The notes beneath the pieces are model-generated. The model had not been told where the DNA came from. It ran no database searches and was given only the letters and a program-made list of their open reading frames with translations. The position numbers and the translations under genes are program-made. From NCBI GenBank assembly GCA_028875875.1, contig JAGWUV010000013.1:1-64000 (forward strand): a stretch of DNA of 64,000 nt, in the 5' to 3' direction. Source of the DNA: Bacteroidota bacterium (GTDB lineage: Bacteria > Bacteroidota > Bacteroidia > Chitinophagales > Chitinophagaceae). Below are positions 1 through 64,000 of the stretch, piece by piece (position 1 is the stretch's first letter; each line of letters starts with the position of its first letter).

Positions 1-842
1 AGGTTCAGTAGTTGATAAGCGGAACGTATCAAACGGTTCAATGCAGGTTCTTTCATGCCGTATTCTTCCATAAACATTTGCTTATCTTCTTCTACTTCCA
101 TTTCAGCGATCTGTGCTTCAATATTGTTGCACATAACAATCACTTCAGCAGCTTCATCTTTCACGGCTTCTATCAATGCAGCAGAATATTTATTGCCGGT
201 GTGCATGTTGCCTTCATCCACATTGGCTACATACAAAACAGATTTATCGGTCAACAAAAACAGGTCGGCGATCGCTACTTTTTCTTCTTTAGTTAAACCC
301 AAAGAGCGGATATTCTTTCCTTTCTCCAAATGCTCTTTGCATGTTTTCAATATTTCCAGTTCGGCTTTTGCTTTAGGATCGGTCTTCGCCATTTTTTCTG
401 CACGCTGCATTTTCTTCTCTACGCTTTCCAGGTCTTTTAACTGCAATTCCGTATCAATGATCTCTTTATCGCTCACTGGATTAATTGCTCCCTCTTCACG
501 CAAAATATTTTCATCTTCAAAACAACGGATCACATGAATAATGGCATCCACCTCACGGATGTTCCCCAAAAACTTATTGCCCAAACCTTCGCCCTTACTG
601 GCACCACGTACCAGCCCGGCAATATCAACGATCTCCAACTGTGTAGGCACAATGCGGTTAGGCTTCACCAGTTCAGCCAGTTTTGTTAAACGCTCATCCG
701 GTACATCTACCAGTCCAACGTTCGGCTCAATGGTACAAAAGCGGTAGTTGCTCGCTTGCGCCTTGGCACTGTTGCTCACTGCGTTAAATAAAGTTGATTT
801 ACCCACGTTCGGTAATCCCACAATTCCTGCTTGTAAAGCCAT
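1..842 (-). CDS. ychF: YchF/OLA1-family ATPase, C-terminus cut by window edge
   Basis: This gene runs off the left edge, leaving about 280 of the usual ~365 residues. It encodes an Obg-related P-loop NTPase; known YchF proteins bind ribosomes and prefer ATP to GTP. Visible motifs are the P-loop GLPNVGKST at residues 9-17, the switch motif DIAGLVRGASKGEGLGN, and NVDE where GTPases have NKxD, the change linked to ATP use in this family. A Lys/Glu-rich helical stretch in the middle fits the family's coiled coil. The ATG at 842 directly precedes the conserved LQAGIVGLPN and is the only sensible start. It is transcribed divergently from the next gene across a repeat-bearing spacer. Confidence 0.95.
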   Translation of the reverse strand, partial: MALQAGIVGLPNVGKSTLFNAVSNSAKAQASNYRFCTIEPNVGLVDVPDERLTKLAELVKPNRIVPTQLEIVDIAGLVRGASKGEGLGNKFLGNIREVDAIIHVIRCFEDENILREEGAINPVSDKEIIDTELQLKDLESVEKKMQRAEKMAKTDPKAKAELEILKTCKEHLEKGKNIRSLGLTKEEKVAIADLFLLTDKSVLYVANVDEGNMHTGNKYSAALIEAVKDEAAEVIVMCNNIEAQIAEMEVEEDKQMFMEEYGMKEPALNRLIRSAYQLLN

Positions 843-910
843 ATGCTCGGTTTAGTTTGTTGTTATGTTGTTTTGGTTAACAGGCGGAGCATTGTGTTGC
901 CGGCATTAGT

Positions 911-964
911 TCATTCGGCATCTTCGTTGCGTCGCACTCTTGTACGTTCGGTACTCCTGTCAGC
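911..964 (+). repeat. Dispersed intergenic element, copy A
   Basis: About 54 bp in the spacer between two divergent genes resemble the groES-groEL spacer at 38747-38796, in the same orientation. The best block (924-947) matches 38756-38779 at 19 of 24 positions without gaps. Both copies carry repeated ATTC[AG]G-type words about 30 bp apart. No function is known to me. Confidence 0.6.
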
Positions 965-1081
965 CATTCAAATTTTGAGCGGCAAAAATAAGACTTGCAG
1001 GGTTAAGGTATTTGCTTATTTTCAAACAGTTTTTAAGCAATACTTTAAGCGGGTATTGTACACATCAAATTCAAACCCAAC

Positions 1082-2482
1082 ATGGCATTGAGCAAAATAT
1101 GGTCGGCTTTCATTATTATTGCAATACTGGTGGCTACGGCAACCCTATTCTTTTCTCATGATGGCAAAAACATGTACAATGACCTGGTGGTGGGCAAACA
1201 GGGCGACACTTCTTTAACGCAAATGCAGGATAGTGCTCATTTGCCTGCCGGCATTATCAATACGATTGCCAAAAACAAGGAATACAAAAATGGAGACCAG
1301 AAATATATTAAAACTGCAGATGGAAAATATATTTCTTACCATGAACAGCAAGCCGATGGCATACTGGCTACTTGCACCAACGCGGTGACTATTTGTATCG
1401 GGTTGATAGGTATCATGGCTTTATTCATGGGCTTTTTGGCTATTGCAGAAAAAGCAGGAGCGATACAGTTTTTATCAAGGATCATCGGGCCATTCTTTAA
1501 TCGTTTATTCCCCGAGTTACCTAAGAACCACCCGGCATTCGGACATATGATCCTGAACTTTTCTGCTAACCTGCTCAACTTAGACAATGCTGCTACACCC
1601 TTTGGAATCAAGGCTATGGAGAGTTTGCAGGAAATGAACCCGCATAAAGACAAAGCTTCCAATGCCCAGATCATGTTCCTCTGTTTACATGCATCGGGCT
1701 TAACATTGATACCGGTTACCATCATTGCTTTCCGCTCTAAGTTAGGCGCTGCTAATCCTACTGATATCTTTGTGCCTTGTATGATCGCCACGTTTGCAGC
1801 AACAGTAGCAGCGATGCTGATCGTTTCTTTCAAACAAAAGATCAATGTAATGCAGCCGGTTATTATTGGCTGGGTGCTGGGTATTTCTGCTGTGATCGCT
1901 GCGTTGGTGGTGTACCTGCGAACATTGACCAAAGACGAAGTAGATCATTTCTCCGGTGTTACCAGCAACGGGCTGATCCTGTTCATTTTCCTTGCCATCG
2001 TTATTGGCGGACTTTACAAAAAGGTAAACATATTCGAAGCTTTTGTTGATGGCGCTAAAGGCGGTTTTGAAACGGCAGTTAAGATCATTCCTTACTTAGT
2101 GGGTATGTTAGTTGCCATTAGTATGCTGCGAGTAAGCGGTACATTCGATGTGCTCATCAACGGTATGAAACATTTGTTTGTAAGCATGGGCTTCGATACC
2201 AGGTTTGTAGATGGCTTGCCTACAGCACTGATCAAGCCATTGAGTGGGAGCGGGGCCAGGGGCATGATGATCGATACCATGCGAACCTATGGCGCAGATT
2301 CTTTTGCAGGCCGTTTGTCTTGCGTATTACAAGGTTCTTCTGATACTACTATTTATGTGGTGGCCGTTTATTTCGGGGCGGTGTCTGTAAAAAACACACG
2401 TTATGCTATACAAGCTATGCTGCTTGCTGACTTGGTAGGCATCATCGTTTCTATTTTGTTGGCGTATCTCTTCTTTGCTTAA
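1082..2482 (+). CDS. SpmA-SpmB fusion, nucleoside-recognition (Gate) domain membrane protein
   Basis: A 466-residue integral membrane protein that fuses the two Gate-domain proteins known in Bacillus as SpmA and SpmB. The first half has NLLNLDNAATPFGIKAM (~residues 160-180), the SpmA signature. The second half has the SpmB-like SGSGARGMMIDTM and QGSSDTTIYVVAVYFG. An N-terminal membrane anchor is followed by a hydrophilic segment (~25-100) and then many hydrophobic helices. The biochemical role is unknown; Gate-domain proteins are related to nucleoside transporters. The host is very unlikely to sporulate, so the sporulation name should not be taken as function. Its stop codon abuts the stop of the convergent sirtuin gene with no spacer. 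Confidence 0.85.
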   Translation: MALSKIWSAFIIIAILVATATLFFSHDGKNMYNDLVVGKQGDTSLTQMQDSAHLPAGIINTIAKNKEYKNGDQKYIKTADGKYISYHEQQADGILATCTNAVTICIGLIGIMALFMGFLAIAEKAGAIQFLSRIIGPFFNRLFPELPKNHPAFGHMILNFSANLLNLDNAATPFGIKAMESLQEMNPHKDKASNAQIMFLCLHASGLTLIPVTIIAFRSKLGAANPTDIFVPCMIATFAATVAAMLIVSFKQKINVMQPVIIGWVLGISAVIAALVVYLRTLTKDEVDHFSGVTSNGLILFIFLAIVIGGLYKKVNIFEAFVDGAKGGFETAVKIIPYLVGMLVAISMLRVSGTFDVLINGMKHLFVSMGFDTRFVDGLPTALIKPLSGSGARGMMIDTMRTYGADSFAGRLSCVLQGSSDTTIYVVAVYFGAVSVKNTRYAIQAMLLADLVGIIVSILLAYLFFA

Positions 2483-3169
2483 CTATCGATGTTGCATTAA
2501 ATAATCTGTTAAGTCTACAATGCCTTCACCGGCCGGTTTTTCAATGGAAGTAATATTCGGAATACGGGAAGCGGGGATCTTTTTATCAACAATGTATTTT
2601 GGTATCTCCCTTCTTGCATAATTCACCAGTCCCGCAGCGGGATACACTTGCAAAGAAGTGCCGATCACCACGAAAATATCTGCACTGGCCACTAATGGAA
2701 TGGCTTCCCCTAACATGGGTACTTCTTCTTCAAACCAAACAATAAAAGGCCTGAGCTGGTAACCATCAGGCGCTGTATCTCCAAGGTTGATATCGCCGGT
2801 GATCGGGTAGGTGGTAAAAGGATCGGCAACGCTTCGCATCTTGAATATTTCGCCATGTAAGTGCATTACCTTGGTGCTGCCACCACGTTCATGCAGATCG
2901 TCTATATTCTGTGTGATGATATGTACATCGAAATGCTCTTCCAGTATGGCAAGTCCCTTGTGTGCAGCATTGGGTGTTGCTGCTGCTACATCTCTTCTCC
3001 TCATGTTATAAAAATCGAGTACCAACTGAGGGTTAGCTGCAAAGCCACGTGGGGTGGCCACTTCATGCACATTGTAACCCTCCCATAAACCATCACTGTC
3101 ACGAAATGTTCTTAATCCACTTTCGGCACTAATGCCTGCACCTGATAAAACAACCAGTCTCTTTTTCAT
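2483..3169 (-). CDS. Sir2-family NAD-dependent protein deacylase lacking zinc cysteines
   Basis: A 228-residue sirtuin. It has the NAD-binding motif GAGISAESGLRTFR (10-23), TQNIDDLHERGG (86-97), the catalytic histidine in LHGE (H105) and GTSLQVYPA near the C-terminus. Y54 and R57 in FYNMRRR match the Tyr/Arg pair that selects succinyl- or malonyl-lysine in SIRT5/CobB-type enzymes, so desuccinylation is likely. There is no cysteine anywhere in the protein, so the usual four-Cys zinc site is absent; the region after LHGE is simply shorter. The start is the only ATG before the Rossmann motif. Convergent with the Gate-domain gene. Confidence 0.92.
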   Translation of the reverse strand: MKKRLVVLSGAGISAESGLRTFRDSDGLWEGYNVHEVATPRGFAANPQLVLDFYNMRRRDVAAATPNAAHKGLAILEEHFDVHIITQNIDDLHERGGSTKVMHLHGEIFKMRSVADPFTTYPITGDINLGDTAPDGYQLRPFIVWFEEEVPMLGEAIPLVASADIFVVIGTSLQVYPAAGLVNYARREIPKYIVDKKIPASRIPNITSIEKPAGEGIVDLTDYLMQHR

Positions 3170-3230
3170 AGGATAAAGATAAAGAGAGGTTTTTTAGAGA
3201 ATGGGAGATGCAGTTGGTATATAAATAAAA

Positions 3231-3256
3231 AAAGTGCCTTCATTGGAAAGCACTTT
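3231..3256 (-). terminator. Terminator of the EVE-domain gene
   Basis: The stem AAAGTGC/GCACTTT encloses a 12-nt loop; on the minus strand a run of T follows. It lies just beyond the stop at 3284. Confidence 0.6.
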
Positions 3257-3283
3257 CAAAGATTATTGTCAAGTGAGATTCTT

Positions 3284-3694
3284 CTATTTTGTTTCACTTA
3301 ACTCCATCACTACGTTCCATTCCTCTTCTGTTACTGGTTGTACGGATAATCTTCCCAAACGTACCAACGCCATATTTGCTAAGCGTTTATCGGCTTTCAC
3401 CTGTGCAAGGCTAACAGGCTTCTTCAATTTTTTATGTGGTTTCAGGTCTACCACTACCCATGCTTCTTCTTGTGTTGTAGGATCCTGGTAAGATTCTTTG
3501 ATTACTTTGGCAATACCCACCATTTCCAATCCTTCATTACTATGGTACCATAATACCAGGTCGCCTTTTTTCATGGCCTTTAGATTATTACGGGCAGCGT
3601 AGTTACGAACACCATCCCAAAAGGTTTGACCATCTTTTTCAAACTGTTCCCAACTGTATTTAAATGGTTCTGATTTTACAAGCCAATATGCCAT
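3284..3694 (-). CDS. EVE domain-containing protein
   Basis: A 136-residue single-domain EVE protein (formerly DUF55, related to human THYN1). The fold is PUA-like, and eukaryotic relatives bind modified bases in DNA. Family features visible are the N-terminal YWLVKSEP, the segment WDGVRNYAARNNLKAMKKGD and the DLVLWYHS strand. The length is normal for stand-alone bacterial members. What it recognises here is unknown. It has its own terminator and is not obviously in an operon. Confidence 0.9.
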   Translation of the reverse strand: MAYWLVKSEPFKYSWEQFEKDGQTFWDGVRNYAARNNLKAMKKGDLVLWYHSNEGLEMVGIAKVIKESYQDPTTQEEAWVVVDLKPHKKLKKPVSLAQVKADKRLANMALVRLGRLSVQPVTEEEWNVVMELSETK

Positions 3695-3760
3695 AGGAGG
3701 AGTTATGAGTTATGAATGATGAGGGATAAGTTTTAAGTGACAAGTATGTAAGTTGCCGGT

Positions 3761-4483
3761 TTAAAAGTTATACGCTAATACATCGGCGAGGTGCATTACT
3801 TTAAGACCGCTGCCTTTATGTTTGATACAGCCATCAATATGCATCAGGCAACTCATGTCTGTGCTGATGATATACTCTGCATCTGTAGCCGTCGCATTCA
3901 CAATTTTCTGGTCGCCCATAGCTACACTGATGGGGTCGAACTTAACAGCAAATGTACCACCGAAGCCGCAGCAGGTTTCATTATCGGCCATCTCCACCAG
4001 CTCTAAACCTTTTACATTTCGAAGGAGCTTTCTTGGTTCTTCTTTTATCTTACATTCTCTCAAAGCCGCACAACTGTTATGATAGGTGGCTTTCACCGGA
4101 AAACTGGCACCAATATCTTCTACCTTCAATACGTTGACCAAAAAATCGCTTAATTCAAAAGTTTTGTCAGCCAATGCTTTCACCTCATTATGAACAGATG
4201 AATTGTCGAATAGTTTGCTATAATAATTCTTTACAAAGCCTGCACAACTGGCACTAGGCATTACTACGTATTCTGCATTCGCAAAATCTTTAATGAACTT
4301 ACTACATACATCTTTCGCTTCACCCCAGAAACCGGCGTTGAAAGCGGGCTGACCGCAGCAGGTTTGATTGGCGTTGTACGATACCTTACAGCCTGCCTTT
4401 TCCAATACTTTTACCATGCTAAAACCCACATTAGGGTATAGCTGATCAATAAAACATGGAATGAAAATATCTACGTTCATCAT
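3761..4483 (-). CDS. LutA/GlcF-like (Fe-S)-binding CCG-domain protein
   Basis: A 240-residue protein with two CCG (cysteine-rich) domains: CCGQPAFNAGFW (~43-54) and CCGFGGTFAVKF (~170-181). This matches LutA (YkgE) of the LutABC L-lactate oxidase, and also the C-terminal part of glycolate oxidase GlcF and heterodisulfide reductase subunits. LutB and LutC are not adjacent here, so the gene is an orphan in this window and its electron partner is unknown. The first two codons are both Met and either could start. A TAATTTTG box at 4524-4531 on the minus strand could serve as its promoter. Confidence 0.85.
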   Translation of the reverse strand: MMNVDIFIPCFIDQLYPNVGFSMVKVLEKAGCKVSYNANQTCCGQPAFNAGFWGEAKDVCSKFIKDFANAEYVVMPSASCAGFVKNYYSKLFDNSSVHNEVKALADKTFELSDFLVNVLKVEDIGASFPVKATYHNSCAALRECKIKEEPRKLLRNVKGLELVEMADNETCCGFGGTFAVKFDPISVAMGDQKIVNATATDAEYIISTDMSCLMHIDGCIKHKGSGLKVMHLADVLAYNF

Positions 4484-4531
4484 GTGTTGTACTTTCTTAC
4501 AGTGTATTAACTGAGTTGCTGAACAAAATTA

Positions 4532-5011
4532 TTATCTCAACTTCCTGTTCAAAGCGATCATTTTAATAGCAGTAACAGCAGCCTCTTCGCCTTTGTGCCC
4601 ATGCTTGCCACCAATACGTTCTATAGCCTGCTGCTCATTCTCTACAGTAAGTACGCCGAATATAACTGGCACATCTAACGTTAAGTTTAACTGCAATACG
4701 CCATCCGTTATGGTTTTACACACATAATCAAAATGAGGCGTATCACCACGGATCACCGTACCTAAAGTAATATAGGCATCAGGTACAGTTTCGCTATACG
4801 TGTAATGCTGTTTTACTGCAAAGGGAATTTCAACGGCGCCGGGAACGGTAAGCACTTTAAAGGAAACGTTGTTTTCTTTAAACACTTTCTTGCATCCGGC
4901 TTCCAGTTTGTTGATAATATGGGCGTTCCACTCTGTTTTCACTATAACTACAAAGGCATCCTTTATTACGGGGATGCCTTTGTGTAAAGATGTATTTCCT
5001 TTTGTAGCCAT
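4532..5011 (-). CDS. ribH: 6,7-dimethyl-8-ribityllumazine synthase
   Basis: RibH condenses 5-amino-6-ribitylaminouracil with 3,4-dihydroxy-2-butanone 4-phosphate, the penultimate step of riboflavin synthesis. The 159-residue length is normal. Signature segments are PGAVEIPFAV, LGTVIRGDTPHFDYVC and the C-terminal GGKHGHKGEEAA. The start codon overlaps the stop of the upstream TPR gene by one base (TAATG), suggesting translational coupling. No other rib gene and no FMN riboswitch was seen nearby. Confidence 0.96.
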   Translation of the reverse strand: MATKGNTSLHKGIPVIKDAFVVIVKTEWNAHIINKLEAGCKKVFKENNVSFKVLTVPGAVEIPFAVKQHYTYSETVPDAYITLGTVIRGDTPHFDYVCKTITDGVLQLNLTLDVPVIFGVLTVENEQQAIERIGGKHGHKGEEAAVTAIKMIALNRKLR

Positions 5012-5703
5012 TAGTTAACGCTTAGATCGTTTTTTTCAATGCTCAGTCTGTAGATGTATTTATCTGCCTGAATTCCCTTGTCTGATTTAGGATATTTGGC
5101 TTTGATTTCTTTATATAATTCTAAAGCTTCGCTTGTTTTGCCGAGTGTTTCGTTCAATAGTGCTGCACGGAATAAGTATTCTGCAGAGGCATATTCATCT
5201 TTTTCAAAAGCATTGCCGGCTTTTGTGTAGTAAGTGATGGCATCACCTTTTTTTCCAGCTTCAGCATAGGCGTCACCCAAGGCACCATATGCAGCCATTT
5301 GAATTTGCTTAGCATCTGTGCTGAAATCTTTTAATTGTTCAATTGCTTTATTGAATTCACCTAGTTTCAGATAGCTCACACCAGCATAAAAATGGGCAAG
5401 GTTGGCAGCTTTGGTACCACTATAATTTTTGATAACAAATAATACACCTTTGTTCATACCATCACCATCCAATACTTTACGTGAAGAATCCTGTGCAAAG
5501 TACTGTTGTGCTTTATAGATAACTTCACTTGCTTTTTCTTCTTTAGGGTTAACTACCCACTGGATGTAAGCATACCATCCACCCACCACCACTACAACGG
5601 CGGTTAATGCATACACGATGATTTTCTGGTATTTCTGCCAAAAGCTCTGAAATTGTAAAACCGGGTCTTTTTCAACCAATACTTCTGTAGTATGTTCACT
5701 CAT
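5011..5703 (-). CDS. Membrane-anchored tetratricopeptide repeat protein
   Basis: A 230-residue protein with a short cytoplasmic N-terminus, one membrane helix at about 29-48, and a helical region with TPR-like repeats (AHFYAGVSYLKLGEFNKAIEQL; AYGALGDAYAEAGKKGDAIT; YLFRAALLNETLGKTSEAL). The architecture resembles YfgM, which helps fold or assemble proteins at the inner membrane, but similarity is only by layout. It overlaps ribH by one base, so the two are probably co-transcribed, although no functional link is evident. Confidence 0.85.
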   Translation of the reverse strand: MSEHTTEVLVEKDPVLQFQSFWQKYQKIIVYALTAVVVVVGGWYAYIQWVVNPKEEKASEVIYKAQQYFAQDSSRKVLDGDGMNKGVLFVIKNYSGTKAANLAHFYAGVSYLKLGEFNKAIEQLKDFSTDAKQIQMAAYGALGDAYAEAGKKGDAITYYTKAGNAFEKDEYASAEYLFRAALLNETLGKTSEALELYKEIKAKYPKSDKGIQADKYIYRLSIEKNDLSVN

Positions 5704-5734
5704 ATTTTCAATATTTATGGAAAGCAGTCGGGTT

Positions 5735-5751
5735 AACAGCTTTCGGCTGTT
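5735..5751. other. Small hairpin between pdhA and the TPR gene
   Basis: AACAGC and GCTGTT flank a 5-nt loop, with a T-rich tail on the plus strand only. It could weaken read-through from pdhA, but the T-run is on the wrong side for that direction. Confidence 0.3.
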
Positions 5752-5761
5752 TTAATAAAAA

Positions 5762-6757
5762 TTAATCTTCGTCGAATACAATGGTTTGATCAACATATAC
5801 ATCTTTCAATACCTCACTGTCATCAGGCCATGGACTCTCTTCCGCAAATTTTACACTTTCTTCTACTATACCGGCAATCTTAGCATCGATCGCATCGAGA
5901 TCTGCCTGTGTAGCGAAGTTATTTTCCAAAATAGTGTGTAATACTTTCTGAATCGGATCCTGGCTCTTATATTCTTCTACTTCTTCCTTAGAGCGGTATT
6001 TTTGGGGATCTGAGATAGAATGGCCTTTGTAGCGGTAGGTTTTCATTTCAATCAATGTAGGGCCGCCGCCTTCCCTGGCACGTTTTACCGCTCTTGCCAC
6101 ACCATCATGTACCGCTTCAGCTGTCATGCCGTCAATCATGTCTGCCGGCATTTCGTACGCATCAGCTAATTTGTAGATATCAATTACATTAGAAGTTCTT
6201 TCTACTGAAGTACCCATCGCATAATTATTGTTCTCACAGATGTATACAATAGGCAATTTCCACAGCATAGCGAGGTTGAAAGATTCGTGCAGGATTCCCT
6301 GGCGGGCAGCGCCATCGCCAAAGAAACAAAGTACTACATTATTAGTGCCTTTGTATTGCTCAGCGAAGGCCAAACCTGTACCTGTACCTATCTGAGCACC
6401 CACGATACCGTGGCCACCGTAAAAATGGTTCGATACATCGAAGAAGTGCATGCTACCACCTTTTCCTTTGGCACAGCCAGTAGCTTTACCATAAAGTTCG
6501 GCCATACAGGCATTTGGTGGGGTGCCTTTGGCAAGGGCCCAGCCATGGTCGCGGTAACCGGTGATGAATGGGTCTTCGTGTTGAGTAGCCGTCATACAGC
6601 CGGCGGCAATTGCTTCCTGGCCTACATAGGCGTGGAAAAAACCACGGATTTTACCGGCCATTTTATACATTTCCTCAGCTTTCAGCTCAAACTGGCGAAT
6701 GAGCTGCATCAGCTCGTACCAGTACAGATATGTTTCTTTTGAAAATTTAGTGGGCAC
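5762..6757 (-). CDS. pdhA: Pyruvate dehydrogenase E1 component, alpha subunit
   Basis: The 331-residue alpha chain of the heterotetrameric E1, which decarboxylates pyruvate with thiamine diphosphate and passes the acetyl group to E2 lipoyl domains. The TPP-binding motif runs from GDG (147-149) to NNN (176-178). YRYKGHSISDP is the conserved loop at the beta-subunit interface. The gene is full length. The E1 beta gene is not adjacent. A TATATTTG box lies 20 bp before the start. Other 2-oxo-acid dehydrogenase alphas are similar, but YGKATGCAKGKGGSMH favours pyruvate. Confidence 0.93.
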   Translation of the reverse strand: MPTKFSKETYLYWYELMQLIRQFELKAEEMYKMAGKIRGFFHAYVGQEAIAAGCMTATQHEDPFITGYRDHGWALAKGTPPNACMAELYGKATGCAKGKGGSMHFFDVSNHFYGGHGIVGAQIGTGTGLAFAEQYKGTNNVVLCFFGDGAARQGILHESFNLAMLWKLPIVYICENNNYAMGTSVERTSNVIDIYKLADAYEMPADMIDGMTAEAVHDGVARAVKRAREGGGPTLIEMKTYRYKGHSISDPQKYRSKEEVEEYKSQDPIQKVLHTILENNFATQADLDAIDAKIAGIVEESVKFAEESPWPDDSEVLKDVYVDQTIVFDED

Positions 6758-7463
6758 TGCTCAAAATTTAGAGGGGCAAATATAGGAGTTAAAGTGCAAA
6801 AAATATTTTTAGAAGGAGAAATGCCTGCCGTGTGCAGCCTGTGGGTGTAGTAATGTTGCGGTGAAAGGTTTTTTCAGTATAAGATAGTCGGAAAATGCAG
6901 TGGTTTGCCGGGCTATGATTTGATAATACAGATCAATAACGTTAAAGTCGGTAATGGATGTTGGTGTTAACAGGAAATTGCTAATGTTATTTGTTCGATG
7001 GTGAATAATTCATAATTGATGATTCATACTCGACAATTTTAAAACTGATTCAATAAAAGACAATCCAAAAATAGTATAATGAGTATGCAAATTGTAGTAC
7101 TATTCTATGCTAATTTGTAGCAATTTTCTTTAAAAAAAATATTGTTGTGATATAATATACTTGAGTGGTAGCAAAAATGTAATTTGATGGTCCAAAAGAA
7201 TTGCGAAGATGGCAAGCAGACAATATGGTGCAAACTTCCAGGCATTTAGTGATGAGTCAAAAGAAATTAGTTTAAATTTGCATTTTTCTAAAAGAGATAG
7301 GGGCAAAATGTGAATTGTTCTCTTTTCTGAATAAAGAGTAAGCTTGTTTGCAGAGGTTGCCTAGAAAACAAAAAATTAGGATAATAACCTTAATATTATT
7401 TGGAGTAAAATAAGATAGATATTGTCTCTTGTCTGGAGAGAAATGATTTTTTAATTTCTTACT
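6758..7463. other. AT-rich gene-free spacer
   Basis: No credible gene is seen in these ~700 bp. The right two thirds are strongly AT-rich, like the glycosyltransferase gene that follows. The stretch 7000-7030 has ATTCATAATTGATGATTCAT-type words seen in other gene-free parts. A TAAATTTG promoter-like box is at 7274-7281, about 180 bp before the next start, with a poor -33 partner. A weak bulged stem (CAAATT...AATTTG) lies near 7088-7120. Confidence 0.5.
6777..6784 (-). promoter_or_regulatory. Putative -7 box of pdhA
   Basis: TATATTTG on the minus strand is an exact match to the Bacteroidota -7 consensus TAnnTTTG and lies 20 bp before the ATG. No clear TTTG sits at the -33 position. Confidence 0.4.
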
Positions 7464-8240
7464 ATGGTAACAATTTGTGGAGTTCGGCTGTTTAATTTAA
7501 ATATAGAATCTGCTTATGAGTTGGTAGTTAGTGATATAGAAAATTCTTTTCAATTACCTAGATGTATTAGTGCAACAGGAGCTCATGGTATAGTTACTGC
7601 TAATCTGAATAATGATTTCAGAAAAATTTTAAATGAAGAATTTTTCTTAAATCTTCCCGATGGTATGCCGGCGGTTTGGGTTGGAAGGATTAAAGGGGCA
7701 AAAAAAATGCAAAGATGTTACGGGCCTGATTTTTTTAAATATGTTTTAAAAGAGTCAGCTAATACAGAGATCAAGCATTTTTTTTGCGGAGGTAAGGAGG
7801 GGGTAGCAGATGAGTTGAAAAAGGAGTGTGAAATTAGTTTTAATAATAAAAATGTTGTTGGAACGTTTTGTCCACCATTTAGAAAAATGACCGAATCTGA
7901 GTTATTGGAGTTATCTCAAAAAGTTAAAAAGACAAATGCTAATATTGTTTGGATTGGATTAAGTACTCCTAAGCAAGAAGAGTTTGCTGTTCAATTGAAA
8001 TCTTTTCTTAAAGATCAAATCATAATTACTGTTGGTGCTGCTTTCGATTTTCACACAGGGAAAGTAAGGCAGGCTCCTAAATGGATCCAAAAAATTGGGA
8101 TGGAGTGGTTTTTTAGATTGGCAATTGAGCCTAAGAGATTATATAAACGCTATAGTTTAATTGTTCCTTTATTTTTATACTATAATCTAGTTGATTTTAT
8201 TAAGTATTTATTATTAGTTATAAAAGAGAAAAATAATTAG
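7464..8240 (+). CDS. WecG/TagA/CpsF-family (GT26) glycosyltransferase
   Basis: A 258-residue GT26 enzyme; members transfer ManNAc or ManNAcA (and similar sugars) from UDP to a lipid-linked GlcNAc in surface polysaccharide synthesis. Visible features are the catalytic-region LPDGMPAVW with D66, the conserved T45, RCYGPDFF, TPKQEEF and the family-typical AAFDFHTGKVRQAPKW followed by EWFFRLAIEPKRL. The C-terminal ~40 residues are hydrophobic/basic, consistent with membrane association. Codon usage is visibly more AT-rich than in neighbouring core genes, suggesting transfer. One base separates its stop from the next start, so it forms an operon with the epimerase. Confidence 0.92.
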   Translation: MVTICGVRLFNLNIESAYELVVSDIENSFQLPRCISATGAHGIVTANLNNDFRKILNEEFFLNLPDGMPAVWVGRIKGAKKMQRCYGPDFFKYVLKESANTEIKHFFCGGKEGVADELKKECEISFNNKNVVGTFCPPFRKMTESELLELSQKVKKTNANIVWIGLSTPKQEEFAVQLKSFLKDQIIITVGAAFDFHTGKVRQAPKWIQKIGMEWFFRLAIEPKRLYKRYSLIVPLFLYYNLVDFIKYLLLVIKEKNN

Positions 8241-8241
8241 T

Positions 8242-9282
8242 ATGAGAACTGCATTAGTTTGTGGAGCCGGTGGTTTTATAGGAGGGCATCTTGTAAAGAG
8301 GCTAAAAAAAGAAGGTTTTTGGGTGCGTGGGGTTGACTTAAAGCAACATGAATATACGCAATTACCAACTGATGACTTTGTTATTGGAGATTTGACAGAC
8401 ATTTCAGTTGTAAATAAAGTTCTGGATCAACCATTTGATGAGTTATATCAGCTAGCTGCCGATATGGGAGGCGCAGGATATCTTTTTGGAGGGGAGAATG
8501 ATGCTAACGTAATGCACAATTCAGGGGTAATTAACTTGAATATTGCAAAGAGAGCTACTGAAATGGGGGTTAAGAAGCTTTTTTATTCTTCTTCTGCGTG
8601 TATGTACCCTGCCTATAATCAAGAAGATCCTGATAATCCTAAATGTGCAGAAAATTCTGCATATCCCGCTGCTCCTGATAGTGAATATGGATGGGAAAAG
8701 TTATTTAGTGAGCGGTTGTATTGTGCATTTCACAGAAATTATGGGTTAAATGTAAAAGTAGCAAGGTTTCATAATGTTTTTGGAATTGAAGGTACCTGGA
8801 ATGGCGGCAAGGAAAAAGCTCCTGCTGCTATGTGTAGAAAGGTAGCAGAAGTTGAAGATGGCGGAACCATAGAAGTATGGGGCGATGGCTTGCAAACAAG
8901 ATCTTTTCTATATGTGGATGAATGTTTAGAAGGAGTTAGAAGATTGATGGATGCTGACTTTATGGGCCCTGTAAATATCGGTTCTGAAGAAATGATCAGT
9001 ATTAATGGTTTGGCACAACTTGTTGCGGAAGTTGCTGGTAAAAAAATTCATATTAAAAATATACCCGGGCCGATGGGTGTTAGGGGCAGAAATTCTGACA
9101 ATGCATTGATCAAAGAAAAATTGGGATGGGCGCCTAGTAAACCTTTACGTGAGGGTATTGAAAAAACGTATTACTGGATTAACGAGCAAGTGAAGCTTCA
9201 AAAAGCTGAGGTGAAATTGAATAAGTCTTTATATAATGAAGTTTCTATTGGCAGTTGTTCTCTTCAGGATAGTTGTCGATAG
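8242..9282 (+). CDS. NAD-dependent epimerase, GDP-mannose 3,5-epimerase-like
   Basis: A 346-residue extended SDR. GAGGFIGG (8-15) binds NAD. ADMGGAGYLF (73-82), SSSACMYP with C120, Y149/K153 (YxxxK) and GGKEKAPAAMCRK with K192 align throughout with plant GDP-mannose 3,5-epimerase (GME); the spacing of Cys, Tyr and both Lys is the same as in the plant enzyme. WGDGLQTRSF and PGPMGVRGRNSDN are also GME-like. Product would be GDP-L-galactose or GDP-L-gulose for a polysaccharide; this is inference from family. The last ~30 residues are not family-typical. It follows the glycosyltransferase by one base. Confidence 0.85.
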   Translation: MRTALVCGAGGFIGGHLVKRLKKEGFWVRGVDLKQHEYTQLPTDDFVIGDLTDISVVNKVLDQPFDELYQLAADMGGAGYLFGGENDANVMHNSGVINLNIAKRATEMGVKKLFYSSSACMYPAYNQEDPDNPKCAENSAYPAAPDSEYGWEKLFSERLYCAFHRNYGLNVKVARFHNVFGIEGTWNGGKEKAPAAMCRKVAEVEDGGTIEVWGDGLQTRSFLYVDECLEGVRRLMDADFMGPVNIGSEEMISINGLAQLVAEVAGKKIHIKNIPGPMGVRGRNSDNALIKEKLGWAPSKPLREGIEKTYYWINEQVKLQKAEVKLNKSLYNEVSIGSCSLQDSCR

Positions 9283-9764
9283 ATAAATAAATTGATGTAG
9301 ATCCAAATATCTATATCATGTTGGATGATTTAGATATTACCCTTTCATTCTCACGGATCTATTAAAGATGTGTCTTGTACTGAAATTACTTTACAGTTAT
9401 ACGGTTATTCCTGAATAGGCTTTACACTGTTTGATAAAACCTTTCTGATAGTGTAGCCGCCTGCTTTGATTTGCCTAAAGTGGCAGATTAGCTTCTGTAA
9501 TTGTGTTTGATAATGATTTTGTAGAGATATCCGGTAAGGGTAAGCTATAGCTCTTTTTTTCTAAAGATGCAGGATGTATAAAAAATAAATATCCTGTTGT
9601 TGATTTTTTGTGTGATTAAAAACTTGTATTCGTTGATGATGATGGGAAACAGAACATGTTAGGCTGGTGCAATGCCGGAACTGAAAAACAAATACCCAGA
9701 TGTCAAGGCTGAAAATGTTATCGTAAATGGAGTGCCGATAGTAATAAGTTCGAAGTGATTATTT
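9283..9764. other. Gene-free stretch, possible decayed coding DNA
   Basis: No intact gene is seen. Around 9625-9765 one frame reads VFVDDDGKQNMLGWCNAG, and after a stop a protein-like SADSNKFEVIIFKVEES, as if a gene had decayed. A 28-codon ORF (9671-9757) overlaps it in another frame. Near 9301-9338 two overlapping inverted repeats (ATCCAA/TTGGAT and AATATCT/AGATATT) interleave. Confidence 0.35.
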
Positions 9765-10454
9765 TTAAGGTAGAAGAATCTGCAATAGATGGCTGATCTC
9801 TTCTACCTGCCTGAAGTTTTCATGTTCAATGTGTGATTCAACTGTTTCCAGTACCCATGTTGTGTGAAAAGGAACATGGATGCCATGCCCGCCGATATTT
9901 AATACTGGTAATATATCCGACTTTAATGAATTGCCTACCATAATAAATTCATACGGGGCAATATCGAGATGGCGGATCAGTTTAAGATAATCCTCCTCCT
10001 TTTTTTCCGACATGATCTCAATATGATGGAAATAATGTTCAAGGCCGGAGTTACGTAATTTTCTTTCCTGGTCTAAGAGATCGCCTTTGGTTGCTACTAC
10101 CAAACGGTATTCCTGCTTCAGCGAAGAGAGTACTTCTTCCACGCCATCCAGTAAAACAATGGGTTTTGCAATCAGTTGTTTTCCCAGGTCAATGATCTTG
10201 TCTACAGCACTTACATCAATGGTATGGTTGGTGATGCGTAAGGCCGTTTCAATCATTGACAATATAAATCCTTTGATTCCATATCCATAGATGCCGATGT
10301 TTTTAATCTCTGTTTGTAACAGTTCTCTTTCCACCGTATGGTGCGGCAGATAATCTTCCAGCATGGCACAAAATTGCTGTTCCGTTTCCCTGAAATAGGG
10401 TTCATTCACCCATAAGGTATCATCTGCATCAAACGCAATTACTTTCAAAGACAT
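9765..10454 (-). CDS. HAD-superfamily hydrolase
   Basis: A 229-residue haloacid-dehalogenase-fold phosphatase. Motif I is DADDTLW (9-15) with the nucleophile Asp, motif II is VVATKGD (the Thr of ATKGD), and motif IV is VGNSLKSDI. A helical cap lies between motifs I and II, as in subfamily I. The substrate cannot be told from sequence; members act on phosphoglycolate, sugar phosphates or nucleotides. It is 18 bp from the MFS gene upstream, likely one transcript. Confidence 0.88.
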   Translation of the reverse strand: MSLKVIAFDADDTLWVNEPYFRETEQQFCAMLEDYLPHHTVERELLQTEIKNIGIYGYGIKGFILSMIETALRITNHTIDVSAVDKIIDLGKQLIAKPIVLLDGVEEVLSSLKQEYRLVVATKGDLLDQERKLRNSGLEHYFHHIEIMSEKKEEDYLKLIRHLDIAPYEFIMVGNSLKSDILPVLNIGGHGIHVPFHTTWVLETVESHIEHENFRQVEEISHLLQILLP

Positions 10455-10472
10455 ATTGAAGATTTAAGAGGA

Positions 10473-11690
10473 TCAGTGTTTTTCGTGACGTAGTGTTTTA
10501 TATGCCAGCAAGGTACTGATTACAGATAATATTGCACCCAGCAACATGGCAGCACCGGGAAAATGTACAGGCGCTTTATCTGATGTGAAATAAGCAAATA
10601 TGTTGGTCATCATGGGTGGGCCAATGATTGCTGTGGCACTCATCAAACTGGTTAATGCACCTTGTAGTTCTCCCTGTTCATTGGGTGAAACATGACCGGA
10701 AATAATACTTTGTAAAGAAGGGCCGGCTATGCCTCCCATGGCATAAGGAATCATAAAAACAAACATCATCCATGTATTGGTGGCAAAAGCAAAGAGACTA
10801 AAGCCTAAAGCATATAATCCCAGCCCGATATATACGCTTCTTTGTTGCCCGAGTTTTGGAATGATCACCCTTATCAAACCACCTTGTACAAGGCCAACCG
10901 TAAGCCCAACGAAGCCAAGGGAATACCCTACCAGTTGCTCATTCCATCCAAATTTGCTCATAGTATAATACGTCCATGTACTTTGTACTGCATGACCCGC
11001 GATATACAATAAAGTGATAGAAGCAACGAGGCCTGAAACTACGGGGTATTTTTTGAGGTGAAGTAAAGATCCCAGCGGATTGGCCCTCTTCCATTCAAAG
11101 GGCCTTCTGTTCTCTTTACCCAATGATTCGGGAAGAACGAAATATCCATAAAGCCAGTTTAATAAAGCGAGGGTAGCTGCAGCGAAAAATGGTACTCTTG
11201 AACCGTAATGCCCTAACAAGCCTCCCAAAACAGGACCAATAATAAAGCCTACGCCAAATGCAGCACCAATCATTCCAAAGTTCTGTGCTCTTTTCTCCGG
11301 TGTACTTACATCGGCAATATAAGCAGAAGCCGTAGTAAAGCTTCCTCCTGTGATACCCGCAATAATACGACCAACAAATAGCCATATAATATTTGGAGCA
11401 AATCCTTGTAGAATATAGTCGATCCCAAAGCCAAAGAGAGAAAAAAGCAAAACAGGTCTTCTTCCATATTTATCACTCAGGTTGCCCAAAATAGGGGCAC
11501 AAATAAACTGCATGATGGCATAAGCAAACAGTAGCCATCCCCCGTACCTGGAAGCATCACTGAGATCGCCGTGTATCAGTTCTTCAATCAATTTCGGCAT
11601 AACGGGTATGATAATGCCGAAGCCCGTAACATCGATCAGTAAGGTGATGAAAATAAAACCTAGCGCCGCCTGTTTTTTGTCTTTTGCCAT
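10473..11690 (-). CDS. MFS transporter, TCR/TetA-like subfamily
   Basis: About 405 residues with 12 predicted membrane helices. Motif A is [14 protein letters not shown] after TM2, and the first helix contains [13 protein letters not shown], typical of drug:proton antiporters like TetA and related proteins. The first 7 residues of the longest frame are not family-like; ATG at 11690 (MAKDKKQ) is preferred. Resistance to tetracycline cannot be claimed: many chromosomal Bacteroidota relatives of TetA have no known substrate. Confidence 0.88.
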
Positions 11691-11744
11691 GGTGTTCAAG
11701 TGTGGCAGCAAAATAACAGGAAATAATTACACGATATTCATTGC

Positions 11745-12224
11745 TTACACGAGTGAAGGAGTTGCAGGTTGGTAATCGAGTAATTGTTCCGGTATTTGTA
11801 TCTGATCGATCATTTTGTCCTCCAGTAACTGGGCAAACGTTTCAAAATATACGATCACATCTTCTCTTATATTACGTTTTAACCAACGAAAGCCACCGGG
11901 TAATTTTTCTAAAACGGCTCTGTCGTCAAGATATTCAAGGTGATGTATGTCGGTAGGTGTTAATCCGATCTGTTGCAGTTTGAACAATAATAAACTTACA
12001 GGGGCATCTGTAACACCGCAATATTCCTCCGCCAGTTCAGTCCATTCCCCAAAGCCTGTGTGTGCATAGCTCAAAATTTCTTCTTTGCTTAAGCGTGTTA
12101 CCACCTGGAGGAGATTTCCGCAGTTGCAACTACCGTGGTTTCCCCATGCATAAGCGGCGCCATTTTTTAATTGCGTTGCAGTTTTACGTAATGCATCGAT
12201 CAGTTCTATAGATGGATGAGCCAT
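11745..12224 (-). CDS. Conserved-looking protein of unknown function
   Basis: About 159 residues, soluble, no signal peptide. Seen: a CNCG motif near residue 35 in GNHGSCNCGN, which could bind a metal; otherwise a mixed alpha/beta composition. I chose the internal ATG (MAHPSIELIDAL) over one eight codons upstream, because the upstream residues look unstructured. It lies between the MFS gene (opposite end 54 bp away) and the divergent membrane-protein gene. I do not recognise a family. Confidence 0.65.
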   Translation of the reverse strand: MAHPSIELIDALRKTATQLKNGAAYAWGNHGSCNCGNLLQVVTRLSKEEILSYAHTGFGEWTELAEEYCGVTDAPVSLLLFKLQQIGLTPTDIHHLEYLDDRAVLEKLPGGFRWLKRNIREDVIVYFETFAQLLEDKMIDQIQIPEQLLDYQPATPSLV

Positions 12225-12360
12225 AATAAATCTTTTACTGAATAACAATCAATGAGAAAATATGGTTGAAAAAGTCACTAAAATATTTGTGCTTTTTATT
12301 AGATAGCAGGCAACTGGAAGAAAAAGAATGCCGTTATGTACCATAAAGAAATCATCACAC

Positions 12361-12978
12361 ATGAGAGCATTTGTTTTTTTCTTTTTGTTCCTTTTGGCAG
12401 GATCCAAGGTTTTTTCACAAACAGATAGCCTGCTAAGCAGCTTGCAGGCTGATACAGCTTCGCAACCTTTATTGCCGGCAAAAATGTTGCCCAGCCAAAG
12501 ATTTTTTTGGGGAGAACATGGTTTGTTCCGAAATGCATCACATCCACTAACAAGCGAACGCAGGGAAAAAGAGTTAAGGCTACGCAGAAAAATGCTGGTA
12601 GCACACCAGGTATTAGGATTTGCAACATTAGGAGGTTTTATTGCACAAGGAATTGTTGGGGCACAACTGTATAACAACCCTACCATGCAAATAAGAGCCA
12701 CCCATCATTACATAGCCAGTTGCATCAATATCAGTTATTCATTAACAGCTTTGATGTCTTTAACTTCCCCGCCACCATTGGTTAACAGGGATAGAGGTAT
12801 TACTTCTATCCGTATACATAAATGGCTCGCCGTTGTGCATATGGCAGGAATGATCGCTACCAATATTCTTGCATCTAAAATTGAAGATCATCCGGAGCTG
12901 AAACCGTATCACCGGGCTGCTGCCTACACAACGTTTGGTGCATTTACGGCAGCGATGCTAGTGATTAAACTTAAATAA
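12361..12978 (+). CDS. Four-helix membrane protein with conserved histidines, b561-like
   Basis: About 205 residues: signal peptide (MRAFVFFFLFLLAGSKVFSQ), a short periplasmic segment, then four membrane helices each carrying histidines near the ends (LVAHQVLGF, RATHHYIAS, RIHKWLAVVHMAG, PYHRAAAY). Four helices with paired histidines is the layout of cytochrome b561-type di-haem proteins. The next gene, 10 bp downstream, encodes a YceI protein, and E. coli yceJ-yceI has the same pairing of b561-like and YceI proteins. Haem binding is inference; clear b561 family motifs are not seen. Start: the upstream in-frame ATG precedes a non-hydrophobic leader, so ATG 12361 is preferred. Confidence 0.6.
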   Translation: MRAFVFFFLFLLAGSKVFSQTDSLLSSLQADTASQPLLPAKMLPSQRFFWGEHGLFRNASHPLTSERREKELRLRRKMLVAHQVLGFATLGGFIAQGIVGAQLYNNPTMQIRATHHYIASCINISYSLTALMSLTSPPPLVNRDRGITSIRIHKWLAVVHMAGMIATNILASKIEDHPELKPYHRAAAYTTFGAFTAAMLVIKLK

Positions 12979-12988
12979 AATTAATGTT

Positions 12989-13546
12989 ATGAAAAGCTTT
13001 CTCCTTGGTATGGTTTGTTCGCTACTATTTTTTTCCGGAACAGCTTATAAAAGAGTGGACGTTAAAACAGTTAGAGCCGATAAGACAAAATCATACATTA
13101 CTTATCACATGTCGCATCCTTTGCACAATTGGGATGGCACCAGCAAAGAAGTAGATGCTGTGATACAATATGATGCTGTTTCCAGGCATATCCTAAAAGT
13201 GGCGGCCCTGGCCAAAGTAGCTTCTTTCGACAGTAAGAACTCTAACAGGGATTCGCACATGCTGGAAGTGACGGATGCTATTAAGTTTCCCAGTGTGAGT
13301 TTTGTGAGCAGCAGTATTGTTTATAGCGGCAGTAGTATTAATGTTTCAGGAACACTCAGCTTTCATGGGTTGAATAAAAATATCAGCTTCACAGCCAATG
13401 AGCAAGAACAGGGATCACATAAAATTGTAACCGGAAAATTTGTGCTGCTGCTTGACGATTTTAAAGTAGAGCGGCCTTCGATGATGATGATGAAAACGGA
13501 TAATGAAATGAAGTTTGATTTTGTGATGGACTTTCCCATGAATTAA
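12989..13546 (+). CDS. YceI-family lipid-binding-fold secreted protein
   Basis: A 185-residue secreted protein: N-terminal signal (LLGMVCSLLFFSGTA) followed by a YceI domain. Family features are YHMSHPLHNWDGTSKEV, the VASFDSKNSNRDSHMLEV loop, IKFPSVSFVS and VSGTLSFHGLNKNISF. YceI domains form a lipocalin-like barrel that binds isoprenoids such as polyprenols or ubiquinone-like molecules. The ligand here could be menaquinone or a polyprenol. Probably co-transcribed with the histidine-rich membrane protein upstream. Confidence 0.88.
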   Translation: MKSFLLGMVCSLLFFSGTAYKRVDVKTVRADKTKSYITYHMSHPLHNWDGTSKEVDAVIQYDAVSRHILKVAALAKVASFDSKNSNRDSHMLEVTDAIKFPSVSFVSSSIVYSGSSINVSGTLSFHGLNKNISFTANEQEQGSHKIVTGKFVLLLDDFKVERPSMMMMKTDNEMKFDFVMDFPMN

Positions 13547-13555
13547 CAGGGAAAT

Positions 13556-13588
13556 AAAAAAGGTGAGAAGTTATTGCTCACCTTTTGT
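13556..13588. terminator. Bidirectional terminator between yceI-like and pruA
   Basis: AAAAGGTGAG and CTCACCTTTT flank a 10-nt loop, with A- and T-runs on either side. It serves both convergent genes. Confidence 0.75.
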
Positions 13589-13604
13589 TCTATAAAAGCA
13601 TGGT

Positions 13605-15236
13605 TTAAGCTTCCTGTAAGAAAGGATAACGATAGTCCGTTGGCGGATTGAACGTTTCCTTGATTGTTCTTGCACTTAACCACCTGTAGAGGTTTAGCAT
13701 GCTTCCTGCTTTATCATTGGTACCACTGGCTCTTGCCCCTCCAAAGGGTTGTTGCCCTACTACTGCCCCGGTAGGCTTATCGTTGATATAGAAATTGCCG
13801 GCTGCATTTCTCAGTTTATTGCTTGCCAATTCAACAGCATTCCTGTCTTGTGCAAAAATGGCACCCGTTAATGCATATGGTGAAGTGGTATTTACCAATT
13901 CCAGAGTTGCTTCAAATTGTTCTGCATCGTACACGTAGATGGTTAACACGGGGCCGAATATTTCTTCACACATGGTAACGTAATCAGCTTTTTTGGCCTC
14001 GATAACTGTAGGTGCTACAAAGTAGCCTTTCGATTTGTCGCAATGGCCACCCACCAGAATTTCTGCATCACTGCTTTGTTTAGCAGCTTCTATGTAGGAT
14101 TGAATTTTATTAAAGCTTCTTTCATCGATAACAGCATTGATGAAATTGCTGAAATCTTCTACAGTTCCCATTTTAAAACTGTTGATGCCTGCTACCAATT
14201 TTTGTTTGATCTCAGCTGCCAGGTTGGAAGGTAGGTAAGCCCTAGAAGCAGCAGAACATTTCTGTCCCTGGAATTCAAAAGCTCCTCTGAGCAAACCTGT
14301 TACCACGGCATCCACATCGGCACTTTTATGTGCCAGCACAAAATCTTTACCACCTGTTTCGCCTACAATTCTTGGGTATGTTTTATAGCGGCCTATATTT
14401 TTTCCAATGGTTTCCCAAATGTGGTTGAATACACCGGTAGACCCTGTGAAATGCACACCTGCAAAATCCGGGTGAGAAAAGCAAATTTCCCCTAATACAG
14501 GACCATCTACGTAGATCAGGTTAATCACACCATCAGGCAATCCTGCTTCTTTCAATATACGCATGAACATTTGTGCCGAGTACACCTGGGTATTGGCAGG
14601 TTTCCATATCACAACATTACCACACATAGCCACAGAAGTAGGAAGATTACCACCAATAGCCGTAAAGTTGAAGGGAGTAATGGCTAATACAAATCCCTCT
14701 AATGCACGCCATTCGGTTCTGTTGTGCATGCCACTGCTGCTAATAGGTTGTTGCTTATAAATTTCACTTAAAAAATGAACATTGAAACGAAGGAAGTCAA
14801 TAAGTTCACAAGCACTGTCTATCTCAGCCTGGAATGCATTTTTGCTTTGTCCTAACATCGTTGTTCCGTTCATAAAAGAACGATATTTCGTGGCAATGAG
14901 GTCTGCAGCTTTTAAAAAGATGGCTGCCCTGTTTTCCCAACTCATGGTAGCCCATTGTTCTTTTGCTGCCAATGCTGCGGCTATAGCAGCTTCTACATGC
15001 GCTGCATTTCCTTCATGAAAATAGCCCAGGGTATGTTGTGTTTCGTGTGGAGGATGAATGGCGATTTTATTTCCTGTGCGTACTTCCTCGCCCCCAATGT
15101 ACATGGGTATATCTGCTGTTTCGCTTTTGAGTAACGCCAGTGCTTTTTTTAGTGCTGCTCTTTCCGCACTGCCCGGTGCATATGATAAAACAGGCTCATT
15201 GGAGGGCAGCGGGTAAGAGAATGTTCCAAAGTGCAT
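13605..15236 (-). CDS. pruA: L-glutamate gamma-semialdehyde (P5C) dehydrogenase
   Basis: A 543-residue stand-alone P5C dehydrogenase, the second step of proline breakdown to glutamate (NAD-linked). Catalytic Cys is in FEFQGQKCSAASRAYLPSN and the Glu in VGETGGKDFVLAH. ITPFNFTAIGGNLPT and QQPFGGARASGTNDK are characteristic of this class rather than general aldehyde dehydrogenases. The longest frame starts 15 codons earlier, but MHFGTFSYPLPSNEPV at 15236 is the family N-terminus. No proline dehydrogenase gene is adjacent. Confidence 0.95.
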   Translation of the reverse strand: MHFGTFSYPLPSNEPVLSYAPGSAERAALKKALALLKSETADIPMYIGGEEVRTGNKIAIHPPHETQHTLGYFHEGNAAHVEAAIAAALAAKEQWATMSWENRAAIFLKAADLIATKYRSFMNGTTMLGQSKNAFQAEIDSACELIDFLRFNVHFLSEIYKQQPISSSGMHNRTEWRALEGFVLAITPFNFTAIGGNLPTSVAMCGNVVIWKPANTQVYSAQMFMRILKEAGLPDGVINLIYVDGPVLGEICFSHPDFAGVHFTGSTGVFNHIWETIGKNIGRYKTYPRIVGETGGKDFVLAHKSADVDAVVTGLLRGAFEFQGQKCSAASRAYLPSNLAAEIKQKLVAGINSFKMGTVEDFSNFINAVIDERSFNKIQSYIEAAKQSSDAEILVGGHCDKSKGYFVAPTVIEAKKADYVTMCEEIFGPVLTIYVYDAEQFEATLELVNTTSPYALTGAIFAQDRNAVELASNKLRNAAGNFYINDKPTGAVVGQQPFGGARASGTNDKAGSMLNLYRWLSARTIKETFNPPTDYRYPFLQEA

Positions 15237-15366
15237 AGTGTAATAGTTTAAATGAGGCTGCAAGATAACCAATACAGGCATACAACTGTTAGTTTAAGTT
15301 GTAACTTGACAGTTTGATGATATGATAAATTCCAATGGATTGAAGTGAGTTATTTATCTTGCCGCG

Positions 15367-16365
15367 ATGTTTTACTTTTTCAGATTTGGGTATGCGTTGC
15401 TCCGTTTTTCGGTAAGACTTGCCTGGGTGCGTAAAAAAGCCCAGCAGCATTGCACGGCTTTTTTGCAAAGTTTTGAGAAAGAACATCATATGCATTTCGA
15501 TGCCGCTACGTTCAGGAAGATAGTCATGAGCCATTCTTTATATCTGCCCATCGTAAATGATGTATTTGCGGCTTTACATGGAAGGTATACCAGCCATAAA
15601 GAGCAGGAGAGTAGCATCCGGTATTTCATCATGGCATCGGTATACGACAATTTTTTTGATGAAGGGGCGTTAACGCCTGAGCAGATCAGGCAAATCACTT
15701 TCGAGCCCTATCATTACCCTGCTGCTACGGCCGATGAGATCGCAGGGCGTGCCGTTCATCTTTATCTTTTGAAAGAGGTGAAGGAGCAACAAGGTTACAA
15801 AGAAGCATACACAAAAATGTATGAAGCACAATGCGATTCAAAGAAACAGTTTGATGAACAGGTAAGCAATGAAGAACTGTATTCTATCACCACACGTAAA
15901 GGCGGCTATTCTGTTTTGATGTGTAGATATTACCTCGATGTTGAGGCTTCTGCTGCGGAGGAAAAATGCTGGTATACTTTAGGTTCTATCATACAATTTA
16001 CCAATGACTTGTACGATATTTATAAAGACCTGCAATCAGGTATTCAAACATTGCCATCAAGAGCCAGGAAGGTGGATGATGTAGCTATCTTATACGAGCA
16101 ACTGATCGCCAACCTGAAAAACAGTATTCAGCTGCTTCCTTTTTCTTTTTCGAGAAAACAGGAATTTAGTATTGGTATGGCTGCAACGTATTCATTCGGG
16201 TTGGTAGCAATAGACCAGTTGAAAAGATTACAGGGAACAGATGATTTTTTACCTGATCTTCGTTCTATTCCACGCAAAGCACTGATCGTTGATATGCATA
16301 AGCCTGCTAATATTTGGCGATGGATGAAATTTTGTTACCGGTATTCAAAACTTCAAAAAAACTAA
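15367..16365 (+). CDS. Class I isoprenoid-synthase-fold protein
   Basis: A 332-residue, mainly helical protein. DNFFDE (94-99) stands where class I terpene and prenyl synthases have their first Asp-rich metal site, and QFTNDLYDIYKDLQSG (210-225) fits both the NDxx(S/T/D)xxx(D/E) metal triad and the second motif of squalene/phytoene synthases, followed by the similar LPSRAR. K178-G-G in TTRKGG may contact diphosphate. It could be a terpene or prenyl-transfer enzyme, or a degenerate relative. The substrate is unknown. It is 19 bp upstream of the GlmU-like gene; no carotenoid or hopanoid genes are adjacent. Confidence 0.65.
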   Translation: MFYFFRFGYALLRFSVRLAWVRKKAQQHCTAFLQSFEKEHHMHFDAATFRKIVMSHSLYLPIVNDVFAALHGRYTSHKEQESSIRYFIMASVYDNFFDEGALTPEQIRQITFEPYHYPAATADEIAGRAVHLYLLKEVKEQQGYKEAYTKMYEAQCDSKKQFDEQVSNEELYSITTRKGGYSVLMCRYYLDVEASAAEEKCWYTLGSIIQFTNDLYDIYKDLQSGIQTLPSRARKVDDVAILYEQLIANLKNSIQLLPFSFSRKQEFSIGMAATYSFGLVAIDQLKRLQGTDDFLPDLRSIPRKALIVDMHKPANIWRWMKFCYRYSKLQKN

Positions 16366-16384
16366 ATCCAATATAAAATCTTTT

Positions 16385-17554
16385 ATGGCCATCATTTTAT
16401 TTGATAATTGTCTGCGTCATCAACTATATCCTTTAACTGCCACAAGGGCTGTTGCCGATATACGGCTGGGAATACTTACTGCTAAAGAATGGTGGCAGCA
16501 CAGAACACAACAACAAGTGTACGTTATCACGGAAGATTACCTGATGCCTTTGTATGAAAATTTGCCCAAGGGAGAACATGTACTGGTAGATGCATCTTTG
16601 TTTCCTTTTGATGATATGCTGGAAAGAATACTGGAACTGCAAACGGGCACAGCGATAGTGGATGAGAAAGGTATCGTGGCAGGCAAACTAAACGTATACG
16701 TGTCTTTGCAGATGAATGATATACAAACCAACCTGTTCAGTAAAATTATTTCCTCTACTGAAACTTTTCAGCGATTGGAATATCCTTGGCAGATCTTTCA
16801 GTGGAATGATGAAGTGATCCGCAGCGACTTTAAACTTATTACAGCGGGCAGAACTTCGATGCCTATTTCTGCAACAAATCATACTGTACAGGCTGCAGAT
16901 ATTTTTATTGAGGAAGGAGCTAAGGTAGAGTTCGCTTTTCTGAATGCCAGTGCCGGCCCGATTTATATTGGAAAAAATGCCGAAGTATGGGAAGGTGCCT
17001 GTATTCGTGGTCCCTTTGCATTGGGCGAAAATTCCGTTGTGAAAATGGGGGCAAAGATTTATGGAGCCACTACTATTGGTCCGTGGTGTGCAGCAGGCGG
17101 AGAAATAAAAAATGTGGTAATGACAGGTTACAGTAATAAAGCACATGATGGGTACCTGGGCGATAGCGTAATAGGAGAGTGGTGTAACCTTGGTGCAGGC
17201 ACCAGTAACAGCAATGTGAAGAATACAGGAGGCCCTGTAAAAATGTGGAATGCCTTTACACAGCACATGGAAATTGCAGGGAATAAAGCAGGTGTGATTA
17301 TGGGCGATTACTCCCGAACGGCTATTAATTCGTCCATCAACACCGGCAGTATCATAGGTGTATGCGCCAATGTATTTGCTAACGGACTATTACCTAAAGT
17401 AATTGATAGCTGTACATGGGGGATTACTGAAACTTATGATTTTCAGAAGGCGTTAGAAGATATTGCCAACTGGAAACGTATGAAGCACTGTGAAATATCC
17501 GATGAAGAAGTACAAATGCTGCAACATATCTTTGCGGCGGGAAAAGGAAAATAG
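16385..17554 (+). CDS. GlmU-like sugar nucleotidyltransferase / left-handed beta-helix protein
   Basis: A 389-residue protein of the Bacteroidota GlmU-like family, proposed to act as N-acetylglucosamine-1-phosphate uridyltransferase and glucosamine-1-phosphate acetyltransferase. The N-terminal ~170 residues are a degenerate nucleotidyltransferase-like domain (LFDNCLRHQLYPLTATRAVA near the start). From ~175 on are hexapeptide repeats of a left-handed beta-helix (IYIGKNAEVWEGACIRGPFA; GAKIYGATTIGPWCAAGGEI). TRAVADIR is typical of the family. The classical GlmU P-loop-like GxGTRM is absent. Followed by tpiA 81 bp downstream. Confidence 0.82.
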   Translation: MAIILFDNCLRHQLYPLTATRAVADIRLGILTAKEWWQHRTQQQVYVITEDYLMPLYENLPKGEHVLVDASLFPFDDMLERILELQTGTAIVDEKGIVAGKLNVYVSLQMNDIQTNLFSKIISSTETFQRLEYPWQIFQWNDEVIRSDFKLITAGRTSMPISATNHTVQAADIFIEEGAKVEFAFLNASAGPIYIGKNAEVWEGACIRGPFALGENSVVKMGAKIYGATTIGPWCAAGGEIKNVVMTGYSNKAHDGYLGDSVIGEWCNLGAGTSNSNVKNTGGPVKMWNAFTQHMEIAGNKAGVIMGDYSRTAINSSINTGSIIGVCANVFANGLLPKVIDSCTWGITETYDFQKALEDIANWKRMKHCEISDEEVQMLQHIFAAGKGK

Positions 17555-17635
17555 GCGTACAGAAAAATTCTACAATAACTAAAACATCTTATTTCTTTTT
17601 TACATCAAAAAAATTGAATCTTAAATATAACCAAC

Positions 17636-18397
17636 ATGAGAAAGCAAATAGCTGCGGCTAACTGGAAAATGAATCTTACACTGCAACAGGGAGAGCAATT
17701 ACTGAATGATATCATTGCTACACCACATGAATTGAAAGAAAACCAGCAAGTAGTGTTTGCTGTTCCTTTCCCTTATCTAGCCATGGCACAACAAAAAGTT
17801 GCCGGCAAGAAAAATGTATTCATCGCAGCGCAAAACTGTTACAATAAAAAGTCCGGAGCCTATACCGGTGAAACCAGTGTTGAGATGCTGCAATCTTTAG
17901 GTATCTCTTATGTTGTTCTGGGGCACAGTGAGCGCCGTGAATATTTTAACGAGAGCAACCAGTTCCTGGCGGAGAAAGTAAATATTTGTCTGGACTATAA
18001 AATGACTCCCATTTTTTGCTGCGGAGAAGCCTTGAATGTTCGTGAGGCTAACGAGCAGAATGCTTTTGTAGCAAAGCAATTGGAAGAATCTTTGTTTCAC
18101 CTGGACGCTGATGCCATACAGAAAGTGGTGATCGCTTATGAGCCTATCTGGGCAATCGGTACAGGAAAAACTGCTACCAGTGAACAGGCTCAGGAAATGC
18201 ATGCTCATATCCGTGCTGCTTTTGCTGCAAAGTATGGCGCTGCTATAGCTGATAATATTACCATTCTTTATGGTGGTAGTGTAAAAGGTGCGAATGCCAA
18301 AGAATTATTTGGCCAGCCTGATGTTGATGGAGGTTTGGTAGGAGGTGCATCCCTGATCGCCCAGGAGTTTGTTGCTATTATTAGTGCATTAAAATAA
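17636..18397 (+). CDS. tpiA: Triosephosphate isomerase
   Basis: Interconverts dihydroxyacetone phosphate and glyceraldehyde 3-phosphate in glycolysis and gluconeogenesis. The 253-residue length is normal. Substrate Lys is in AANWKMN (K11), the catalytic His in LGHSERR, the catalytic Glu in AYEPIWAIGTGKTAT, whose latter part is the phosphate-closing loop 6, and YGGSVKGAN binds phosphate. The hemerythrin gene starts 3 bp after its stop. Confidence 0.98.
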   Translation: MRKQIAAANWKMNLTLQQGEQLLNDIIATPHELKENQQVVFAVPFPYLAMAQQKVAGKKNVFIAAQNCYNKKSGAYTGETSVEMLQSLGISYVVLGHSERREYFNESNQFLAEKVNICLDYKMTPIFCCGEALNVREANEQNAFVAKQLEESLFHLDADAIQKVVIAYEPIWAIGTGKTATSEQAQEMHAHIRAAFAAKYGAAIADNITILYGGSVKGANAKELFGQPDVDGGLVGGASLIAQEFVAIISALK

Positions 18398-18400
18398 ACT

Positions 18401-18874
18401 ATGCCTATCAAAAGAAGCGAGGCATTACAACCCTTATCCAGGCAACATCATAACGGATTGTTATTTTGTTTGTTGCTGGGTAAGGGTTTAAAGAAACAGG
18501 CAGCATTGAAAATACTGCAGGACTTCTGTATCGCTTTTTATGAAGAAGATCTGTTGCTGCATTTTCAATTAGAAGAACATAACCTGCTTATTTTATCTAC
18601 GAAATATCCTTTACTGGCAGAAGGCATTGCCAGGATGAAGGATGAACATACCCTCATCAGCGAGTTATTCACTTCACTTCGAACTAAAATAAAAGCAGAA
18701 ACATTGAGTTCGATTGAAACGGTTGTTGAGCAGCATATCCGTTTTGAAGAACGCCAATTGTTCCCGCTTATAGAATCTACTATTACTCCGCAAGAGTTGC
18801 AAAATATCGGTGTTGCCTTAGCTAATGAGCCTGAGCATAATTGTATGAACTATCCTGTAAAATTTTGGGAATAA
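18401..18874 (+). CDS. Hemerythrin-like cation-binding protein
   Basis: A 157-residue four-helix hemerythrin-type protein. Likely di-iron ligands are H16 (or H17), H54 and E58 (HFQLEEH), H83 (DEH), and H112 with E116 (HIRFEE). Such proteins bind oxygen, sense redox state, or aid iron-sulfur repair. It is a short single-domain member with no partner domain. Only 3 bp separate it from tpiA, so it is probably co-transcribed, and its 3' end converges on the porin gene 3 bp away. Confidence 0.85.
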   Translation: MPIKRSEALQPLSRQHHNGLLFCLLLGKGLKKQAALKILQDFCIAFYEEDLLLHFQLEEHNLLILSTKYPLLAEGIARMKDEHTLISELFTSLRTKIKAETLSSIETVVEQHIRFEERQLFPLIESTITPQELQNIGVALANEPEHNCMNYPVKFWE

Positions 18875-18877
18875 TTG

Positions 18878-20191
18878 TTACAATTCTACATGTAATCTCA
18901 GGGAGAAGATATGCACCGGGCCTCGATCTTTATTGTACCCGGGATTAATAACGAACTGGTAATCCGGACTTACAAAAAGATATTTTAAAGGATGCCATGC
19001 ATAATAACATTCTAGTATCTGTTCGCGACCATAATTCAGCTTCCCGTCTCCAATAATAAATCCGTAACCACCGTTGGATAAATAAGTTCGGTGTGGTTCT
19101 GATAATCCGTTGTCTACATAAGCAATCCCCAGGTGATCGTTTTTTCTGTTCCAGATACTTCCATCAAAGGCAAATCCTGTAGCTACACTTCTGTCTATTT
19201 CTGTAAATGCCCACGACTCGTTCTGTCCATCATTCCAGCTTCCTTTGATGAAATGGTGAATATATCCGAAGTTATTATCAAGGCTGGCATATAAGCCCCA
19301 CTTTGTTCTCCCATATGCCCTGCTATCTGTAATATCAGGAGGCATGAAATTCATTAAGCCGGTATTGATAGAGGTATTGTAGTTGCCCATCCTGGCTTTA
19401 TTGATATAAATTCCAGAATGAAAAGTGGTGAATTGTTTTTCATTTTTTTGGAAGAGATGCGTTTTTTCTATTTCGAAAACAGTGCTGCTGGCATCCCATC
19501 CTTTGTATTGCAGTTCCGGTCCATTGGCTTCAATCGGTACAGCGGTATGTGCCAGCCTGAAAGCCCAATCGTGGTATAATGCCTGTAATACAATGCCCAT
19601 TGTATAACCACGTGTATTAGCAGCATAATCCCATGCCCCGTTACCCATCAGGCTCCAGTTCATGAATTGAGTCCTGGGATCATGGCTGACTTGTGAATCA
19701 TCAAAAAAATCAGTTAATGAAAATTTTCCTGCGATAACAGAGATATAATCTTTATTTGTAAGTTCTTTGATTTGGTTTTCATCATCATTTACTTTTTCTT
19801 TTTCATGCGAAAGCGGAAAACGTTGTTCCATATAAAGTCTGGCTATAAAAGGCTGTAATTTCGGATCTCCGACACGATATACTTCTCCATTGGGGAAACC
19901 TGCAATACCCAGCGTTTTGCTTAAGCCTTTTCCTCCAGCGGCTTCAGGGTTGAAAATAATGTAGGTATGCTTTGCCGGCTTCCAAGCCAGGTAAAAAGTT
20001 GTTGTAAAAGAGGTGGCAATCCCTTCTTTCGGAACCAGGCTATTATCACCTGTATAAGGTGAATAAAAGCTAGGGTGATATTCAGGAACACTTGTTGCCT
20101 GCCAATGAAAAGAGATATTCTTGCCCAATGAATCTTGAGCTTTAGCTGTGAAAGAAAAGCATAGTAGTATGAAAAAAAAAGCAGGCTTCAC
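18878..20191 (-). CDS. OprB-like carbohydrate porin
   Basis: About 437 residues: signal peptide (ending FSFTAKA) and a beta-barrel of the carbohydrate-selective OprB family. Features include AGKFSLTDFFDDSQVSHDPR, ending FSPDY...NPGYNKDRGPVHIFSLRLHVEL-type segments (the C-terminal strand typical of outer-membrane porins). It transports sugars or other small solutes across the outer membrane. I use GTG at 20191: the longest frame begins 13 codons upstream but runs through the terminator hairpin of the preceding RND gene, and the leader after GTG (KPAFFFILLCF) is a normal signal peptide. It follows the first efflux operon on the same strand. Confidence 0.85.
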   Translation of the reverse strand: MKPAFFFILLCFSFTAKAQDSLGKNISFHWQATSVPEYHPSFYSPYTGDNSLVPKEGIATSFTTTFYLAWKPAKHTYIIFNPEAAGGKGLSKTLGIAGFPNGEVYRVGDPKLQPFIARLYMEQRFPLSHEKEKVNDDENQIKELTNKDYISVIAGKFSLTDFFDDSQVSHDPRTQFMNWSLMGNGAWDYAANTRGYTMGIVLQALYHDWAFRLAHTAVPIEANGPELQYKGWDASSTVFEIEKTHLFQKNEKQFTTFHSGIYINKARMGNYNTSINTGLMNFMPPDITDSRAYGRTKWGLYASLDNNFGYIHHFIKGSWNDGQNESWAFTEIDRSVATGFAFDGSIWNRKNDHLGIAYVDNGLSEPHRTYLSNGGYGFIIGDGKLNYGREQILECYYAWHPLKYLFVSPDYQFVINPGYNKDRGPVHIFSLRLHVEL

Positions 20192-20214
20192 GGTGTTTTT
20201 TTGCGGCACAAAAA

Positions 20215-20248
20215 TAGGCGGCATCCGCAAAGAGCCGCCTATTATTTT
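20215..20248 (-). terminator. Terminator at end of first efflux operon
   Basis: AGGCGGC/GCCGCCT with an 11-nt loop is flanked by AT-rich runs that give a T-tail on both strands. It separates the RND pump gene from the porin gene. Confidence 0.65.
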
Positions 20249-20264
20249 TTCATTATGGTTGCAT

Positions 20265-23200
20265 TTATACTGCTCCTATTTTTTTCAGCATCTTAAGATT
20301 TTCTCGTTTATGAAGGAACTGATAAACCAATGTATAAATAATGGGTAAGATCAACAAGGTAAGTATGGTGGACGTGATCAACCCTCCGATTACTACAATT
20401 GCCAGTGGCTTCTGGGTTTCACTACCAATACCTGTTGAGATGGCAGCGGGCAATAAACCAATTGCCGCCATAAGAGCCGTCATTACCACAGGGCGCACCC
20501 TTGATATTACTCCATGTAAAACAGCCTGATGCAGGGTCATGTGCGCTTGCAAGTTCTTTCGGAATACGCTGATCAATATCACACCGTTTTGTATACATAC
20601 ACCAAAGAGTGCAATAAAGCCGATCCCTGCACTGATACTGAAGTTGATGCCTGTAACATGCAACGCCAATATGCCGCCTATTAATGCAAATGGCACATTC
20701 AGAATGGTTAGTATGGCATCTTTAACATTACCAAAAGTGATAAAGAGGATCAGGAAGATAGCCAGCAAACAGGCAGGCACCACTCTCGATAAAGTGAGTG
20801 TAGCTCTTTGCTGATTTTCAAATTCTCCATTCCATGTCATCCTGTAGCCATCGGGTAATTTTACAGCTGCATCTACTTTTTGTTGTGCTTCAGCAATGGT
20901 ACTTCCAAGATCTCTTCCCCGAATTGAGAATTTTACAGGAATATACCTGCTGTTATTATCCCGGTACACAAATGCTGGACCTGTTAGTGTTCTTATCGTA
21001 GCAATTTGTTTTAATGGGATCTTAGCACTGTCTTGTGTTGGAATCATCAACTGTTCTATCTTTTCTTTTGTATCACGAAAATCTTTTTGATAACGGATAC
21101 GAATGTCGAATTTCCTTTCTCCTTCATACAGTTGTGTAGCAGCTTTACCACCTAACGCCATCTCAATCACACTTTGTGCATCAGCAGTATTTACCCCATA
21201 CAATGCCATGTTCTGCTGGTCTAATTCAATTCTGAATTCAGGCTGACCAAGGTTTCTTAAAACACCGAGGTCTTCCACACCCTGAACCTGGCCTAAAACA
21301 TTTTGTACTTTATTTGCTAAGGAGTCTAATGTATTAAAATCTGGTCCAAATATTTTAACGGCCAAAGCTGCCGGAACACCTGCTACGGCTTCTTCCACAT
21401 TATCACGGATGGGCTGGGAGTAGTTTAACAGTAGCCCTGGTATTTTACTTAACTGCCGATCCATACTATCAATCAGCATCTCCGTTGTAACGCCTTTCCT
21501 CCACTCTTCTTTCGGATACAGATCAACTGCAATCTCAACATTGAAAAAACCTTTAGGATCAGTACCATCATTCGTTCTTCCGATCTGCGCCAGAGTATGC
21601 CTTACTTCCGGGAACTTCCTGATGATACTCGTCATTTTATCTGATATCTCTTTAGACTGGTTCAATGATGCACTCATCGGTAGCTGTGATTTTACCCATA
21701 AAGCACCTTCATCTAATTCAGGTAAAAATTCACTTCCAAGATACTTTGCGGAATAAAAAGTGATAGCCATTATTAATATGGCAATTGATAAACTTAGCTT
21801 AGGTACTTTATGTGCTTTCTCGTAGAGGAACTTAACACCGTTCTCGAAGAAAGAAACAACGGGATTGTGTTTTTCCCTAATATTCTTTCTCATTAAAATA
21901 CTTGACAATGCAGGTACTAATGTTAATGTAAATATGAGTGCTCCCAATAGCGCAAAGCTTAACGTATATGCCAGCGGAGAGAACATTTTTCCTTCTACTT
22001 TCTGGAAGGCAAAGATGGGTATAAGACAGGTAATGATGATGATCTTTGAGAAGAAGATAGCTTTACCCATTTCAGTTCCTACCTGTTTAAACAATCCAAG
22101 TTTAGCCAGTTTATTGAAACGATCCATACCGATTTCTTTGGCACGATGGTCGAGTGCAACGAATAAGCCTTCTACCATTACTACAGCACCGTCTATGATG
22201 ATACCAAAGTCGACAGCCCCCATAGAAAGCAGGTTGGCTGTCATGCCTTTAATACGCATACACATGAATGCGAAGAGCAGTGCCAGTGGTATGATAATGC
22301 TTACAGTAACGGTTGTACGCCAGTCGGCCATAAATATCAGCACGATACAGGTTACCAGCACGATGCCTTCAATAAGGTTATGGATAACAGTATGTGTTGC
22401 GTAATCCATCAGCGTGGTTCGGTCGTAGAACGTATCAAGTTTAACATCTTTCGGAAGAATTGTATTATTTAACTCTTTTACTTTATCATGAATACGACCT
22501 AATACTTCAGTAGGGTTTTCACCTTTGGTCATCACAACAATCCCTTCGATTACATCACCTGTGGTATCCCTTGAAACCTGTCCCAGTCTTGGTTTTCCGG
22601 CTTCTTTAACCTGTGCAAGATTTTTAACCAATATAGGCATTCCGTTGATTTTGGTAACAATGATGTTTTCTATCTCGGAAATATTGTTCAATAAACCAAT
22701 GCCACGTACCACATATGCCTGGCCATTTCTTTCAATAACATCTCCGCCTACATTGATATTACTTTTAGCAACTGCATTGTAAACATCCAAAGAGCTGAGG
22801 CCGTATTTGGTAAGATAACTGGGGTTCACACCGATCTCAAAACTCTTTTCTTCACCACCAAAACTATTAACATCAGCTACACCCGGAATACGTTTAAATT
22901 CCCTGTCGAGTACCCAATCCTGTATGGTGTAAAGGTCTCGTATACTTCTTGTTTTGCTCTTTAATGTATAACGGTATATCTCACCTGTAGGTCCGTACGG
23001 TGGTTGTACATCTGGTTTAATGCCATCAGGAAGATCTATGTTGTTGATGCGGCTGAATACCTGCTGACGGGCAAAATCGTCTGTTATATTATCGTCGAAA
23101 ATAATGCGGATATAACTTAATCCGAAAGATGATGTTGTTCTGAGGTTAGATTTTTTTTGTACAGATGTTAATGCTGTTTCTAACGGAATGGTTACAAATT

Positions 23201-23396
23201 TTTCAACTTCTTCAGCACTACGTCCCGGCCATTGTGTGATGATAATGATCTGCGTATTGGTAACATCAGGAAAGGTTTCAATGGGTGTGTTCTTGTAACT
23301 GATGAAACCGATCACTGCTAATATGCCGGTTAAAAAGAAAACAAAATACCGGTGGCGTAAGGAAAAGTGAATAATACTTTTAATAATTTTATTCAT
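20265..23396 (-). CDS. CzcA/CusA-family heavy-metal RND efflux pump, system 1
   Basis: A 1043-residue inner-membrane RND pump that exports metal cations from periplasm or cytosol using the proton gradient, working as a trimer with the MFP and outer-membrane channel encoded just upstream. Two periplasmic loops follow TM1 and TM7. TM4 has VDFGIIIDGAVVMVEG (395-410), with D396, D402 and E409 matching the proton-relay Asp/Asp/Glu of CzcA-type HME pumps, which export divalent ions (Co, Zn, Cd, Ni). The final Gly replaces the Asn often seen in CzcA. Close relative of the pump at 26106-29279. Confidence 0.93.
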   Translation of the reverse strand: MNKIIKSIIHFSLRHRYFVFFLTGILAVIGFISYKNTPIETFPDVTNTQIIIITQWPGRSAEEVEKFVTIPLETALTSVQKKSNLRTTSSFGLSYIRIIFDDNITDDFARQQVFSRINNIDLPDGIKPDVQPPYGPTGEIYRYTLKSKTRSIRDLYTIQDWVLDREFKRIPGVADVNSFGGEEKSFEIGVNPSYLTKYGLSSLDVYNAVAKSNINVGGDVIERNGQAYVVRGIGLLNNISEIENIIVTKINGMPILVKNLAQVKEAGKPRLGQVSRDTTGDVIEGIVVMTKGENPTEVLGRIHDKVKELNNTILPKDVKLDTFYDRTTLMDYATHTVIHNLIEGIVLVTCIVLIFMADWRTTVTVSIIIPLALLFAFMCMRIKGMTANLLSMGAVDFGIIIDGAVVMVEGLFVALDHRAKEIGMDRFNKLAKLGLFKQVGTEMGKAIFFSKIIIITCLIPIFAFQKVEGKMFSPLAYTLSFALLGALIFTLTLVPALSSILMRKNIREKHNPVVSFFENGVKFLYEKAHKVPKLSLSIAILIMAITFYSAKYLGSEFLPELDEGALWVKSQLPMSASLNQSKEISDKMTSIIRKFPEVRHTLAQIGRTNDGTDPKGFFNVEIAVDLYPKEEWRKGVTTEMLIDSMDRQLSKIPGLLLNYSQPIRDNVEEAVAGVPAALAVKIFGPDFNTLDSLANKVQNVLGQVQGVEDLGVLRNLGQPEFRIELDQQNMALYGVNTADAQSVIEMALGGKAATQLYEGERKFDIRIRYQKDFRDTKEKIEQLMIPTQDSAKIPLKQIATIRTLTGPAFVYRDNNSRYIPVKFSIRGRDLGSTIAEAQQKVDAAVKLPDGYRMTWNGEFENQQRATLTLSRVVPACLLAIFLILFITFGNVKDAILTILNVPFALIGGILALHVTGINFSISAGIGFIALFGVCIQNGVILISVFRKNLQAHMTLHQAVLHGVISRVRPVVMTALMAAIGLLPAAISTGIGSETQKPLAIVVIGGLITSTILTLLILPIIYTLVYQFLHKRENLKMLKKIGAV

Positions 23397-23436
23397 ATGC
23401 TGCTTCCTTTACAGGAAAAGGTTTTGATAAAATGAA

Positions 23437-24537
23437 TTAATTGTTGAGCAATTGCTGAAAAATGAGCAGTTGGTTTTGCGTGATCAACTGCTGTCCCGGT
23501 GTTACTCCACTAACCAGGTATGTTTTATCTCCTACGGTTTTTAGAATATTCACTTCAGCAATTTTCATATCATCTTTTCCATTGTATACGATCACATAAT
23601 TTTTGCTGTTTTGAGAAATCAATGCTTTAGTAGGAATATAAATTGCTTTCTTTTTCTCTTCGTTGTTCACAATTACTTTGGCAAACATTTCAGGTTTCAG
23701 TAGCATGCCTTCATTCGGAAGTTTGATGCGTGCCCTTAATGCTTTACTCGTTGGATCTAACACTTCGCCAATCTTGTCAATTTTACCTTTGAATATCTTA
23801 TCCGGGTAAGCCAGTGTTGTTACTTCAACCGCATAGCCTTCTTTTACCCTTGTTATGTCTGCTTCAAAAACATTAGCATTGATCCATACATCTTTCAGAT
23901 CGGAGATAGTAAATAAATTATCACCCATATCCGGCCGAATGAAATTACCGGTATTCACTTTTTTCTCTACTACATAACCATCAATAGGAGAGGTGAGTAC
24001 GTAAGTGCCTCCTGCGTTGGTTTGCGAGCCACCGTTGATGTTGATCAGAGATTCTATCTTTCTTTTTGCGGCCAATGCTTTTTCATAATTCTGTTTTGCT
24101 TCGGTATATTCTTTTTCACTTGCTATGCCGTTTTTGTAAAGACTTTCAATGTTGGTGAGTTGTCTTTTTGCAATTGCTAAATCGGCATTAGAAGAAGCAA
24201 GATCTGAATAACTGCCTGCGATATCGGCACTTTTTATTGTTGCTAACACCTGCCCGGCATGTACTTTATCACCAATGGAAATTTTACAGTCTATCACCTG
24301 TCCGCTGTTGCGGGGGAAAATTTTATTAACTGTATTTTCATTAAAACTTACTTCTCCGGTTAAGGTTACCGTATCGTTGATAAATCCACTGGAAACAGTA
24401 TCGATTGCTATCATTTTAGCCATCGTGTCGCTTAAAACAAATTTTTTAGTTTCTTCTTTCACTTCTTTTTTTTCCTTGCAGGAAGTGATGATCAGCAGTG
24501 TAAGCAAACCAATGATACTGAGATTAATTTTGTTCAT
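23437..24537 (-). CDS. CzcB-like periplasmic adaptor (membrane fusion protein), system 1
   Basis: A 366-residue HlyD/CzcB-type adaptor that links the RND pump to the outer-membrane channel. It is a lipoprotein: LLTLLIITSC at the N-terminus puts the lipidated Cys at 20. It has a biotinyl-lipoyl-like half (GDKVHAGQVLATI), a short coiled hairpin (~120-165), the matching half (TSPIDGYVVEKKVNTGNFI), and a barrel domain. No extra N-terminal metal-binding domain is present. It lies 30 bp after the TolC gene and 40 bp before the RND gene. Confidence 0.92.
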   Translation of the reverse strand: MNKINLSIIGLLTLLIITSCKEKKEVKEETKKFVLSDTMAKMIAIDTVSSGFINDTVTLTGEVSFNENTVNKIFPRNSGQVIDCKISIGDKVHAGQVLATIKSADIAGSYSDLASSNADLAIAKRQLTNIESLYKNGIASEKEYTEAKQNYEKALAAKRKIESLININGGSQTNAGGTYVLTSPIDGYVVEKKVNTGNFIRPDMGDNLFTISDLKDVWINANVFEADITRVKEGYAVEVTTLAYPDKIFKGKIDKIGEVLDPTSKALRARIKLPNEGMLLKPEMFAKVIVNNEEKKKAIYIPTKALISQNSKNYVIVYNGKDDMKIAEVNILKTVGDKTYLVSGVTPGQQLITQNQLLIFQQLLNN

Positions 24538-24566
24538 ATAACTTGATGATCTTTTATAAATGAATT

Positions 24567-25868
24567 TTATTTTCCCAGGTAATAGTTCAGTTCTTCATTA
24601 GCTAATACCAGGTTTAACTGTTGTTGTATAAATCGTTGCTGAGAACTTATGTAATCGTTAAAGAAGTCGAGAAATTCCAGTAAGCCAATCTGCCTTTGCT
24701 TATAGCTTTCCAGCATGTTAGTATATATGTTACTATACTTGTTATAAAACTCCTTTTGGGTATTGTTATTCTGTTGCAGTGTTACAGAGAGCTTGTAATA
24801 GGCGTTACTAATATTGTTTTTCAATTCTGTTTCTGCATTCTGCGTAATGGCTTGTTGTTGTTTGATATTGTATTCAGCAGATTTGATATTGCCCTGGTTT
24901 TTATTCAAAATTGGTAATGGTAATGATATTCCAAGACCGAAATAGTTAGGAGCGAAGTTGGAATTACGGTCGAAGTTGGGACCGAGTGTAACATCCGGCA
25001 CACGTAATGCTTTCTGATAGTTCAGGTTTTGCTGTTGTAATTGTGTTTGTGTTTGTTGCAGCAAGAAATAGGGGTTTTGCTGCTTAGCGATGTTTAATAG
25101 GCTTTCTTCACTCTCCGGTAATGCAACAGTTTGGGAGGAAAGACCTTCGGTTGGTTTAACAAACAGGTTTGCATCTTTTATTTGCAATAATGTTTTTAGA
25201 TCATTTTGCGTATCGGCAATACTTTTTTTCAGATCAACTATATCCTGCTGTAATGCGATGGCCAATGCCTGCATGCGAACAAAATCTTTCTGTGCAATAT
25301 TGCCTGCATTTAACTGAGATTGCATTCCATTAACCAGTATGTTGAGCTGGTTGAGCTGGTTCTGGTAAATGGGCAGTAACTGAAGCTGTTGCTGAAGTGT
25401 AAAATAATCCTGGTGTAACTGGTAACGGAGGTTGCGGAGTACATCCTGTAACTGCAGCTCTGCAATTTTAGCATTGGTGGTAGCAATGTCTATAAGTTTA
25501 CCTCTTTTTCTTGCGGTCATAATCAGTTGTTGCACCTGAACATAGTATTGTCCCTGGAAATTACCGCTGGCATCTTTTGTATATGACACAAATTTTCCAT
25601 TAGCAGCGATCATCTGGTCTGAATTAAGCACCGGGTTTTGCCAAAGCCTGGCTTGTTGTATCAGAGCTTTTTGTGCATCTACGTTATAATGAGCTGCAAG
25701 TAGTAAAAAGTTGCTGTCGATGAATTGCTTTTCTGCCTGTTGCAACGATAGGGACAGTGTATCTTTCGATGGAATATTTTGGGCTTGAGATGAATACGGG
25801 AAAACAAAAAATGTTGAAACCGCCGTAATGATGGCAGGCAATGAAAATTTTTTCAGTAAATTGATCAT
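24567..25868 (-). CDS. CzcC-like TolC-family outer membrane channel, system 1
   Basis: About 433 residues: signal peptide (FFVFPYSSQAQ) followed by two repeated OEP domains of long Gln-rich helices, the layout of TolC/CzcC efflux channels. First gene of the first efflux operon. The longest frame has 19 extra N-terminal residues without a signal; ATG 25868 (MINLLKKF) gives a proper signal peptide and is preferred. The palindrome at 25995-26008 lies 127 bp upstream. Confidence 0.9.
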   Translation of the reverse strand: MINLLKKFSLPAIITAVSTFFVFPYSSQAQNIPSKDTLSLSLQQAEKQFIDSNFLLLAAHYNVDAQKALIQQARLWQNPVLNSDQMIAANGKFVSYTKDASGNFQGQYYVQVQQLIMTARKRGKLIDIATTNAKIAELQLQDVLRNLRYQLHQDYFTLQQQLQLLPIYQNQLNQLNILVNGMQSQLNAGNIAQKDFVRMQALAIALQQDIVDLKKSIADTQNDLKTLLQIKDANLFVKPTEGLSSQTVALPESEESLLNIAKQQNPYFLLQQTQTQLQQQNLNYQKALRVPDVTLGPNFDRNSNFAPNYFGLGISLPLPILNKNQGNIKSAEYNIKQQQAITQNAETELKNNISNAYYKLSVTLQQNNNTQKEFYNKYSNIYTNMLESYKQRQIGLLEFLDFFNDYISSQQRFIQQQLNLVLANEELNYYLGK

Positions 25869-25994
25869 ATTAGGTTTCGAGGTTTTAGAAAGCCATTGCA
25901 CGAAACCAATAGTTCGATGTGGCAATAGTTGCCATGAACGAAAAATTGCAATACTCAGTTTGCAGGTTTAATGGTTTCAAACGCAATAGGGCGT

Positions 25995-26008
25995 AAAACT
26001 AAAGTTTT
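25995..26008. promoter_or_regulatory. 14-bp palindrome upstream of efflux operon 1
   Basis: AAAACT-AA-AGTTTT is a perfect inverted repeat with 2-nt centre in the 240-bp spacer ahead of the first efflux operon. It resembles the palindrome ahead of operon 2 (both read A-A-x-CT-NN-AG-x-T-T). Possible binding site of a metal-responsive regulator; AT-rich palindromes also arise by chance. Confidence 0.3.
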
Positions 26009-26037
26009 TCTATTAGCCCCAATCTTAATAAATGATG

Positions 26038-26066
26038 AAAAAAGGGCCGCCATAGACATGGCAGCC
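26038..26066 (-). terminator. Terminator of efflux operon 2
   Basis: GGGCCGCCAT and ATGGCAGCCC pair with one mismatch around a 4-nt loop; on the minus strand TTTTTTC follows. A second small hairpin (TGCTCT/AGAGCA, loop GATAAG) lies just before it at about 26070-26087. Confidence 0.65.
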
Positions 26067-26105
26067 CGTGCTCTGATAAGAGAGCATGCGTCTAAAACCT
26101 AGTTT

Positions 26106-29100
26106 TTAAATATCTTCATTCACCTTGTCCTGGTGTTTGCGATCGAAATTTTTATAAGCCCAGGAGAAAATGTGAGGGAAAACGAGTAAGGAGAATATCA
26201 TCGCACATAAAATGCCCCCGATCACCACCCTTGCCAGGGGGCGTGAGCTTTCAGATCCGATACCATGCGATATGGCGGCAGGAAATAATCCTATGGCAGC
26301 CATTAGGGCAGTCATCATTACAGGCCGTATTCTTGAATTTACCCCCAGTTTTATAGCGGTGTACAATGTATTGGCCTCACCATGTATTTTTTCGAGGTTT
26401 TGTTTAAATACGGTAATCAGTAGTACCCCATCCTGTATACAAATGCCAAACAAGGCAATAAATCCAATGCCGGCAGAGATACTAAAATTAGTACCTGTAA
26501 AGTGTAGTGCAGCAATACCACCCACTATCGCAAATGGTACATTCAAGAAAACTAGTCCTGCATCTTTCAGATTGCCGAACATAATGAAGAGCAACAAGAA
26601 AATGAGTAATAAACTAATAGGAACCACTTGTTCCAGTCTTAGGGTTGCTCTTTGCTGGTTCTCAAAATCACCCTGCCATACCATTGAGTACCCTCTTTGC
26701 AGTTTTACTTTTGCTTCTACTTTGTCCTGCGCTTCTTTAATGGTGCTGCCCATATCCCTTCCACGTACGGAAAACTTCACTGCAGCATAACGTTCATTTG
26801 CATCCCTAAAAATGAGGCATGGGCCTGTTTTCATAGAAATGTCTGCGATCTCTTTCACAGGTACTTTTGATCCGCTTTGTGTGGGTACCATCAGGTTGCC
26901 GATATCATCTACCGATTGCCTGTACTCTTCAGGGAAACGAATGCGGACATCAAACTTTTTAATGCCTTCATATAACTGCGTTGCAGCTTTTCCCCCAATA
27001 GCCATCTCAATTACCGCATTAGCATCGGCAGTGGCAACGCCGTATAAAGCCATTTTTTGCTGGTTCAGGTCAATATCCAGTTCCGGCTGCCCCAGGTTTT
27101 TGATAGCACCAAGATCCTCAATACCATTTACTGTTTTCAAAACGTTATATACTTCATTCATTTTCGGCTCCATGTAATTGAGTGAATCACCGAAAATCTT
27201 CACACATATCGATCCCTTTACGCCGGAGACTGCTTCTTCCACATTATCCATAATAGGTTGGGAAAAGTTGAAGTTGGCGCCAGGTATCACCGAAAGCTTA
27301 TCATTCATTTGCCGGATTAGTTCTTCCTTGGTAATATGTGGTTTCCATTCCGTTTCGGGGTAGAGAATAATGTCGAATTCATTGTTGTAAAATCCTGCTA
27401 CATCTGTTCCGTCATCGGGCCGACCGGTTTGAGAAGCAATTGTTTTTACCTGCGGGAAAGTGATGAGGATGTTTCGAATTTGTTTAGATACTTCAATAGA
27501 CTTTTCGAGTGAAACAGAGTAGGGAAGCTGTGCCCTCATCCAAATTGATCCTTCATCTAACTCCGGTAAAAATTCTGAACCTAAATATTTGAAAGAATAA
27601 AGGCCGAGAATGATTATGAGGAAAGATAATGCAATGGTAGTTTTTCTGTGGCGGAAAGTAAAATTGAAACCTTTGATCATGATGCCGGTGAGATGATGCA
27701 CAAAAGGATTGTGTTTTTCATGCACGTTTTTCCGAAGCAATAAATTGATCAGAACAGGTACCAATGTAAGTGTTGTGATCAAAGCTCCCAGTAATGCAAA
27801 GCCTAAAGTGTAAGCAAGCGGAGAGAACATTTTACCTTCCACTTTTTGGAATGCGAAGATGGGTAGCAGTCCGGTGATGATGATCACTTTGGCAAAGAAG
27901 ATGGCTTTACCTAATTGGGCACCGTTTTTTTTGATCAGTCCCATTTTAGCGATCTTGTTAAACCTTTCCATTCCCATATCCCTTGCTGTATGGTCGAGTA
28001 CCACAAATAAGCCTTCAACCATTACTACGGCCCCGTCGATGATGATACCAAAGTCAACAGCGCCTAATGAAAGCAGGTTGGCACTCATACCCATCAGGTG
28101 TAAACAGATGAATGCAAACAGCAGGGCCAGTGGAATGATGATGGATACGATCAATGTAGTTCGCCAGTTGAACATAAAAAGCGACACCAATAAGGTAACC
28201 AGTAAAATGCCTTCTACGAGGTTGTGCATTACTGTATGGGTAGCGTAATGAATAAGATCTTCACGATCATAATAAGGAACGATCTGCGTATCGGCAGGTA
28301 AAATCCTTTCATTGATCTTCCTGATCTTATCCTTTACGGCCTGTACCACCTGCGTAGGGTTTTCACCTTTCCGCATGATAACGATCGCTTCTACCACATC
28401 AGGTTCATCGGTGGTAATTCTCTTGCCGTTAGCATCCGTCTTAGCATCTGCTCTCGCAACAAGGCCCAGCCTCGGCAAGTTGGATATCTCTACATCGGCA
28501 ACATCTTTCACTAACACCGGTATACCATTTACGTTCTGTACAATTACGTTTTTTATCTCATTGATATCATTCAATAATCCAATACCTCTTACAACATAAG
28601 CCTGATTGTTTTTCTTAATTACATCACCTCCGATATTGATATTGCTTTTATTTACTGCGTTGTAAACATCAAGAGGAGTTATGCCAAGTGTAGTAAGTTT
28701 TCCTGGATCTACACGTATCTCATAGGTTTTAACCATGCCGCCAAAACTTACGATATCTGCAACGCCGGGTACAGAACGTAACTGCCTGTCAACGATCCAG
28801 TCTTGCATAGTTTTTAATTCACGTACATCTCTAACATTGCTTCTCAAAGTGTACCTGAATATTTCACCGGTTGGGCCTGTAGGAGGTTGTACAGAAGGTT
28901 GAACATTGTCGGGTAAATTGGCATTGCCCAATAGGTTCATTACCTGCTGTCTTGCTTCGGGGTCTTTAACATTGTCATCGAAAATGAGCTTTACATAAGA
29001 TAGTCCAAAGATGCTGGTTGAGCGAAGGCTTACTTTTTTTTGAACCGGGTTCATCGCAATTTCAATTGGGATGGTCACAAATTTTTCCACCTCTTCTGCA

Positions 29101-29279
29101 CTTCGTCCGGGCCATTGAGTAATAATGCTGATCTCTGTATTAGTAACATCAGGGAAAGCTTCAATAGGCATTTGCTTGAAAGTGATGATGCCGCTTATAA
29201 TTAAAATGCCCGTTGCAAAAAATATGAAGTATTTATTTTTTAACGAAAAGGCAATGATATTTTTTAAAGCCTTATTCAT
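26106..29279 (-). CDS. CzcA/CusA-family heavy-metal RND efflux pump, system 2
   Basis: A 1057-residue RND pump, a close paralogue of the product of 20265-23396. It keeps the same relay DFGIIIDGAVVMVEG in TM4 and hence probably exports divalent cations as well. FPDVTNTEISIITQWPGRSA near residue 42 is a near copy of the segment in system 1. It has a small insert with DAKTDANGKRITTDE near residue 285, missing in the paralogue, located in the first periplasmic loop. The C-terminal tail is hydrophilic (FDRKHQDKVNEDI). The two pumps may differ in metal range. Confidence 0.93.
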   Translation of the reverse strand: MNKALKNIIAFSLKNKYFIFFATGILIISGIITFKQMPIEAFPDVTNTEISIITQWPGRSAEEVEKFVTIPIEIAMNPVQKKVSLRSTSIFGLSYVKLIFDDNVKDPEARQQVMNLLGNANLPDNVQPSVQPPTGPTGEIFRYTLRSNVRDVRELKTMQDWIVDRQLRSVPGVADIVSFGGMVKTYEIRVDPGKLTTLGITPLDVYNAVNKSNINIGGDVIKKNNQAYVVRGIGLLNDINEIKNVIVQNVNGIPVLVKDVADVEISNLPRLGLVARADAKTDANGKRITTDEPDVVEAIVIMRKGENPTQVVQAVKDKIRKINERILPADTQIVPYYDREDLIHYATHTVMHNLVEGILLVTLLVSLFMFNWRTTLIVSIIIPLALLFAFICLHLMGMSANLLSLGAVDFGIIIDGAVVMVEGLFVVLDHTARDMGMERFNKIAKMGLIKKNGAQLGKAIFFAKVIIITGLLPIFAFQKVEGKMFSPLAYTLGFALLGALITTLTLVPVLINLLLRKNVHEKHNPFVHHLTGIMIKGFNFTFRHRKTTIALSFLIIILGLYSFKYLGSEFLPELDEGSIWMRAQLPYSVSLEKSIEVSKQIRNILITFPQVKTIASQTGRPDDGTDVAGFYNNEFDIILYPETEWKPHITKEELIRQMNDKLSVIPGANFNFSQPIMDNVEEAVSGVKGSICVKIFGDSLNYMEPKMNEVYNVLKTVNGIEDLGAIKNLGQPELDIDLNQQKMALYGVATADANAVIEMAIGGKAATQLYEGIKKFDVRIRFPEEYRQSVDDIGNLMVPTQSGSKVPVKEIADISMKTGPCLIFRDANERYAAVKFSVRGRDMGSTIKEAQDKVEAKVKLQRGYSMVWQGDFENQQRATLRLEQVVPISLLLIFLLLFIMFGNLKDAGLVFLNVPFAIVGGIAALHFTGTNFSISAGIGFIALFGICIQDGVLLITVFKQNLEKIHGEANTLYTAIKLGVNSRIRPVMMTALMAAIGLFPAAISHGIGSESSRPLARVVIGGILCAMIFSLLVFPHIFSWAYKNFDRKHQDKVNEDI

Positions 29280-29357
29280 GGCTGATTTTTTTTGTGTGAA
29301 CGATAAGGATCGCTGACTGTGTTTGCGGAATCCTTAAGTTTTCTTTTATAGTACTGT

Positions 29358-30458
29358 TTAGTTGTTCAGTGCATCATAGATGAGAATGGCTTGTGAGCCA
29401 ATCACTTTATCGCCTGGCTTAACACCTCCGGCTAAATAAGTTTTGTCTCCCACAATATTTAAAACAGAAACAGGTGTGATCCTTACATCTGCATTGTTCT
29501 TGTACACCAGCACATAGTTTTCGCTATGGTCAAATACGATTGCTTTTGAGGGAACACAGAGTGTAGGTTTATTCTCTTTATTAGTGATAGTGATATTGGT
29601 AAACATTTCGGGTTTTAGTACATATCCGGGGTTGGATAACATGATCCTTACTTTCATTACTTTATTCGTAGGATCAAGCACATTCATGATCTTATCTACT
29701 TTGCCGTGAAATACTTTGCCAGGATAGGAGAGTGTGGTAATATCTGCTGCATCACCCTGGTGCACAAGGCTGATATTTGATTCATAAACATTGGCAATTA
29801 CCCAAACATTCTGCAAGTCTGAAATGGTGAATATGTTGTTGCCATTGTCTGCACGAATAGCGGTATTGTTGGTAATAAATTTTTCTACGATAAAGCCGCT
29901 GATTGGTGCTTTTACAACATAATCTCCTTGTGTATTGGCTCCGTTGATCTTTAAAACTTTGGTTGTTTTTGCCAGTTGTGCTTTGGCTTGTTCGTAATTG
30001 GTTTGTGCGTTTAAAACATCTAATTGAGAGGCAAGTCCGCTCTTAAATAAATCCTGTTGTGCATCTAAATTTTTCTTAGCAAGAGATAAGTTGGTTTGTG
30101 CATTCACAAGATCCGAACTATAGCCAGCCATCTCTGTACTTTTAATTACTGCTAACACCTGGCCGGCCTGTACATAATCTCCCAACATTACTTTTACATC
30201 CTGCACATTGCCACTTACCAAAGGATACACTTTTACTACATGATCTTCGTTGAATGTTACCTTACCTGTAAAGTTTACGGCACTCATTAACGGACTGATG
30301 CCTACTGAATCTATCGTTAAAGTTTTGGCCAATGAATCGGGTATAACATATTTCTGCCTTTCTGTTTCGGTTTTGTTCTGTTCTGTTTTGCAACTGGCAA
30401 AAGCAATAATTGCAAACATCAGTAAGATTGTTTCTTTGAGTAGATTGATTCTTTTCAT
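29358..30458 (-). CDS. CzcB-like periplasmic adaptor, system 2
   Basis: A 366-residue lipoprotein adaptor, the same length as its system 1 paralogue. The lipobox is AIIAFASC. Lipoyl-like halves are GDYVQAGQVLAVI and KAPISGFIVEKFITNNTAI, flanking a short hairpin. It lacks the His-rich N-terminal extension found in some CzcB proteins. It sits 14 bp after the TolC gene and 78 bp before the pump gene. Confidence 0.92.
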   Translation of the reverse strand: MKRINLLKETILLMFAIIAFASCKTEQNKTETERQKYVIPDSLAKTLTIDSVGISPLMSAVNFTGKVTFNEDHVVKVYPLVSGNVQDVKVMLGDYVQAGQVLAVIKSTEMAGYSSDLVNAQTNLSLAKKNLDAQQDLFKSGLASQLDVLNAQTNYEQAKAQLAKTTKVLKINGANTQGDYVVKAPISGFIVEKFITNNTAIRADNGNNIFTISDLQNVWVIANVYESNISLVHQGDAADITTLSYPGKVFHGKVDKIMNVLDPTNKVMKVRIMLSNPGYVLKPEMFTNITITNKENKPTLCVPSKAIVFDHSENYVLVYKNNADVRITPVSVLNIVGDKTYLAGGVKPGDKVIGSQAILIYDALNN

Positions 30459-30472
30459 AATAAGGTGATTTT

Positions 30473-31780
30473 CTAATTGAAGAAATTTGTTCCCGTGTAA
30501 AAATTCAGGTCTTCAAAAGCATTTACACGGTTGAGCTGGATGGAATTAACCTGCAATACATTTTGCTTGTAAGCATCATAGAAGTCGAGGAAGTCGAGCA
30601 AGCCTATATTTCTTTTCTGGTAATTATTCAACACTTCATTTAATAATCGCTCAAAGTCGTTACTGAATTTGGCATCCATTGTATGATAGAGTTTGTCGTT
30701 ATCATATGCTTTTTGCAGGGCACGATAAATTTGTTCTTCAACGCTGGCTTCTGTACTTTTTTCTGTTGCCTGACTAAAAGCTATCATTGATTTGGCTGAT
30801 TTAATGTTGCCCTGATTTCTATTGAAAAAAGGAAGGTCTATAGCAATACCGGCCGATTGAAAATTTTGAGCATAGCTGCCTTGTCTATCGTAAGCAACGG
30901 AGGCTGTTACATCAGGTACTGCCAATGCTTTCTGGTAGCTGTAGTTGAGTTTGCTAATGCCTGTATTAGTTTGGGCAATTTGCAAGTCAGTTCTGTTCAC
31001 AAATGCTGTATCTATAAGTGTGGTAATGTTGTATTGCCGCGGATTTAGTTTTGCAACACTTTCGTTGTTTATTTCCGGAATGATGTATGTGTTTTTTATT
31101 TGCAATACAAGGCGTAATTCACTTTCCGTATCATTGATCTGGTTGATAAGATCGTTGTACTCGCTTCGTAAACTGTATAACTGGGCCTTGATACGCACCA
31201 CTTCTTTCTCAGAAATATATCCTTTACCCTGCTGCAGGTTAAAGGCATTAACTACCTGTTGTAGGGATTGTATTTCTTTATCATACACTTTTGCAGATTG
31301 CTGCAGGTAATAGATGCTGAAAAAATCTGTACGAAGGGTGTACTTCAATGTTCTAATTAAGTCATATAACTGGTATTCAGCGAGCTTTGCATTTGCTTCT
31401 GCCAGTTTGATTTGTTTGTTTCTTTTGCCGGCCAACAAAATCAGTTGCGATATAGCAGCCATGTTTTCCCCGTTGGAAAAGAAGTTTGAATGCGGGAAAT
31501 TAGAAGAAGCATCTGTGATTGGAACCAGCGGGCCTCTTGCAAATGAAAAGTTAGGATTGGGAAGAAGCTTCGCCTGGATGATCAAAGCTTTTTGTGCATC
31601 AACATTATACCGTTGTGCTAAAAGCTGCAGATTGTTGTTCAGGAAAACTGTTTCGGCACTGTCTAATGAAAGTCTTGCCGTATCAGTTTTTCCGGGTGTG
31701 AAAACATTTTGAGCCGTACAATTCAGCGTACAAAAAGTACACAAAATTGCCAGGTAATTGCTTACGCTGCGCATAATCAT
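30473..31780 (-). CDS. CzcC-like TolC-family outer membrane channel, system 2
   Basis: A 435-residue TolC-family protein: signal peptide (LAILCTFCTLNCTA) and two OEP repeats with LLDFLDFYDAY near the C-terminus, a motif nearly the same as LLEFLDFFNDY in system 1. It exports metals together with the downstream adaptor and pump. The 129-residue gene of unknown function precedes it by 86 bp. Confidence 0.9.
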   Translation of the reverse strand: MIMRSVSNYLAILCTFCTLNCTAQNVFTPGKTDTARLSLDSAETVFLNNNLQLLAQRYNVDAQKALIIQAKLLPNPNFSFARGPLVPITDASSNFPHSNFFSNGENMAAISQLILLAGKRNKQIKLAEANAKLAEYQLYDLIRTLKYTLRTDFFSIYYLQQSAKVYDKEIQSLQQVVNAFNLQQGKGYISEKEVVRIKAQLYSLRSEYNDLINQINDTESELRLVLQIKNTYIIPEINNESVAKLNPRQYNITTLIDTAFVNRTDLQIAQTNTGISKLNYSYQKALAVPDVTASVAYDRQGSYAQNFQSAGIAIDLPFFNRNQGNIKSAKSMIAFSQATEKSTEASVEEQIYRALQKAYDNDKLYHTMDAKFSNDFERLLNEVLNNYQKRNIGLLDFLDFYDAYKQNVLQVNSIQLNRVNAFEDLNFYTGTNFFN

Positions 31781-31866
31781 TTAATTTGAAAAGGGTGTAG
31801 AAAATTCGAAGTGAAGCCAATACTAACGATTAAGCTAAGGCTTCTGGTGTTGTTACATGAATAAGA

Positions 31867-32256
31867 TTATCCATGTTTCTTGGGAGGAGGAGGATTGATT
31901 TCATTTGAGAAAAGAAAACTATAAGATTCATCCAAAGGGAATGAAAAAGATCTAACCTCGGTATACTGTTGTTCAATGAAATTTGAACGGGAAGGCTGGT
32001 ATACTTTAAAATCGATATGTTTTATGTTTTGTGATTCTTTGGATGATTTTTTCAGGAATTCGGGGAAGAGATCTTTATGTCCGAGTAAAACTTCGCCAAC
32101 ATACTCTGTCATGGAATTAAGGTAGTTGAACTCTCCAATCGAATATTTTGCTTTTATCGGTGTGAACTCAATGGCATCGATGCTAAGGTTGATGATTTGA
32201 AATGCCATCAATGCAAGTAATAGACGCAGGATTATATGATTCACAACTACTCTCAT
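31867..32256 (-). CDS. Small protein of unknown function heading efflux operon 2
   Basis: A 129-residue protein with an N-terminal hydrophobic stretch (HIILRLLLALMAFQIINLSI) that may be a signal peptide or anchor, then a soluble region with aromatic-rich segments, ending in NPPPPKKHG. I do not recognise a family. Same strand and just upstream of the tolC-mfp-rnd genes, so it may be an accessory or periplasmic sensor of the efflux system. A -7 box lies 12 bp before its ATG, which would give a very short leader. Confidence 0.7.
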   Translation of the reverse strand: MRVVVNHIILRLLLALMAFQIINLSIDAIEFTPIKAKYSIGEFNYLNSMTEYVGEVLLGHKDLFPEFLKKSSKESQNIKHIDFKVYQPSRSNFIEQQYTEVRSFSFPLDESYSFLFSNEINPPPPKKHG

Positions 32257-32267
32257 GCTGAATACTG

Positions 32268-32275
32268 CAAAAGTA
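32268..32275 (-). promoter_or_regulatory. Putative -7 box of efflux operon 2
   Basis: TACTTTTG on the minus strand fits TAnnTTTG exactly. The region 19 bp upstream (ATTT) is a poor -33 element, so an activator may be needed. Confidence 0.4.
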
Positions 32276-32300
32276 TTGTACAGCGCAACTATTAAAATTG

Positions 32301-32318
32301 TTAAAGCTCTAGCTTTAA
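32301..32318. promoter_or_regulatory. 18-bp palindrome, candidate operator of efflux operon 2
   Basis: TTAAAGCT-CT-AGCTTTAA is a perfect inverted repeat with an 8-bp arm and 2-bp centre. It lies just upstream of where the -33 region should be for the promoter at 32268-32275, which suits an activator. It could equally be a footprint of the secDF side of the spacer. Confidence 0.4.
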
Positions 32319-32330
32319 GTAGCTTTTAAT

Positions 32331-32368
32331 AAAAAAGCCTCACCAGTAGGTCTCTGTGAGGCTTTTTT
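32331..32368. terminator. Terminator of secDF
   Basis: AAAAAAGCCTCAC and GTGAGGCTTTTTT form a 13-bp perfect stem around a 12-nt loop, with A/T runs on both strands. It lies just past the secDF stop (32386) and upstream of the efflux operon. Confidence 0.85.
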
Positions 32369-32385
32369 GATATTATAAACGTGTG

Positions 32386-35300
32386 TTATTTCTTTTCTTC
32401 CTGCTTTCCTAAAGGTTTGTCTTTAGCAAAATCAACCAGGATCGGAGCGGCAACGAAAATAGAAGAGTATGTACCTGTAATTACACCTATTAACATGGCG
32501 AATGCAAAACCTCTTGTTACCTCACCACCGAAAATGAAGAGGATAAGGATGGTTAAGAATACGGTTAATGAGGTCATTACGGTACGACTTAATGTTTCAT
32601 TGATCGCTTTGTTGATGATCGCAGCATTGCTTGATCCCTTTAACAGTTTGCTGTCTTCACGGATACGGTCGTATACAATCACGGTATCGTTCATAGAGAA
32701 ACCGATCACCGTTAATACGGCTGCAATGAAGTGCTGGTCTATTTCCAGCGGGAATGGAACGATCTTTCTAAAGAAGCTGAATACGATTAATGTTACAAAC
32801 ACGTCGTGTAACAAAGAGAAGATTGTACCCAGTGAATATCTCCAGTCGCGGAAACGGATGAAGATATACAAGCAAATGATAATCAGCGCAAATACTGTTG
32901 CTTTCTGAGCACCTGCTTTTAAATCATCAGAGATCGAAGGCTGCACTGTTTGTGAGCTTTGCTTAAACTTCTTATCAAATTCAGTATAAGTTAATCCTTG
33001 TGGTAAGTGATTTTTCAATCCGTTGAATAATGCCATCTCAACCGTTGAATCAGCATTGGCTTTTGTATTCTTGATAAGATAGGCTGTTGTAATATTCAGT
33101 TGGTTGGCAGTACCTACTGTTTTAATTACAGGAGCTTCGTTTTCAAATACTTTTTTCAGATCATCACGGATGGCATCCGGACTTACTGCTTTATCAAACT
33201 TGATGGTATAACTTCTGCCACCTGAAAATTCTACACCTTCATCAAATCCATTGAAGAAAGAACCGATACCCAGGATCAATACCACTACTGAAATTCCGTA
33301 AGCCACTTTTCTATATTCGATAAACTTGAAGGCGGCATGTTTGAAAATTTTCTTTGATAAACCTGTGAAATATTCAAAGTGCCTTTTCTTGTTGGTATAA
33401 AAATCAGTAATCAGTCTTGAAACAAGGATACCGCAGAATAATGATAATAAGATACCAATGATCTGTGTTGTTGCGAAACCTAATACAGGACCTAAACCAA
33501 AGTAGGCCAGTATGATAGCGGTTAGCATGGTGGTAACGTGAGCATCGAGAACCGGAGAGAGAGAACGGCGGTAACCATCGCTGACAGCGGCCTGGTAACC
33601 TTTTCCCTTTGTTAACTCTTCTTTGATACGTTCAAATATGATTACGTTCGTATCCACGGCCATACCAATGGTTAATACTAAACCTGCAATACCCGGTGCC
33701 GTTAGGGTAAAGCCCATGGCGCTTAAAATACCAATAGTAAAGAGCAAGTTTAAGATCAGCGCAATGTTGGCAACCCAACCTCCTGTGTTATAGTAGATCA
33801 ACATTAAAACGAAGATCACTATGAATGAAATGAGGAAGGACAAAGAACCGCCTTTGATGGCTTCTTTACCTAATGTTGGTCCAATTACTTGTTCCTGAAC
33901 GATCTTGGCAGGCGCTGGCAGTTTACCACTCTTTAAAATCTCAGCAAGATCCTGTGCTTCTTTCACGGAGAAATTACCGGATATTTGAGAGTTACCTGTA
34001 GTGATCGCATCATTAACATTCGGAGCAGAATAAACAAAGTTGTCCAGCACAATAGCGATCGGGTGATCAATATTGCGGGCTGTCATTTTAGCCCAGATAT
34101 TGGTACCCAGCTTATCCATATTCATTTTAATGGCAATGCGGCCACGCTCATCATAATCTTGTGAAGCATCGCTAACATGATCTCCTTCCAGTTCTGCCTG
34201 GCCATTATCCAGTGTTTTAATGGCGTAAATGGTTAACAGGTTCTTTGCCTTGGGATCATCGATATCTACCTTGCCATACATGAAAACAAGGTTAGAAGGG
34301 AATTTGCTTTTCACAATATCCATTCTCATGTAGCTGTTGAAAGCTGCAGTATCTTTTGTTTGAATAAGGGCAATTGAAGCAGGGTAAATTACTTTACCTG
34401 TATTGCTGCGGTAAGGCTGAGAACCGGGTAATAATAAACGCCTTAACGGGTTTTCGTTTTCCTTCAACTTGGTTGAATCGGCTTTTGCAACGGTTGCAGT
34501 TTTTGCAGAATCTGCTTTGGTTGTATCCGTAGCAGGTTTAACACCGTTCAGGTAGTCTTGTAGTGCTTTGTCTGCTGTAGTGATACCATTCACCAATTCC
34601 TGGTTTTCGGCGGTATATACTTCAAAAAACTGCAGGTTGGCAGTTGACTGAAGATAATTGCGAACCCTTTCAGGATCGGTTACACCTGCCAGTTCAATGT
34701 TAATAATCCCTTTTGCAGCATCGGGATTGATATTGGGAGAGGATACGCCGAAACGGTCAATCCTTGTACGGATGATACGTAACGTATTGTTGAAGGCAGC
34801 GCTTGATTGCTCTTTGAGGTAATTGATCACTTCATCATTGGTAGAAGTGAATTTAATTTTACCGTTACTGCGTGATGTAAAGAAAGGAGCCAGGTTACCG
34901 GAAGCATTCATCTTTAAAAACTCTTCTCTGAACAGTGAGATGAGATCTGCGCCGCTATTGGCTTTGCGCTGAATAGCCGCATCAAGGGCCCTGTTAAATT
35001 GAGGATCTTTGGTATAATCGGCCAGTGACCTGATCAGGCCATCCAAGCCAACTTCCATTGTTACACTCATACCACCCTGGAGGTCGAGACCTAACAGCAG
35101 TTCTTTGTCTTTTGCGCTGCTGTAAGTGGTAAGGCTAAACGGACCGATCTTTGCGTCTTTCGTGCTATCCAATAAGTGCTTTACGAGGCCTTCTTTCACT
35201 TGTTTCAATGAATCGGCATACACAGCCTGAAGCTCTGCATTTCCCGGATATTTTTGATCCGGGGTAGGGTAAGCCTTCATCATTCTTTCAGCTTTTGCCT

Positions 35301-35406
35301 CCATATCACTTTCATGGCTGCGAACAATCCAGGTAAAGGATAACTGGTAAAGGCAAATTAAAATAAGGGCAATCGCAAAAAATCGCACTAAACCTTTCAG
35401 TTGCAT
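32386..35406 (-). CDS. secDF: Protein translocase subunit SecDF (fused)
   Basis: A 1006-residue fusion of SecD and SecF, 12 predicted membrane helices, which uses the proton gradient to pull proteins out of SecYEG. SecD part ~1-640: GLDLQGGMSVTMEV (D1), the large P1 domain at ~150-500, and GLVLTIGMAVDTNVIIFERIKEEL (D5-D6 signature). SecF part ~680-1000: VEFSGGRSYTIKF and GFSMNDTVIVYDRIREDSK. P1 carries a Lys/Ala-rich insert (~290-320), a common feature in this phylum. YajC is encoded separately at 41948. Confidence 0.96.
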   Translation of the reverse strand: MQLKGLVRFFAIALILICLYQLSFTWIVRSHESDMEAKAERMMKAYPTPDQKYPGNAELQAVYADSLKQVKEGLVKHLLDSTKDAKIGPFSLTTYSSAKDKELLLGLDLQGGMSVTMEVGLDGLIRSLADYTKDPQFNRALDAAIQRKANSGADLISLFREEFLKMNASGNLAPFFTSRSNGKIKFTSTNDEVINYLKEQSSAAFNNTLRIIRTRIDRFGVSSPNINPDAAKGIINIELAGVTDPERVRNYLQSTANLQFFEVYTAENQELVNGITTADKALQDYLNGVKPATDTTKADSAKTATVAKADSTKLKENENPLRRLLLPGSQPYRSNTGKVIYPASIALIQTKDTAAFNSYMRMDIVKSKFPSNLVFMYGKVDIDDPKAKNLLTIYAIKTLDNGQAELEGDHVSDASQDYDERGRIAIKMNMDKLGTNIWAKMTARNIDHPIAIVLDNFVYSAPNVNDAITTGNSQISGNFSVKEAQDLAEILKSGKLPAPAKIVQEQVIGPTLGKEAIKGGSLSFLISFIVIFVLMLIYYNTGGWVANIALILNLLFTIGILSAMGFTLTAPGIAGLVLTIGMAVDTNVIIFERIKEELTKGKGYQAAVSDGYRRSLSPVLDAHVTTMLTAIILAYFGLGPVLGFATTQIIGILLSLFCGILVSRLITDFYTNKKRHFEYFTGLSKKIFKHAAFKFIEYRKVAYGISVVVLILGIGSFFNGFDEGVEFSGGRSYTIKFDKAVSPDAIRDDLKKVFENEAPVIKTVGTANQLNITTAYLIKNTKANADSTVEMALFNGLKNHLPQGLTYTEFDKKFKQSSQTVQPSISDDLKAGAQKATVFALIIICLYIFIRFRDWRYSLGTIFSLLHDVFVTLIVFSFFRKIVPFPLEIDQHFIAAVLTVIGFSMNDTVIVYDRIREDSKLLKGSSNAAIINKAINETLSRTVMTSLTVFLTILILFIFGGEVTRGFAFAMLIGVITGTYSSIFVAAPILVDFAKDKPLGKQEEKK

Positions 35407-35441
35407 ACTAGTTAGGGTTTATAAATTTTTTTTAGAGTGGG

Positions 35442-35449
35442 CAAAGATA
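35442..35449 (-). promoter_or_regulatory. Putative -7 box of secDF
   Basis: TATCTTTG on the minus strand matches TAnnTTTG; it lies 36 bp before the ATG. No clear -33 TTTG is seen. Confidence 0.4.
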
Positions 35450-35479
35450 GGGGAATGATAATGATATTTTGACAGAAAA

Positions 35480-35512
35480 AAGAAGCCGGAACTTGACAGT
35501 CCCGGCTTTGTG
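35480..35512 (-). terminator. Terminator of the small membrane-protein gene
   Basis: AAGCCGG/CCGGCTT with one internal mismatch further along, followed on the minus strand by TTTTTTC. Confidence 0.6.
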
Positions 35513-35602
35513 CATAAGCAGTTTGTGGTTGTTCACAACTTCTCATACCCAATGATTTTGAAGGGGTAGAGATAGCGGCAAAATAATTGACAATGCTCTT
35601 TT

Positions 35603-35941
35603 CTATTCTGCTGCATTTGCCCCCTTATTTTCTTGTTTTCTCTTCCTGGCAAGCAACTCTAAATAACGCTGTTCCTTCATTTCCCATTGATAATTCCTGT
35701 AAAAATAGGCCATGAAAACACTGATAATGGCAATTACTAGCAGCAGGATAAAAGGGTTCATCTGTGTATTGGCTTCCATGTTGGCCCTTTCATACCAGCC
35801 TGCTATTATAACCAATACGATCCCTATTCCGATAGAAATACCTGATGAAAGACCTTTTAAAAACTGTTTAAAGCTTTTCTTTTCATATTCACGGTTGGCT
35901 GCCCAATATTTAATAAAGCTTTCTTCTTGTTCTGTTAACAT
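35603..35941 (-). CDS. Small two-helix membrane protein of unknown function
   Basis: About 112 residues. Two hydrophobic helices at ~39-58 (SIGIGIVLVIIAGWY) and ~71-90 (FILLLVIAIISVFMAYFY) follow a short acidic N-terminus (MLTEQEESFIKYW); the C-terminus is highly charged (RYLELLARKRKQENKG). I chose ATG 35941 because the 10 residues upstream do not look conserved. I do not recognise a family. It stands alone between terminators. Confidence 0.65.
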   Translation of the reverse strand: MLTEQEESFIKYWAANREYEKKSFKQFLKGLSSGISIGIGIVLVIIAGWYERANMEANTQMNPFILLLVIAIISVFMAYFYRNYQWEMKEQRYLELLARKRKQENKGANAAE

Positions 35942-36061
35942 GGCTACAAAGTAACAGAATTTGTTCTGCATAAGATTTGGGTAAAATATGTATAGCGGAA
36001 AGATGCGAAATGCAATAAAGCCTATATTTTCGCAGAAACTGACAGTTAAAAACTAACCCTA

Positions 36062-36748
36062 ATGCAATTACTTAAGAAAAAGGGAATTCTTGTTTTTTGG
36101 TTAATACTGCTTCTCGATTGCTATTTTACTTTCCAGGGACAAACAGCTTACCGGAATTTCACTAAGGTACTCCTGGTGCCTGTTATCATCCTGTACATCT
36201 TTCTGAATGCGAGGAAAAACGTTTACCGAAATACCAAAACGCTTGTATTTTTTGCCCTTGTAGCCGCATGGGTCGGTGATATTTTGCTGCTGAACAGCGG
36301 AACAATTTTCTTCTTGTTGGGAATGCTGGCTTTTGCAACAATGCATATTCTTTTCATCATAACTTTTTACAGGTTTCAGAAGATCAGGCTATCCAAGGGA
36401 CAGGAAGCTTTTATTGCAGCTGTGATCATGGGTATTGTAGCTTTCCAGGTTTTCAGGCATATCAAACCGGAATTAGGTGCACTTGAAGTACCTGTGATAA
36501 TATACATGGCTATTATTTCTATAACAATGATCGTTGCAAGCAATCTTTTGTCAAGCAATGCCAGAAAATTTACTGCAAGAACTTATTTCGTGCCAGGTGC
36601 CGCTCTTTTCGTTGTATCGGATACTATTCTAGCGTTACAAATGTTTTTACTCAAAGACGTTGAGTTTTTAAGTGTGATTGTGATGCTAAGCTATGGGTAT
36701 GCGCTGAGTTTGTTTGGCGAAGGTTTTGCTAAAACGCTGAAAGGGTAA
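36062..36748 (+). CDS. Lysoplasmalogenase-like YhhN-family membrane protein
   Basis: A 228-residue protein with about eight membrane helices. Motifs shared with the YhhN/TMEM86 family are TKVLLVPV, AAWVGDILLL, FLLGMLAFATMHILF, and PGAALFVVSDTILALQ. TMEM86B hydrolyses the vinyl-ether bond of lysoplasmalogens; for bacterial members the substrate is seldom known, and plasmalogens are mostly a trait of anaerobes. It has its own strong terminator. Confidence 0.85.
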   Translation: MQLLKKKGILVFWLILLLDCYFTFQGQTAYRNFTKVLLVPVIILYIFLNARKNVYRNTKTLVFFALVAAWVGDILLLNSGTIFFLLGMLAFATMHILFIITFYRFQKIRLSKGQEAFIAAVIMGIVAFQVFRHIKPELGALEVPVIIYMAIISITMIVASNLLSSNARKFTARTYFVPGAALFVVSDTILALQMFLLKDVEFLSVIVMLSYGYALSLFGEGFAKTLKG

Positions 36749-36763
36749 CATTCTTCTAGCTGA

Positions 36764-36809
36764 AAATGATAAGGGCCAAGATTCCAAACAGTCTTGGCCC
36801 TTATCATTT
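36764..36809 (+). terminator. Terminator of the YhhN-family gene
   Basis: An 18-bp perfect stem (AAATGATAAGGGCCAAGA and its complement) encloses a 10-nt loop. The T-run after the stem is short, but length and GC core make it a strong stop. Confidence 0.75.
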
Positions 36810-36833
36810 ATGAATGACTAAAGGATCATAAAC

Positions 36834-36890
36834 GGATTGTTATCATCCCTGTAATTAACGTTTGCGGATTTACAGGAGATGATAATCCGC
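36834..36890. ncRNA. Long bulged hairpin between YhhN gene and groEL
   Basis: CGGATT-GTT-ATCATC-CCTGTAA (from 36834) pairs with TTACAGG-A-GATGAT-AATCCG (to about 36889): 19 base pairs with one 3-nt and one 1-nt bulge and a ~15-nt loop. TGCGGATT (36863-36870) can pair instead with AATCCGCA (36884-36891), so two folds compete. It could be a small RNA, a processing site of groEL mRNA or a relic of a mobile repeat; none of these is proven. It is separate from the groEL terminator. Confidence 0.35.
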
Positions 36891-36978
36891 AGGATTGTTT
36901 TCCTGAATAAGTAATGCAACAATTTTCTTATCATATTCAATGGTTTGAATGTTAAGTAACCAGCATCGGCTTATCCAC

Positions 36979-37012
36979 AACAAAGCCCCTTCAAAAGAAG
37001 AGGCTTTGTTTT
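36979..37012 (-). terminator. Terminator of groEL
   Basis: AACAAAGCC...GGCTTTGTT with extra pairs (CTTC/GAAG) forms a 12-13-bp stem with one mismatch and an AAAA loop. It lies downstream of the groEL stop at 37050. Confidence 0.7.
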
Positions 37013-37049
37013 ATTAGGGAAGAAGAAACGATTGCTTCTTCTTTCAATA

Positions 37050-38684
37050 TTAATAACCCATACCGCCCATATCAGGAGCAGGATGTGCATGAGCAGGCTC
37101 AGGCTTTGGTTTATCAGCTACAACACACTCAGTTGTTAACAACATACCTGCAATAGAAGCTGCATTTTCAAGAGCAACACGGCTTACTTTAGTAGGATCG
37201 ATAACGCCGGCTTTGAACAGGTTTTCATAAGTTTCTGTTCTTGCGTTGAAACCAAAGTCAGCTTTGCCATCTTTAATTTTTTGTACCACGATAGAACCGT
37301 CGATACCTGCGTTAGCAGTTAAAGTGCGGATAGGCTCTTCCAATGCTCTACGAACGATCGCAACACCAGTTTGCTCATCAGCGATCTGGCCTTTGATCTT
37401 AGCTTCTAAAGACTCGATAGCACGGATATAAGCAACACCACCACCAGGAACGATACCTTCTTCAACAGCGGCACGTGTAGCATGTAAAGCATCATCAACG
37501 CGGTCTTTCTTCTCTTTCATTTCAACTTCAGTAGCAGCACCAACATACAACACGGCAACACCACCGGCTAGCTTAGCTAAACGCTCCTGTAATTTTTCCC
37601 TGTCGTAATCAGAAGTTGTATTCTCAACCTGTGCTTTGATTTGGTTTACACGAGCAGTAATATCGGCTTTCTTACCTTTACCACCAACAACAGTAGTATT
37701 GTCTTTATCGATTGTTACAGAAGCAGCCTGACCTAAGTAACTTAAATCAGCATTTTCGAGTTTAAAGCCTTGTTCTTCGCTAATTACAGTACCGGCAGTT
37801 AAAATAGCAATGTCAGTTAACATTTCTTTTCTTCTGTCGCCAAAGCCAGGAGCTTTAACAGCAGCCACTTTCAGGGTACCGCGTAATTTGTTTACAACTA
37901 AGGTTGCCAATGCTTCGCCTTCCAAATCTTCAGAGATGATCAATAAAGGACGGCCGCTTTGAGCAACTTTTTCTAAAATGTGCAGAATATCTTTCATTGC
38001 AGAGATTTTCTTATCATAGATAAGAATGTATGGATTCTGCAATTCAGCTTCCATTTTTTCACTGTTGGTTACAAAGTATGGAGAGATATAACCTCTGTCG
38101 AACTGCATACCTTCCACAACATCAACGGTTGTATCAGTACCTTTTGCTTCTTCAACAGTAATCACACCTTCTTTACCCACCTTAGCAAAAGCTTCAGCAA
38201 TCAGTTTACCAATAGTTTCATCATTATTGGCAGAAATAGTAGCCACTTGCTGAATTTTTTTGCTGTCGTTACCTACAGTTTGAGATTGTCCACGCAGATT
38301 TTCAACTACAATGCTAACAGCTTTGTCGATACCACGTTTTAAGTCCATTGGGTTAGCACCTGCTGCCACCATTTTCAAACCTTCGCTAATGATAGCCTGG
38401 GCCAATACAGTGGCAGTAGTAGTACCATCACCTGCAATATCAGCAGTTTTAGAAGCCACTTCTTTCACCATTTGAGCACCCATGTTCTCAATAGCATCTT
38501 CCAGTTCAATTTCTTTTGCAACAGTCACACCATCTTTGGTTACAGAAGGAGCACCGAATTTTTTCTCGATAACTACGTTACGACCTTTAGGGCCTAATGT
38601 AACTTTAACGGCGTTAGCTAAAGTGTCAACGCCTTTTTTCATTCTATTTCTTGCTTCGATGTCGAAGAAAATTTGTTTAGCCAT
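37050..38684 (-). CDS. groL: Chaperonin GroEL
   Basis: The 544-residue 60-kDa chaperonin subunit, which folds proteins in an ATP-driven tetradecameric double ring with GroES. Family segments are [31 protein letters not shown] (ATP site), GADPxD-equivalent [13 protein letters not shown], and [16 protein letters not shown]. The C-terminal tail is short with one GGMGGMGY-like ending (MGGMGY) preceded by a His-rich HAHPAP segment. groES is upstream, 114 bp away, and the spacer between them carries a dispersed repeat. Confidence 0.98.
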
Positions 38685-38746
38685 AATCTATGTGAGATTT
38701 TAGTTTTTTTGATTTGAGGATTTGTGTGAGGCCAACCGTAGCACTG

Positions 38747-38796
38747 TATTCAGCTCCGTTGTGTCACTCACTTGTACATTCAGCTCTGTATTCAGC
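38747..38796 (+). repeat. Dispersed intergenic element, copy B, in the groES-groEL spacer
   Basis: It resembles 911-964 in the same orientation. The word ATTCAGCTC occurs twice (38748, 38778) and ATTCAGC a third time (38790). Because groES and groEL read the other strand, the element would be in the middle of the groESL mRNA. Confidence 0.55.
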
Positions 38797-38798
38797 AA

Positions 38799-39083
38799 TT
38801 AAACGATAGCTAAAATGTCGCTTTCTCTCATTATTAGAAGGTCTTGACCTTCAATGCTGATCTCAGTTCCGGCATATTTACCGTATAAAACGGTATCGCC
38901 CACTTTCACTGTTAAGGGTTCATCTTTTTTACCATTGCCTGCTGCAACTATAGTTCCACGTTGTGGCTTTTCTTTAGCAGTATCCGGGATGATGATTCCG
39001 CCGGCAGTTTTTTCTTCGGCAGCGGCTGGTTTTACAATCACTCTGTCGTGGAGTGGAGTAACATTCAGCTTTTTGGTAGCCAT
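38799..39083 (-). CDS. groS: Co-chaperonin GroES
   Basis: A 94-residue co-chaperonin, a heptameric lid for Gro[12 protein letters not shown], the mobile-loop [20 protein letters not shown], and the C-terminal half [14 protein letters not shown] are typical. Full length. A sigma-54-like sequence sits about 50 bp before the ATG. No CIRCE element (the usual HrcA operator) is visible, so heat-shock control here is not by that system on sequence grounds. Confidence 0.97.
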
Positions 39084-39133
39084 ATCTGTTTGATTTTAGT
39101 TTTTAATGAAAGAATTTCAATTATCCGTCACCA

Positions 39134-39149
39134 AGCAATTTTTCTGCCA
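39134..39149 (-). promoter_or_regulatory. Sigma-54-like -24/-12 promoter ahead of groES
   Basis: On the minus strand TGGCAG-N5-TTGCT has the invariant GG and GC exactly 10 nt apart, as in the TGGCAC-N5-TTGCW consensus. The -12 GC is at 39135-39136, which predicts a start of transcription near 39123 and a ~40-nt leader. Nine matching positions would arise by chance about once in 260 kb per strand. A binding site for an enhancer protein was not identified. Confidence 0.4.
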
Positions 39150-39348
39150 TACCATAATTGAAAGCCAAATTTTCAGTTTTGATAATCTTCTGATGGATGG
39201 CGGGGAAAGCCTGTCAGCAGCGGCGGCAAAGATGCAGTAAGTTTCTGAATAAGGTGTGCCAATTTTTCATTCTGCTGTGATGCGCTTTTTTTTGAAAATA
39301 AAAATCCATCTGGTACAGGTTGTCGTATGTGTCATTAAACTGTCATCT

Positions 39349-39786
39349 ATGCAACCTCGTAAAAAACAAATTAAAAAGATAGCGCTCATCTCGCTTTCTA
39401 CATTCTTAGTATTGGTACTTACCCTTGCGATTCACATTTACATGGTTACCAGGCCTAAAGTAGATGCATCAACCATAGTAATGGCCAGAGCTGATTTTCA
39501 TCAGAACATGCAAGCGGCAGATGCAGAAAAAGTAACTGCATGGCTCTATGCACAACAGGGTGTAACACACGTTCTGTGTAATCCTGCCACCAGGATAGCT
39601 GTCTTTACTTTCTATCCGGTAAAAGCAGATGCTAATGCCATTATTAGGAAAATGGGTACTGAACTTAACTATAATGTGAGCCGCAATATGCCTACTCAGG
39701 AAGAAATGCAAGGTGGCTGCCCTGTCAAGCCTAATTCTTATACCGCAAGAGTTTACGGGTATTTCAAAAACATTTTCAAATCTTAA
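39349..39786 (+). CDS. Single-helix membrane protein with an HMA-like soluble domain
   Basis: About 145 residues. A basic N-terminus (MQPRKKQIKKIA) leads into one membrane helix (~12-32), followed by an alpha/beta domain with the strand-helix-strand-strand-helix order of heavy-metal-associated (HMA) proteins: TIVMARADF, DAEKVTAWLYAQQGV, THVLCNPATRIAVFTFYP, DANAIIRKM. The metal-binding CxxC is missing; only Cys in LCNP and GGCPV remain. I chose ATG 39349 because the 31 residues upstream are not protein-like in context. The truncated-haemoglobin-like gene begins 13 bp downstream, so the two are likely one transcript. Confidence 0.6.
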   Translation: MQPRKKQIKKIALISLSTFLVLVLTLAIHIYMVTRPKVDASTIVMARADFHQNMQAADAEKVTAWLYAQQGVTHVLCNPATRIAVFTFYPVKADANAIIRKMGTELNYNVSRNMPTQEEMQGGCPVKPNSYTARVYGYFKNIFKS

Positions 39787-39799
39787 AAATTGATACACT

Positions 39800-40369
39800 A
39801 TGACAAAAACAAAGTTTTCTTTCCTGGCAATTGTTATGTTAGCGGGACTGGTAGCCTTCTCGGTTACATCTTGTAAGAAAAGCAGTTCTTCACCAACACC
39901 TACCGCTACATTATACGATTCATTGGGCGGCACTGTAATGGTAAACGACCCTGCCAATAATGGTACAATGATTGAAAAAGGCCGTTTGACCATAAGGTCT
40001 GTTGTTGACAGTACCATTTTTGTAATTGCTGCAGATACTGCATTGAACGGCTTTTTCAAAGTGCTGTTATCTGAAGTAACAAACGGTAATTTCAGCGGAT
40101 TCCAGGCCCTAAGTAAAAATCTCACTGATTTCGTTTGTGTAGGCACTGGTGCCAAAAACTTCACTTATGGTGGTAAATCGATGGTAGCAGCACACGATCC
40201 CGCTCAAAATTCAAGAATGAACGGTAAGGCAGATAATGGTGATTTTACCGAGTTTGAAGTAGATCTTACCCTCGGTGCCAAGAAAAATGGTGTGCCTTCT
40301 ACAGCACCTGTATTCCAAAGCCTGGCCCGAATTGTAGAGTCGTTAAGATCCCAGGTGGTGCAAATGTAA
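39800..40369 (+). CDS. Lipoprotein with a truncated-haemoglobin-like (group 1) domain
   Basis: A 189-residue predicted lipoprotein (lipobox AFSVTSC, C25; then a Ser/Pro linker). The rest follows group 1 truncated haemoglobins: TLYDSLGG (37-44), IRSVVDSTIF (65-74), DTALNGFF (79-86), LTDFVCVGTGAKNFTYGGKS (108-127), and MVAAHDP with H132 in the position of the haem-binding proximal His. After it comes DFTEFEVDLTLGAKKNGVP like the trHb G-H region. A 20-residue insert (45-64) breaks the pattern after LGG. An exported globin could act in NO or O2 chemistry at the cell surface. Haem binding is inferred, not shown. Confidence 0.7.
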   Translation: MTKTKFSFLAIVMLAGLVAFSVTSCKKSSSSPTPTATLYDSLGGTVMVNDPANNGTMIEKGRLTIRSVVDSTIFVIAADTALNGFFKVLLSEVTNGNFSGFQALSKNLTDFVCVGTGAKNFTYGGKSMVAAHDPAQNSRMNGKADNGDFTEFEVDLTLGAKKNGVPSTAPVFQSLARIVESLRSQVVQM

Positions 40370-40482
40370 TTTCATTCCTTAAATTCTAAAACATAAGGCC
40401 TGCTCTGTAACGGAGCAGGTTTTGTTTTGTGGTAAGGTTTGTAAACAATACCTTCGCAGCCCAAACTAAAAGATCTTTCAGG

Positions 40483-41412
40483 ATGATCAGCAGAAGAAAT
40501 ATCAGGATTAAGGTAATGCAGTTGTTGTATATGATGGAAACTGCAGATGATCGCCAATTATTCAAAAATCCTGTACAGGAATTACAGAAGCAGTTAGACA
40601 AAAGCAGGGAGTTATTTGTTTATATCATTGGGTTTCTTATAGAAGTGGCCCGCTACGCAGAAACAGATGCCAAACTCAGAGCATCTAAAAACCTTACTAC
40701 AGAAGATGATTTGAATGTGAATACCAAACTTGCCGGTAATGAATTGCTATGGGAAATACTGGAATCAGAAACATATAAAAAGGCTCAGGAAATTGATGGC
40801 GTTCATTTGAGGGTAGATAAAGAACTGGTGCGGAAGCTTTATCTTGATCTGGTTCAAACACAGGAATATAAAGCATATATAACAGAGCAGGGAAGAGACC
40901 GGAAAAAAGAAAAGGAAATACTGAAATACATTTTTACTCACCTAATGCTACCCAGTGAAGTATTTGAAGCACACCTCGAGGAGATGTTTAATAACTGGGA
41001 TGATGATGGGGAAATGATTGAGCAGTTGATTTTAAATTATCTTCAAAAACCATCTGCCTACAGTTTGCAGGAAATGCTTGGAGAGGAAAAGTGGAAGTTT
41101 GCCCGAACATTGCTAACTACCGTTTTTAACAAAAAAGAACAAGCCCTTGAACTGATTAAACCTAAATTAAAAAACTGGGATGCCGAAAGGATCGCGGTAT
41201 TGGATATGATTATTATGCAAATGGGGGTTTGTGAACTTTTATATTTTGAAACGATCCCAGCCAAAGTAACCATCAACGAGTACATTGATATTGCAAAAGA
41301 CTACAGCACACCTCAAAGCGGCCAGTTTGTAAATGGTATTCTTGATGGAATTCATAAAGATTTGATTGCAGAAGATAAACTTCAAAAAATAGATTTTAAG
41401 AAAAAGGGATAG
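40483..41412 (+). CDS. nusB: Transcription antitermination factor NusB, long form
   Basis: About 309 residues. The C-terminal ~140 form the NusB fold (WDAERIAVLDMIIMQMGVCELL, VTINEYIDIAKDYSTPQSGQFVNGILDGIHKD). The N-terminal ~160 is an extra region with an incomplete NusB-like start (MISRRNIRIKVMQLLYMME), a layout common in Bacteroidota. NusB with NusE acts in rRNA antitermination. ATG 40483 is preferred over one 18 codons upstream. Leads the nusB-DUF1573-yajC cluster. Confidence 0.88.
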   Translation: MISRRNIRIKVMQLLYMMETADDRQLFKNPVQELQKQLDKSRELFVYIIGFLIEVARYAETDAKLRASKNLTTEDDLNVNTKLAGNELLWEILESETYKKAQEIDGVHLRVDKELVRKLYLDLVQTQEYKAYITEQGRDRKKEKEILKYIFTHLMLPSEVFEAHLEEMFNNWDDDGEMIEQLILNYLQKPSAYSLQEMLGEEKWKFARTLLTTVFNKKEQALELIKPKLKNWDAERIAVLDMIIMQMGVCELLYFETIPAKVTINEYIDIAKDYSTPQSGQFVNGILDGIHKDLIAEDKLQKIDFKKKG

Positions 41413-41435
41413 TAGATTTGCCGCAAACACAATTT

Positions 41436-41912
41436 ATGAGAGCGATCTTTTTTTTAGCAGTTTTCATATCTTTTATCACCGCATGCCAAAGTAATGCACA
41501 TGATACCGCAGCCCAAAAAGCGGCTGTGGATTCTGCCAATTTTACCACTGTTAAATGGTTAGATTCTATTGTTCAGTTTGGTACAATCAATAAAGGCGAA
41601 AAAATTCAAATCAAATTCAGGTTGCTTAATACCGGCACTAAACCGCTTGTAATAACTAATGCAAGACCAGGTTGTGGATGTACCATTGCCGATTATACTA
41701 AAGAACCAATAGCACCCGGTACCCAGGGCATTGTAACAGCGTCCTTCAATACCGAGCATATCAATACACCAACAGTTCGTAAAACCATTATTGTAAATAC
41801 CAACACAAAGAACGGCTCAGAGCATTATTTGTACTTCGAAGGAAATATCAACGGAGTAGAAAGCAATGATAAGATCGTTCAGCCTCATCCTTTGCAGGAA
41901 AAGAAAGGATAA
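41436..41912 (+). CDS. DUF1573 lipoprotein
   Basis: About 158 residues: lipoprotein signal (FFLAVFISFITAC) followed by a DUF1573 domain. Typical segments are VQFGTINKGEKIQIKFRLLN, TGTKPLVITNARPGCGCT, and PIAPGTQGIVTASF. The fold is immunoglobulin-like and resembles ASH/HYDIN domains. The CGC motif is conserved; its role is unknown. It sits between nusB and yajC. ATG 41436 gives a usual signal. Confidence 0.85.
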   Translation: MRAIFFLAVFISFITACQSNAHDTAAQKAAVDSANFTTVKWLDSIVQFGTINKGEKIQIKFRLLNTGTKPLVITNARPGCGCTIADYTKEPIAPGTQGIVTASFNTEHINTPTVRKTIIVNTNTKNGSEHYLYFEGNINGVESNDKIVQPHPLQEKKG

Positions 41913-41947
41913 ACTCTACTTTTTTAAATCATAAAAATTCAGCACAA

Positions 41948-42280
41948 ATGTTCAATGCAACTCTTTTAATGGCAAATCCCCAGGGCGGCGGTAATCCAAC
42001 AGTTTCTTTATTGATGATGGGAATGATCATCGTAGTTTTCTGGTTGTTTATGATCCGTCCGCAAGCTAAAAAAGCAAAGGAGCAAAAAAAGTTTATCGAT
42101 AACCTTCAAAAAGGAGATAAAATTGTTACCATAGCAGGTATTCACGGAACTGTGAATAAAGTAAATGAAGATGGTACATTGCAAATTGAAGTAAATCCAG
42201 GCAGTTACCTGAAGATTGAGAAAAGTGCTATAAGTCTTGAATGGACTTCTGCCTTGAATAAAGCAGCAGCTGCTAAATAA
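41948..42280 (+). CDS. yajC: Preprotein translocase subunit YajC
   Basis: A 110-residue, single-helix partner of SecDF. GGGNPTVSLLMMGMIIVVFW is the membrane helix, followed by LFMIRPQAKKAKEQ and GDKIVTIAGIHGTV, the family hallmark. secDF itself is about 7 kb to the left on the other strand. It is followed by a terminator and then coaE. Confidence 0.95.
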   Translation: MFNATLLMANPQGGGNPTVSLLMMGMIIVVFWLFMIRPQAKKAKEQKKFIDNLQKGDKIVTIAGIHGTVNKVNEDGTLQIEVNPGSYLKIEKSAISLEWTSALNKAAAAK

Positions 42281-42302
42281 ATTTCTTTCTTTATCTCTTC
42301 TA

Positions 42303-42342
42303 ACAAAATCCGAAATTCGATTGAGCGTTTCGGATTTTTTAA
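42303..42342 (+). terminator. Terminator after yajC
   Basis: AAAATCCGAAA and TTTCGGATTTT enclose a 12-nt loop, with a T-tail. It sits between yajC and coaE, so coaE may need its own promoter or read-through. Confidence 0.75.
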
Positions 42343-42355
42343 TGCTATTATCTCT

Positions 42356-42961
42356 ATGCTAAAGATCGGGTTAACAGGCGGTATCGGTAGCGGTAAAAGT
42401 ACTGTTGCAAACATTTTTAAAGTGCTTGGTATCCCTGTGTTCGATGCTGATAGTGTTGCAAAAAAAATAATGGAAGAAGATGAGCAATTGATGTACTCAA
42501 TTAAGAAAGAGTTCGGAGATGAAACGTATCAAAACGGTAAACTCAATAGGAAATATTTAGCAGGTATAGTATTTCATGATGCGTACAAACTAGAAGTACT
42601 GAATGCTATTGTCCATCCTGCTACTATTAAGGCGGCTGCTTTGTGGATGGAGCAGCAACAAGCTCCTTATGTTATTAAAGAAGCTGCTTTAATGTTTGAG
42701 TCTGCTTCGGCTGCCGGGGTTGATTATATCATTGGCGTATATGCTCCTAAGCATATACGTATAAAACGTGTAATGGAAAGAGATCATGTTGGAAGGGAAG
42801 AAGTAATCGCAAGAATGGACAAGCAAATTAATGAAGAGATCAAGATGAAACTGTGCGACTTCGTAATTATAAATGACGAGCAACAACTACTTATTAAACA
42901 AGTGCTTCGCTTGCATGAACAATTTTTTGCTTTGCAAGAACGAAGCACTGTTATAAAATAG
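42356..42961 (+). CDS. coaE: Dephospho-CoA kinase
   Basis: CoaE phosphorylates dephospho-CoA at the 3'-OH, the last step of CoA synthesis. The 201-residue length is normal. P-loop GLTGGIGSGKST (5-16) leads; FDADSVAKKIM and the KEAALMFES region hold the substrate-binding Asp and Lys/Glu; ERDHVGREEVIARM is the lid helix. The neighbouring genes are the usual Bacteroidota nusB-yajC set, without the YbbR gene often found in it. Confidence 0.93.
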   Translation: MLKIGLTGGIGSGKSTVANIFKVLGIPVFDADSVAKKIMEEDEQLMYSIKKEFGDETYQNGKLNRKYLAGIVFHDAYKLEVLNAIVHPATIKAAALWMEQQQAPYVIKEAALMFESASAAGVDYIIGVYAPKHIRIKRVMERDHVGREEVIARMDKQINEEIKMKLCDFVIINDEQQLLIKQVLRLHEQFFALQERSTVIK

Positions 42962-42999
42962 GCATCAGCCCAATTATGGCTTGGTGAAAAAACGGGCTT

Positions 43000-43425
43000 T
43001 TAAAAAAACTTTTTTGCATTTTTATCCAGGTACGGAACAAAGATTGTTGTTGCAACACCTGTAACAACAATAATTCCTGTCACCAATTCCCTGAATTCAA
43101 CGGTAATACGCATATCGGGATCCCTGTTCACATGCGATATCAGTAATATGCTAAAAATTGTCAATGCGACAAACGTAACCATATACAAAACGCTGCCGGC
43201 CTTTCCTGCTTGTTTCAGAAAATAATACATAAGTCCACCTGCACTTACTACGATCAGGGTGGCGAAAATAATGGTCGAAACATTGATGATCTGAGATAGG
43301 GGAAATCCTGTTTCTGCCCTGAAAATAAAATCGAAGCCCAGGTTAGCTAAAGTGGCAAAATAACCGGCAAAAACACCTGCGAAAATCGCATTGGAAAACT
43401 TGGTTTGAGGGTAATCGTATATCAT
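43000..43425 (-). CDS. Four-helix membrane protein of unknown function
   Basis: A 141-residue protein with four hydrophobic helices (~14-34, ~48-68, ~79-98, ~113-131) and short, charged loops; the N-terminus MIYDYPQTKFSN is cytoplasmic by the charge pattern, and the end is basic (YLDKNAKKFF). I do not recognise a family. It converges on coaE with 38 bp between them. Confidence 0.65.
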   Translation of the reverse strand: MIYDYPQTKFSNAIFAGVFAGYFATLANLGFDFIFRAETGFPLSQIINVSTIIFATLIVVSAGGLMYYFLKQAGKAGSVLYMVTFVALTIFSILLISHVNRDPDMRITVEFRELVTGIIVVTGVATTIFVPYLDKNAKKFF

Positions 43426-43599
43426 AGCTATTATTTAAGCATATTATTATATAGCCTGAGTATTCAAATCAAATTCATTGAATATAAGCTGCCACTGTTA
43501 GAGTGTGGTATACGATTGAAGGCAACAAGATAGGTTGCGTACAATGCAGAAGATATTCTAATTATAAAGCAAAGGTAAGCAGGCAGCATACACCATGAA

Positions 43600-43615
43600 A
43601 TTAGAAATCTCTAAT
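43600..43615. promoter_or_regulatory. Small palindrome in the spacer ahead of the ABM gene
   Basis: ATTAGA-AATC-TCTAAT, 74-90 bp before the start at 43689. Possible operator; AT-rich words of this size also occur by chance. Confidence 0.2.
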
Positions 43616-43688
43616 GTGCAGGCATGCTAACCTGGTGTTCTTTGTTCGCTTCATCTTTTCTCCAGCTTTATTTGATAACTTTAGGAAT

Positions 43689-44009
43689 ATGATCGCTTCA
43701 ACTCCAACACCGCCCTATTATGCTGTTATCTTCACTTCTGTAAGAACAGAAGGCGATAATGGCTATGAAGAAATGTCTGAACGTATGGTACAGCTTGCGC
43801 AGCAACAGCCCGGATATTTAGGTCATGAATCGGCCAGGCAGGATATTGGTATTACCGTATCTTATTGGGAAAGCCTCGATGCTATAAAAAAATGGAAAAT
43901 GAATGCAGAGCATCTGCTGGCACAGAAAGAAGGTAAGAAACAATGGTATGCCCGTTACAAAGTGCGTATTTGTTTTGTGGAAAGGGATTATGAGTTTGAT
44001 AATGAATAG
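43689..44009 (+). CDS. Antibiotic biosynthesis monooxygenase (ABM) domain protein
   Basis: About 106 residues, single ABM/ferredoxin-like barrel: YYAVIFTSVRT, QQPGYLGHESARQDIGITVSYW and SLDAIKKWKMNAEHLLAQKEG. Family members range from quinol monooxygenases to haem-degrading and stress proteins, so no reaction is assigned. It is followed 2 bp later by the Nudix gene. The start is ATG 43689; the longer frame begins with residues unlike the family. Confidence 0.85.
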   Translation: MIASTPTPPYYAVIFTSVRTEGDNGYEEMSERMVQLAQQQPGYLGHESARQDIGITVSYWESLDAIKKWKMNAEHLLAQKEGKKQWYARYKVRICFVERDYEFDNE

Positions 44010-44011
44010 GA

Positions 44012-44410
44012 ATGAAAGTTTTACATACCGCCGGTTTGGTGTTGCGGAGGAACAACAAAATTTTATTGGCTTTCAGCAGGAATAAGAAAGCATTTTATCT
44101 GCCCGGTGGAAAAGTGGATGCCGGAGAAACAGCAATAACTGCCTTACTGCGTGAAATTGAAGAAGAGTTATCGCTACAACTGGATGCAGGTAAGCTTTCT
44201 TTTCTTATACATATCTCAGCGCCTGCTTTTGGTGAGAATGAAATGCTGATGGAACAGGATTGTTATGTGTATGAAGATTATGATCTATCAATACAGCCTT
44301 CGTCAGAAATAGAAATGGTACAATGGTTTTCTGAAGATGAATATTTGTCACAGGAACATCTTGTGCCGGGTGTTTTGATACTTTTTGAATGGCTGCGGAG
44401 CGTTCCCTGA
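44012..44410 (+). CDS. Nudix hydrolase
   Basis: A 132-residue Nudix protein that cleaves nucleoside diphosphates linked to another moiety X. The Nudix box is GGKVDAGETAITALLREIEE with the metal-binding REIEEE; the last Gly of the consensus is replaced. The second half (LEPS-like SSEIEMVQWFSEDE) is typical of members like MutT/ADP-ribose pyrophosphatase. Which substrate is used cannot be told. It starts 2 bp after the ABM gene and its 3' end overlaps the frame of the next gene. Confidence 0.9.
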   Translation: MKVLHTAGLVLRRNNKILLAFSRNKKAFYLPGGKVDAGETAITALLREIEEELSLQLDAGKLSFLIHISAPAFGENEMLMEQDCYVYEDYDLSIQPSSEIEMVQWFSEDEYLSQEHLVPGVLILFEWLRSVP

Positions 44411-44427
44411 AATTGCTGCTTTTATGT

Positions 44428-44847
44428 ATGAAACAATACGGCCATCATAGTAAACCACTTCTCTTTGCTTTACTTTCTTTATTGATTGGAACTGTAAATT
44501 ATTGGTTGTTTCAGCCGCATATTCTTGTATTTGCCTGGATGGGAAAAGCTTCTCCCGGGCCGTTGATTACTTTGCATCCTGGAATAATAAAAGTCATTGT
44601 TACCGGGTATGTGGCTGATATGGCCTGGTGCACTGCACTCTGCTTTGTTGTATTGTTTTTCAATAATTTAAAATATTTGAATACAGCAGGAAAAATAATT
44701 ATCTTAACAGTACCATACTTATCGGAGATCATTCAAAAAATTGGTATTCTTCAAGGAACGTTCGACTGGATCGATATTCTGCTTTACACCATGATCATTT
44801 TTGTGTTCGCTCTCTTTTCAACCCTTTTTAAAACTCCTCCATCATGA
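44428..44847 (+). CDS. Membrane protein, possibly VanZ-like
   Basis: About 139 residues with four hydrophobic helices. The third loop and last helix carry YLSEIIQKIGILQGTFDWID followed by ILLYT, which resembles the E-IQ...GTFDWIDIL layout of VanZ-family proteins; confidence in that family is low. I chose ATG 44428 (MKQYGHHSK) because it is past the Nudix stop. Its stop overlaps the start of the next gene by 4 bp (ATGA), pointing to coupled translation. Confidence 0.55.
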   Translation: MKQYGHHSKPLLFALLSLLIGTVNYWLFQPHILVFAWMGKASPGPLITLHPGIIKVIVTGYVADMAWCTALCFVVLFFNNLKYLNTAGKIIILTVPYLSEIIQKIGILQGTFDWIDILLYTMIIFVFALFSTLFKTPPS

Positions 44848-45674
44848 AAAAGAGTATAACAATAATCACTGTAATCAGTGTTTACGCTATTTTCCTTATC
44901 ATGGCCATTGCCAGTGCTCCTCAGAAAGCAACAGTTAACAAATACGATGGCGTATTTAAACTGCGTTCAACAGATGCAGAAGAGATTGTAAAAAATGATG
45001 CTAAGCTTCAATTCCTTAAAACCATCACAAGTCCTACTATCGTGTTAAGGGTTCCTACTACCAACCGCGATGTGCTGGGTGAAGACAAGAGTGTAAAAGC
45101 CGGAACAAACAATAATATTTCGCAGCTTAATCCACTGTATGATGGGGCAACTTATAATATCATAGAGAAAGAATTGCTGAAAGGCGGTTTTACGGTGCGT
45201 GACAGGGCGTTGTTTGCCAAAGTGCTGGATGATAAAAATGTGCAGGACTATTCAAAGATTAAAGAGCTGACTGAAACAGACCTGATCCTTGAACTGAGTA
45301 ATATTGAATACGTGCCGTACCGGTTAAATTCATTCAGTTATTTTACCAAGGGAAGGAAGAATGCCGAGAAAGAGAATGTGGTGAATTGTAATAATAATAT
45401 TTCTCTGTACGGTATTAAACTTGAGTTCAGATTGATAAAAGTAAAAGACAATGATTTTATTGGTTCCTTTACTTATAACTGCCCGCCCTATTGCTTTAAT
45501 ACAACTTGCTCTTATGGTGTAGATGTTACATCAACCAATAATTATTGTTCTGAGCCTTATATAATGCAGGGTGCCCAGCGTTATTCTGGTATTTACCTGC
45601 TGCCAAAAGAATATGTGGATGGTTTCATCAGAACATCTACACAAAAACTTGTAGGCGTTATTATGAAAAATTAA
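44844..45674 (+). CDS. Secreted protein of unknown function, weakly CsgG-like
   Basis: A 276-residue protein with an N-terminal signal or anchor (ITVISVYAIFLIMAIASA) and a soluble domain. YNIIEKELLKGGFTVRDRALFAKVL (in two parts) and KIKELTETDLILELSNI recall the middle of CsgG-type proteins (a periplasmic domain with ...fxVxdR...l), but the match is weak. A Cys-rich stretch near 205-225 has five cysteines (NCPPYCFNTTC) that could form disulfides. Starts 4 bp inside the upstream gene. Confidence 0.65.
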   Translation: MKKSITIITVISVYAIFLIMAIASAPQKATVNKYDGVFKLRSTDAEEIVKNDAKLQFLKTITSPTIVLRVPTTNRDVLGEDKSVKAGTNNNISQLNPLYDGATYNIIEKELLKGGFTVRDRALFAKVLDDKNVQDYSKIKELTETDLILELSNIEYVPYRLNSFSYFTKGRKNAEKENVVNCNNNISLYGIKLEFRLIKVKDNDFIGSFTYNCPPYCFNTTCSYGVDVTSTNNYCSEPYIMQGAQRYSGIYLLPKEYVDGFIRTSTQKLVGVIMKN

Positions 45675-45703
45675 TAGTGATGATCACAATGCATTCAGTA
45701 CAC

Positions 45704-46684
45704 CTATTTGCTGATAAGGTAACACCATCGTTTTAGTTTTCCTTCAAAATCGAAGGGTGTTGTAGTTTTCGTAATGTCTTTAATGTTGGATGCATGGATG
45801 TTTTTCTCATCCAGTACAAATTTGGTAAAGTTGGTACTGAAATAAACCTGGCCACCGGGTACTGTTGCCAGTAAAACGTCATTCAGTAGTTCCACATGGT
45901 CTCTCTGGATGTCGAGAAAATCTTTCATGCGTTTACTGTTACTGAAAGTAGGCGGGTCCATGATAACAAGATCAAAGCTGTTAGGTGCAAGTGTTTTCAG
46001 GTATTGCTTTACATCTGCATGCACAAAGTGATATTTGTTTTTGTCGTTTAAACGGTTAATGGCAAAATTATCTTCAGCCCAGTTAAGATAGGTTTTCGAC
46101 AAATCTACAGAAGTAACGGAGCTGGCCTTTGCGCTGGCTGCATAAACAGAGAAGGATCCTGTATAACAAAAAAGGTTTAGTACCCTTTTACCTTCCGCCT
46201 TTTCTTTTACCATTTGCCTGGTTATGCGATGATCGAGAAACAAGCCTGTATCCAGGTAATCAGTAAGATTTACTAAAAATTTCAAACCGCTTTCTTCTAC
46301 AGTAAAAAACTCCTCCGCTTTATTTAGCTTTTCATATTGCTGGGAGCGGTGATGCATTCTTTTTCTTTGGCGAACATAAATATTTTCCACCTCTACATTT
46401 AACAACTTGCTGATAATATCAATGCAATCGTCTAACCATTGCTCATGTTCATCTTCTTCCATTCCATGCCTCCGAAGGTATTCGGCGAGGTACACTTTGT
46501 TATCGTACAATTCAATACAGAAAGGAAATTCAGGCAGGTCATGATCATACACCCTCCAGCAGCTGATGTTCAAACGTTTGGCTTGTTTGCTTTTGTGTTT
46601 AAACACTTTCTGCAAACGATTTTCAAACATGATGAGTTTGGTGTTCTCATTGTTAAGATTTTGCTGACCGGGAGAATTATTCAT
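45704..46684 (-). CDS. RlmK-like class I SAM-dependent methyltransferase
   Basis: A 326-residue enzyme similar to the C-terminal half of E. coli RlmKL, which makes m7G2069 in 23S rRNA. Shared segments are MFENRLQKV, YDHDLPEFPFCIELYD, VNLTDYLDTGLFLDHRITR, the SAM-binding LNLFCYTGSFSVYA, and DLVIMDPPTFSNSKRMKDF. An RlmL-like THUMP half is absent, so this is a stand-alone RlmK domain. The 18 residues before MFENRL may be an added leader. Convergent with the upstream-strand secreted protein gene. Confidence 0.88.
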   Translation of the reverse strand: MNNSPGQQNLNNENTKLIMFENRLQKVFKHKSKQAKRLNISCWRVYDHDLPEFPFCIELYDNKVYLAEYLRRHGMEEDEHEQWLDDCIDIISKLLNVEVENIYVRQRKRMHHRSQQYEKLNKAEEFFTVEESGLKFLVNLTDYLDTGLFLDHRITRQMVKEKAEGKRVLNLFCYTGSFSVYAASAKASSVTSVDLSKTYLNWAEDNFAINRLNDKNKYHFVHADVKQYLKTLAPNSFDLVIMDPPTFSNSKRMKDFLDIQRDHVELLNDVLLATVPGGQVYFSTNFTKFVLDEKNIHASNIKDITKTTTPFDFEGKLKRWCYLISK

Positions 46685-46760
46685 CTTGATTCTTTGATGC
46701 GCTGTAATTTTAAAGCATAAAATTAATCGTATCTCTTTAATTCAATTTAAAAGTTCATCA

Positions 46761-47753
46761 ATGGGATCTGTTATTAAATGGGGAATTCTGGGAACCGGAA
46801 GAATAGCTAAAAAGTTTGCAGAAGATTTACAATACGTTCAGCATGCTCAATTAATAGCGGTAGGCTCCAGAAGCCAGCAATCTGCTGATGTATTTGCTTC
46901 ACAATTTCAGCTGGCAAAAAGTTATGACAGTTATGAAGCATTGGTTCAGGATGCTGAGGTAGATGTTATTTACATTGCTACACCGCATGTATTTCATTAC
47001 GAGAATACATTGCTATGCCTGCATCACAATAAAGCTGTCTTATGTGAAAAACCTTTTGCCATGAATCGAAAACAAGTGGCAGGGATGATTGAAACGGCAC
47101 GCCGGAAAAACGTTTTCCTGATGGAAGCATTATGGACCAAGTTCCTGCCGCATTATCATGCCATGATGGAATTGGTTGCTAACGGAACCATTGGTGAAGT
47201 GGTAGCAGTTCAAGCTAACTTTGGGTTTAAAACAACGGAACAATCCAATAAACGACTAACGGAAATTTCTTTAGGCGGTGGAACATTGCTGGATATTGGA
47301 ATTTACAATGTGTTCATGGCATTGAGTGTGTTGGGAAAACCTGCTGGTATTGAAGCAGCAATGAAGAAATCTGTTGAAGGAGTAGATGAACAATGTGCCA
47401 TTACATTCACATATAACAATGGCGCTATGGCCCAATTGTTTTCAACTTTTAATGCTACTATTCCCATTGAAGTACATTTATTCGGATCCAAAGGCAACCT
47501 GAAACTGTCACATCGTTTCTACGAACCTTCCTGTGAAATATTTGTGTCGGAACATTCGGGATCGGAGTATAAAAAAGTAGAAGTGGCTAAAACACAAGGA
47601 ACAGGCTATGAGTATGAAGCACAACATGTAACAGATTGTTTGCTGAAAGGGTTGAAGGAAAGTCCCGTACTTAGTTTTGACGATTCTCTTTTATTAATAG
47701 AAACGTTAGATGCTATACGCAATGCTGGCGGACTGGTATATGAAGCAGATTAG
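46761..47753 (+). CDS. Gfo/Idh/MocA-family NAD(P)-dependent oxidoreductase
   Basis: A 330-residue sugar or inositol-type dehydrogenase. The N-terminal Rossmann part reads WGILGTGRIAKKFAEDL (8-24), CEKPFAMN (~97-104) is the family EKP motif with the likely proton-relay Lys, and the second domain is a beta-sheet with GGGTLLDIGIYNV. Members oxidise sugars or diols with NAD(P). The substrate is unknown; no pathway genes are next to it. A terminator follows at 47831. Confidence 0.9.
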   Translation: MGSVIKWGILGTGRIAKKFAEDLQYVQHAQLIAVGSRSQQSADVFASQFQLAKSYDSYEALVQDAEVDVIYIATPHVFHYENTLLCLHHNKAVLCEKPFAMNRKQVAGMIETARRKNVFLMEALWTKFLPHYHAMMELVANGTIGEVVAVQANFGFKTTEQSNKRLTEISLGGGTLLDIGIYNVFMALSVLGKPAGIEAAMKKSVEGVDEQCAITFTYNNGAMAQLFSTFNATIPIEVHLFGSKGNLKLSHRFYEPSCEIFVSEHSGSEYKKVEVAKTQGTGYEYEAQHVTDCLLKGLKESPVLSFDDSLLLIETLDAIRNAGGLVYEAD

Positions 47754-47830
47754 GCGTTAGTTAAGATTTTCTATTCCACCAGATTGAGCCGTATAAATCT
47801 TTTGCATCTTTAATGAATAAACTATAAAAG

Positions 47831-47863
47831 AAAAAACCTGTTGCAACCAGCAACAGGTTTTTT
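47831..47863. terminator. Bidirectional terminator between oxidoreductase and aminotransferase
   Basis: AAAAAACCTGTTG and CAACAGGTTTTTT form a 13-bp stem around a 7-nt loop (CAACCAG), with A/T runs on both sides. Confidence 0.85.
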
Positions 47864-47885
47864 TATGTGTGTAAAGCAGATCAAT

Positions 47886-49082
47886 TTATTTCAGCTTGGC
47901 TAAAGCGTCTTTAATCCTTGCCCATGCTCTTTCAATATTAGGCATGCTATTGGCAAATGAGAAACGAACACAGTTAGGTTCTCCAAACGCATCACCCATT
48001 ACAGAAGAAACGTGAGCCGTGTTCAGTAAGTACATGCTGAAGTCTGCAGCGTTGTTAATGGTTTCGTTACCATCCGATTTGCCGTAATAATAGCTAACAT
48101 CAGGAAACACATAAAAAGCACCTTCAGGAGCGAAGCATTTGAAACCGGGTATTCCTTTTACCAGTTCTAATGTTTTCTCTCTTCTTCTTGTAAATTCTTC
48201 TGTCATTTCCAAAGAAGGTCTTAAATCACCGGTTAAAGCAGCAACAGCAGCTTTCTGAGTAATAGAACAAGTACCGCTGGTAAACTGGCCCTGTAATTTT
48301 TCACAGGCTTTAGCAATCTCAGCATTCGCAGCGATGTAACCAAGGCGCCATCCGGTCATGGCAAAACCTTTACTCAAACCATTGATCAGTACCACGCGAT
48401 CTTTCAGATCGGCAAACTGGGCAATACTCTCATGTTTTCCAACGAAGTTGATGTATTCGTAGATCTCATCTGATAAGATGGTGATGTTGGGATGTTTTCT
48501 GAACACTTCTGCCAGTGCAGCCAATTCCTCTTTGCTGTACACAGCACCGGAAGGATTACAGGGTGAAGAGAACATGAACACTTTTGTTTTCCCAGTGATC
48601 GCAGCTTCTACCTGTGCAGGTGTTGCTTTAAAGCTGTTCTCTACACTGGTTCTGATCTCTACTACTTTACCGCCTGCAATTTTAACCAGTTCGGAATAAG
48701 TAACCCAGTAAGGAGTTGGAATGATTACTTCATCACCTGCATCTACCAGTGCCAGGATCGCATTGGCTAAGCTTTGCTTGGCACCAGTTGAAGTAATGAT
48801 GTTTTCCGGCTTATAATCTAAGTTGTTATCTCTTTTCAGTTTGGTGCAAACCGCTTCTCTCAGGTCGAGGAAACCGGCAACGGGTGTATAATGGCTCCAG
48901 TTATCATTGATGGCTTTAATAGCTGCATCTTTAATGTGCTGGGGAGTATCAAAATCAGGTTCACCAAGGCTGAGGTCTATTACATCAATTCCTTTGGCTC
49001 TTAATTCGCGGCCTAATTTGGCCATTTTCAACGTTTCCGGCTCATTGAAACGCTGCAATAATGAAGACAATTGAGTGCTCAT
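47886..49082 (-). CDS. Aspartate-type PLP-dependent aminotransferase
   Basis: A 398-residue fold-type I aminotransferase of the AspB/AspC I-gamma-like group. PLP Lys is K238 in NGLSKGFAMTGWRLGY. The PLP-contact segments are TSTGAKQSL, SSPCNPSGA and DEIYEYI, and the substrate-carboxylate Arg is in RFSFANS near 375. Probably transfers the amino group of aspartate to 2-oxoglutarate, but other acidic or aromatic substrates are possible. A TACATTTG box is at 49108-49115. Confidence 0.92.
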   Translation of the reverse strand: MSTQLSSLLQRFNEPETLKMAKLGRELRAKGIDVIDLSLGEPDFDTPQHIKDAAIKAINDNWSHYTPVAGFLDLREAVCTKLKRDNNLDYKPENIITSTGAKQSLANAILALVDAGDEVIIPTPYWVTYSELVKIAGGKVVEIRTSVENSFKATPAQVEAAITGKTKVFMFSSPCNPSGAVYSKEELAALAEVFRKHPNITILSDEIYEYINFVGKHESIAQFADLKDRVVLINGLSKGFAMTGWRLGYIAANAEIAKACEKLQGQFTSGTCSITQKAAVAALTGDLRPSLEMTEEFTRRREKTLELVKGIPGFKCFAPEGAFYVFPDVSYYYGKSDGNETINNAADFSMYLLNTAHVSSVMGDAFGEPNCVRFSFANSMPNIERAWARIKDALAKLK

Positions 49083-49107
49083 GATAGTCGTGCTTTTAAA
49101 AGTGGTG

Positions 49108-49115
49108 CAAATGTA
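49108..49115 (-). promoter_or_regulatory. Putative -7 box of the aminotransferase gene
   Basis: TACATTTG on the minus strand matches TAnnTTTG, 26 bp before the ATG, with TCTG at 19-bp spacing upstream as a partial -33 box. Confidence 0.45.
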
Positions 49116-49169
49116 GGCAAATACAGAGTACTATCAGATATAATCACTCAATTAGCCGGTAAAGCGTTC

Positions 49170-49919
49170 TTAATTATGTTTTTCCACATCCAGTGATATC
49201 TGGGATAAAGCTGCAGCCGGGGTAGCAGCGGTAGGAGTCATCATGATCACAGAATATATTTTACCATTATCCAGCGCCACGTTTTTTTTAATGGCAAGAT
49301 TTGTAATGGAAGTATCCTGAGTTACAACGATATTATATGAACCCGCAAAAACGGGTTTGAATTGTGCATTGCTGCCATAGGTACTGTGGTCCAGAAAATT
49401 TCTTTTGTAAAAGCTTACCTGGTCTAAACCTGGGCTTACTACTGAAATATTCACATACGTAAAATAGGCCTGCGTCCTGAAATCCAGTACCCGTATATTG
49501 GCTTTATTAGCAGGTGGTGCGGTAAGGTCATCCGGTACAAGGGATATTTTCCAGTCGTATCCAACCTTATACATAAAACAGGAATAGTATTTTCCTCCAG
49601 TAACATCAATGCCTACATTCAATGCATCGATTGATGGGTTAACAGGAGAAACGATCCGAACAATATTGGAGCCTGCTTTAGTTTTAATGTAAGTAGAGGG
49701 GAAGTATGGTGCGATAGAACCTAATGAATCATTGTTCAGGTAAACAGTAAGGTTGCCAAAATCAACAGGGTTGAAAAATTTAATATAAGAAACACTGTCT
49801 GAAGTATTGGTGACCGTTCCTCCGCCACCTGATGTGCCGGATTGGTTAACGTATTTATTGCAGGAATAGAAACCGGCTGTTACTAAAAAACAAATTATGA
49901 TATTGATCTTTCTTTTCAT
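49170..49919 (-). CDS. DUF4397 lipoprotein
   Basis: A 249-residue outer-surface lipoprotein (lipobox TAGFYSC, Cys20). A glycine-rich linker (SGTSGGGG) follows, then a DUF4397-type beta region (ANIRVLDFRTQAYFTYVNISVV; FAGSYNIVVTQDTS), about 60-240. The role of DUF4397 is unknown; it is common in surface proteins of this phylum. It is 56 bp downstream of the PKD gene on the same strand and is likely co-transcribed. Confidence 0.8.
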   Translation of the reverse strand: MKRKINIIICFLVTAGFYSCNKYVNQSGTSGGGGTVTNTSDSVSYIKFFNPVDFGNLTVYLNNDSLGSIAPYFPSTYIKTKAGSNIVRIVSPVNPSIDALNVGIDVTGGKYYSCFMYKVGYDWKISLVPDDLTAPPANKANIRVLDFRTQAYFTYVNISVVSPGLDQVSFYKRNFLDHSTYGSNAQFKPVFAGSYNIVVTQDTSITNLAIKKNVALDNGKIYSVIMMTPTAATPAAALSQISLDVEKHN

Positions 49920-49975
49920 GAATACTGCTTACAATTGATGCAAGATAAATTTTCAAATAGGTTTACCGGTCACGA

Positions 49976-51322
49976 TCAGTTTGGAGGAATTGTAACCGAA
50001 TCTGATGTATGATCACTGCAACCGGAATTTCCTGTCACGGTGAGTGTAACGGTGTATGTTTTTGCTGTTGCACTTTTCGGGAATACATGATTCACAACAC
50101 TGGGTTGTGTAGCGCTTGTGCCATCACCAAAATCCCATGCATATTTCGTGATCGAGCCATGTGGAATGGTTGATGTACTGTTATAACTGTATGTTGTAGG
50201 ATTGGTATACTGGTTAATAAAAGAAGCCTGCGGCGTTACGTTTTGTCCAAGGGCGGTAACTAATTGCTGTTCTGTGTACAATTGCTGCCCATTATAACTA
50301 ATGGTGAGTTTTACATTGTAACTGTTGCCATAGCTGTAGGAATACGATACCGATTTGCCTATGGCAGAAGAACCATCGCCAAAGTCCCATGAATAGCTTG
50401 CTCCGGAAGGAACGCCGGTATTATTACTGGTGAATGTGAATGTTTCTTTGCTTGGAGCACAGGGGCTGGTACTAGTATAACTAAAGCTGCCGCCAATAAC
50501 ATATTTGGCAGGTACGGTAACTGAATGGGTTACGCTGGCCTGGCAACCCCCGGCACTGCCGGTTACTGTTAATTTTACATTGAAGGTCTGGTCTGCGGGT
50601 ATTTGAGTGAAAGAGTGTGTTACTGATGCTTGTGAGCCGGTGGTGCCATCGCCAAAATCCCAGGCAAACTGAGAAATAGATCCCTGCGGTGCGGTTGACT
50701 GGCTATTGAAAAAGAAGATATTCCCCCCGCTGTTTGGGTTGGTGGTACTGGCATAAAATTCTGCCGTAGGCACTACGTTCTGCCCATATGCTTTGATTAC
50801 TTGGGTAACTGTGGCCAATTGTTTGGTGCTATTCGATACATTCAATACAACAGAATAAGTGCCCGCATACTGGTAACTGTGCGTAACCACACTGTCTGAA
50901 CCTATCCAGGTTTTTCCATCTCCAAAATACCATTCGTATTTGGCACCAGAGGGTGCCCCTACAGACTGGCTTTTAAAAGTGAATAGTTCTCCATTAGCAG
51001 AGCAGGGAGAAGTAGAAGAGGCTATAATATTGAGCGAACTGATAGAATCTTTGCCGGAAGAACTGCCGGAACCGCCACCGCTGCCGGGTGGTAATGGTGT
51101 AGCACCCGGATTAGCCGGGTTATTTGCACCTGTGCCGGAAGAAGAACCGCTTCCACTGCCGGAAGATGATCCTGATCCGGAACCCGTTCCTGTTCCCGCT
51201 CCGGTAGAAGTGCCGCTGCCGCTACTGCTATTTTGTCCGTATTCCACATAACGGGTACAGGCAAGTAACACCATCAGGCATCCTGCAAATAAACAAACAT
51301 ATATTCTGTTATTGCTACGCAT
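49976..51322 (-). CDS. Lipoprotein with four PKD domains
   Basis: A 448-residue surface lipoprotein. Lipobox CLMVLLAC (C22) is followed by a ~60-residue Gly/Ser/Thr linker (residues 33-92), then four PKD (Ig-like) domains of about 85-95 residues, each marked by the FGDG motif: WYFGDG (131), FAWDFGDG, YSWDFGDG and KYAWDFGDG. PKD domains mediate surface or carbohydrate contacts and often help secreted enzymes. No catalytic domain and no C-terminal sorting signal follow the last PKD. The linker sequence is repetitive DNA with a rough 6-base period (TCCGGA-like words). Confidence 0.88.
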   Translation of the reverse strand: MRSNNRIYVCLFAGCLMVLLACTRYVEYGQNSSSGSGTSTGAGTGTGSGSGSSSGSGSGSSSGTGANNPANPGATPLPPGSGGGSGSSSGKDSISSLNIIASSTSPCSANGELFTFKSQSVGAPSGAKYEWYFGDGKTWIGSDSVVTHSYQYAGTYSVVLNVSNSTKQLATVTQVIKAYGQNVVPTAEFYASTTNPNSGGNIFFFNSQSTAPQGSISQFAWDFGDGTTGSQASVTHSFTQIPADQTFNVKLTVTGSAGGCQASVTHSVTVPAKYVIGGSFSYTSTSPCAPSKETFTFTSNNTGVPSGASYSWDFGDGSSAIGKSVSYSYSYGNSYNVKLTISYNGQQLYTEQQLVTALGQNVTPQASFINQYTNPTTYSYNSTSTIPHGSITKYAWDFGDGTSATQPSVVNHVFPKSATAKTYTVTLTVTGNSGCSDHTSDSVTIPPN

Positions 51323-51339
51323 ATTTTATCAGCCCTTGT

Positions 51340-52605
51340 TTATTCATTATAATTAAGAATAAACGATCCAAGGTTGGGTTTGTATTTTCTTTTACGGGTT
51401 AATTCATATTGATACACCAGTTGTCCTATATTCTTCATAAACGGCAAACCTAAGGTTTCATAGTCGTATTGGTCGCTGTTGAAAATGCCTTTAGAATTAC
51501 AAAGGATCGTAGCGCTAAGCATAAACTCCACATTGTGCTTGATATCTATCACATAAGCTACATCCGTTAAAAAGCCATATGCATCTCCCACTTTGTTAAA
51601 GACCCGGATATAAGAGGGAATGTTGCTTTTCTCAGATCCGAACAATAAAAATTTACAGTAACTATCCCAATAACTGGCAGTATCGTAGTAAGGGTAACGG
51701 CTTTCTTTCGGGTACGCACTCATCCAGTGCAATAAAAACTGCCTGTCATCTTCACTAAAATGAAAGCGTTGTTGCTCAGGAAAGCTTTCAGGGAACAGCA
51801 CGGATTGTAACATATGTGTAAGATCTTCCAGGTACAAACGGTTCTTTTCAGAAAAATCAAAAGGGCCGTCAACCAGTTTGCCATTTTGATAAAAACCTTT
51901 ACCCAGCTTCACATTCAACGATGGAAAAGTTGTTTTATTGCTTTGGGTTGCTTGACTGTACAGCAGTTTGCCTGCGGTATCATAGAATTGAACGGGATTG
52001 GTAATGCTATTATCTGCATTCGTAAATCCTGCCTGCAAACGGTGCCTGATGATGGCATCCGCATATCCTTTCTCCGCCAGTTTTTGTTGGATATAACCCT
52101 GTCCTAAAAACTCGTATAGCCGGTTAAAAGCATTATTATCACTCACCAAAAAGATCTGCCTGATATAATTCGCCACTGAAGGTCTGCCATCTTCTGCCAG
52201 CGGCTGGTTATACACCATATCCTGTTTAGGGGCGGCACTGTCTGTTATGAGTGTACTGTATTTATCGATACCATAACTTTTTAACTCCGCCAGTTTTTCC
52301 AGTGCCAAAAAAGCTACAGGCATTTTTACGGTACTGGCGGGGTAGAAATATTGGTTGGGATGAAGATGAAAAGTATACGGAGTGAAGGAAGGTTGGTTGT
52401 GTTTGTTACGGTTGATCTGAGTGTAGATGATCTGAACGTTGAGTGAATCTCTGTTTGCGAGGATGCTTGAAAATTGCTCGGGCTTGCTTTGCATCAGTTG
52501 TTCCAGTAACTCATCCTGCAAACTACGTTCAACATGTAGTCGGCGACTGCATGCAGTACAGCAAACAACAAGTAAGCAGAAGATTAACAAGCGATTCATC
52601 CTCAA
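51340..52605 (-). CDS. Serine hydrolase lipoprotein, class A beta-lactamase fold
   Basis: A 421-residue lipoprotein (lipobox VVCCTAC, C19) with a class A beta-lactamase-like domain. The catalytic motifs are S91-T-V-K94 (SxxK), S155-D-N157 (SDN), and KVG in FNKVGDAYG in place of KTG. True resistance enzymes carry a Glu166-loop; I see no clear match, so a peptidoglycan-active or unknown hydrolase is as likely. It is 18 bp from the upstream PKD gene's start on the same strand. Confidence 0.8.
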
Positions 52606-52643
52606 ATATACTTTCCCGACAGGTATTGTAATGGTTCATGCAG

Positions 52644-52651
52644 TAGTTTTG
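52644..52651 (+). promoter_or_regulatory. Putative -7 box of sdaA
   Basis: TAGTTTTG fits TAnnTTTG; the ATG at 52666 lies 14 bp past it. No clear -33 element. Confidence 0.35.
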
Positions 52652-52665
52652 TTAGAAAGATTGTT

Positions 52666-54096
52666 ATGCCTCACGAAGCGATCTCTGTATTCGATATGTT
52701 CAAAATAGGCGTTGGCCCTTCCAGTTCTCATACATTGGGCCCCTGGCGTGCTGCCTTACGGTGCATTGATTCTATTCGTTCAAGAACCACTTTACAAGAT
52801 ATACAATCGGTAACTGTTTTGCTGTACGGCTCATTGGCCAAAACGGGGAAAGGGCATGGTACCGATATTGCCGTTTTAATGGGCTTATGTGGCGAAGACC
52901 CGGTTACGATTGATGTGAATGCCATTACTCCCAAGATCAATGCCATCAGGGAGGAACACCGGCTTTGCCTGTGCGGGGAAATGTGGCTGCAATATCCCAA
53001 TAGCGAACCCGTTCAGTTCTTATACAATGAAACACTGCCTTATCATCCCAATGGGTTAACTTTTTTGATTGAAACCAAGGATGGCGGCCATTTTAGCGAA
53101 ACCTATTATTCCATTGGAGGCGGGTTTGTGGTGAAGGAAGGAGAAGAGAACAAGGCTCAGTCTTCAGTACAGCTTCCTTTTCCCATCAATACCGCTAACG
53201 ATCTGTTGTTGTGGTGCATGAAAACCGGGATGAATATTTCTGAAGTGGTGCTGGAGAATGAACAGGCCTGGCGGTCGGAGACGGATACCCGCAATGGCAT
53301 TCTTACTATTTGGACTACCATGCGGGATTGTGTGTACCGGGGATGCCATGCCCGTGGAGAACTGCCCGGTGGGTTGCATGTTAGAAGACGTGCCTATGAC
53401 CTGAACAAAAAATTAATTGAGTATCATACAGACTATGATGGGTATGATGAATGGTTGGGGTTGATCCGTAAAAAAGGTAATTCCTTTCAATACATCTTAG
53501 ACTGGGTAAGCTGTTTTGCTTTGGCAGTGAATGAAGAGAATGCCAGCTTTGGCCGTGTGGTTACGGCGCCTACCAATGGGGCAGCGGGAGTGATACCGGC
53601 TGTATTGCAGTACTTTATTGCTTTTTGTGATGGCTATACCGAAGAGAAGATTATTCGTTTTTTAGCAACAGCTTCCGAGGTGGGCAGCATCTTTAAAAAA
53701 GGAGCAACCATATCGGCAGCGATGGGTGGATGCCAGGCTGAGATAGGTGTTTCTTCTGCAATGGCAGCGGCCGCATTAACAGAAAGCTTAGGTGGTACAC
53801 AACGGCAGGCTTTGATGGCTGCGGAGATTGCGATGGAGCATCACTTAGGGCTTACCTGTGATCCTATCGGCGGACTGGTGCAGGTGCCTTGCATTGAACG
53901 CAATACCATGGGAGCGATCAAGGCGATAACGGCCTCTCAACTGGCTTTGCAAAGCACACCTGATTTTGCGAAAGTGAGCCTGGATAAAGTGATTAAAACC
54001 ATGTGGGATACGGCTTTAGATATGAACAGTAAATACAAGGAAACGGCCGATGGCGGGCTGGCGGTTCATATACCATTAAGTTTGAGCGAATGCTAG
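52666..54096 (+). CDS. sdaA: L-serine ammonia-lyase, single-chain Fe-S type
   Basis: A 476-residue serine dehydratase: L-serine to pyruvate and ammonia, with a [4Fe-4S] cluster. The N-terminal beta domain starts with [19 protein letters not shown]; the alpha domain has [39 protein letters not shown] and [20 protein letters not shown], which hold the cluster cysteines. E. coli SdaA has 454 residues. Divergent from the lipoprotein gene. The 3' end is followed by a repeat-rich spacer. Confidence 0.95.
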
Positions 54097-54149
54097 GAGG
54101 ATTGATGAATTACGAACTAATAATTAAGAATTACGATGTATCTGGTGCC

Positions 54150-54192
54150 ACTCCTATTTTCAATGTGATGGCTTCCCGTCCTGAAGCGAAGG
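54150..54192 (+). repeat. Dispersed hairpin repeat, copy 1
   Basis: TTTTCAATGTGATGGC at 54157-54172 starts the conserved core; a short stem GCTTC (54171-54175) and GAAGC (54183-54187) follows. Copies 2 and 3 lie at 54911 and 58676. Downstream of sdaA. Confidence 0.7.
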
Positions 54193-54285
54193 ATAAATTA
54201 TAAGTTTTATGTGATTCTTGAACATATATAGTTTCATGCTGTAAAGGGCTAACAGACTGAGTAAATCTTAACAATAAAAATCTTT

Positions 54286-54837
54286 ATGTCTTATTGCGAT
54301 TACATACAAACAATGGAACCTGAAGAACGCAGGTTGTTGCATCAGCAGTATCATGATCATCATTATGGGTTTCCCATTCATAATGATGATGAACTTTTCG
54401 GCAGGCTGGTCATGGAAATAAACCAGGCCGGGTTAAGCTGGGAAACAATACTGAAAAAAGAGGCTTCGTTCCGAAAAGCATACCATGATTTTTCCATTCA
54501 AAAAGTAGCTGCTTATGGCGAGAAAGACAGGCAGCGGTTGTTGAACGATGCAGGTATCATCCGTAATAAACTTAAAATCAATGCAGCCATTGAAAATGCG
54601 AAGGCTATTATACAGCTACAGGAAGAATTCGGCTCATTTGAAAAGTGGCTGTCACATCATCATCCCAAAACCAAAGAAGAATGGGTAAAGCTTTTTAAAA
54701 AGACTTTCCGTTTTACGGGTGGTGAAATTGTAAATGAATTTCTTATGAGCATTGGCTATTTGCCCGGTGCCCATCACTCTGGTTGTTCGGTGTATCAAAA
54801 AGTGATCAGCAAGAAACCAATGTGGTTGAAGCAATAG
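54286..54837 (+). CDS. tag: DNA-3-methyladenine glycosylase I
   Basis: A 183-residue base-excision repair glycosylase that removes 3-methyladenine. C4 at the N-terminus, QQYHDHHYGFPIHNDDELF with its zinc His, and the C-terminal GAHHSGCSVY hold the four zinc ligands expected for Tag. INQAGLSWETILKKEASFR and DAGIIRNKLKINAAIENA are core segments; the catalytic-site Glu is in the LVMEIN helix. No ada or alk gene is near. The gene is full length. Confidence 0.93.
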   Translation: MSYCDYIQTMEPEERRLLHQQYHDHHYGFPIHNDDELFGRLVMEINQAGLSWETILKKEASFRKAYHDFSIQKVAAYGEKDRQRLLNDAGIIRNKLKINAAIENAKAIIQLQEEFGSFEKWLSHHHPKTKEEWVKLFKKTFRFTGGEIVNEFLMSIGYLPGAHHSGCSVYQKVISKKPMWLKQ

Positions 54838-54850
54838 GAAGTATTGTAAA

Positions 54851-54987
54851 TAGTGAATGATGAATGATGAGTGATTCTTATGTGTACAAATAATTACGCT
54901 GTTAACCATGTTTTCAATCTGATGGCCTTCCGGCTTGAAGGAATGGTGAAAAGTCAATATTGCATGATCAGTACACTCAGCATTCAT
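54851..54987. repeat. Dispersed hairpin repeat, copy 2, with flanking inverted ATGA-type repeats
   Basis: The core TTTTCAATCTGATGGC is at 54911-54926, followed by the stem CCTTC/GAAGG (54926-54941). GTGAATGATGAATGATGAGTGA lies to the left (54853 on) and an inverted, imperfect copy (TCATCACTCATTTTCAC) to the right, which runs into the last codons of the helicase gene. Confidence 0.6.
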
Positions 54988-57536
54988 CACTCATTTTCAC
55001 TTACTCGGTTTAATTGCTCTTGGTATTGTTTCCAGGCCAGCGCCAAACGGATATCTCCGTAACTAATGCTTTCATCCAGTTGGTTTTTTATGGCAGTCAA
55101 TCCTTCCTCTAATTTGTGCTCATTGATCACAGGTTCAATGGTTGACAGTTTTTCCGGTGAAAGCAATTGCTCAACGGGCAGTATTCCTGCAGCAACATAA
55201 TGTGCTAAGTGACCTTCAATAGTGGTGGTCTGTAAATTTCGTTCCTTTGCTATTGCAGCGATGGAAAGCCCTTCGCGAAACAAGCGTACGCTTTCTGCTT
55301 TGGTATCTGTCTTCTCTTTTTTATTGCTTACAATCTTCTTTTCTTTTTTGCCTGGTAGTTCATGTACCTGCGAGGCTAATCCATGCTCTTCACAATAACG
55401 ATTAATGATCTCTATAAACCCTGCTCCATATTTTTCAGCTTTGGCAGCACCAAACCCTTTTATCTTTTTTAAATCTGCCAGGCTTTGCGGCAGGTACTTT
55501 GCCATTTCATATAAGCTATTGCTGGAAACAACCATGTACACAGGGAGTTGATTGGTTTCACAAATATGGTCCCGCAAGTCTTTCAATGCCTCGTATAAGG
55601 GAGCATTAGAAATGGTCATGTACGTGTTTTTGTTGGCAGCCGCATAACTGTTTACAGTGATGGGTGGAGTGGTAAAACTTTGTTTCTGCTGCAAGTATCC
55701 ATCTATTGAGAATCCGTTCCGGCATACTTCCATGCAATGTGCTTTCTGCGCCAGCAGGATGATCAACGCATGTACATGTTCATTAAAAATTAACGAGTGT
55801 TGTTTACTATCAGTAACCACCGGGCTGTTATGCAGCGAGTTGAGAAAGGATTGTATAATGGGCAGAAAATAATCATTTGCTTGTTGCAAACGTTCCCGTA
55901 AAACCGGGTTCTCTTCAGCTGTTGATTGCTCCTGTGATAAACGGCTCAATTGTGCCTGGAATTTTTTACAAATAGTATCACAGGAAGTAATCTTGTTGCG
56001 TAACTCTTGCACAAAACCAATACTCGCTTCGTTGAAAGCATCCGCATGTTCTGTAACAACGGTAACCAATTGCTCACTATGCATCACGGCTTCTGCACAA
56101 CTAAAGAGTTGGGTGAGGATTTGCTGTTCAAAACGCGATTTTTCCCGTATCAATGCATCCGGTAAAAAGGCTGCCTGCTGTGATTGTATAAATGCCAGGA
56201 TGCGTTCATCGGTAAAAAGATTATTGCCTGAAATCCTGCTGAGCAGTACAATTCCTTCCAGCGAAATACAACGGCTGAGTGCTACATACACTTGCCCCGG
56301 TGCAAAAGCCTGCCCGGCATCAATGATGGCTTTTTCAAAAGTAAGCCCCTGGCTTTTGTGAATGGTAATGGCCCATGCCAATCGTAAAGGGTACTGCGTA
56401 AAGGCGCCGATCACTTCTTCTTCTATTTGCTGGTTTTGTTTATTCAGCGTGTAGCGTATATTCTCCCATCGGTATTTCCTTACTTCTATCTCAGCAACAT
56501 CTTCGGGGCAGCGGACTAATATTTTATCCTCTTCAATACTTTCTACAATACCGATCTTACCATTGTAAAAACGCCTTACTTTTTCTCCATCGTTTTTGAT
56601 GAACATTACCTGGGCACCTACTTTTAGTTGAAGCTGTTCTTCGGCAGGATAATTCTTTTCAGGGAAATCCTGTTCTACCTCTGCTTTAAATACTTGCATT
56701 GGTGATGTTAGCGCCCCGAGTTTTTCAGCATTGATGGTGTCGGCTTTGTGATTGTGTGTGGTGAGTGTGATGAAGCCATCCTGTTCAGTATACTGAAAAT
56801 TGGGATGGTAATGTTCCTGCAATTGTTGAAGGGCGGCACTATCTAATTGATTGATACGAACCTTATTCAGAATATCAATGAATAGGGTGTCTCTCTGCCG
56901 GTAAATGGTGGTAAGCTCAATATAGGCTGGCTGGTAAGCTGTTAAAGCCCTGCTGCTAAAAAAATATGGACTTTCATAATAGTTGGACAATATTTCCCAG
57001 TCTTCCTGTTTAGCAACAGGTGGCAGTTGAAACAAGTCCCCGATCAGCAATAACTGAACACCGCCAAAAGGCTCTGTGGGCCTGTTTCTGAAATGGCGCA
57101 ATAGTATGTCTATCTCATCCAGTAAGTCTGCCCTTACCATACTGATCTCATCGATCACCAGCAGTTCCAGTTCACGGAAAATACTGATCCTTTCCTTGGT
57201 AAGCTTGGTACGGCTCAGTAAATAATGTTTATCAATGATGGCAGTGGATGAATGTTGTTGAGTATTGCTATTGAACAGATCCTTCCTGTTGCTTTCCGGT
57301 ATAAAAGGGCCAAAAGGCAGTTGAAAGAATGAATGTATGGTTACACCACCACAATTGATTGCAGCTACACCGGTTGGTGCTACTACGGCCATTTGTTTGC
57401 GGGCTTGTTCTTTAATGTGTTTTAAGAACGTGGTCTTTCCTGTACCTGCTTTACCGGTTAGAAACACCGGGTGGTTGGTATAGTGAATAAAATCTGCTGC
57501 CAGCCTGAATTGCGTATTTGTAGTATCTGTAACCAT
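54987..57536 (-). CDS. Pif1-like superfamily 1 helicase with HRDC and RecQ-type C-terminal domains
   Basis: About 849 residues. The P-loop is GKAGTGKTT at 28-36, Walker B is VIDEISMV, and the motor continues with QLPPVAK and AWAITIHKSQGLTFEKAIID, as in Pif1/RecD-type 5'-3' DNA helicases. A central region (~460-620) is poorly conserved. Then comes an HRDC domain (LRDHICETNQLPVYMV... LKKIKGFGAAKAEKYG) and a helix-turn-helix segment (LFREGLSIAAIAKERNLQ), the pair seen in RecQ tails. Such fusion proteins occur in Bacteroidota; the in vivo substrate is unknown. I start at ATG 57536 (MVTDTTN); the upstream 14 residues are hydrophobic and unlike the family. ssb is 129 bp upstream. Confidence 0.88.
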   Translation of the reverse strand: MVTDTTNTQFRLAADFIHYTNHPVFLTGKAGTGKTTFLKHIKEQARKQMAVVAPTGVAAINCGGVTIHSFFQLPFGPFIPESNRKDLFNSNTQQHSSTAIIDKHYLLSRTKLTKERISIFRELELLVIDEISMVRADLLDEIDILLRHFRNRPTEPFGGVQLLLIGDLFQLPPVAKQEDWEILSNYYESPYFFSSRALTAYQPAYIELTTIYRQRDTLFIDILNKVRINQLDSAALQQLQEHYHPNFQYTEQDGFITLTTHNHKADTINAEKLGALTSPMQVFKAEVEQDFPEKNYPAEEQLQLKVGAQVMFIKNDGEKVRRFYNGKIGIVESIEEDKILVRCPEDVAEIEVRKYRWENIRYTLNKQNQQIEEEVIGAFTQYPLRLAWAITIHKSQGLTFEKAIIDAGQAFAPGQVYVALSRCISLEGIVLLSRISGNNLFTDERILAFIQSQQAAFLPDALIREKSRFEQQILTQLFSCAEAVMHSEQLVTVVTEHADAFNEASIGFVQELRNKITSCDTICKKFQAQLSRLSQEQSTAEENPVLRERLQQANDYFLPIIQSFLNSLHNSPVVTDSKQHSLIFNEHVHALIILLAQKAHCMEVCRNGFSIDGYLQQKQSFTTPPITVNSYAAANKNTYMTISNAPLYEALKDLRDHICETNQLPVYMVVSSNSLYEMAKYLPQSLADLKKIKGFGAAKAEKYGAGFIEIINRYCEEHGLASQVHELPGKKEKKIVSNKKEKTDTKAESVRLFREGLSIAAIAKERNLQTTTIEGHLAHYVAAGILPVEQLLSPEKLSTIEPVINEHKLEEGLTAIKNQLDESISYGDIRLALAWKQYQEQLNRVSENE

Positions 57537-57626
57537 TGAGGGTAAAGATAGGTATAGCATAAACATAACCGGAGGCATATCATGCCCGCTTTGCCTTTTC
57601 TTCCTCAGCCTCCGGTATGATGTGAT

Positions 57627-57655
57627 AAAAATGACCAGGTAGTATGGATGGTCAT
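57627..57655 (-). terminator. Terminator of ssb
   Basis: On the minus strand ATGACCA-N11-TGGTCAT is followed by TTTT. It sits right after the ssb stop (57665) and ahead of the helicase gene, so the two may be separate transcripts. Confidence 0.6.
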
Positions 57656-57664
57656 CTTAAAGGG

Positions 57665-58012
57665 TTAGGCTTTTTCCTTCTTATCTCCCGTAATAAGCAG
57701 CTCATTCACCTGAACCTGTGTAATGTATTTTTTGTTGCCTTGTTTATCGGTATAACTGCCGGATACCAGTTTCCCTTCTATGGCTACTTCCGTTCCTTTC
57801 TGCAAATGCTTTTCAGCGATCTCTGCTACCTTACCCCAGGCTACCAGCCTGTGCCATTGTGTTTCGGTTACTTTTTCACCTTTGGTGTTCCTGTATGTTT
57901 CATTGGTAGCAATATTAAAGCTGGCTACTTTTTTTCCGCCGGCGATGGTTTTGATCTCAGGTACATTTCCTAAATGTCCGATCAGTTGAACTTTGTTTTT
58001 AAGCGTGTACAT
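57665..58012 (-). CDS. ssb: Single-stranded DNA-binding protein, short form without C-terminal tip
   Basis: A 115-residue OB-fold SSB: VQLIGHLGNVPEIKTIAGGK, SFNIATNETYRN, TQWHRLVAWGKVAEIAEKHL and KGTEVAIEGKLVSGSY are typical. It ends ...ITGDKKEKA and lacks the acidic DDxxPF tip by which SSB recruits repair proteins. Some Bacteroidota carry such a short SSB besides a full-length one; the other copy would lie outside this window. It may act in a special context such as recombination or stress. The start is the ATG at 58012. Confidence 0.88.
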   Translation of the reverse strand: MYTLKNKVQLIGHLGNVPEIKTIAGGKKVASFNIATNETYRNTKGEKVTETQWHRLVAWGKVAEIAEKHLQKGTEVAIEGKLVSGSYTDKQGNKKYITQVQVNELLITGDKKEKA

Positions 58013-58027
58013 AGGTTTTACTTTTTC

Positions 58028-58049
58028 TTACAGTGCATGGGTACTGTAA
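58028..58049. promoter_or_regulatory. Inverted repeat just upstream of ssb
   Basis: TTACAGT-N8-ACTGTAA, with 7-bp arms, lies 16-37 bp before the ATG. It has the arm length and spacing of SOS-type operators but not a known LexA box; the spacer is GCATGGGT. Candidate operator of ssb. Confidence 0.4.
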
Positions 58050-58229
58050 TGGTGATGAATCGTATTTCAATCAAGTGGGGTGACGTCTTCCCGTTTTGAT
58101 GACACAAAGTTGGGATACGCCATAAGCCGTAGTCGGTTTTTAAGCGATTGTATTCATATATAAACAGGTGTAAGCGTTTGTACACGGATAAATTGTATAT
58201 TTAAAATAATAAATCTGATGTTCATGACC

Positions 58230-58607
58230 ATGCAATCAGCTGAAAGGGTTTGCAAAACCTGTAACAAGTCTTTGAAGGGCCGCTCCGATAAAAAGTTTTG
58301 TGATGATGCCTGCAGGAATGCCTATAACAATGAACTGAAAGCGAAAACATTGTACAGTCGCTATGTACGAACTGTAAACAATACCCTGCTTCGAAATCGT
58401 AAGATACTGGAAGAATTACTGGATGCCACACAGGGCATGGTGAAAGTGGGGCAGGAGAAATTATTACAGAAAGGATTTTCATTTACCTACCATACACATA
58501 CGTTCACCAATAAAAAAGGGGATACCTATTATTTCTGTTACGAATACGGATATCTGCCCTTGGATAATCAATGGTATCTATTAGTGAAAAGAAAGGAGCA
58601 GGAATAG
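58230..58607 (+). CDS. Small zinc-ribbon protein of unknown function
   Basis: About 125 residues. CKTCNKSLKGRSDKKFCDDACRNAY (in parts) holds a CxxC...CxxxC zinc site at the N-terminus, near residues 8-30 of the ORF from 58230. A coiled helix and an alpha/beta C-terminal half (GYLPLDNQWYLLVKRK) follow. The N-terminus looks like the zinc ribbons of DUF2116-like proteins; the role is unknown. ATG 58230 (MQSAERV) is preferred over one 4 codons upstream. Divergent from ssb. Confidence 0.75.
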   Translation: MQSAERVCKTCNKSLKGRSDKKFCDDACRNAYNNELKAKTLYSRYVRTVNNTLLRNRKILEELLDATQGMVKVGQEKLLQKGFSFTYHTHTFTNKKGDTYYFCYEYGYLPLDNQWYLLVKRKEQE

Positions 58608-58670
58608 GCTGTTAGGCAGCTATTCTGCTTTTATGGTTATAGTAGCAATATTATATAATTTAAAAGTTAC

Positions 58671-58808
58671 AGTTCCCTCAGGCCGGGAGGCCGTCACATT
58701 GAAAACATGAGCTGCACCGGCTTCTTTGAAAAAATAAGCTTCGCATTTTTTCAATTCCGGCAAGCCGGAACCGAACCCGCTGATGCTCAGTTTTCAATGT
58801 GGTTAGCA
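58671..58808. repeat. Large inverted repeat with nested palindrome (repeat copies 3 and 4)
   Basis: Copy 3, on the minus strand (58695-58720), reads GGTGCAGCTCATGTTTTCAATGTGACGGCC (in parts) and matches copy 1 over ~35 bp. A partner on the plus strand at 58773-58801 ends GTTTTCAATGTG. The two arms pair over about 25 of 29 positions with one bulge. In the loop lies the perfect palindrome TTCCGGC-AA-GCCGGAA (58755-58770), and GGCC-GGGA-GGCC flanks the left side (58681-58692). Confidence 0.6.
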
Positions 58809-58891
58809 GCATGACAATGGGAAAAAGGTTACTGATTATAAACACCAAAGTCATGGTATTTCTTACCAAAACAAAACTTGAAAAAATCTTA

Positions 58892-59572
58892 TTAATTCAC
58901 CAGTCTTGAGCTTTGCAGGTAGTGCTGATCAGGGGCATAAATAAACAGGCAGGAAGCATCCTGTATGGTAGCGATAATATCTTCAACTTCATCCTGTGGT
59001 ACCGCCGGACATCCCTGGCTTCTGCCTAAAAATCCCAATTGCGCAATGGCATGGGGACTAACATATTCAGCGCCGTGTAAAACAATGGCTCTTTGTTTGG
59101 CATGATCGTTAATGCCGGGCTCTATACCCTTTAATTCCAGCGATTTACCATGCTTTCCAAAATAAGGAGAGCCTGTGATGTAAAAACCCAGGCTGCTTTC
59201 GTAAGACGCATTTTTATTGGAGAAATGTTTGGCGAATAAAGTGCCCGAATTACGGCCATGGGCCACATAGGTTTGTAACACCACCTGCTGCTGCTCCATA
59301 TCAATGATAGACAGCCGTTTGGTATTGCTGGGTTTGCTGAAATCGGCAATGGTTAAATAGCGGAGGTTGTGCAAGAGGCCCCATTGTTTTAGTTTTTCAT
59401 AACCACTCAATGCCAGTTGAATCGCCTTATTGTCTATACCGAACTTTACAGCAAGATAAGAAGCGTGTGTTTCCGGGCTGTTCACAGGAACTGGTGGGGT
59501 TCTGAAAGATTGCAGGGAAAAAAACAAAAGGGTAACCGGTAAGAGGGAAAGTTTCTTCTTCAGCATAATCAT
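58892..59572 (-). CDS. L,D-transpeptidase catalytic-domain protein (murein cross-link type)
   Basis: About 226 residues: signal peptide (LSLLPVTLLFFSLQSF) and a YkuD-like domain. The active-site motif is reduced to HGAEYVS and GRSQGCPAV with the nucleophile Cys in SQGC. This matches the 'murein L,D-transpeptidase catalytic domain family' protein of Bacteroidota and may link or attach peptidoglycan. ATG 59572 (MIMLKKK) is preferred because a TAGGTTTG promoter box lies at 59591-59598, inside the longer frame. Its 3' end faces the repeat-rich spacer. Confidence 0.82.
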   Translation of the reverse strand: MIMLKKKLSLLPVTLLFFSLQSFRTPPVPVNSPETHASYLAVKFGIDNKAIQLALSGYEKLKQWGLLHNLRYLTIADFSKPSNTKRLSIIDMEQQQVVLQTYVAHGRNSGTLFAKHFSNKNASYESSLGFYITGSPYFGKHGKSLELKGIEPGINDHAKQRAIVLHGAEYVSPHAIAQLGFLGRSQGCPAVPQDEVEDIIATIQDASCLFIYAPDQHYLQSSRLVN

Positions 59573-59590
59573 GTTCACTATGGTTGGCTG

Positions 59591-59598
59591 CAAACCTA
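59591..59598 (-). promoter_or_regulatory. Putative -7 box of the L,D-transpeptidase gene
   Basis: TAGGTTTG on the minus strand fits TAnnTTTG and lies 19 bp before ATG 59572. Confidence 0.35.
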
Positions 59599-59749
59599 AG
59601 GCAGATCATTTACGCAGTATACCCGGTTGGGAAATTTTTACACAAAAAAATTGTTAAATGGCCGGGATTGTTGACTGTAAAAGCAATTATGTGCTTTACT
59701 ATGCAACTTGTTTTCGGTATATTATTAGCCTGTAGAAGGCTTTCTCAAA

Positions 59750-59785
59750 TAAAAATCCCCCGAACTTTTATGCTCGGGGGATTCA
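59750..59785 (-). terminator. Terminator of mqnE
   Basis: AATCCCCCGA and TCGGGGGATT form a 10-bp stem around a 10-nt loop. On the minus strand TTTTTATTTG follows. It is 28 bp past the mqnE stop. Confidence 0.8.
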
Positions 59786-59810
59786 ATGCATAGCATATCT
59801 TGTCTCTATC

Positions 59811-60989
59811 TTAATTCAACAAAGGATTCGCCTCAATTTCCTGCACATCAATATTTGTATAATCCCTCACTTCATTGTACAAAGTATCCCTTTCAATCGG
59901 CTGGCGCTTCACCTGTTTGATCAGTGTAACTAATTGTGCCGTATTCATAGAAGGCGATTGCTCTTCGCTTCCCGCCATAGAATAGATCTTGGTAGTATCA
60001 TCAATGGTACCGTCAATATCATTCACGCCAAAACTCAGAGTCAGTTGGGCATTTTGCCTGCCCAGCATCGGCCAGTACGCTTTAATGTGCGGGAAATTAT
60101 CCATATACAATCGGGCCACCGCATACATCTTCATATCTTCTACCACAGAAGATTCGGGCACATAACTCATCTCGTTATCCTTGTTGCGGAACTTCAAAGG
60201 AATGAAGGTGTTAAAACCACCAGTTTCATCCTGCAGCGTACGCAGCCTATTCATATGGTCAATGCGGTGCCAGTATTTTTCAATATGGCCATACAGCATG
60301 GTAGCATTGCTGTGCATACCCAGTTGGTGCGCTGTTTTATGGATCAGCAACCATCCATCGGCATCTACTTTATCCTCGCAGATCTGAGTCCTGATCTCGG
60401 GGTGGAATATCTCCGCACCACCGCCGGGTAAAGAATCCAGCCCTGCTTCATGAGCCAAACGCATGCCTTCTTCCACACTTACTTTCGCCTTCCTGAACAT
60501 ATAATCCAGTTCAACAGGCGTAAAGGCTTTGATATGCAGTTCAGGACGATGTGCTTTGATGGCTTTCAATAAAGTAAGGAAGAATTCAAGGTTCATTTTA
60601 GGATGAACACCGCCTACAATATGTACTTCTGTAACCGGCTTGCCATCGTAGCTCTTTACAATATCGAGCATCTGGTCGATACTCAGTTCCCAACCCTCTT
60701 CTTTATGGGCATACAAGCGGGAATAAGAGCAGAATTTGCAACTGAAAACACAAACATTGGTAGGTTCAATATGAAAGTTGCGGTTGAAATAAGTTCTATC
60801 GCCATGCTTTTCTTCTCTCACCCAGTTGGCCAAAGTACCTAACCAGGGTAGCGAGCCATGTTTAAAAAGATATACACCTTCATCAAAACTGATACGTTCT
60901 TTACGTAGGATCTTTTCACCTATTCTTTTCAGTTCGGCATCTTGTGTAACTGAAACAATTTGGTAAGGATCTGAAATAGCTAATTCCAT
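59811..60989 (-). CDS. mqnE: Aminofutalosine synthase (radical SAM)
   Basis: A 392-residue radical SAM enzyme that adds 3-enolpyruvylbenzoate to SAM to give aminofutalosine, an early step of the futalosine route to menaquinone. The cluster motif is C80-VFS-C84-KF-C87 (CxxxCxxC). VTEVHIVGGVHPKMNLEFF, SLPGGGAEIF and HSNATMLYGHIE are MqnE signatures and separate it from CofH and MqnC. The presence of this gene suggests that the organism makes menaquinone by the futalosine pathway. Other mqn genes are outside the window. Confidence 0.93.
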   Translation of the reverse strand: MELAISDPYQIVSVTQDAELKRIGEKILRKERISFDEGVYLFKHGSLPWLGTLANWVREEKHGDRTYFNRNFHIEPTNVCVFSCKFCSYSRLYAHKEEGWELSIDQMLDIVKSYDGKPVTEVHIVGGVHPKMNLEFFLTLLKAIKAHRPELHIKAFTPVELDYMFRKAKVSVEEGMRLAHEAGLDSLPGGGAEIFHPEIRTQICEDKVDADGWLLIHKTAHQLGMHSNATMLYGHIEKYWHRIDHMNRLRTLQDETGGFNTFIPLKFRNKDNEMSYVPESSVVEDMKMYAVARLYMDNFPHIKAYWPMLGRQNAQLTLSFGVNDIDGTIDDTTKIYSMAGSEEQSPSMNTAQLVTLIKQVKRQPIERDTLYNEVRDYTNIDVQEIEANPLLN

Positions 60990-61072
60990 GCTTCACGAAT
61001 TTTATGCAGCGAAATTACTTAGAGAGGCAGATGTAAAACAAATAAAGATGAATGAAAAGGGTATGATTCTTC

Positions 61073-62326
61073 TCATCCCATCAACAAACCGGCTAAAGTA
61101 GCCGAAAGGTAAGAAGCCAACGTGCCGCAGAACAAGGCCCTTAAGCCCAGTTTGGCAAGGTCGCCCCGGCGTGATGGTGCCAGTTCCCCGATACCACCGA
61201 TCTGCATACCTACACTGCTAAAGTTGGCAAAGCCACAGATAGCAATGCTTACAATGAGTAAACCTTTATCTGTAATGGGCCTTAAACCGTGGTGGGTAAG
61301 ATTATCAAAAGCCACAAACTCGTTGATAGTTAATTTTTGTCCCATTAAAGTGGCCACGGTATTTACATCCTGTGTAGGAACGCCCATGCACCAGGCAATG
61401 GGGTAGAAGAGTTTACCGAATATCCAGTCGAGTGTTAAGGTAAAGTTCAGATGCATCAGGTTGCCTAGCTTGCCTAAGCCAAAATTCACCAAAGTGATCA
61501 GGGCGATAAAACCGATCAGCATGGCGATCACGTTCATGGATATTTTCATACCGTCGCTGCAACCATGACTGATCGCATCTACCACGTTACGATACGGTGT
61601 TTTCACTTCCAGTTTTACATCACCCATGGTTTGGCTTTCTTCTGTTTCCGGCCAAACAATTTTGGATATCACCAAAGCGCCGGGAGCCGCCATGATGCTG
61701 GCTGCCAGCAGGTAATCGGCCCTTGCGCCAAAGCTCACATAGATCACTAAAATACCACCGGCAATACAGGCAAGGCTTCCGCTCATACTGGCCAATAGTT
61801 CACTCATGGTCATGGTAGATAAATAAGGACGGATCATTACCTGCGCTTCCACCTGTCCAACAAAAGCACTGGCCACATTGCTCAAGGCTTCCGCTCCGCT
61901 TACCCGCATGATAAAGTTCATGGCCTTGGCTATGATGGCAACGATACGCTGCATGATGCCAAAATGATAAAGAATGGCAACAAGTACGCATACCAATATG
62001 ATGGTGGCCAGAACGCTAAAGCCAAATACGAATACGCCGGGTGTACTATAAGGTGTAGAACCACCGGCATGATTGGTGGCCATTAGGTCGCCATACACAA
62101 AGGATGCACCCTGCTTGGCAAAGGCTTCAATATGCGTGATAACATCACCGATACGTTTAAAGAAATATTGAACGAAAGGAACTTTTAAAATGAGTACAGC
62201 GATCACGGCTTGTAAAGCCATACCACTGATCACTAAACGATAATTGATTTTTTTTCTGTTGTTGGAAAAGAGAAATGCCAGGCCAAGGATCACGATGATT
62301 CCCAAAATACCCTGAAAACGTGCCAT
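61073..62326 (-). CDS. Concentrative nucleoside transporter (CNT/NupC family)
   Basis: A 417-residue sodium- or proton-coupled nucleoside importer with about 10-11 helices. The core motif GQVEAQVMIRPYL corresponds to the family's GQTEAP-like nucleoside-binding segment, and NEFVAFDNL and ICGFANFSSVGMQIGGIG are signatures. Substitution of T by V in GQVEAQ may alter selectivity. N-terminal LGIIVILGLAFLFSNNRKKI is typical. Not linked to nucleoside catabolism genes here. Confidence 0.93.
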   Translation of the reverse strand: MARFQGILGIIVILGLAFLFSNNRKKINYRLVISGMALQAVIAVLILKVPFVQYFFKRIGDVITHIEAFAKQGASFVYGDLMATNHAGGSTPYSTPGVFVFGFSVLATIILVCVLVAILYHFGIMQRIVAIIAKAMNFIMRVSGAEALSNVASAFVGQVEAQVMIRPYLSTMTMSELLASMSGSLACIAGGILVIYVSFGARADYLLAASIMAAPGALVISKIVWPETEESQTMGDVKLEVKTPYRNVVDAISHGCSDGMKISMNVIAMLIGFIALITLVNFGLGKLGNLMHLNFTLTLDWIFGKLFYPIAWCMGVPTQDVNTVATLMGQKLTINEFVAFDNLTHHGLRPITDKGLLIVSIAICGFANFSSVGMQIGGIGELAPSRRGDLAKLGLRALFCGTLASYLSATLAGLLMG

Positions 62327-62671
62327 AAGCAGAAGTGTAATAGGTTAGCAAAGCAGTGAAGATAAAGAATTTTACAAGTGAGAAGGAATAGAAAAGGAAT
62401 TGTTTTTGGAATGAAGAAAATGAGGTGTCGAAATATAAAAATATGGGGAAGTATAAGCACCCGACTATTTTGCAGAAGTAAAGGCTATCCAAAGCAAATC
62501 TTTTAGTGCGCCGTTTTTTGAGGTTTTAAAAAAATTATTTTAAACCTGGTTCAAAGAAATAAACATGCCAGAGAAGGAGAGGGCGGCCTAAAGCATAATT
62601 GAATCCATCCGTTTAATAAAAATCCCGCCTTTTCTCAGCGGGATTTTCTGTTGTAAAAAAGTTGAGGGCTA
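62327..62671. other. Gene-free spacer before trxA terminator
   Basis: 345 bp without a credible gene. AGGTTTTAAA...TTTAAACCT (62521-62547) could form a small AT-rich hairpin. The right end contains the trxA terminator. I see no other signal. Confidence 0.4.
62619..62647 (-). terminator. Terminator of trxA
   Basis: AAAATCCCGC and GCGGGATTTT form a 10-bp stem with a 9-nt loop; T-tail on the minus strand from the A-run at its left. Confidence 0.8.
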
Positions 62672-62989
62672 CTATAAATGAGCCTGGATCTTTTTATCTA
62701 AAACGCTTTTAGGAACAGCGCCGATTTGTTTGTCAACTACTTTGCCTCCTTTGATAAACAGGATGGCAGGGATAGAAGTGATGCCGAAATTCATGCTTAC
62801 GTTAGGGTTGTGGTCTACATTCACTTTACCTACGTTTATTTTACCGGCATATTCTTTTGATAATTCTTCGATAACAGGTCCGATCGCACGGCAGGGGCCA
62901 CACCATTCTGCCCAAAAGTCTACTACAGTTAATTTGTCGCTCTCCAGAACATTGCTCTGGAAGTTTGCATCTGTAAATTCTAAAGCCAT
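62672..62989 (-). CDS. trxA: Thioredoxin
   Basis: A 105-residue thioredoxin with the redox motif WCGPC (C30, C33) in DFWAEWCGPCRAIGP, and the cis-Pro segment GITSIPAILFI. Reduces protein disulfides in the cytoplasm using thioredoxin reductase. Full length. A TATATTTG box at 63082-63089 is the probable promoter. Confidence 0.97.
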   Translation of the reverse strand: MALEFTDANFQSNVLESDKLTVVDFWAEWCGPCRAIGPVIEELSKEYAGKINVGKVNVDHNPNVSMNFGITSIPAILFIKGGKVVDKQIGAVPKSVLDKKIQAHL

Positions 62990-63081
62990 TTTGTTTAAGT
63001 TTTAAGTTTGTTAATTGCTTGATAAATGGGGTTGATTTGTTTTGAAAACAGCTCAACTTTTTATTTTGTTGAAAGGGATGT

Positions 63082-63089
63082 CAAATATA
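63082..63089 (-). promoter_or_regulatory. Putative -7 box of trxA
   Basis: TATATTTG on the minus strand is the same 8-mer as ahead of pdhA, 93 bp before the ATG. The -33 region is not clear. Confidence 0.35.
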
Positions 63090-63182
63090 AATCCAATTTA
63101 TTCCCCGTGCTTTTTTGACTTATCCACCCCTGTTACTTATGACGATGCCATGACGAAAACCTGACAGCCGGGCAGTTATTCA

Positions 63183-64000
63183 TTATGTGTTTAGCCCAAC
63201 TGCCACTTCCACATCAGGATTGTTCATTAAAAATTCTGCCATCTCTTCGTTCATTTCAAAACCACGATCGAAGGTATATAAACTCACCTTCAGGTTTTCT
63301 TTAGGTTCGATGATATTGAAACGAAGCGATGATTTGCCCGGATGGGCTTTTACATTCTTCTCCACGAATGAAACAAAGTCTTCATTGATAGCTCCCGGGT
63401 GCAGGCTTAATTCGATGTTCTTGGTAAGTGTTTGCTTAACTGTTTCGAGTAACGACATACTGGTGATCTTGAACTCGAAGTTGTTGGGCTGGTTAAACCT
63501 GTTACGGAAAAAGCCATTCAGCAAGATATTCTGTCCTTTTTCAAGATAGTTCTGGAAACGAACATAATCTTCGCTCCACAAAACAAAATCAGTTTTGCCA
63601 CTGAAATCTTCTATCACAAAAGAACCGAAATTCTTTCCTGTTTTGGTAACCCTGTGTTGTACATCGATCACCAATCCTGCAATGCGGAAACTTTTATTGA
63701 GGTTTGCTGCGATCAGGGTAGATGAATCTTTGTATTCATTAAAATCGCCCAGCTTCATAATACCATAATACGTTAGTTCGAACTTGAAGTGGTCTAACGG
63801 ATGGCCGCTTAAGAACATACCTGTTACTTCTTTCTCGTGTTCCAGCTTTTCCGTTAGGGTCCATGGTTCACACACAGGTATTTTAGGAACGGGTACTTCC
63901 ATTGCCACGGGAAGGTCACCAAACAATGTGTTCGTAGTGCCCGCTGCCAACTGCGTTTGAGCCTGGCCGTATTGAATAATCTTTTCAATACCGCTCGACC
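63183..64000 (-). CDS. dnaE: DNA polymerase III alpha subunit, C-terminal part (runs off right edge)
   Basis: About 272 C-terminal residues of the replicative polymerase. The frame is open to the window edge. Seen: EPWTLTEKLEHEKEVTGMFLSGHPLDHF, a DnaE segment of the tail, then an OB-fold region (FRIAGLVIDVQHRVTKTGKNFGSFVIEDFSGKTDFVLW in parts) that resembles the ssDNA-binding OB domain, and a Bacteroidota-typical C-terminal ~100 residues (ending NNPDVEVAVGLNT). The 5' part with the catalytic PHP and palm domains is outside. Independent of trxA by 193 bp. Confidence 0.93.
   Translation of the reverse strand, partial: SSGIEKIIQYGQAQTQLAAGTTNTLFGDLPVAMEVPVPKIPVCEPWTLTEKLEHEKEVTGMFLSGHPLDHFKFELTYYGIMKLGDFNEYKDSSTLIAANLNKSFRIAGLVIDVQHRVTKTGKNFGSFVIEDFSGKTDFVLWSEDYVRFQNYLEKGQNILLNGFFRNRFNQPNNFEFKITSMSLLETVKQTLTKNIELSLHPGAINEDFVSFVEKNVKAHPGKSSLRFNIIEPKENLKVSLYTFDRGFEMNEEMAEFLMNNPDVEVAVGLNT

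What the first reader, a model, noticed from the sequence alone, without database searches (positions are those of the whole stretch)
54150..58808. Dispersed TTTTCAAT-TGA-GGC repeat, one copy forming a long stem-loop with a nested palindrome
Seen: TTTTCAATGTGATGGC at 54157, TTTTCAATCTGATGGC at 54911, and the same word on the minus strand ending near 58695; copies 1 and 3 match over about 35 bp. Each copy carries a 4-5-bp stem after the core. Between copies 1 and 3 one stem pair changes from T-A to C-G together. At 58695-58801 a plus-strand half-copy pairs with copy 3 over about 25 of 29 positions, and the loop holds TTCCGGC-AA-GCCGGAA. This may be a REP- or MITE-like element or a structured RNA. 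The stems are short and the family is small here, so a neutral decayed repeat is also possible. All copies lie within 5 kb around tag, the helicase and the zinc-ribbon gene.
Basis: partly seen in the sequence, partly recalled or inferred. Interest (0 to 1): 0.65.

Follow-up and report, generated by a model that had tools for sequence, protein, structure and literature searches.

The report
Mobile Y-shaped folded repeat of Chitinophagaceae

Summary
Confirmed and enlarged. The 16-mer is the 3' edge of a dispersed element with 10 full-length copies in this 3.5-Mb genome. Window copy 3 (58673-58846, minus) is intact; copies 2 and 1 are internal-deletion derivatives. Structural homologs occur in 43 of 296 Chitinophagaceae genomes (28 of 103 genera), once outside the family, and match nothing in Rfam. 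All share one fold: closing helix with two fixed internal loops, a three-way junction carrying two hairpins with GNA triloops, then a small GC hairpin. Of 47 pairs, 43 show two-sided compensatory change. G-U exceeds A-C 48:12 among independent clusters, so one particular strand is the selected one. In several genera the module sits inside MITE-like elements with unrelated terminal inverted repeats and 8-10-bp target duplications; own copies lack them. Outside a recent Terrimonas burst, copies lie sense to their neighbours 41:9. Best reading: a non-autonomous mobile repeat whose folded sense strand acts in co-transcribed RNA, ERIC-like. A single-stranded-DNA role is not excluded. REP/RAYT membership was tested and not met.

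The parts
58673..58846 (-). full-length Y element (copy 3), including its less conserved 5' extension
   Evidence: 10 near-full-length genome copies; CM hit at 58676-58804, 112 bits; 5' conservation to about -45
58805..58846 (-). 5' extension (AGTAACCT...GTCATGCTGCTAAC), conserved among own-genome copies, no inverted partner
   Evidence: alignment of own copies
58790..58801 (-). P1 5' strand CACATTGAAAAC
   Evidence: fold; P1 has two-sided changes at 9 of 9 pairs across the family
58785..58789 (-). P2 5' strand TGAGC
   Evidence: covariation
58783..58784 (-). 2x2 internal loop, 5' side AT (partner CA at 58713-58714); T and A invariant in cluster consensuses
58773..58782 (-). P3 5' strand CAGCGGGTTC
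58755..58770 (-).
58726..58754 (-). P5 hairpin TTGAAAAAATGC-GAA-GCTTATTTTTTCAA, most conserved in sequence
58715..58724 (-). P3 3' strand GAAGCCGGTG
58708..58712 (-). P2 3' strand GCTCA
58695..58706 (-).
58681..58692 (-). P6 hairpin GGCC-TCCC-GGCC
58673..58680 (-). 3' edge TGAGGGAA; conservation stops here
54882..54945 (+). copy 2: internal-deletion derivative (5' end ATTACGCTGTTAA joined to 3' end CCATGTTTTCAAT...GAAGGAAT)
   Evidence: gapped alignment score 69 against shuffle maximum 31; BLAST E 1.2e-5
54120..54190 (+). copy 1: more decayed deletion derivative, mainly the 3' 41 nt
   Evidence: gapped alignment score 53 against shuffle maximum 38; BLAST E 4.2e-5
58892..59593 (-). L,D-transpeptidase-like gene (family name from reading the translation only) directly upstream of, and sense to, copy 3
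   Evidence: of the relatives' loci that hold this gene, 19 were scanned and none has a module there

Best explanation
The feature is a copy of a non-autonomous mobile repeat, here called the Y element. Shown: (1) it is dispersed in intergenic DNA across Chitinophagaceae; (2) its copies share a ~130-nt module that folds into a Y (P1-P2-P3 helix with two fixed internal loops, three-way junction with hairpins P4 and P5, then P6); (3) pairing is kept by compensatory change while sequence turns over; (4) the selected strand is the one given here; (5) in several genera the module sits inside small TIR elements with target-site duplications, and these TIRs are unrelated to one another. Inferred: trans-acting transposases move the TIR-bearing copies, and own-genome copies are old insertions whose mobilising ends are lost or never existed. 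After insertion the sense strand is co-transcribed with neighbouring genes and folds into a long stable hairpin that changes processing or stability of the joint transcript, as reported for ERIC and NEMIS; copies in the wrong orientation are lost, giving the sense bias.
For: Copies: 10 full-length in own genome; 43/296 family genomes, 28/103 genera; 70 named contigs, titled Chitinophagaceae, Terrimonas, Ferruginibacter or 'Sphingobacteriales bacterium 44-15'. Structure: z = -5; de novo consensus fold on a MAFFT alignment recovers the Y, 26 of 43 pairs with two-sided change; named structure 94.2% paired against 78.4% shuffled and <=52% slid; 98 distinct rows, 94.1% paired, 43/47 pairs with two-sided change, covariation 0.566 against 0.175 shuffled and <=0.102 slid (that alignment is CM-fitted). 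Strand: G-U 48 against A-C 12 in 37 cluster consensuses, p = 3e-6; sense strand folds better in 81 of 97. Mobility: TIR plus perfect TSD around the module (10 bp L106; 8 bp L179, L196; 9 bp L199; 9 bp L344 with a weak TIR); 16 Terrimonas elements with 20-bp TIRs all carry it; absent beside the orthologous gene in 19 relatives' loci. Transcript: tandem neighbours 41 sense, 9 antisense, p = 6e-6; the recent Terrimonas burst shows no bias, 2:6.
Against: No expression data. Within genomes, copies decay almost neutrally (GU 30, AC 20, other breaks 34), so a host-level role of individual copies is not shown. G-U pairs are few (about 3%) and the hairpin loops are GNA triloops (46 of 57 P5 loops outside the pattern-selected set) with no GNRA or UUCG tetraloops among them; from general knowledge this fits DNA hairpins at least as well as RNA. 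Own copies have no TIR and no transposase was tied to any of the TIRs. Gene calls behind the orientation test are simple longest-ORF calls.
Confidence: 0.5

Rival explanations
1. The fold works as single-stranded DNA: a hairpin substrate for a single-strand transposase, replication or recombination enzyme, like REP/RAYT or IS200/IS605 ends. Sense bias would follow from replication or transcription direction at insertion.
For: GNA triloops closed by C-G in P5 and often P4, which from general knowledge form unusually stable DNA mini-hairpins; few G-U pairs; near-neutral decay of individual copies; TIR-less copies in own genome.
Against: No Y1 transposase in own genome, nor in G182 (one contig) or G163, which carry modules; modules near only 2 of 40 loci and 1 of 20 weaker RAYT-like loci, about 3 kb away. 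No other single-strand enzyme was searched for.
Confidence: 0.27
2. The fold has no function: palindromic repeats copied passively, pairing kept by intrastrand template switching rather than selection.
For: Individual copies decay; insertions of short GC palindromes into the loops are common (L086, L094, L102, L141, L151).
Against: Template switching would erase the fixed internal loops and the P5 bulge, yet unpaired T28, A154 and paired G155 of the alignment are invariant in 37 cluster consensuses, and G-U exceeds A-C fourfold.
Confidence: 0.1
3. A host-conserved riboregulator or free-standing small RNA that only looks repetitive.
For: Strong covariation and conserved unpaired positions.
Against: Copies vary in number and lie at non-orthologous sites; neighbours differ from copy to copy; copies sit inside TIR elements with TSDs.
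Confidence: 0.08

Closest known systems
ERIC / IRU / RU-1 (127-bp repeat of enterobacteria; PMC2229807)
   Same: Similar size, intergenic, long stem-loop fold, spread across one bacterial family; ERIC is reported to be co-transcribed with orientation-dependent effects on upstream mRNA stability.
   Different: Y-shaped three-way junction rather than one long stem-loop; no ERIC-type ends on own copies; found inside several MITE-like families with different TIRs; other phylum, no similarity claimed.
NEMIS / Correia MITEs (PMC2229807)
   Same: Small TIR element whose transcript forms a stem-loop proposed to be an RNase III target.
   Different: NEMIS has one 24-bp TIR type; here one internal module is shared among unrelated TIRs.
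REP / BIME elements and RAYTs (PMC3733652, PMC6006769)
   Same: Extragenic hairpin repeats, mostly next to co-oriented or convergent genes; used as insertion targets by IS110-type elements, as one copy is here. RAYT subclass 2.6 in Bacteroidetes is described as flanked by 'atypical secondary structures'.
   Different: 130 rather than 20-40 nt; no GTAG/CGTC-tagged 20-40-bp palindrome recognised by inspection; not linked to Y1 transposases.
CIR elements of Caulobacter/Brucella (PMC2229807)
   Same: Conserved two-armed RNA fold in an intergenic repeat.
   Different: Two separate arms joined by a linker, with a methylation motif; here a closed three-way junction.

Membership tests
MITE | terminal inverted repeats | tested here: met
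   Met in Terrimonas (16 elements, 20 bp), 44-15, G176, G205; weak in G850.
MITE | terminal inverted repeats on the copies of the window's own genome | tested here: not met
   No inverted pair between left and right flanks above shuffles in any of 10 copies.
MITE | target-site duplication | tested here: met
   8-10 bp perfect direct repeats in L106, L179, L196, L199, L344, L379, L396; Terrimonas M1 sites look TA-type, not proven; not identified in own genome.
MITE | TIRs shared with an autonomous transposon | tested here: inconclusive
   M1 TIR search in Terrimonas gave only paired ends of about 0.2-0.4 kb and unpaired ends; M3 TIR gave many sites but no transposase was tied to them.
REP/BIME | 20-40-nt palindrome with GTAG or CGTC tag | tested here: not met
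   Module is 129 model positions with no such tagged unit, by inspection of the alignment.
REP/BIME | linked RAYT / Y1 transposase | tested here: not met
IS200/IS605 decayed ends | Y1 transposase present or adjacent | tested here: not met
   Absent from own genome; adjacency no more than sporadic.
integron attC site | RYYYAAC...GTTRRRY outer boxes | tested here: not met
   Outer helix P1 changes sequence freely between genera.
integron attC site | integron integrase in the genome | not tested
   No search for IntI was made.
any Rfam family | covariance-model match | tested here: not met
   0 hits over the window at gathering thresholds; in 9 module loci only an implausible plant miRNA at E 0.11.
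ERIC-like function | co-transcription and orientation-dependent effect on mRNA | not testable with these tools
   Only the orientation bias could be measured.

The most novel reading that the evidence does not exclude
A self-contained structured-RNA (or ssDNA) cassette acts as a transferable passenger: unrelated small transposons in many genera have each acquired the same Y module because the fold gives them an advantage, for example by making insertions into operons tolerable or useful. The module, not the transposon ends, would be the long-lived evolutionary unit.
Probability: 0.28. Interest if true: 0.75.

Novelty: new variant of a known kind. Interest (0 to 1): 0.58.

Why it matters
Covariation this strong (43 of 47 pairs) in a dispersed repeat is unusual: it says that a mobile element has been selected for a particular single-strand shape over at least 28 genera. 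Because the same shape sits inside elements with unrelated ends, it offers a direct way to ask whether transposons share structural cargo, and whether that cargo acts on mRNA or on single-stranded DNA. It would also justify a new repeat or RNA family entry, since Rfam 15 gave no match and such repeats can be mistaken for short genes or regulatory RNAs.

Tried and rejected
RAYT/Y1 mobilisation: own genome negative, carriers positive but unlinked. Coding: window copies 1 and 3 continue open in one short frame, but the family turns over by compensatory change in helices, so a peptide was not pursued further. Tandem hits in G473 and the G182 254-bp array looked at first like an integron cassette array; the regions hold ordinary genes and no attC-type boxes. 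Intrinsic terminator: P6 is followed by GAGGCAAAA-like sequence, not a T run (read from the alignment; no terminator scan was run). TIRs in own genome: no pair above shuffles. Phage or plasmid carriage: no hit in viral contigs, phages or plasmids. Literature: no description of a Chitinophagaceae repeat of this kind found in the held library.

Full report
OBSERVATION. In the window alone it is barely above chance, but the whole genome (G000, 3.5 Mb, 74 contigs) shows a family: the 58.7-kb copy matches nine other places almost over its full length (84-98% identity), plus fragments. The intact copy is 58673-58846 on the minus strand. Copy 2 keeps the element's 5' end and 3' end with the middle deleted (gapped score 69, best of 200 shuffles 31); copy 1 is a weaker case of the same (53 against 38). 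Another internal-deletion copy is L043. The stem-loop at 58695-58801 is real and exceptional: -61.8 kcal/mol, z -5.05.

FAMILY. Relatives first turned up by DNA similarity and their divergent copies folded alike. An exact-pattern scan of 84,980 species genomes gave 70 contigs, all with titles that place them in or near Chitinophagaceae. A covariance model (R1) then found the element in 43 of 296 family genomes and 28 of 103 genera, with the displayed count often at its cap of about 11, in 16 of 299 genomes of the order, all in the same family, and in one genome outside the family at phylum scale (G473). It is absent from Rfam, and from the viral, phage and plasmid collections at the sensitivities used.

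STRUCTURE. On a MAFFT alignment of 18 sequences, 94.2% of cells pair, 29 of 47 pairs show two-sided change, and no shuffle of 500 reaches this; an independent de novo consensus fold gives the same Y. On 98 distinct model-aligned rows the figures are 94.1% and 43 of 47 (that alignment is fitted to the structure, so one search is the cleaner test). Anatomy: ACCA; P1 (9-12 bp); asymmetric internal loop; P2 (5 bp); 2x2 internal loop; P3 (10 bp); a junction with hairpins P4 and P5; P3', P2', P1'; P6; GAGG. P1 is rewritten between genera with pairing kept. Two unpaired loop positions (columns 28 and 154) and one paired G (155) are invariant in all 37 cluster consensuses.

STRAND. If pairing mattered only in double-stranded DNA, G-U and A-C mismatches should be equal, since each is the other read on the opposite strand. 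Among 37 cluster consensuses G-U is 48 and A-C 12 (p = 3e-6), and the sense strand folds better than the antisense in 81 of 97 copies, by 4.4 kcal/mol on average. One strand is therefore the selected single strand.

MOBILITY. In Terrimonas sp. NS-102 sixteen elements of about 204-403 bp, most near 331 bp, begin and end with the same 20-bp inverted repeat, and all carry the module. In the 44-15 genome some copies lie in a different element, TIR TCAATGTCGTTTCCTTAAG, one with a 10-bp duplication. In G176 a third, TIR GGGTGTATAAAAGTTTTTCGC, carries it with perfect 8-bp duplications at several sites; the same TIR bounds roughly 90-bp elements without the module in G288, some also with 8-bp duplications. 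G205 shows a further TIR with a 9-bp duplication; G850 a weak one. Own copies show no TIR, and none of the 19 relatives' loci scanned around the neighbouring gene has a module there. Differences among copies of one genome look nearly neutral: the fold is kept along the copying lineage rather than copy by copy.

CONTEXT. In tandem gene neighbourhoods copies are sense 41 and antisense 9 (p = 6e-6), except in the recent Terrimonas burst, 2 and 6. This is what one expects if insertion is blind to orientation and antisense copies are later lost, but the Terrimonas numbers are small and the gene calls are crude. In G182 four units of 254 bp stand between a susC-like and a susD-like gene, all sense (gene names from reading the translations).

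MECHANISM. Shown: dispersal, fold, strand, TIR/TSD association, orientation bias. Inferred: the sense strand acts as RNA in joint transcripts. For RNA speak the orientation bias and strand asymmetry. For ssDNA speak the GNA triloops, the paucity of G-U pairs and the near-neutral decay of copies. I put RNA at about 0.5 and ssDNA at about 0.27. The RAYT route, the obvious ssDNA candidate and the one suggested by the 'atypical secondary structures' reported around Bacteroidetes subclass 2.6 (PMC6006769), was tested and is not supported.

COMPARISON. It works most like ERIC or NEMIS (PMC2229807) and, as an IS110 target, like REP (PMC11208160). It is a member of none: REP fails on size/tag and on transposase linkage; MITE criteria are met in some genomes and not in the window's own. 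I therefore file it as a new variant of the small structured mobile repeats of bacteria.

Noticed in passing
L188 (G234:C221), minus strand, ORF 1754-2803: An IS110-family transposase (PF01548, PF02371) sits inside a Y module, between GTATAAGGCGCCTC and GAATCTCTTTCGG. Its 265-nt 5' non-coding end contains GTATAAGGCGCCTC, the same letters as the target's left half, as expected of a bridge-RNA target guide.
   Followed up: partly
L184 (G182:C1:4526000-4531500): Four head-to-tail 254-bp units with the module between a susC-like and a susD-like gene, all sense.
   Followed up: partly
L086, L094, L102, L141, L151, L396: Short GC palindromes such as TCCCGATAGTTATCGGGA or TCCGCCTAGGCGGA are inserted in the module's helices and loops: a second, smaller class of inserted palindrome.
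   Followed up: no
G288 and G176, e.g. L384, L387: Elements of about 90 bp with TIR GGGTGCATAAAAGTTTTTCGC, some with 8-bp duplications; 235 TIR matches in G288. No transposase identified.
   Followed up: no
L339, L340 (G473): Genome of another family with a related module: same P1-P2-P3, internal loops and P6, but a different tip without P4/P5.
   Followed up: partly
L341, L342 (G109:C3): Variant keeping only P2-P5 with other outer helices, several copies along one contig.
   Followed up: no
L081 (G025:C44:30406 and 33990): Only the 5' half of the own-genome element, one copy 100% identical over 47 nt, within another repeat that begins with a CACCAACAAC hairpin.
   Followed up: no
window 54854-54873 and 54974-54993: 20-nt inverted repeat of GAATGATGAATG type, 90% complementary, 100 nt between arms, flanks copy 2; similar GTGAATGGT runs flank some 44-15 elements.
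   Followed up: no
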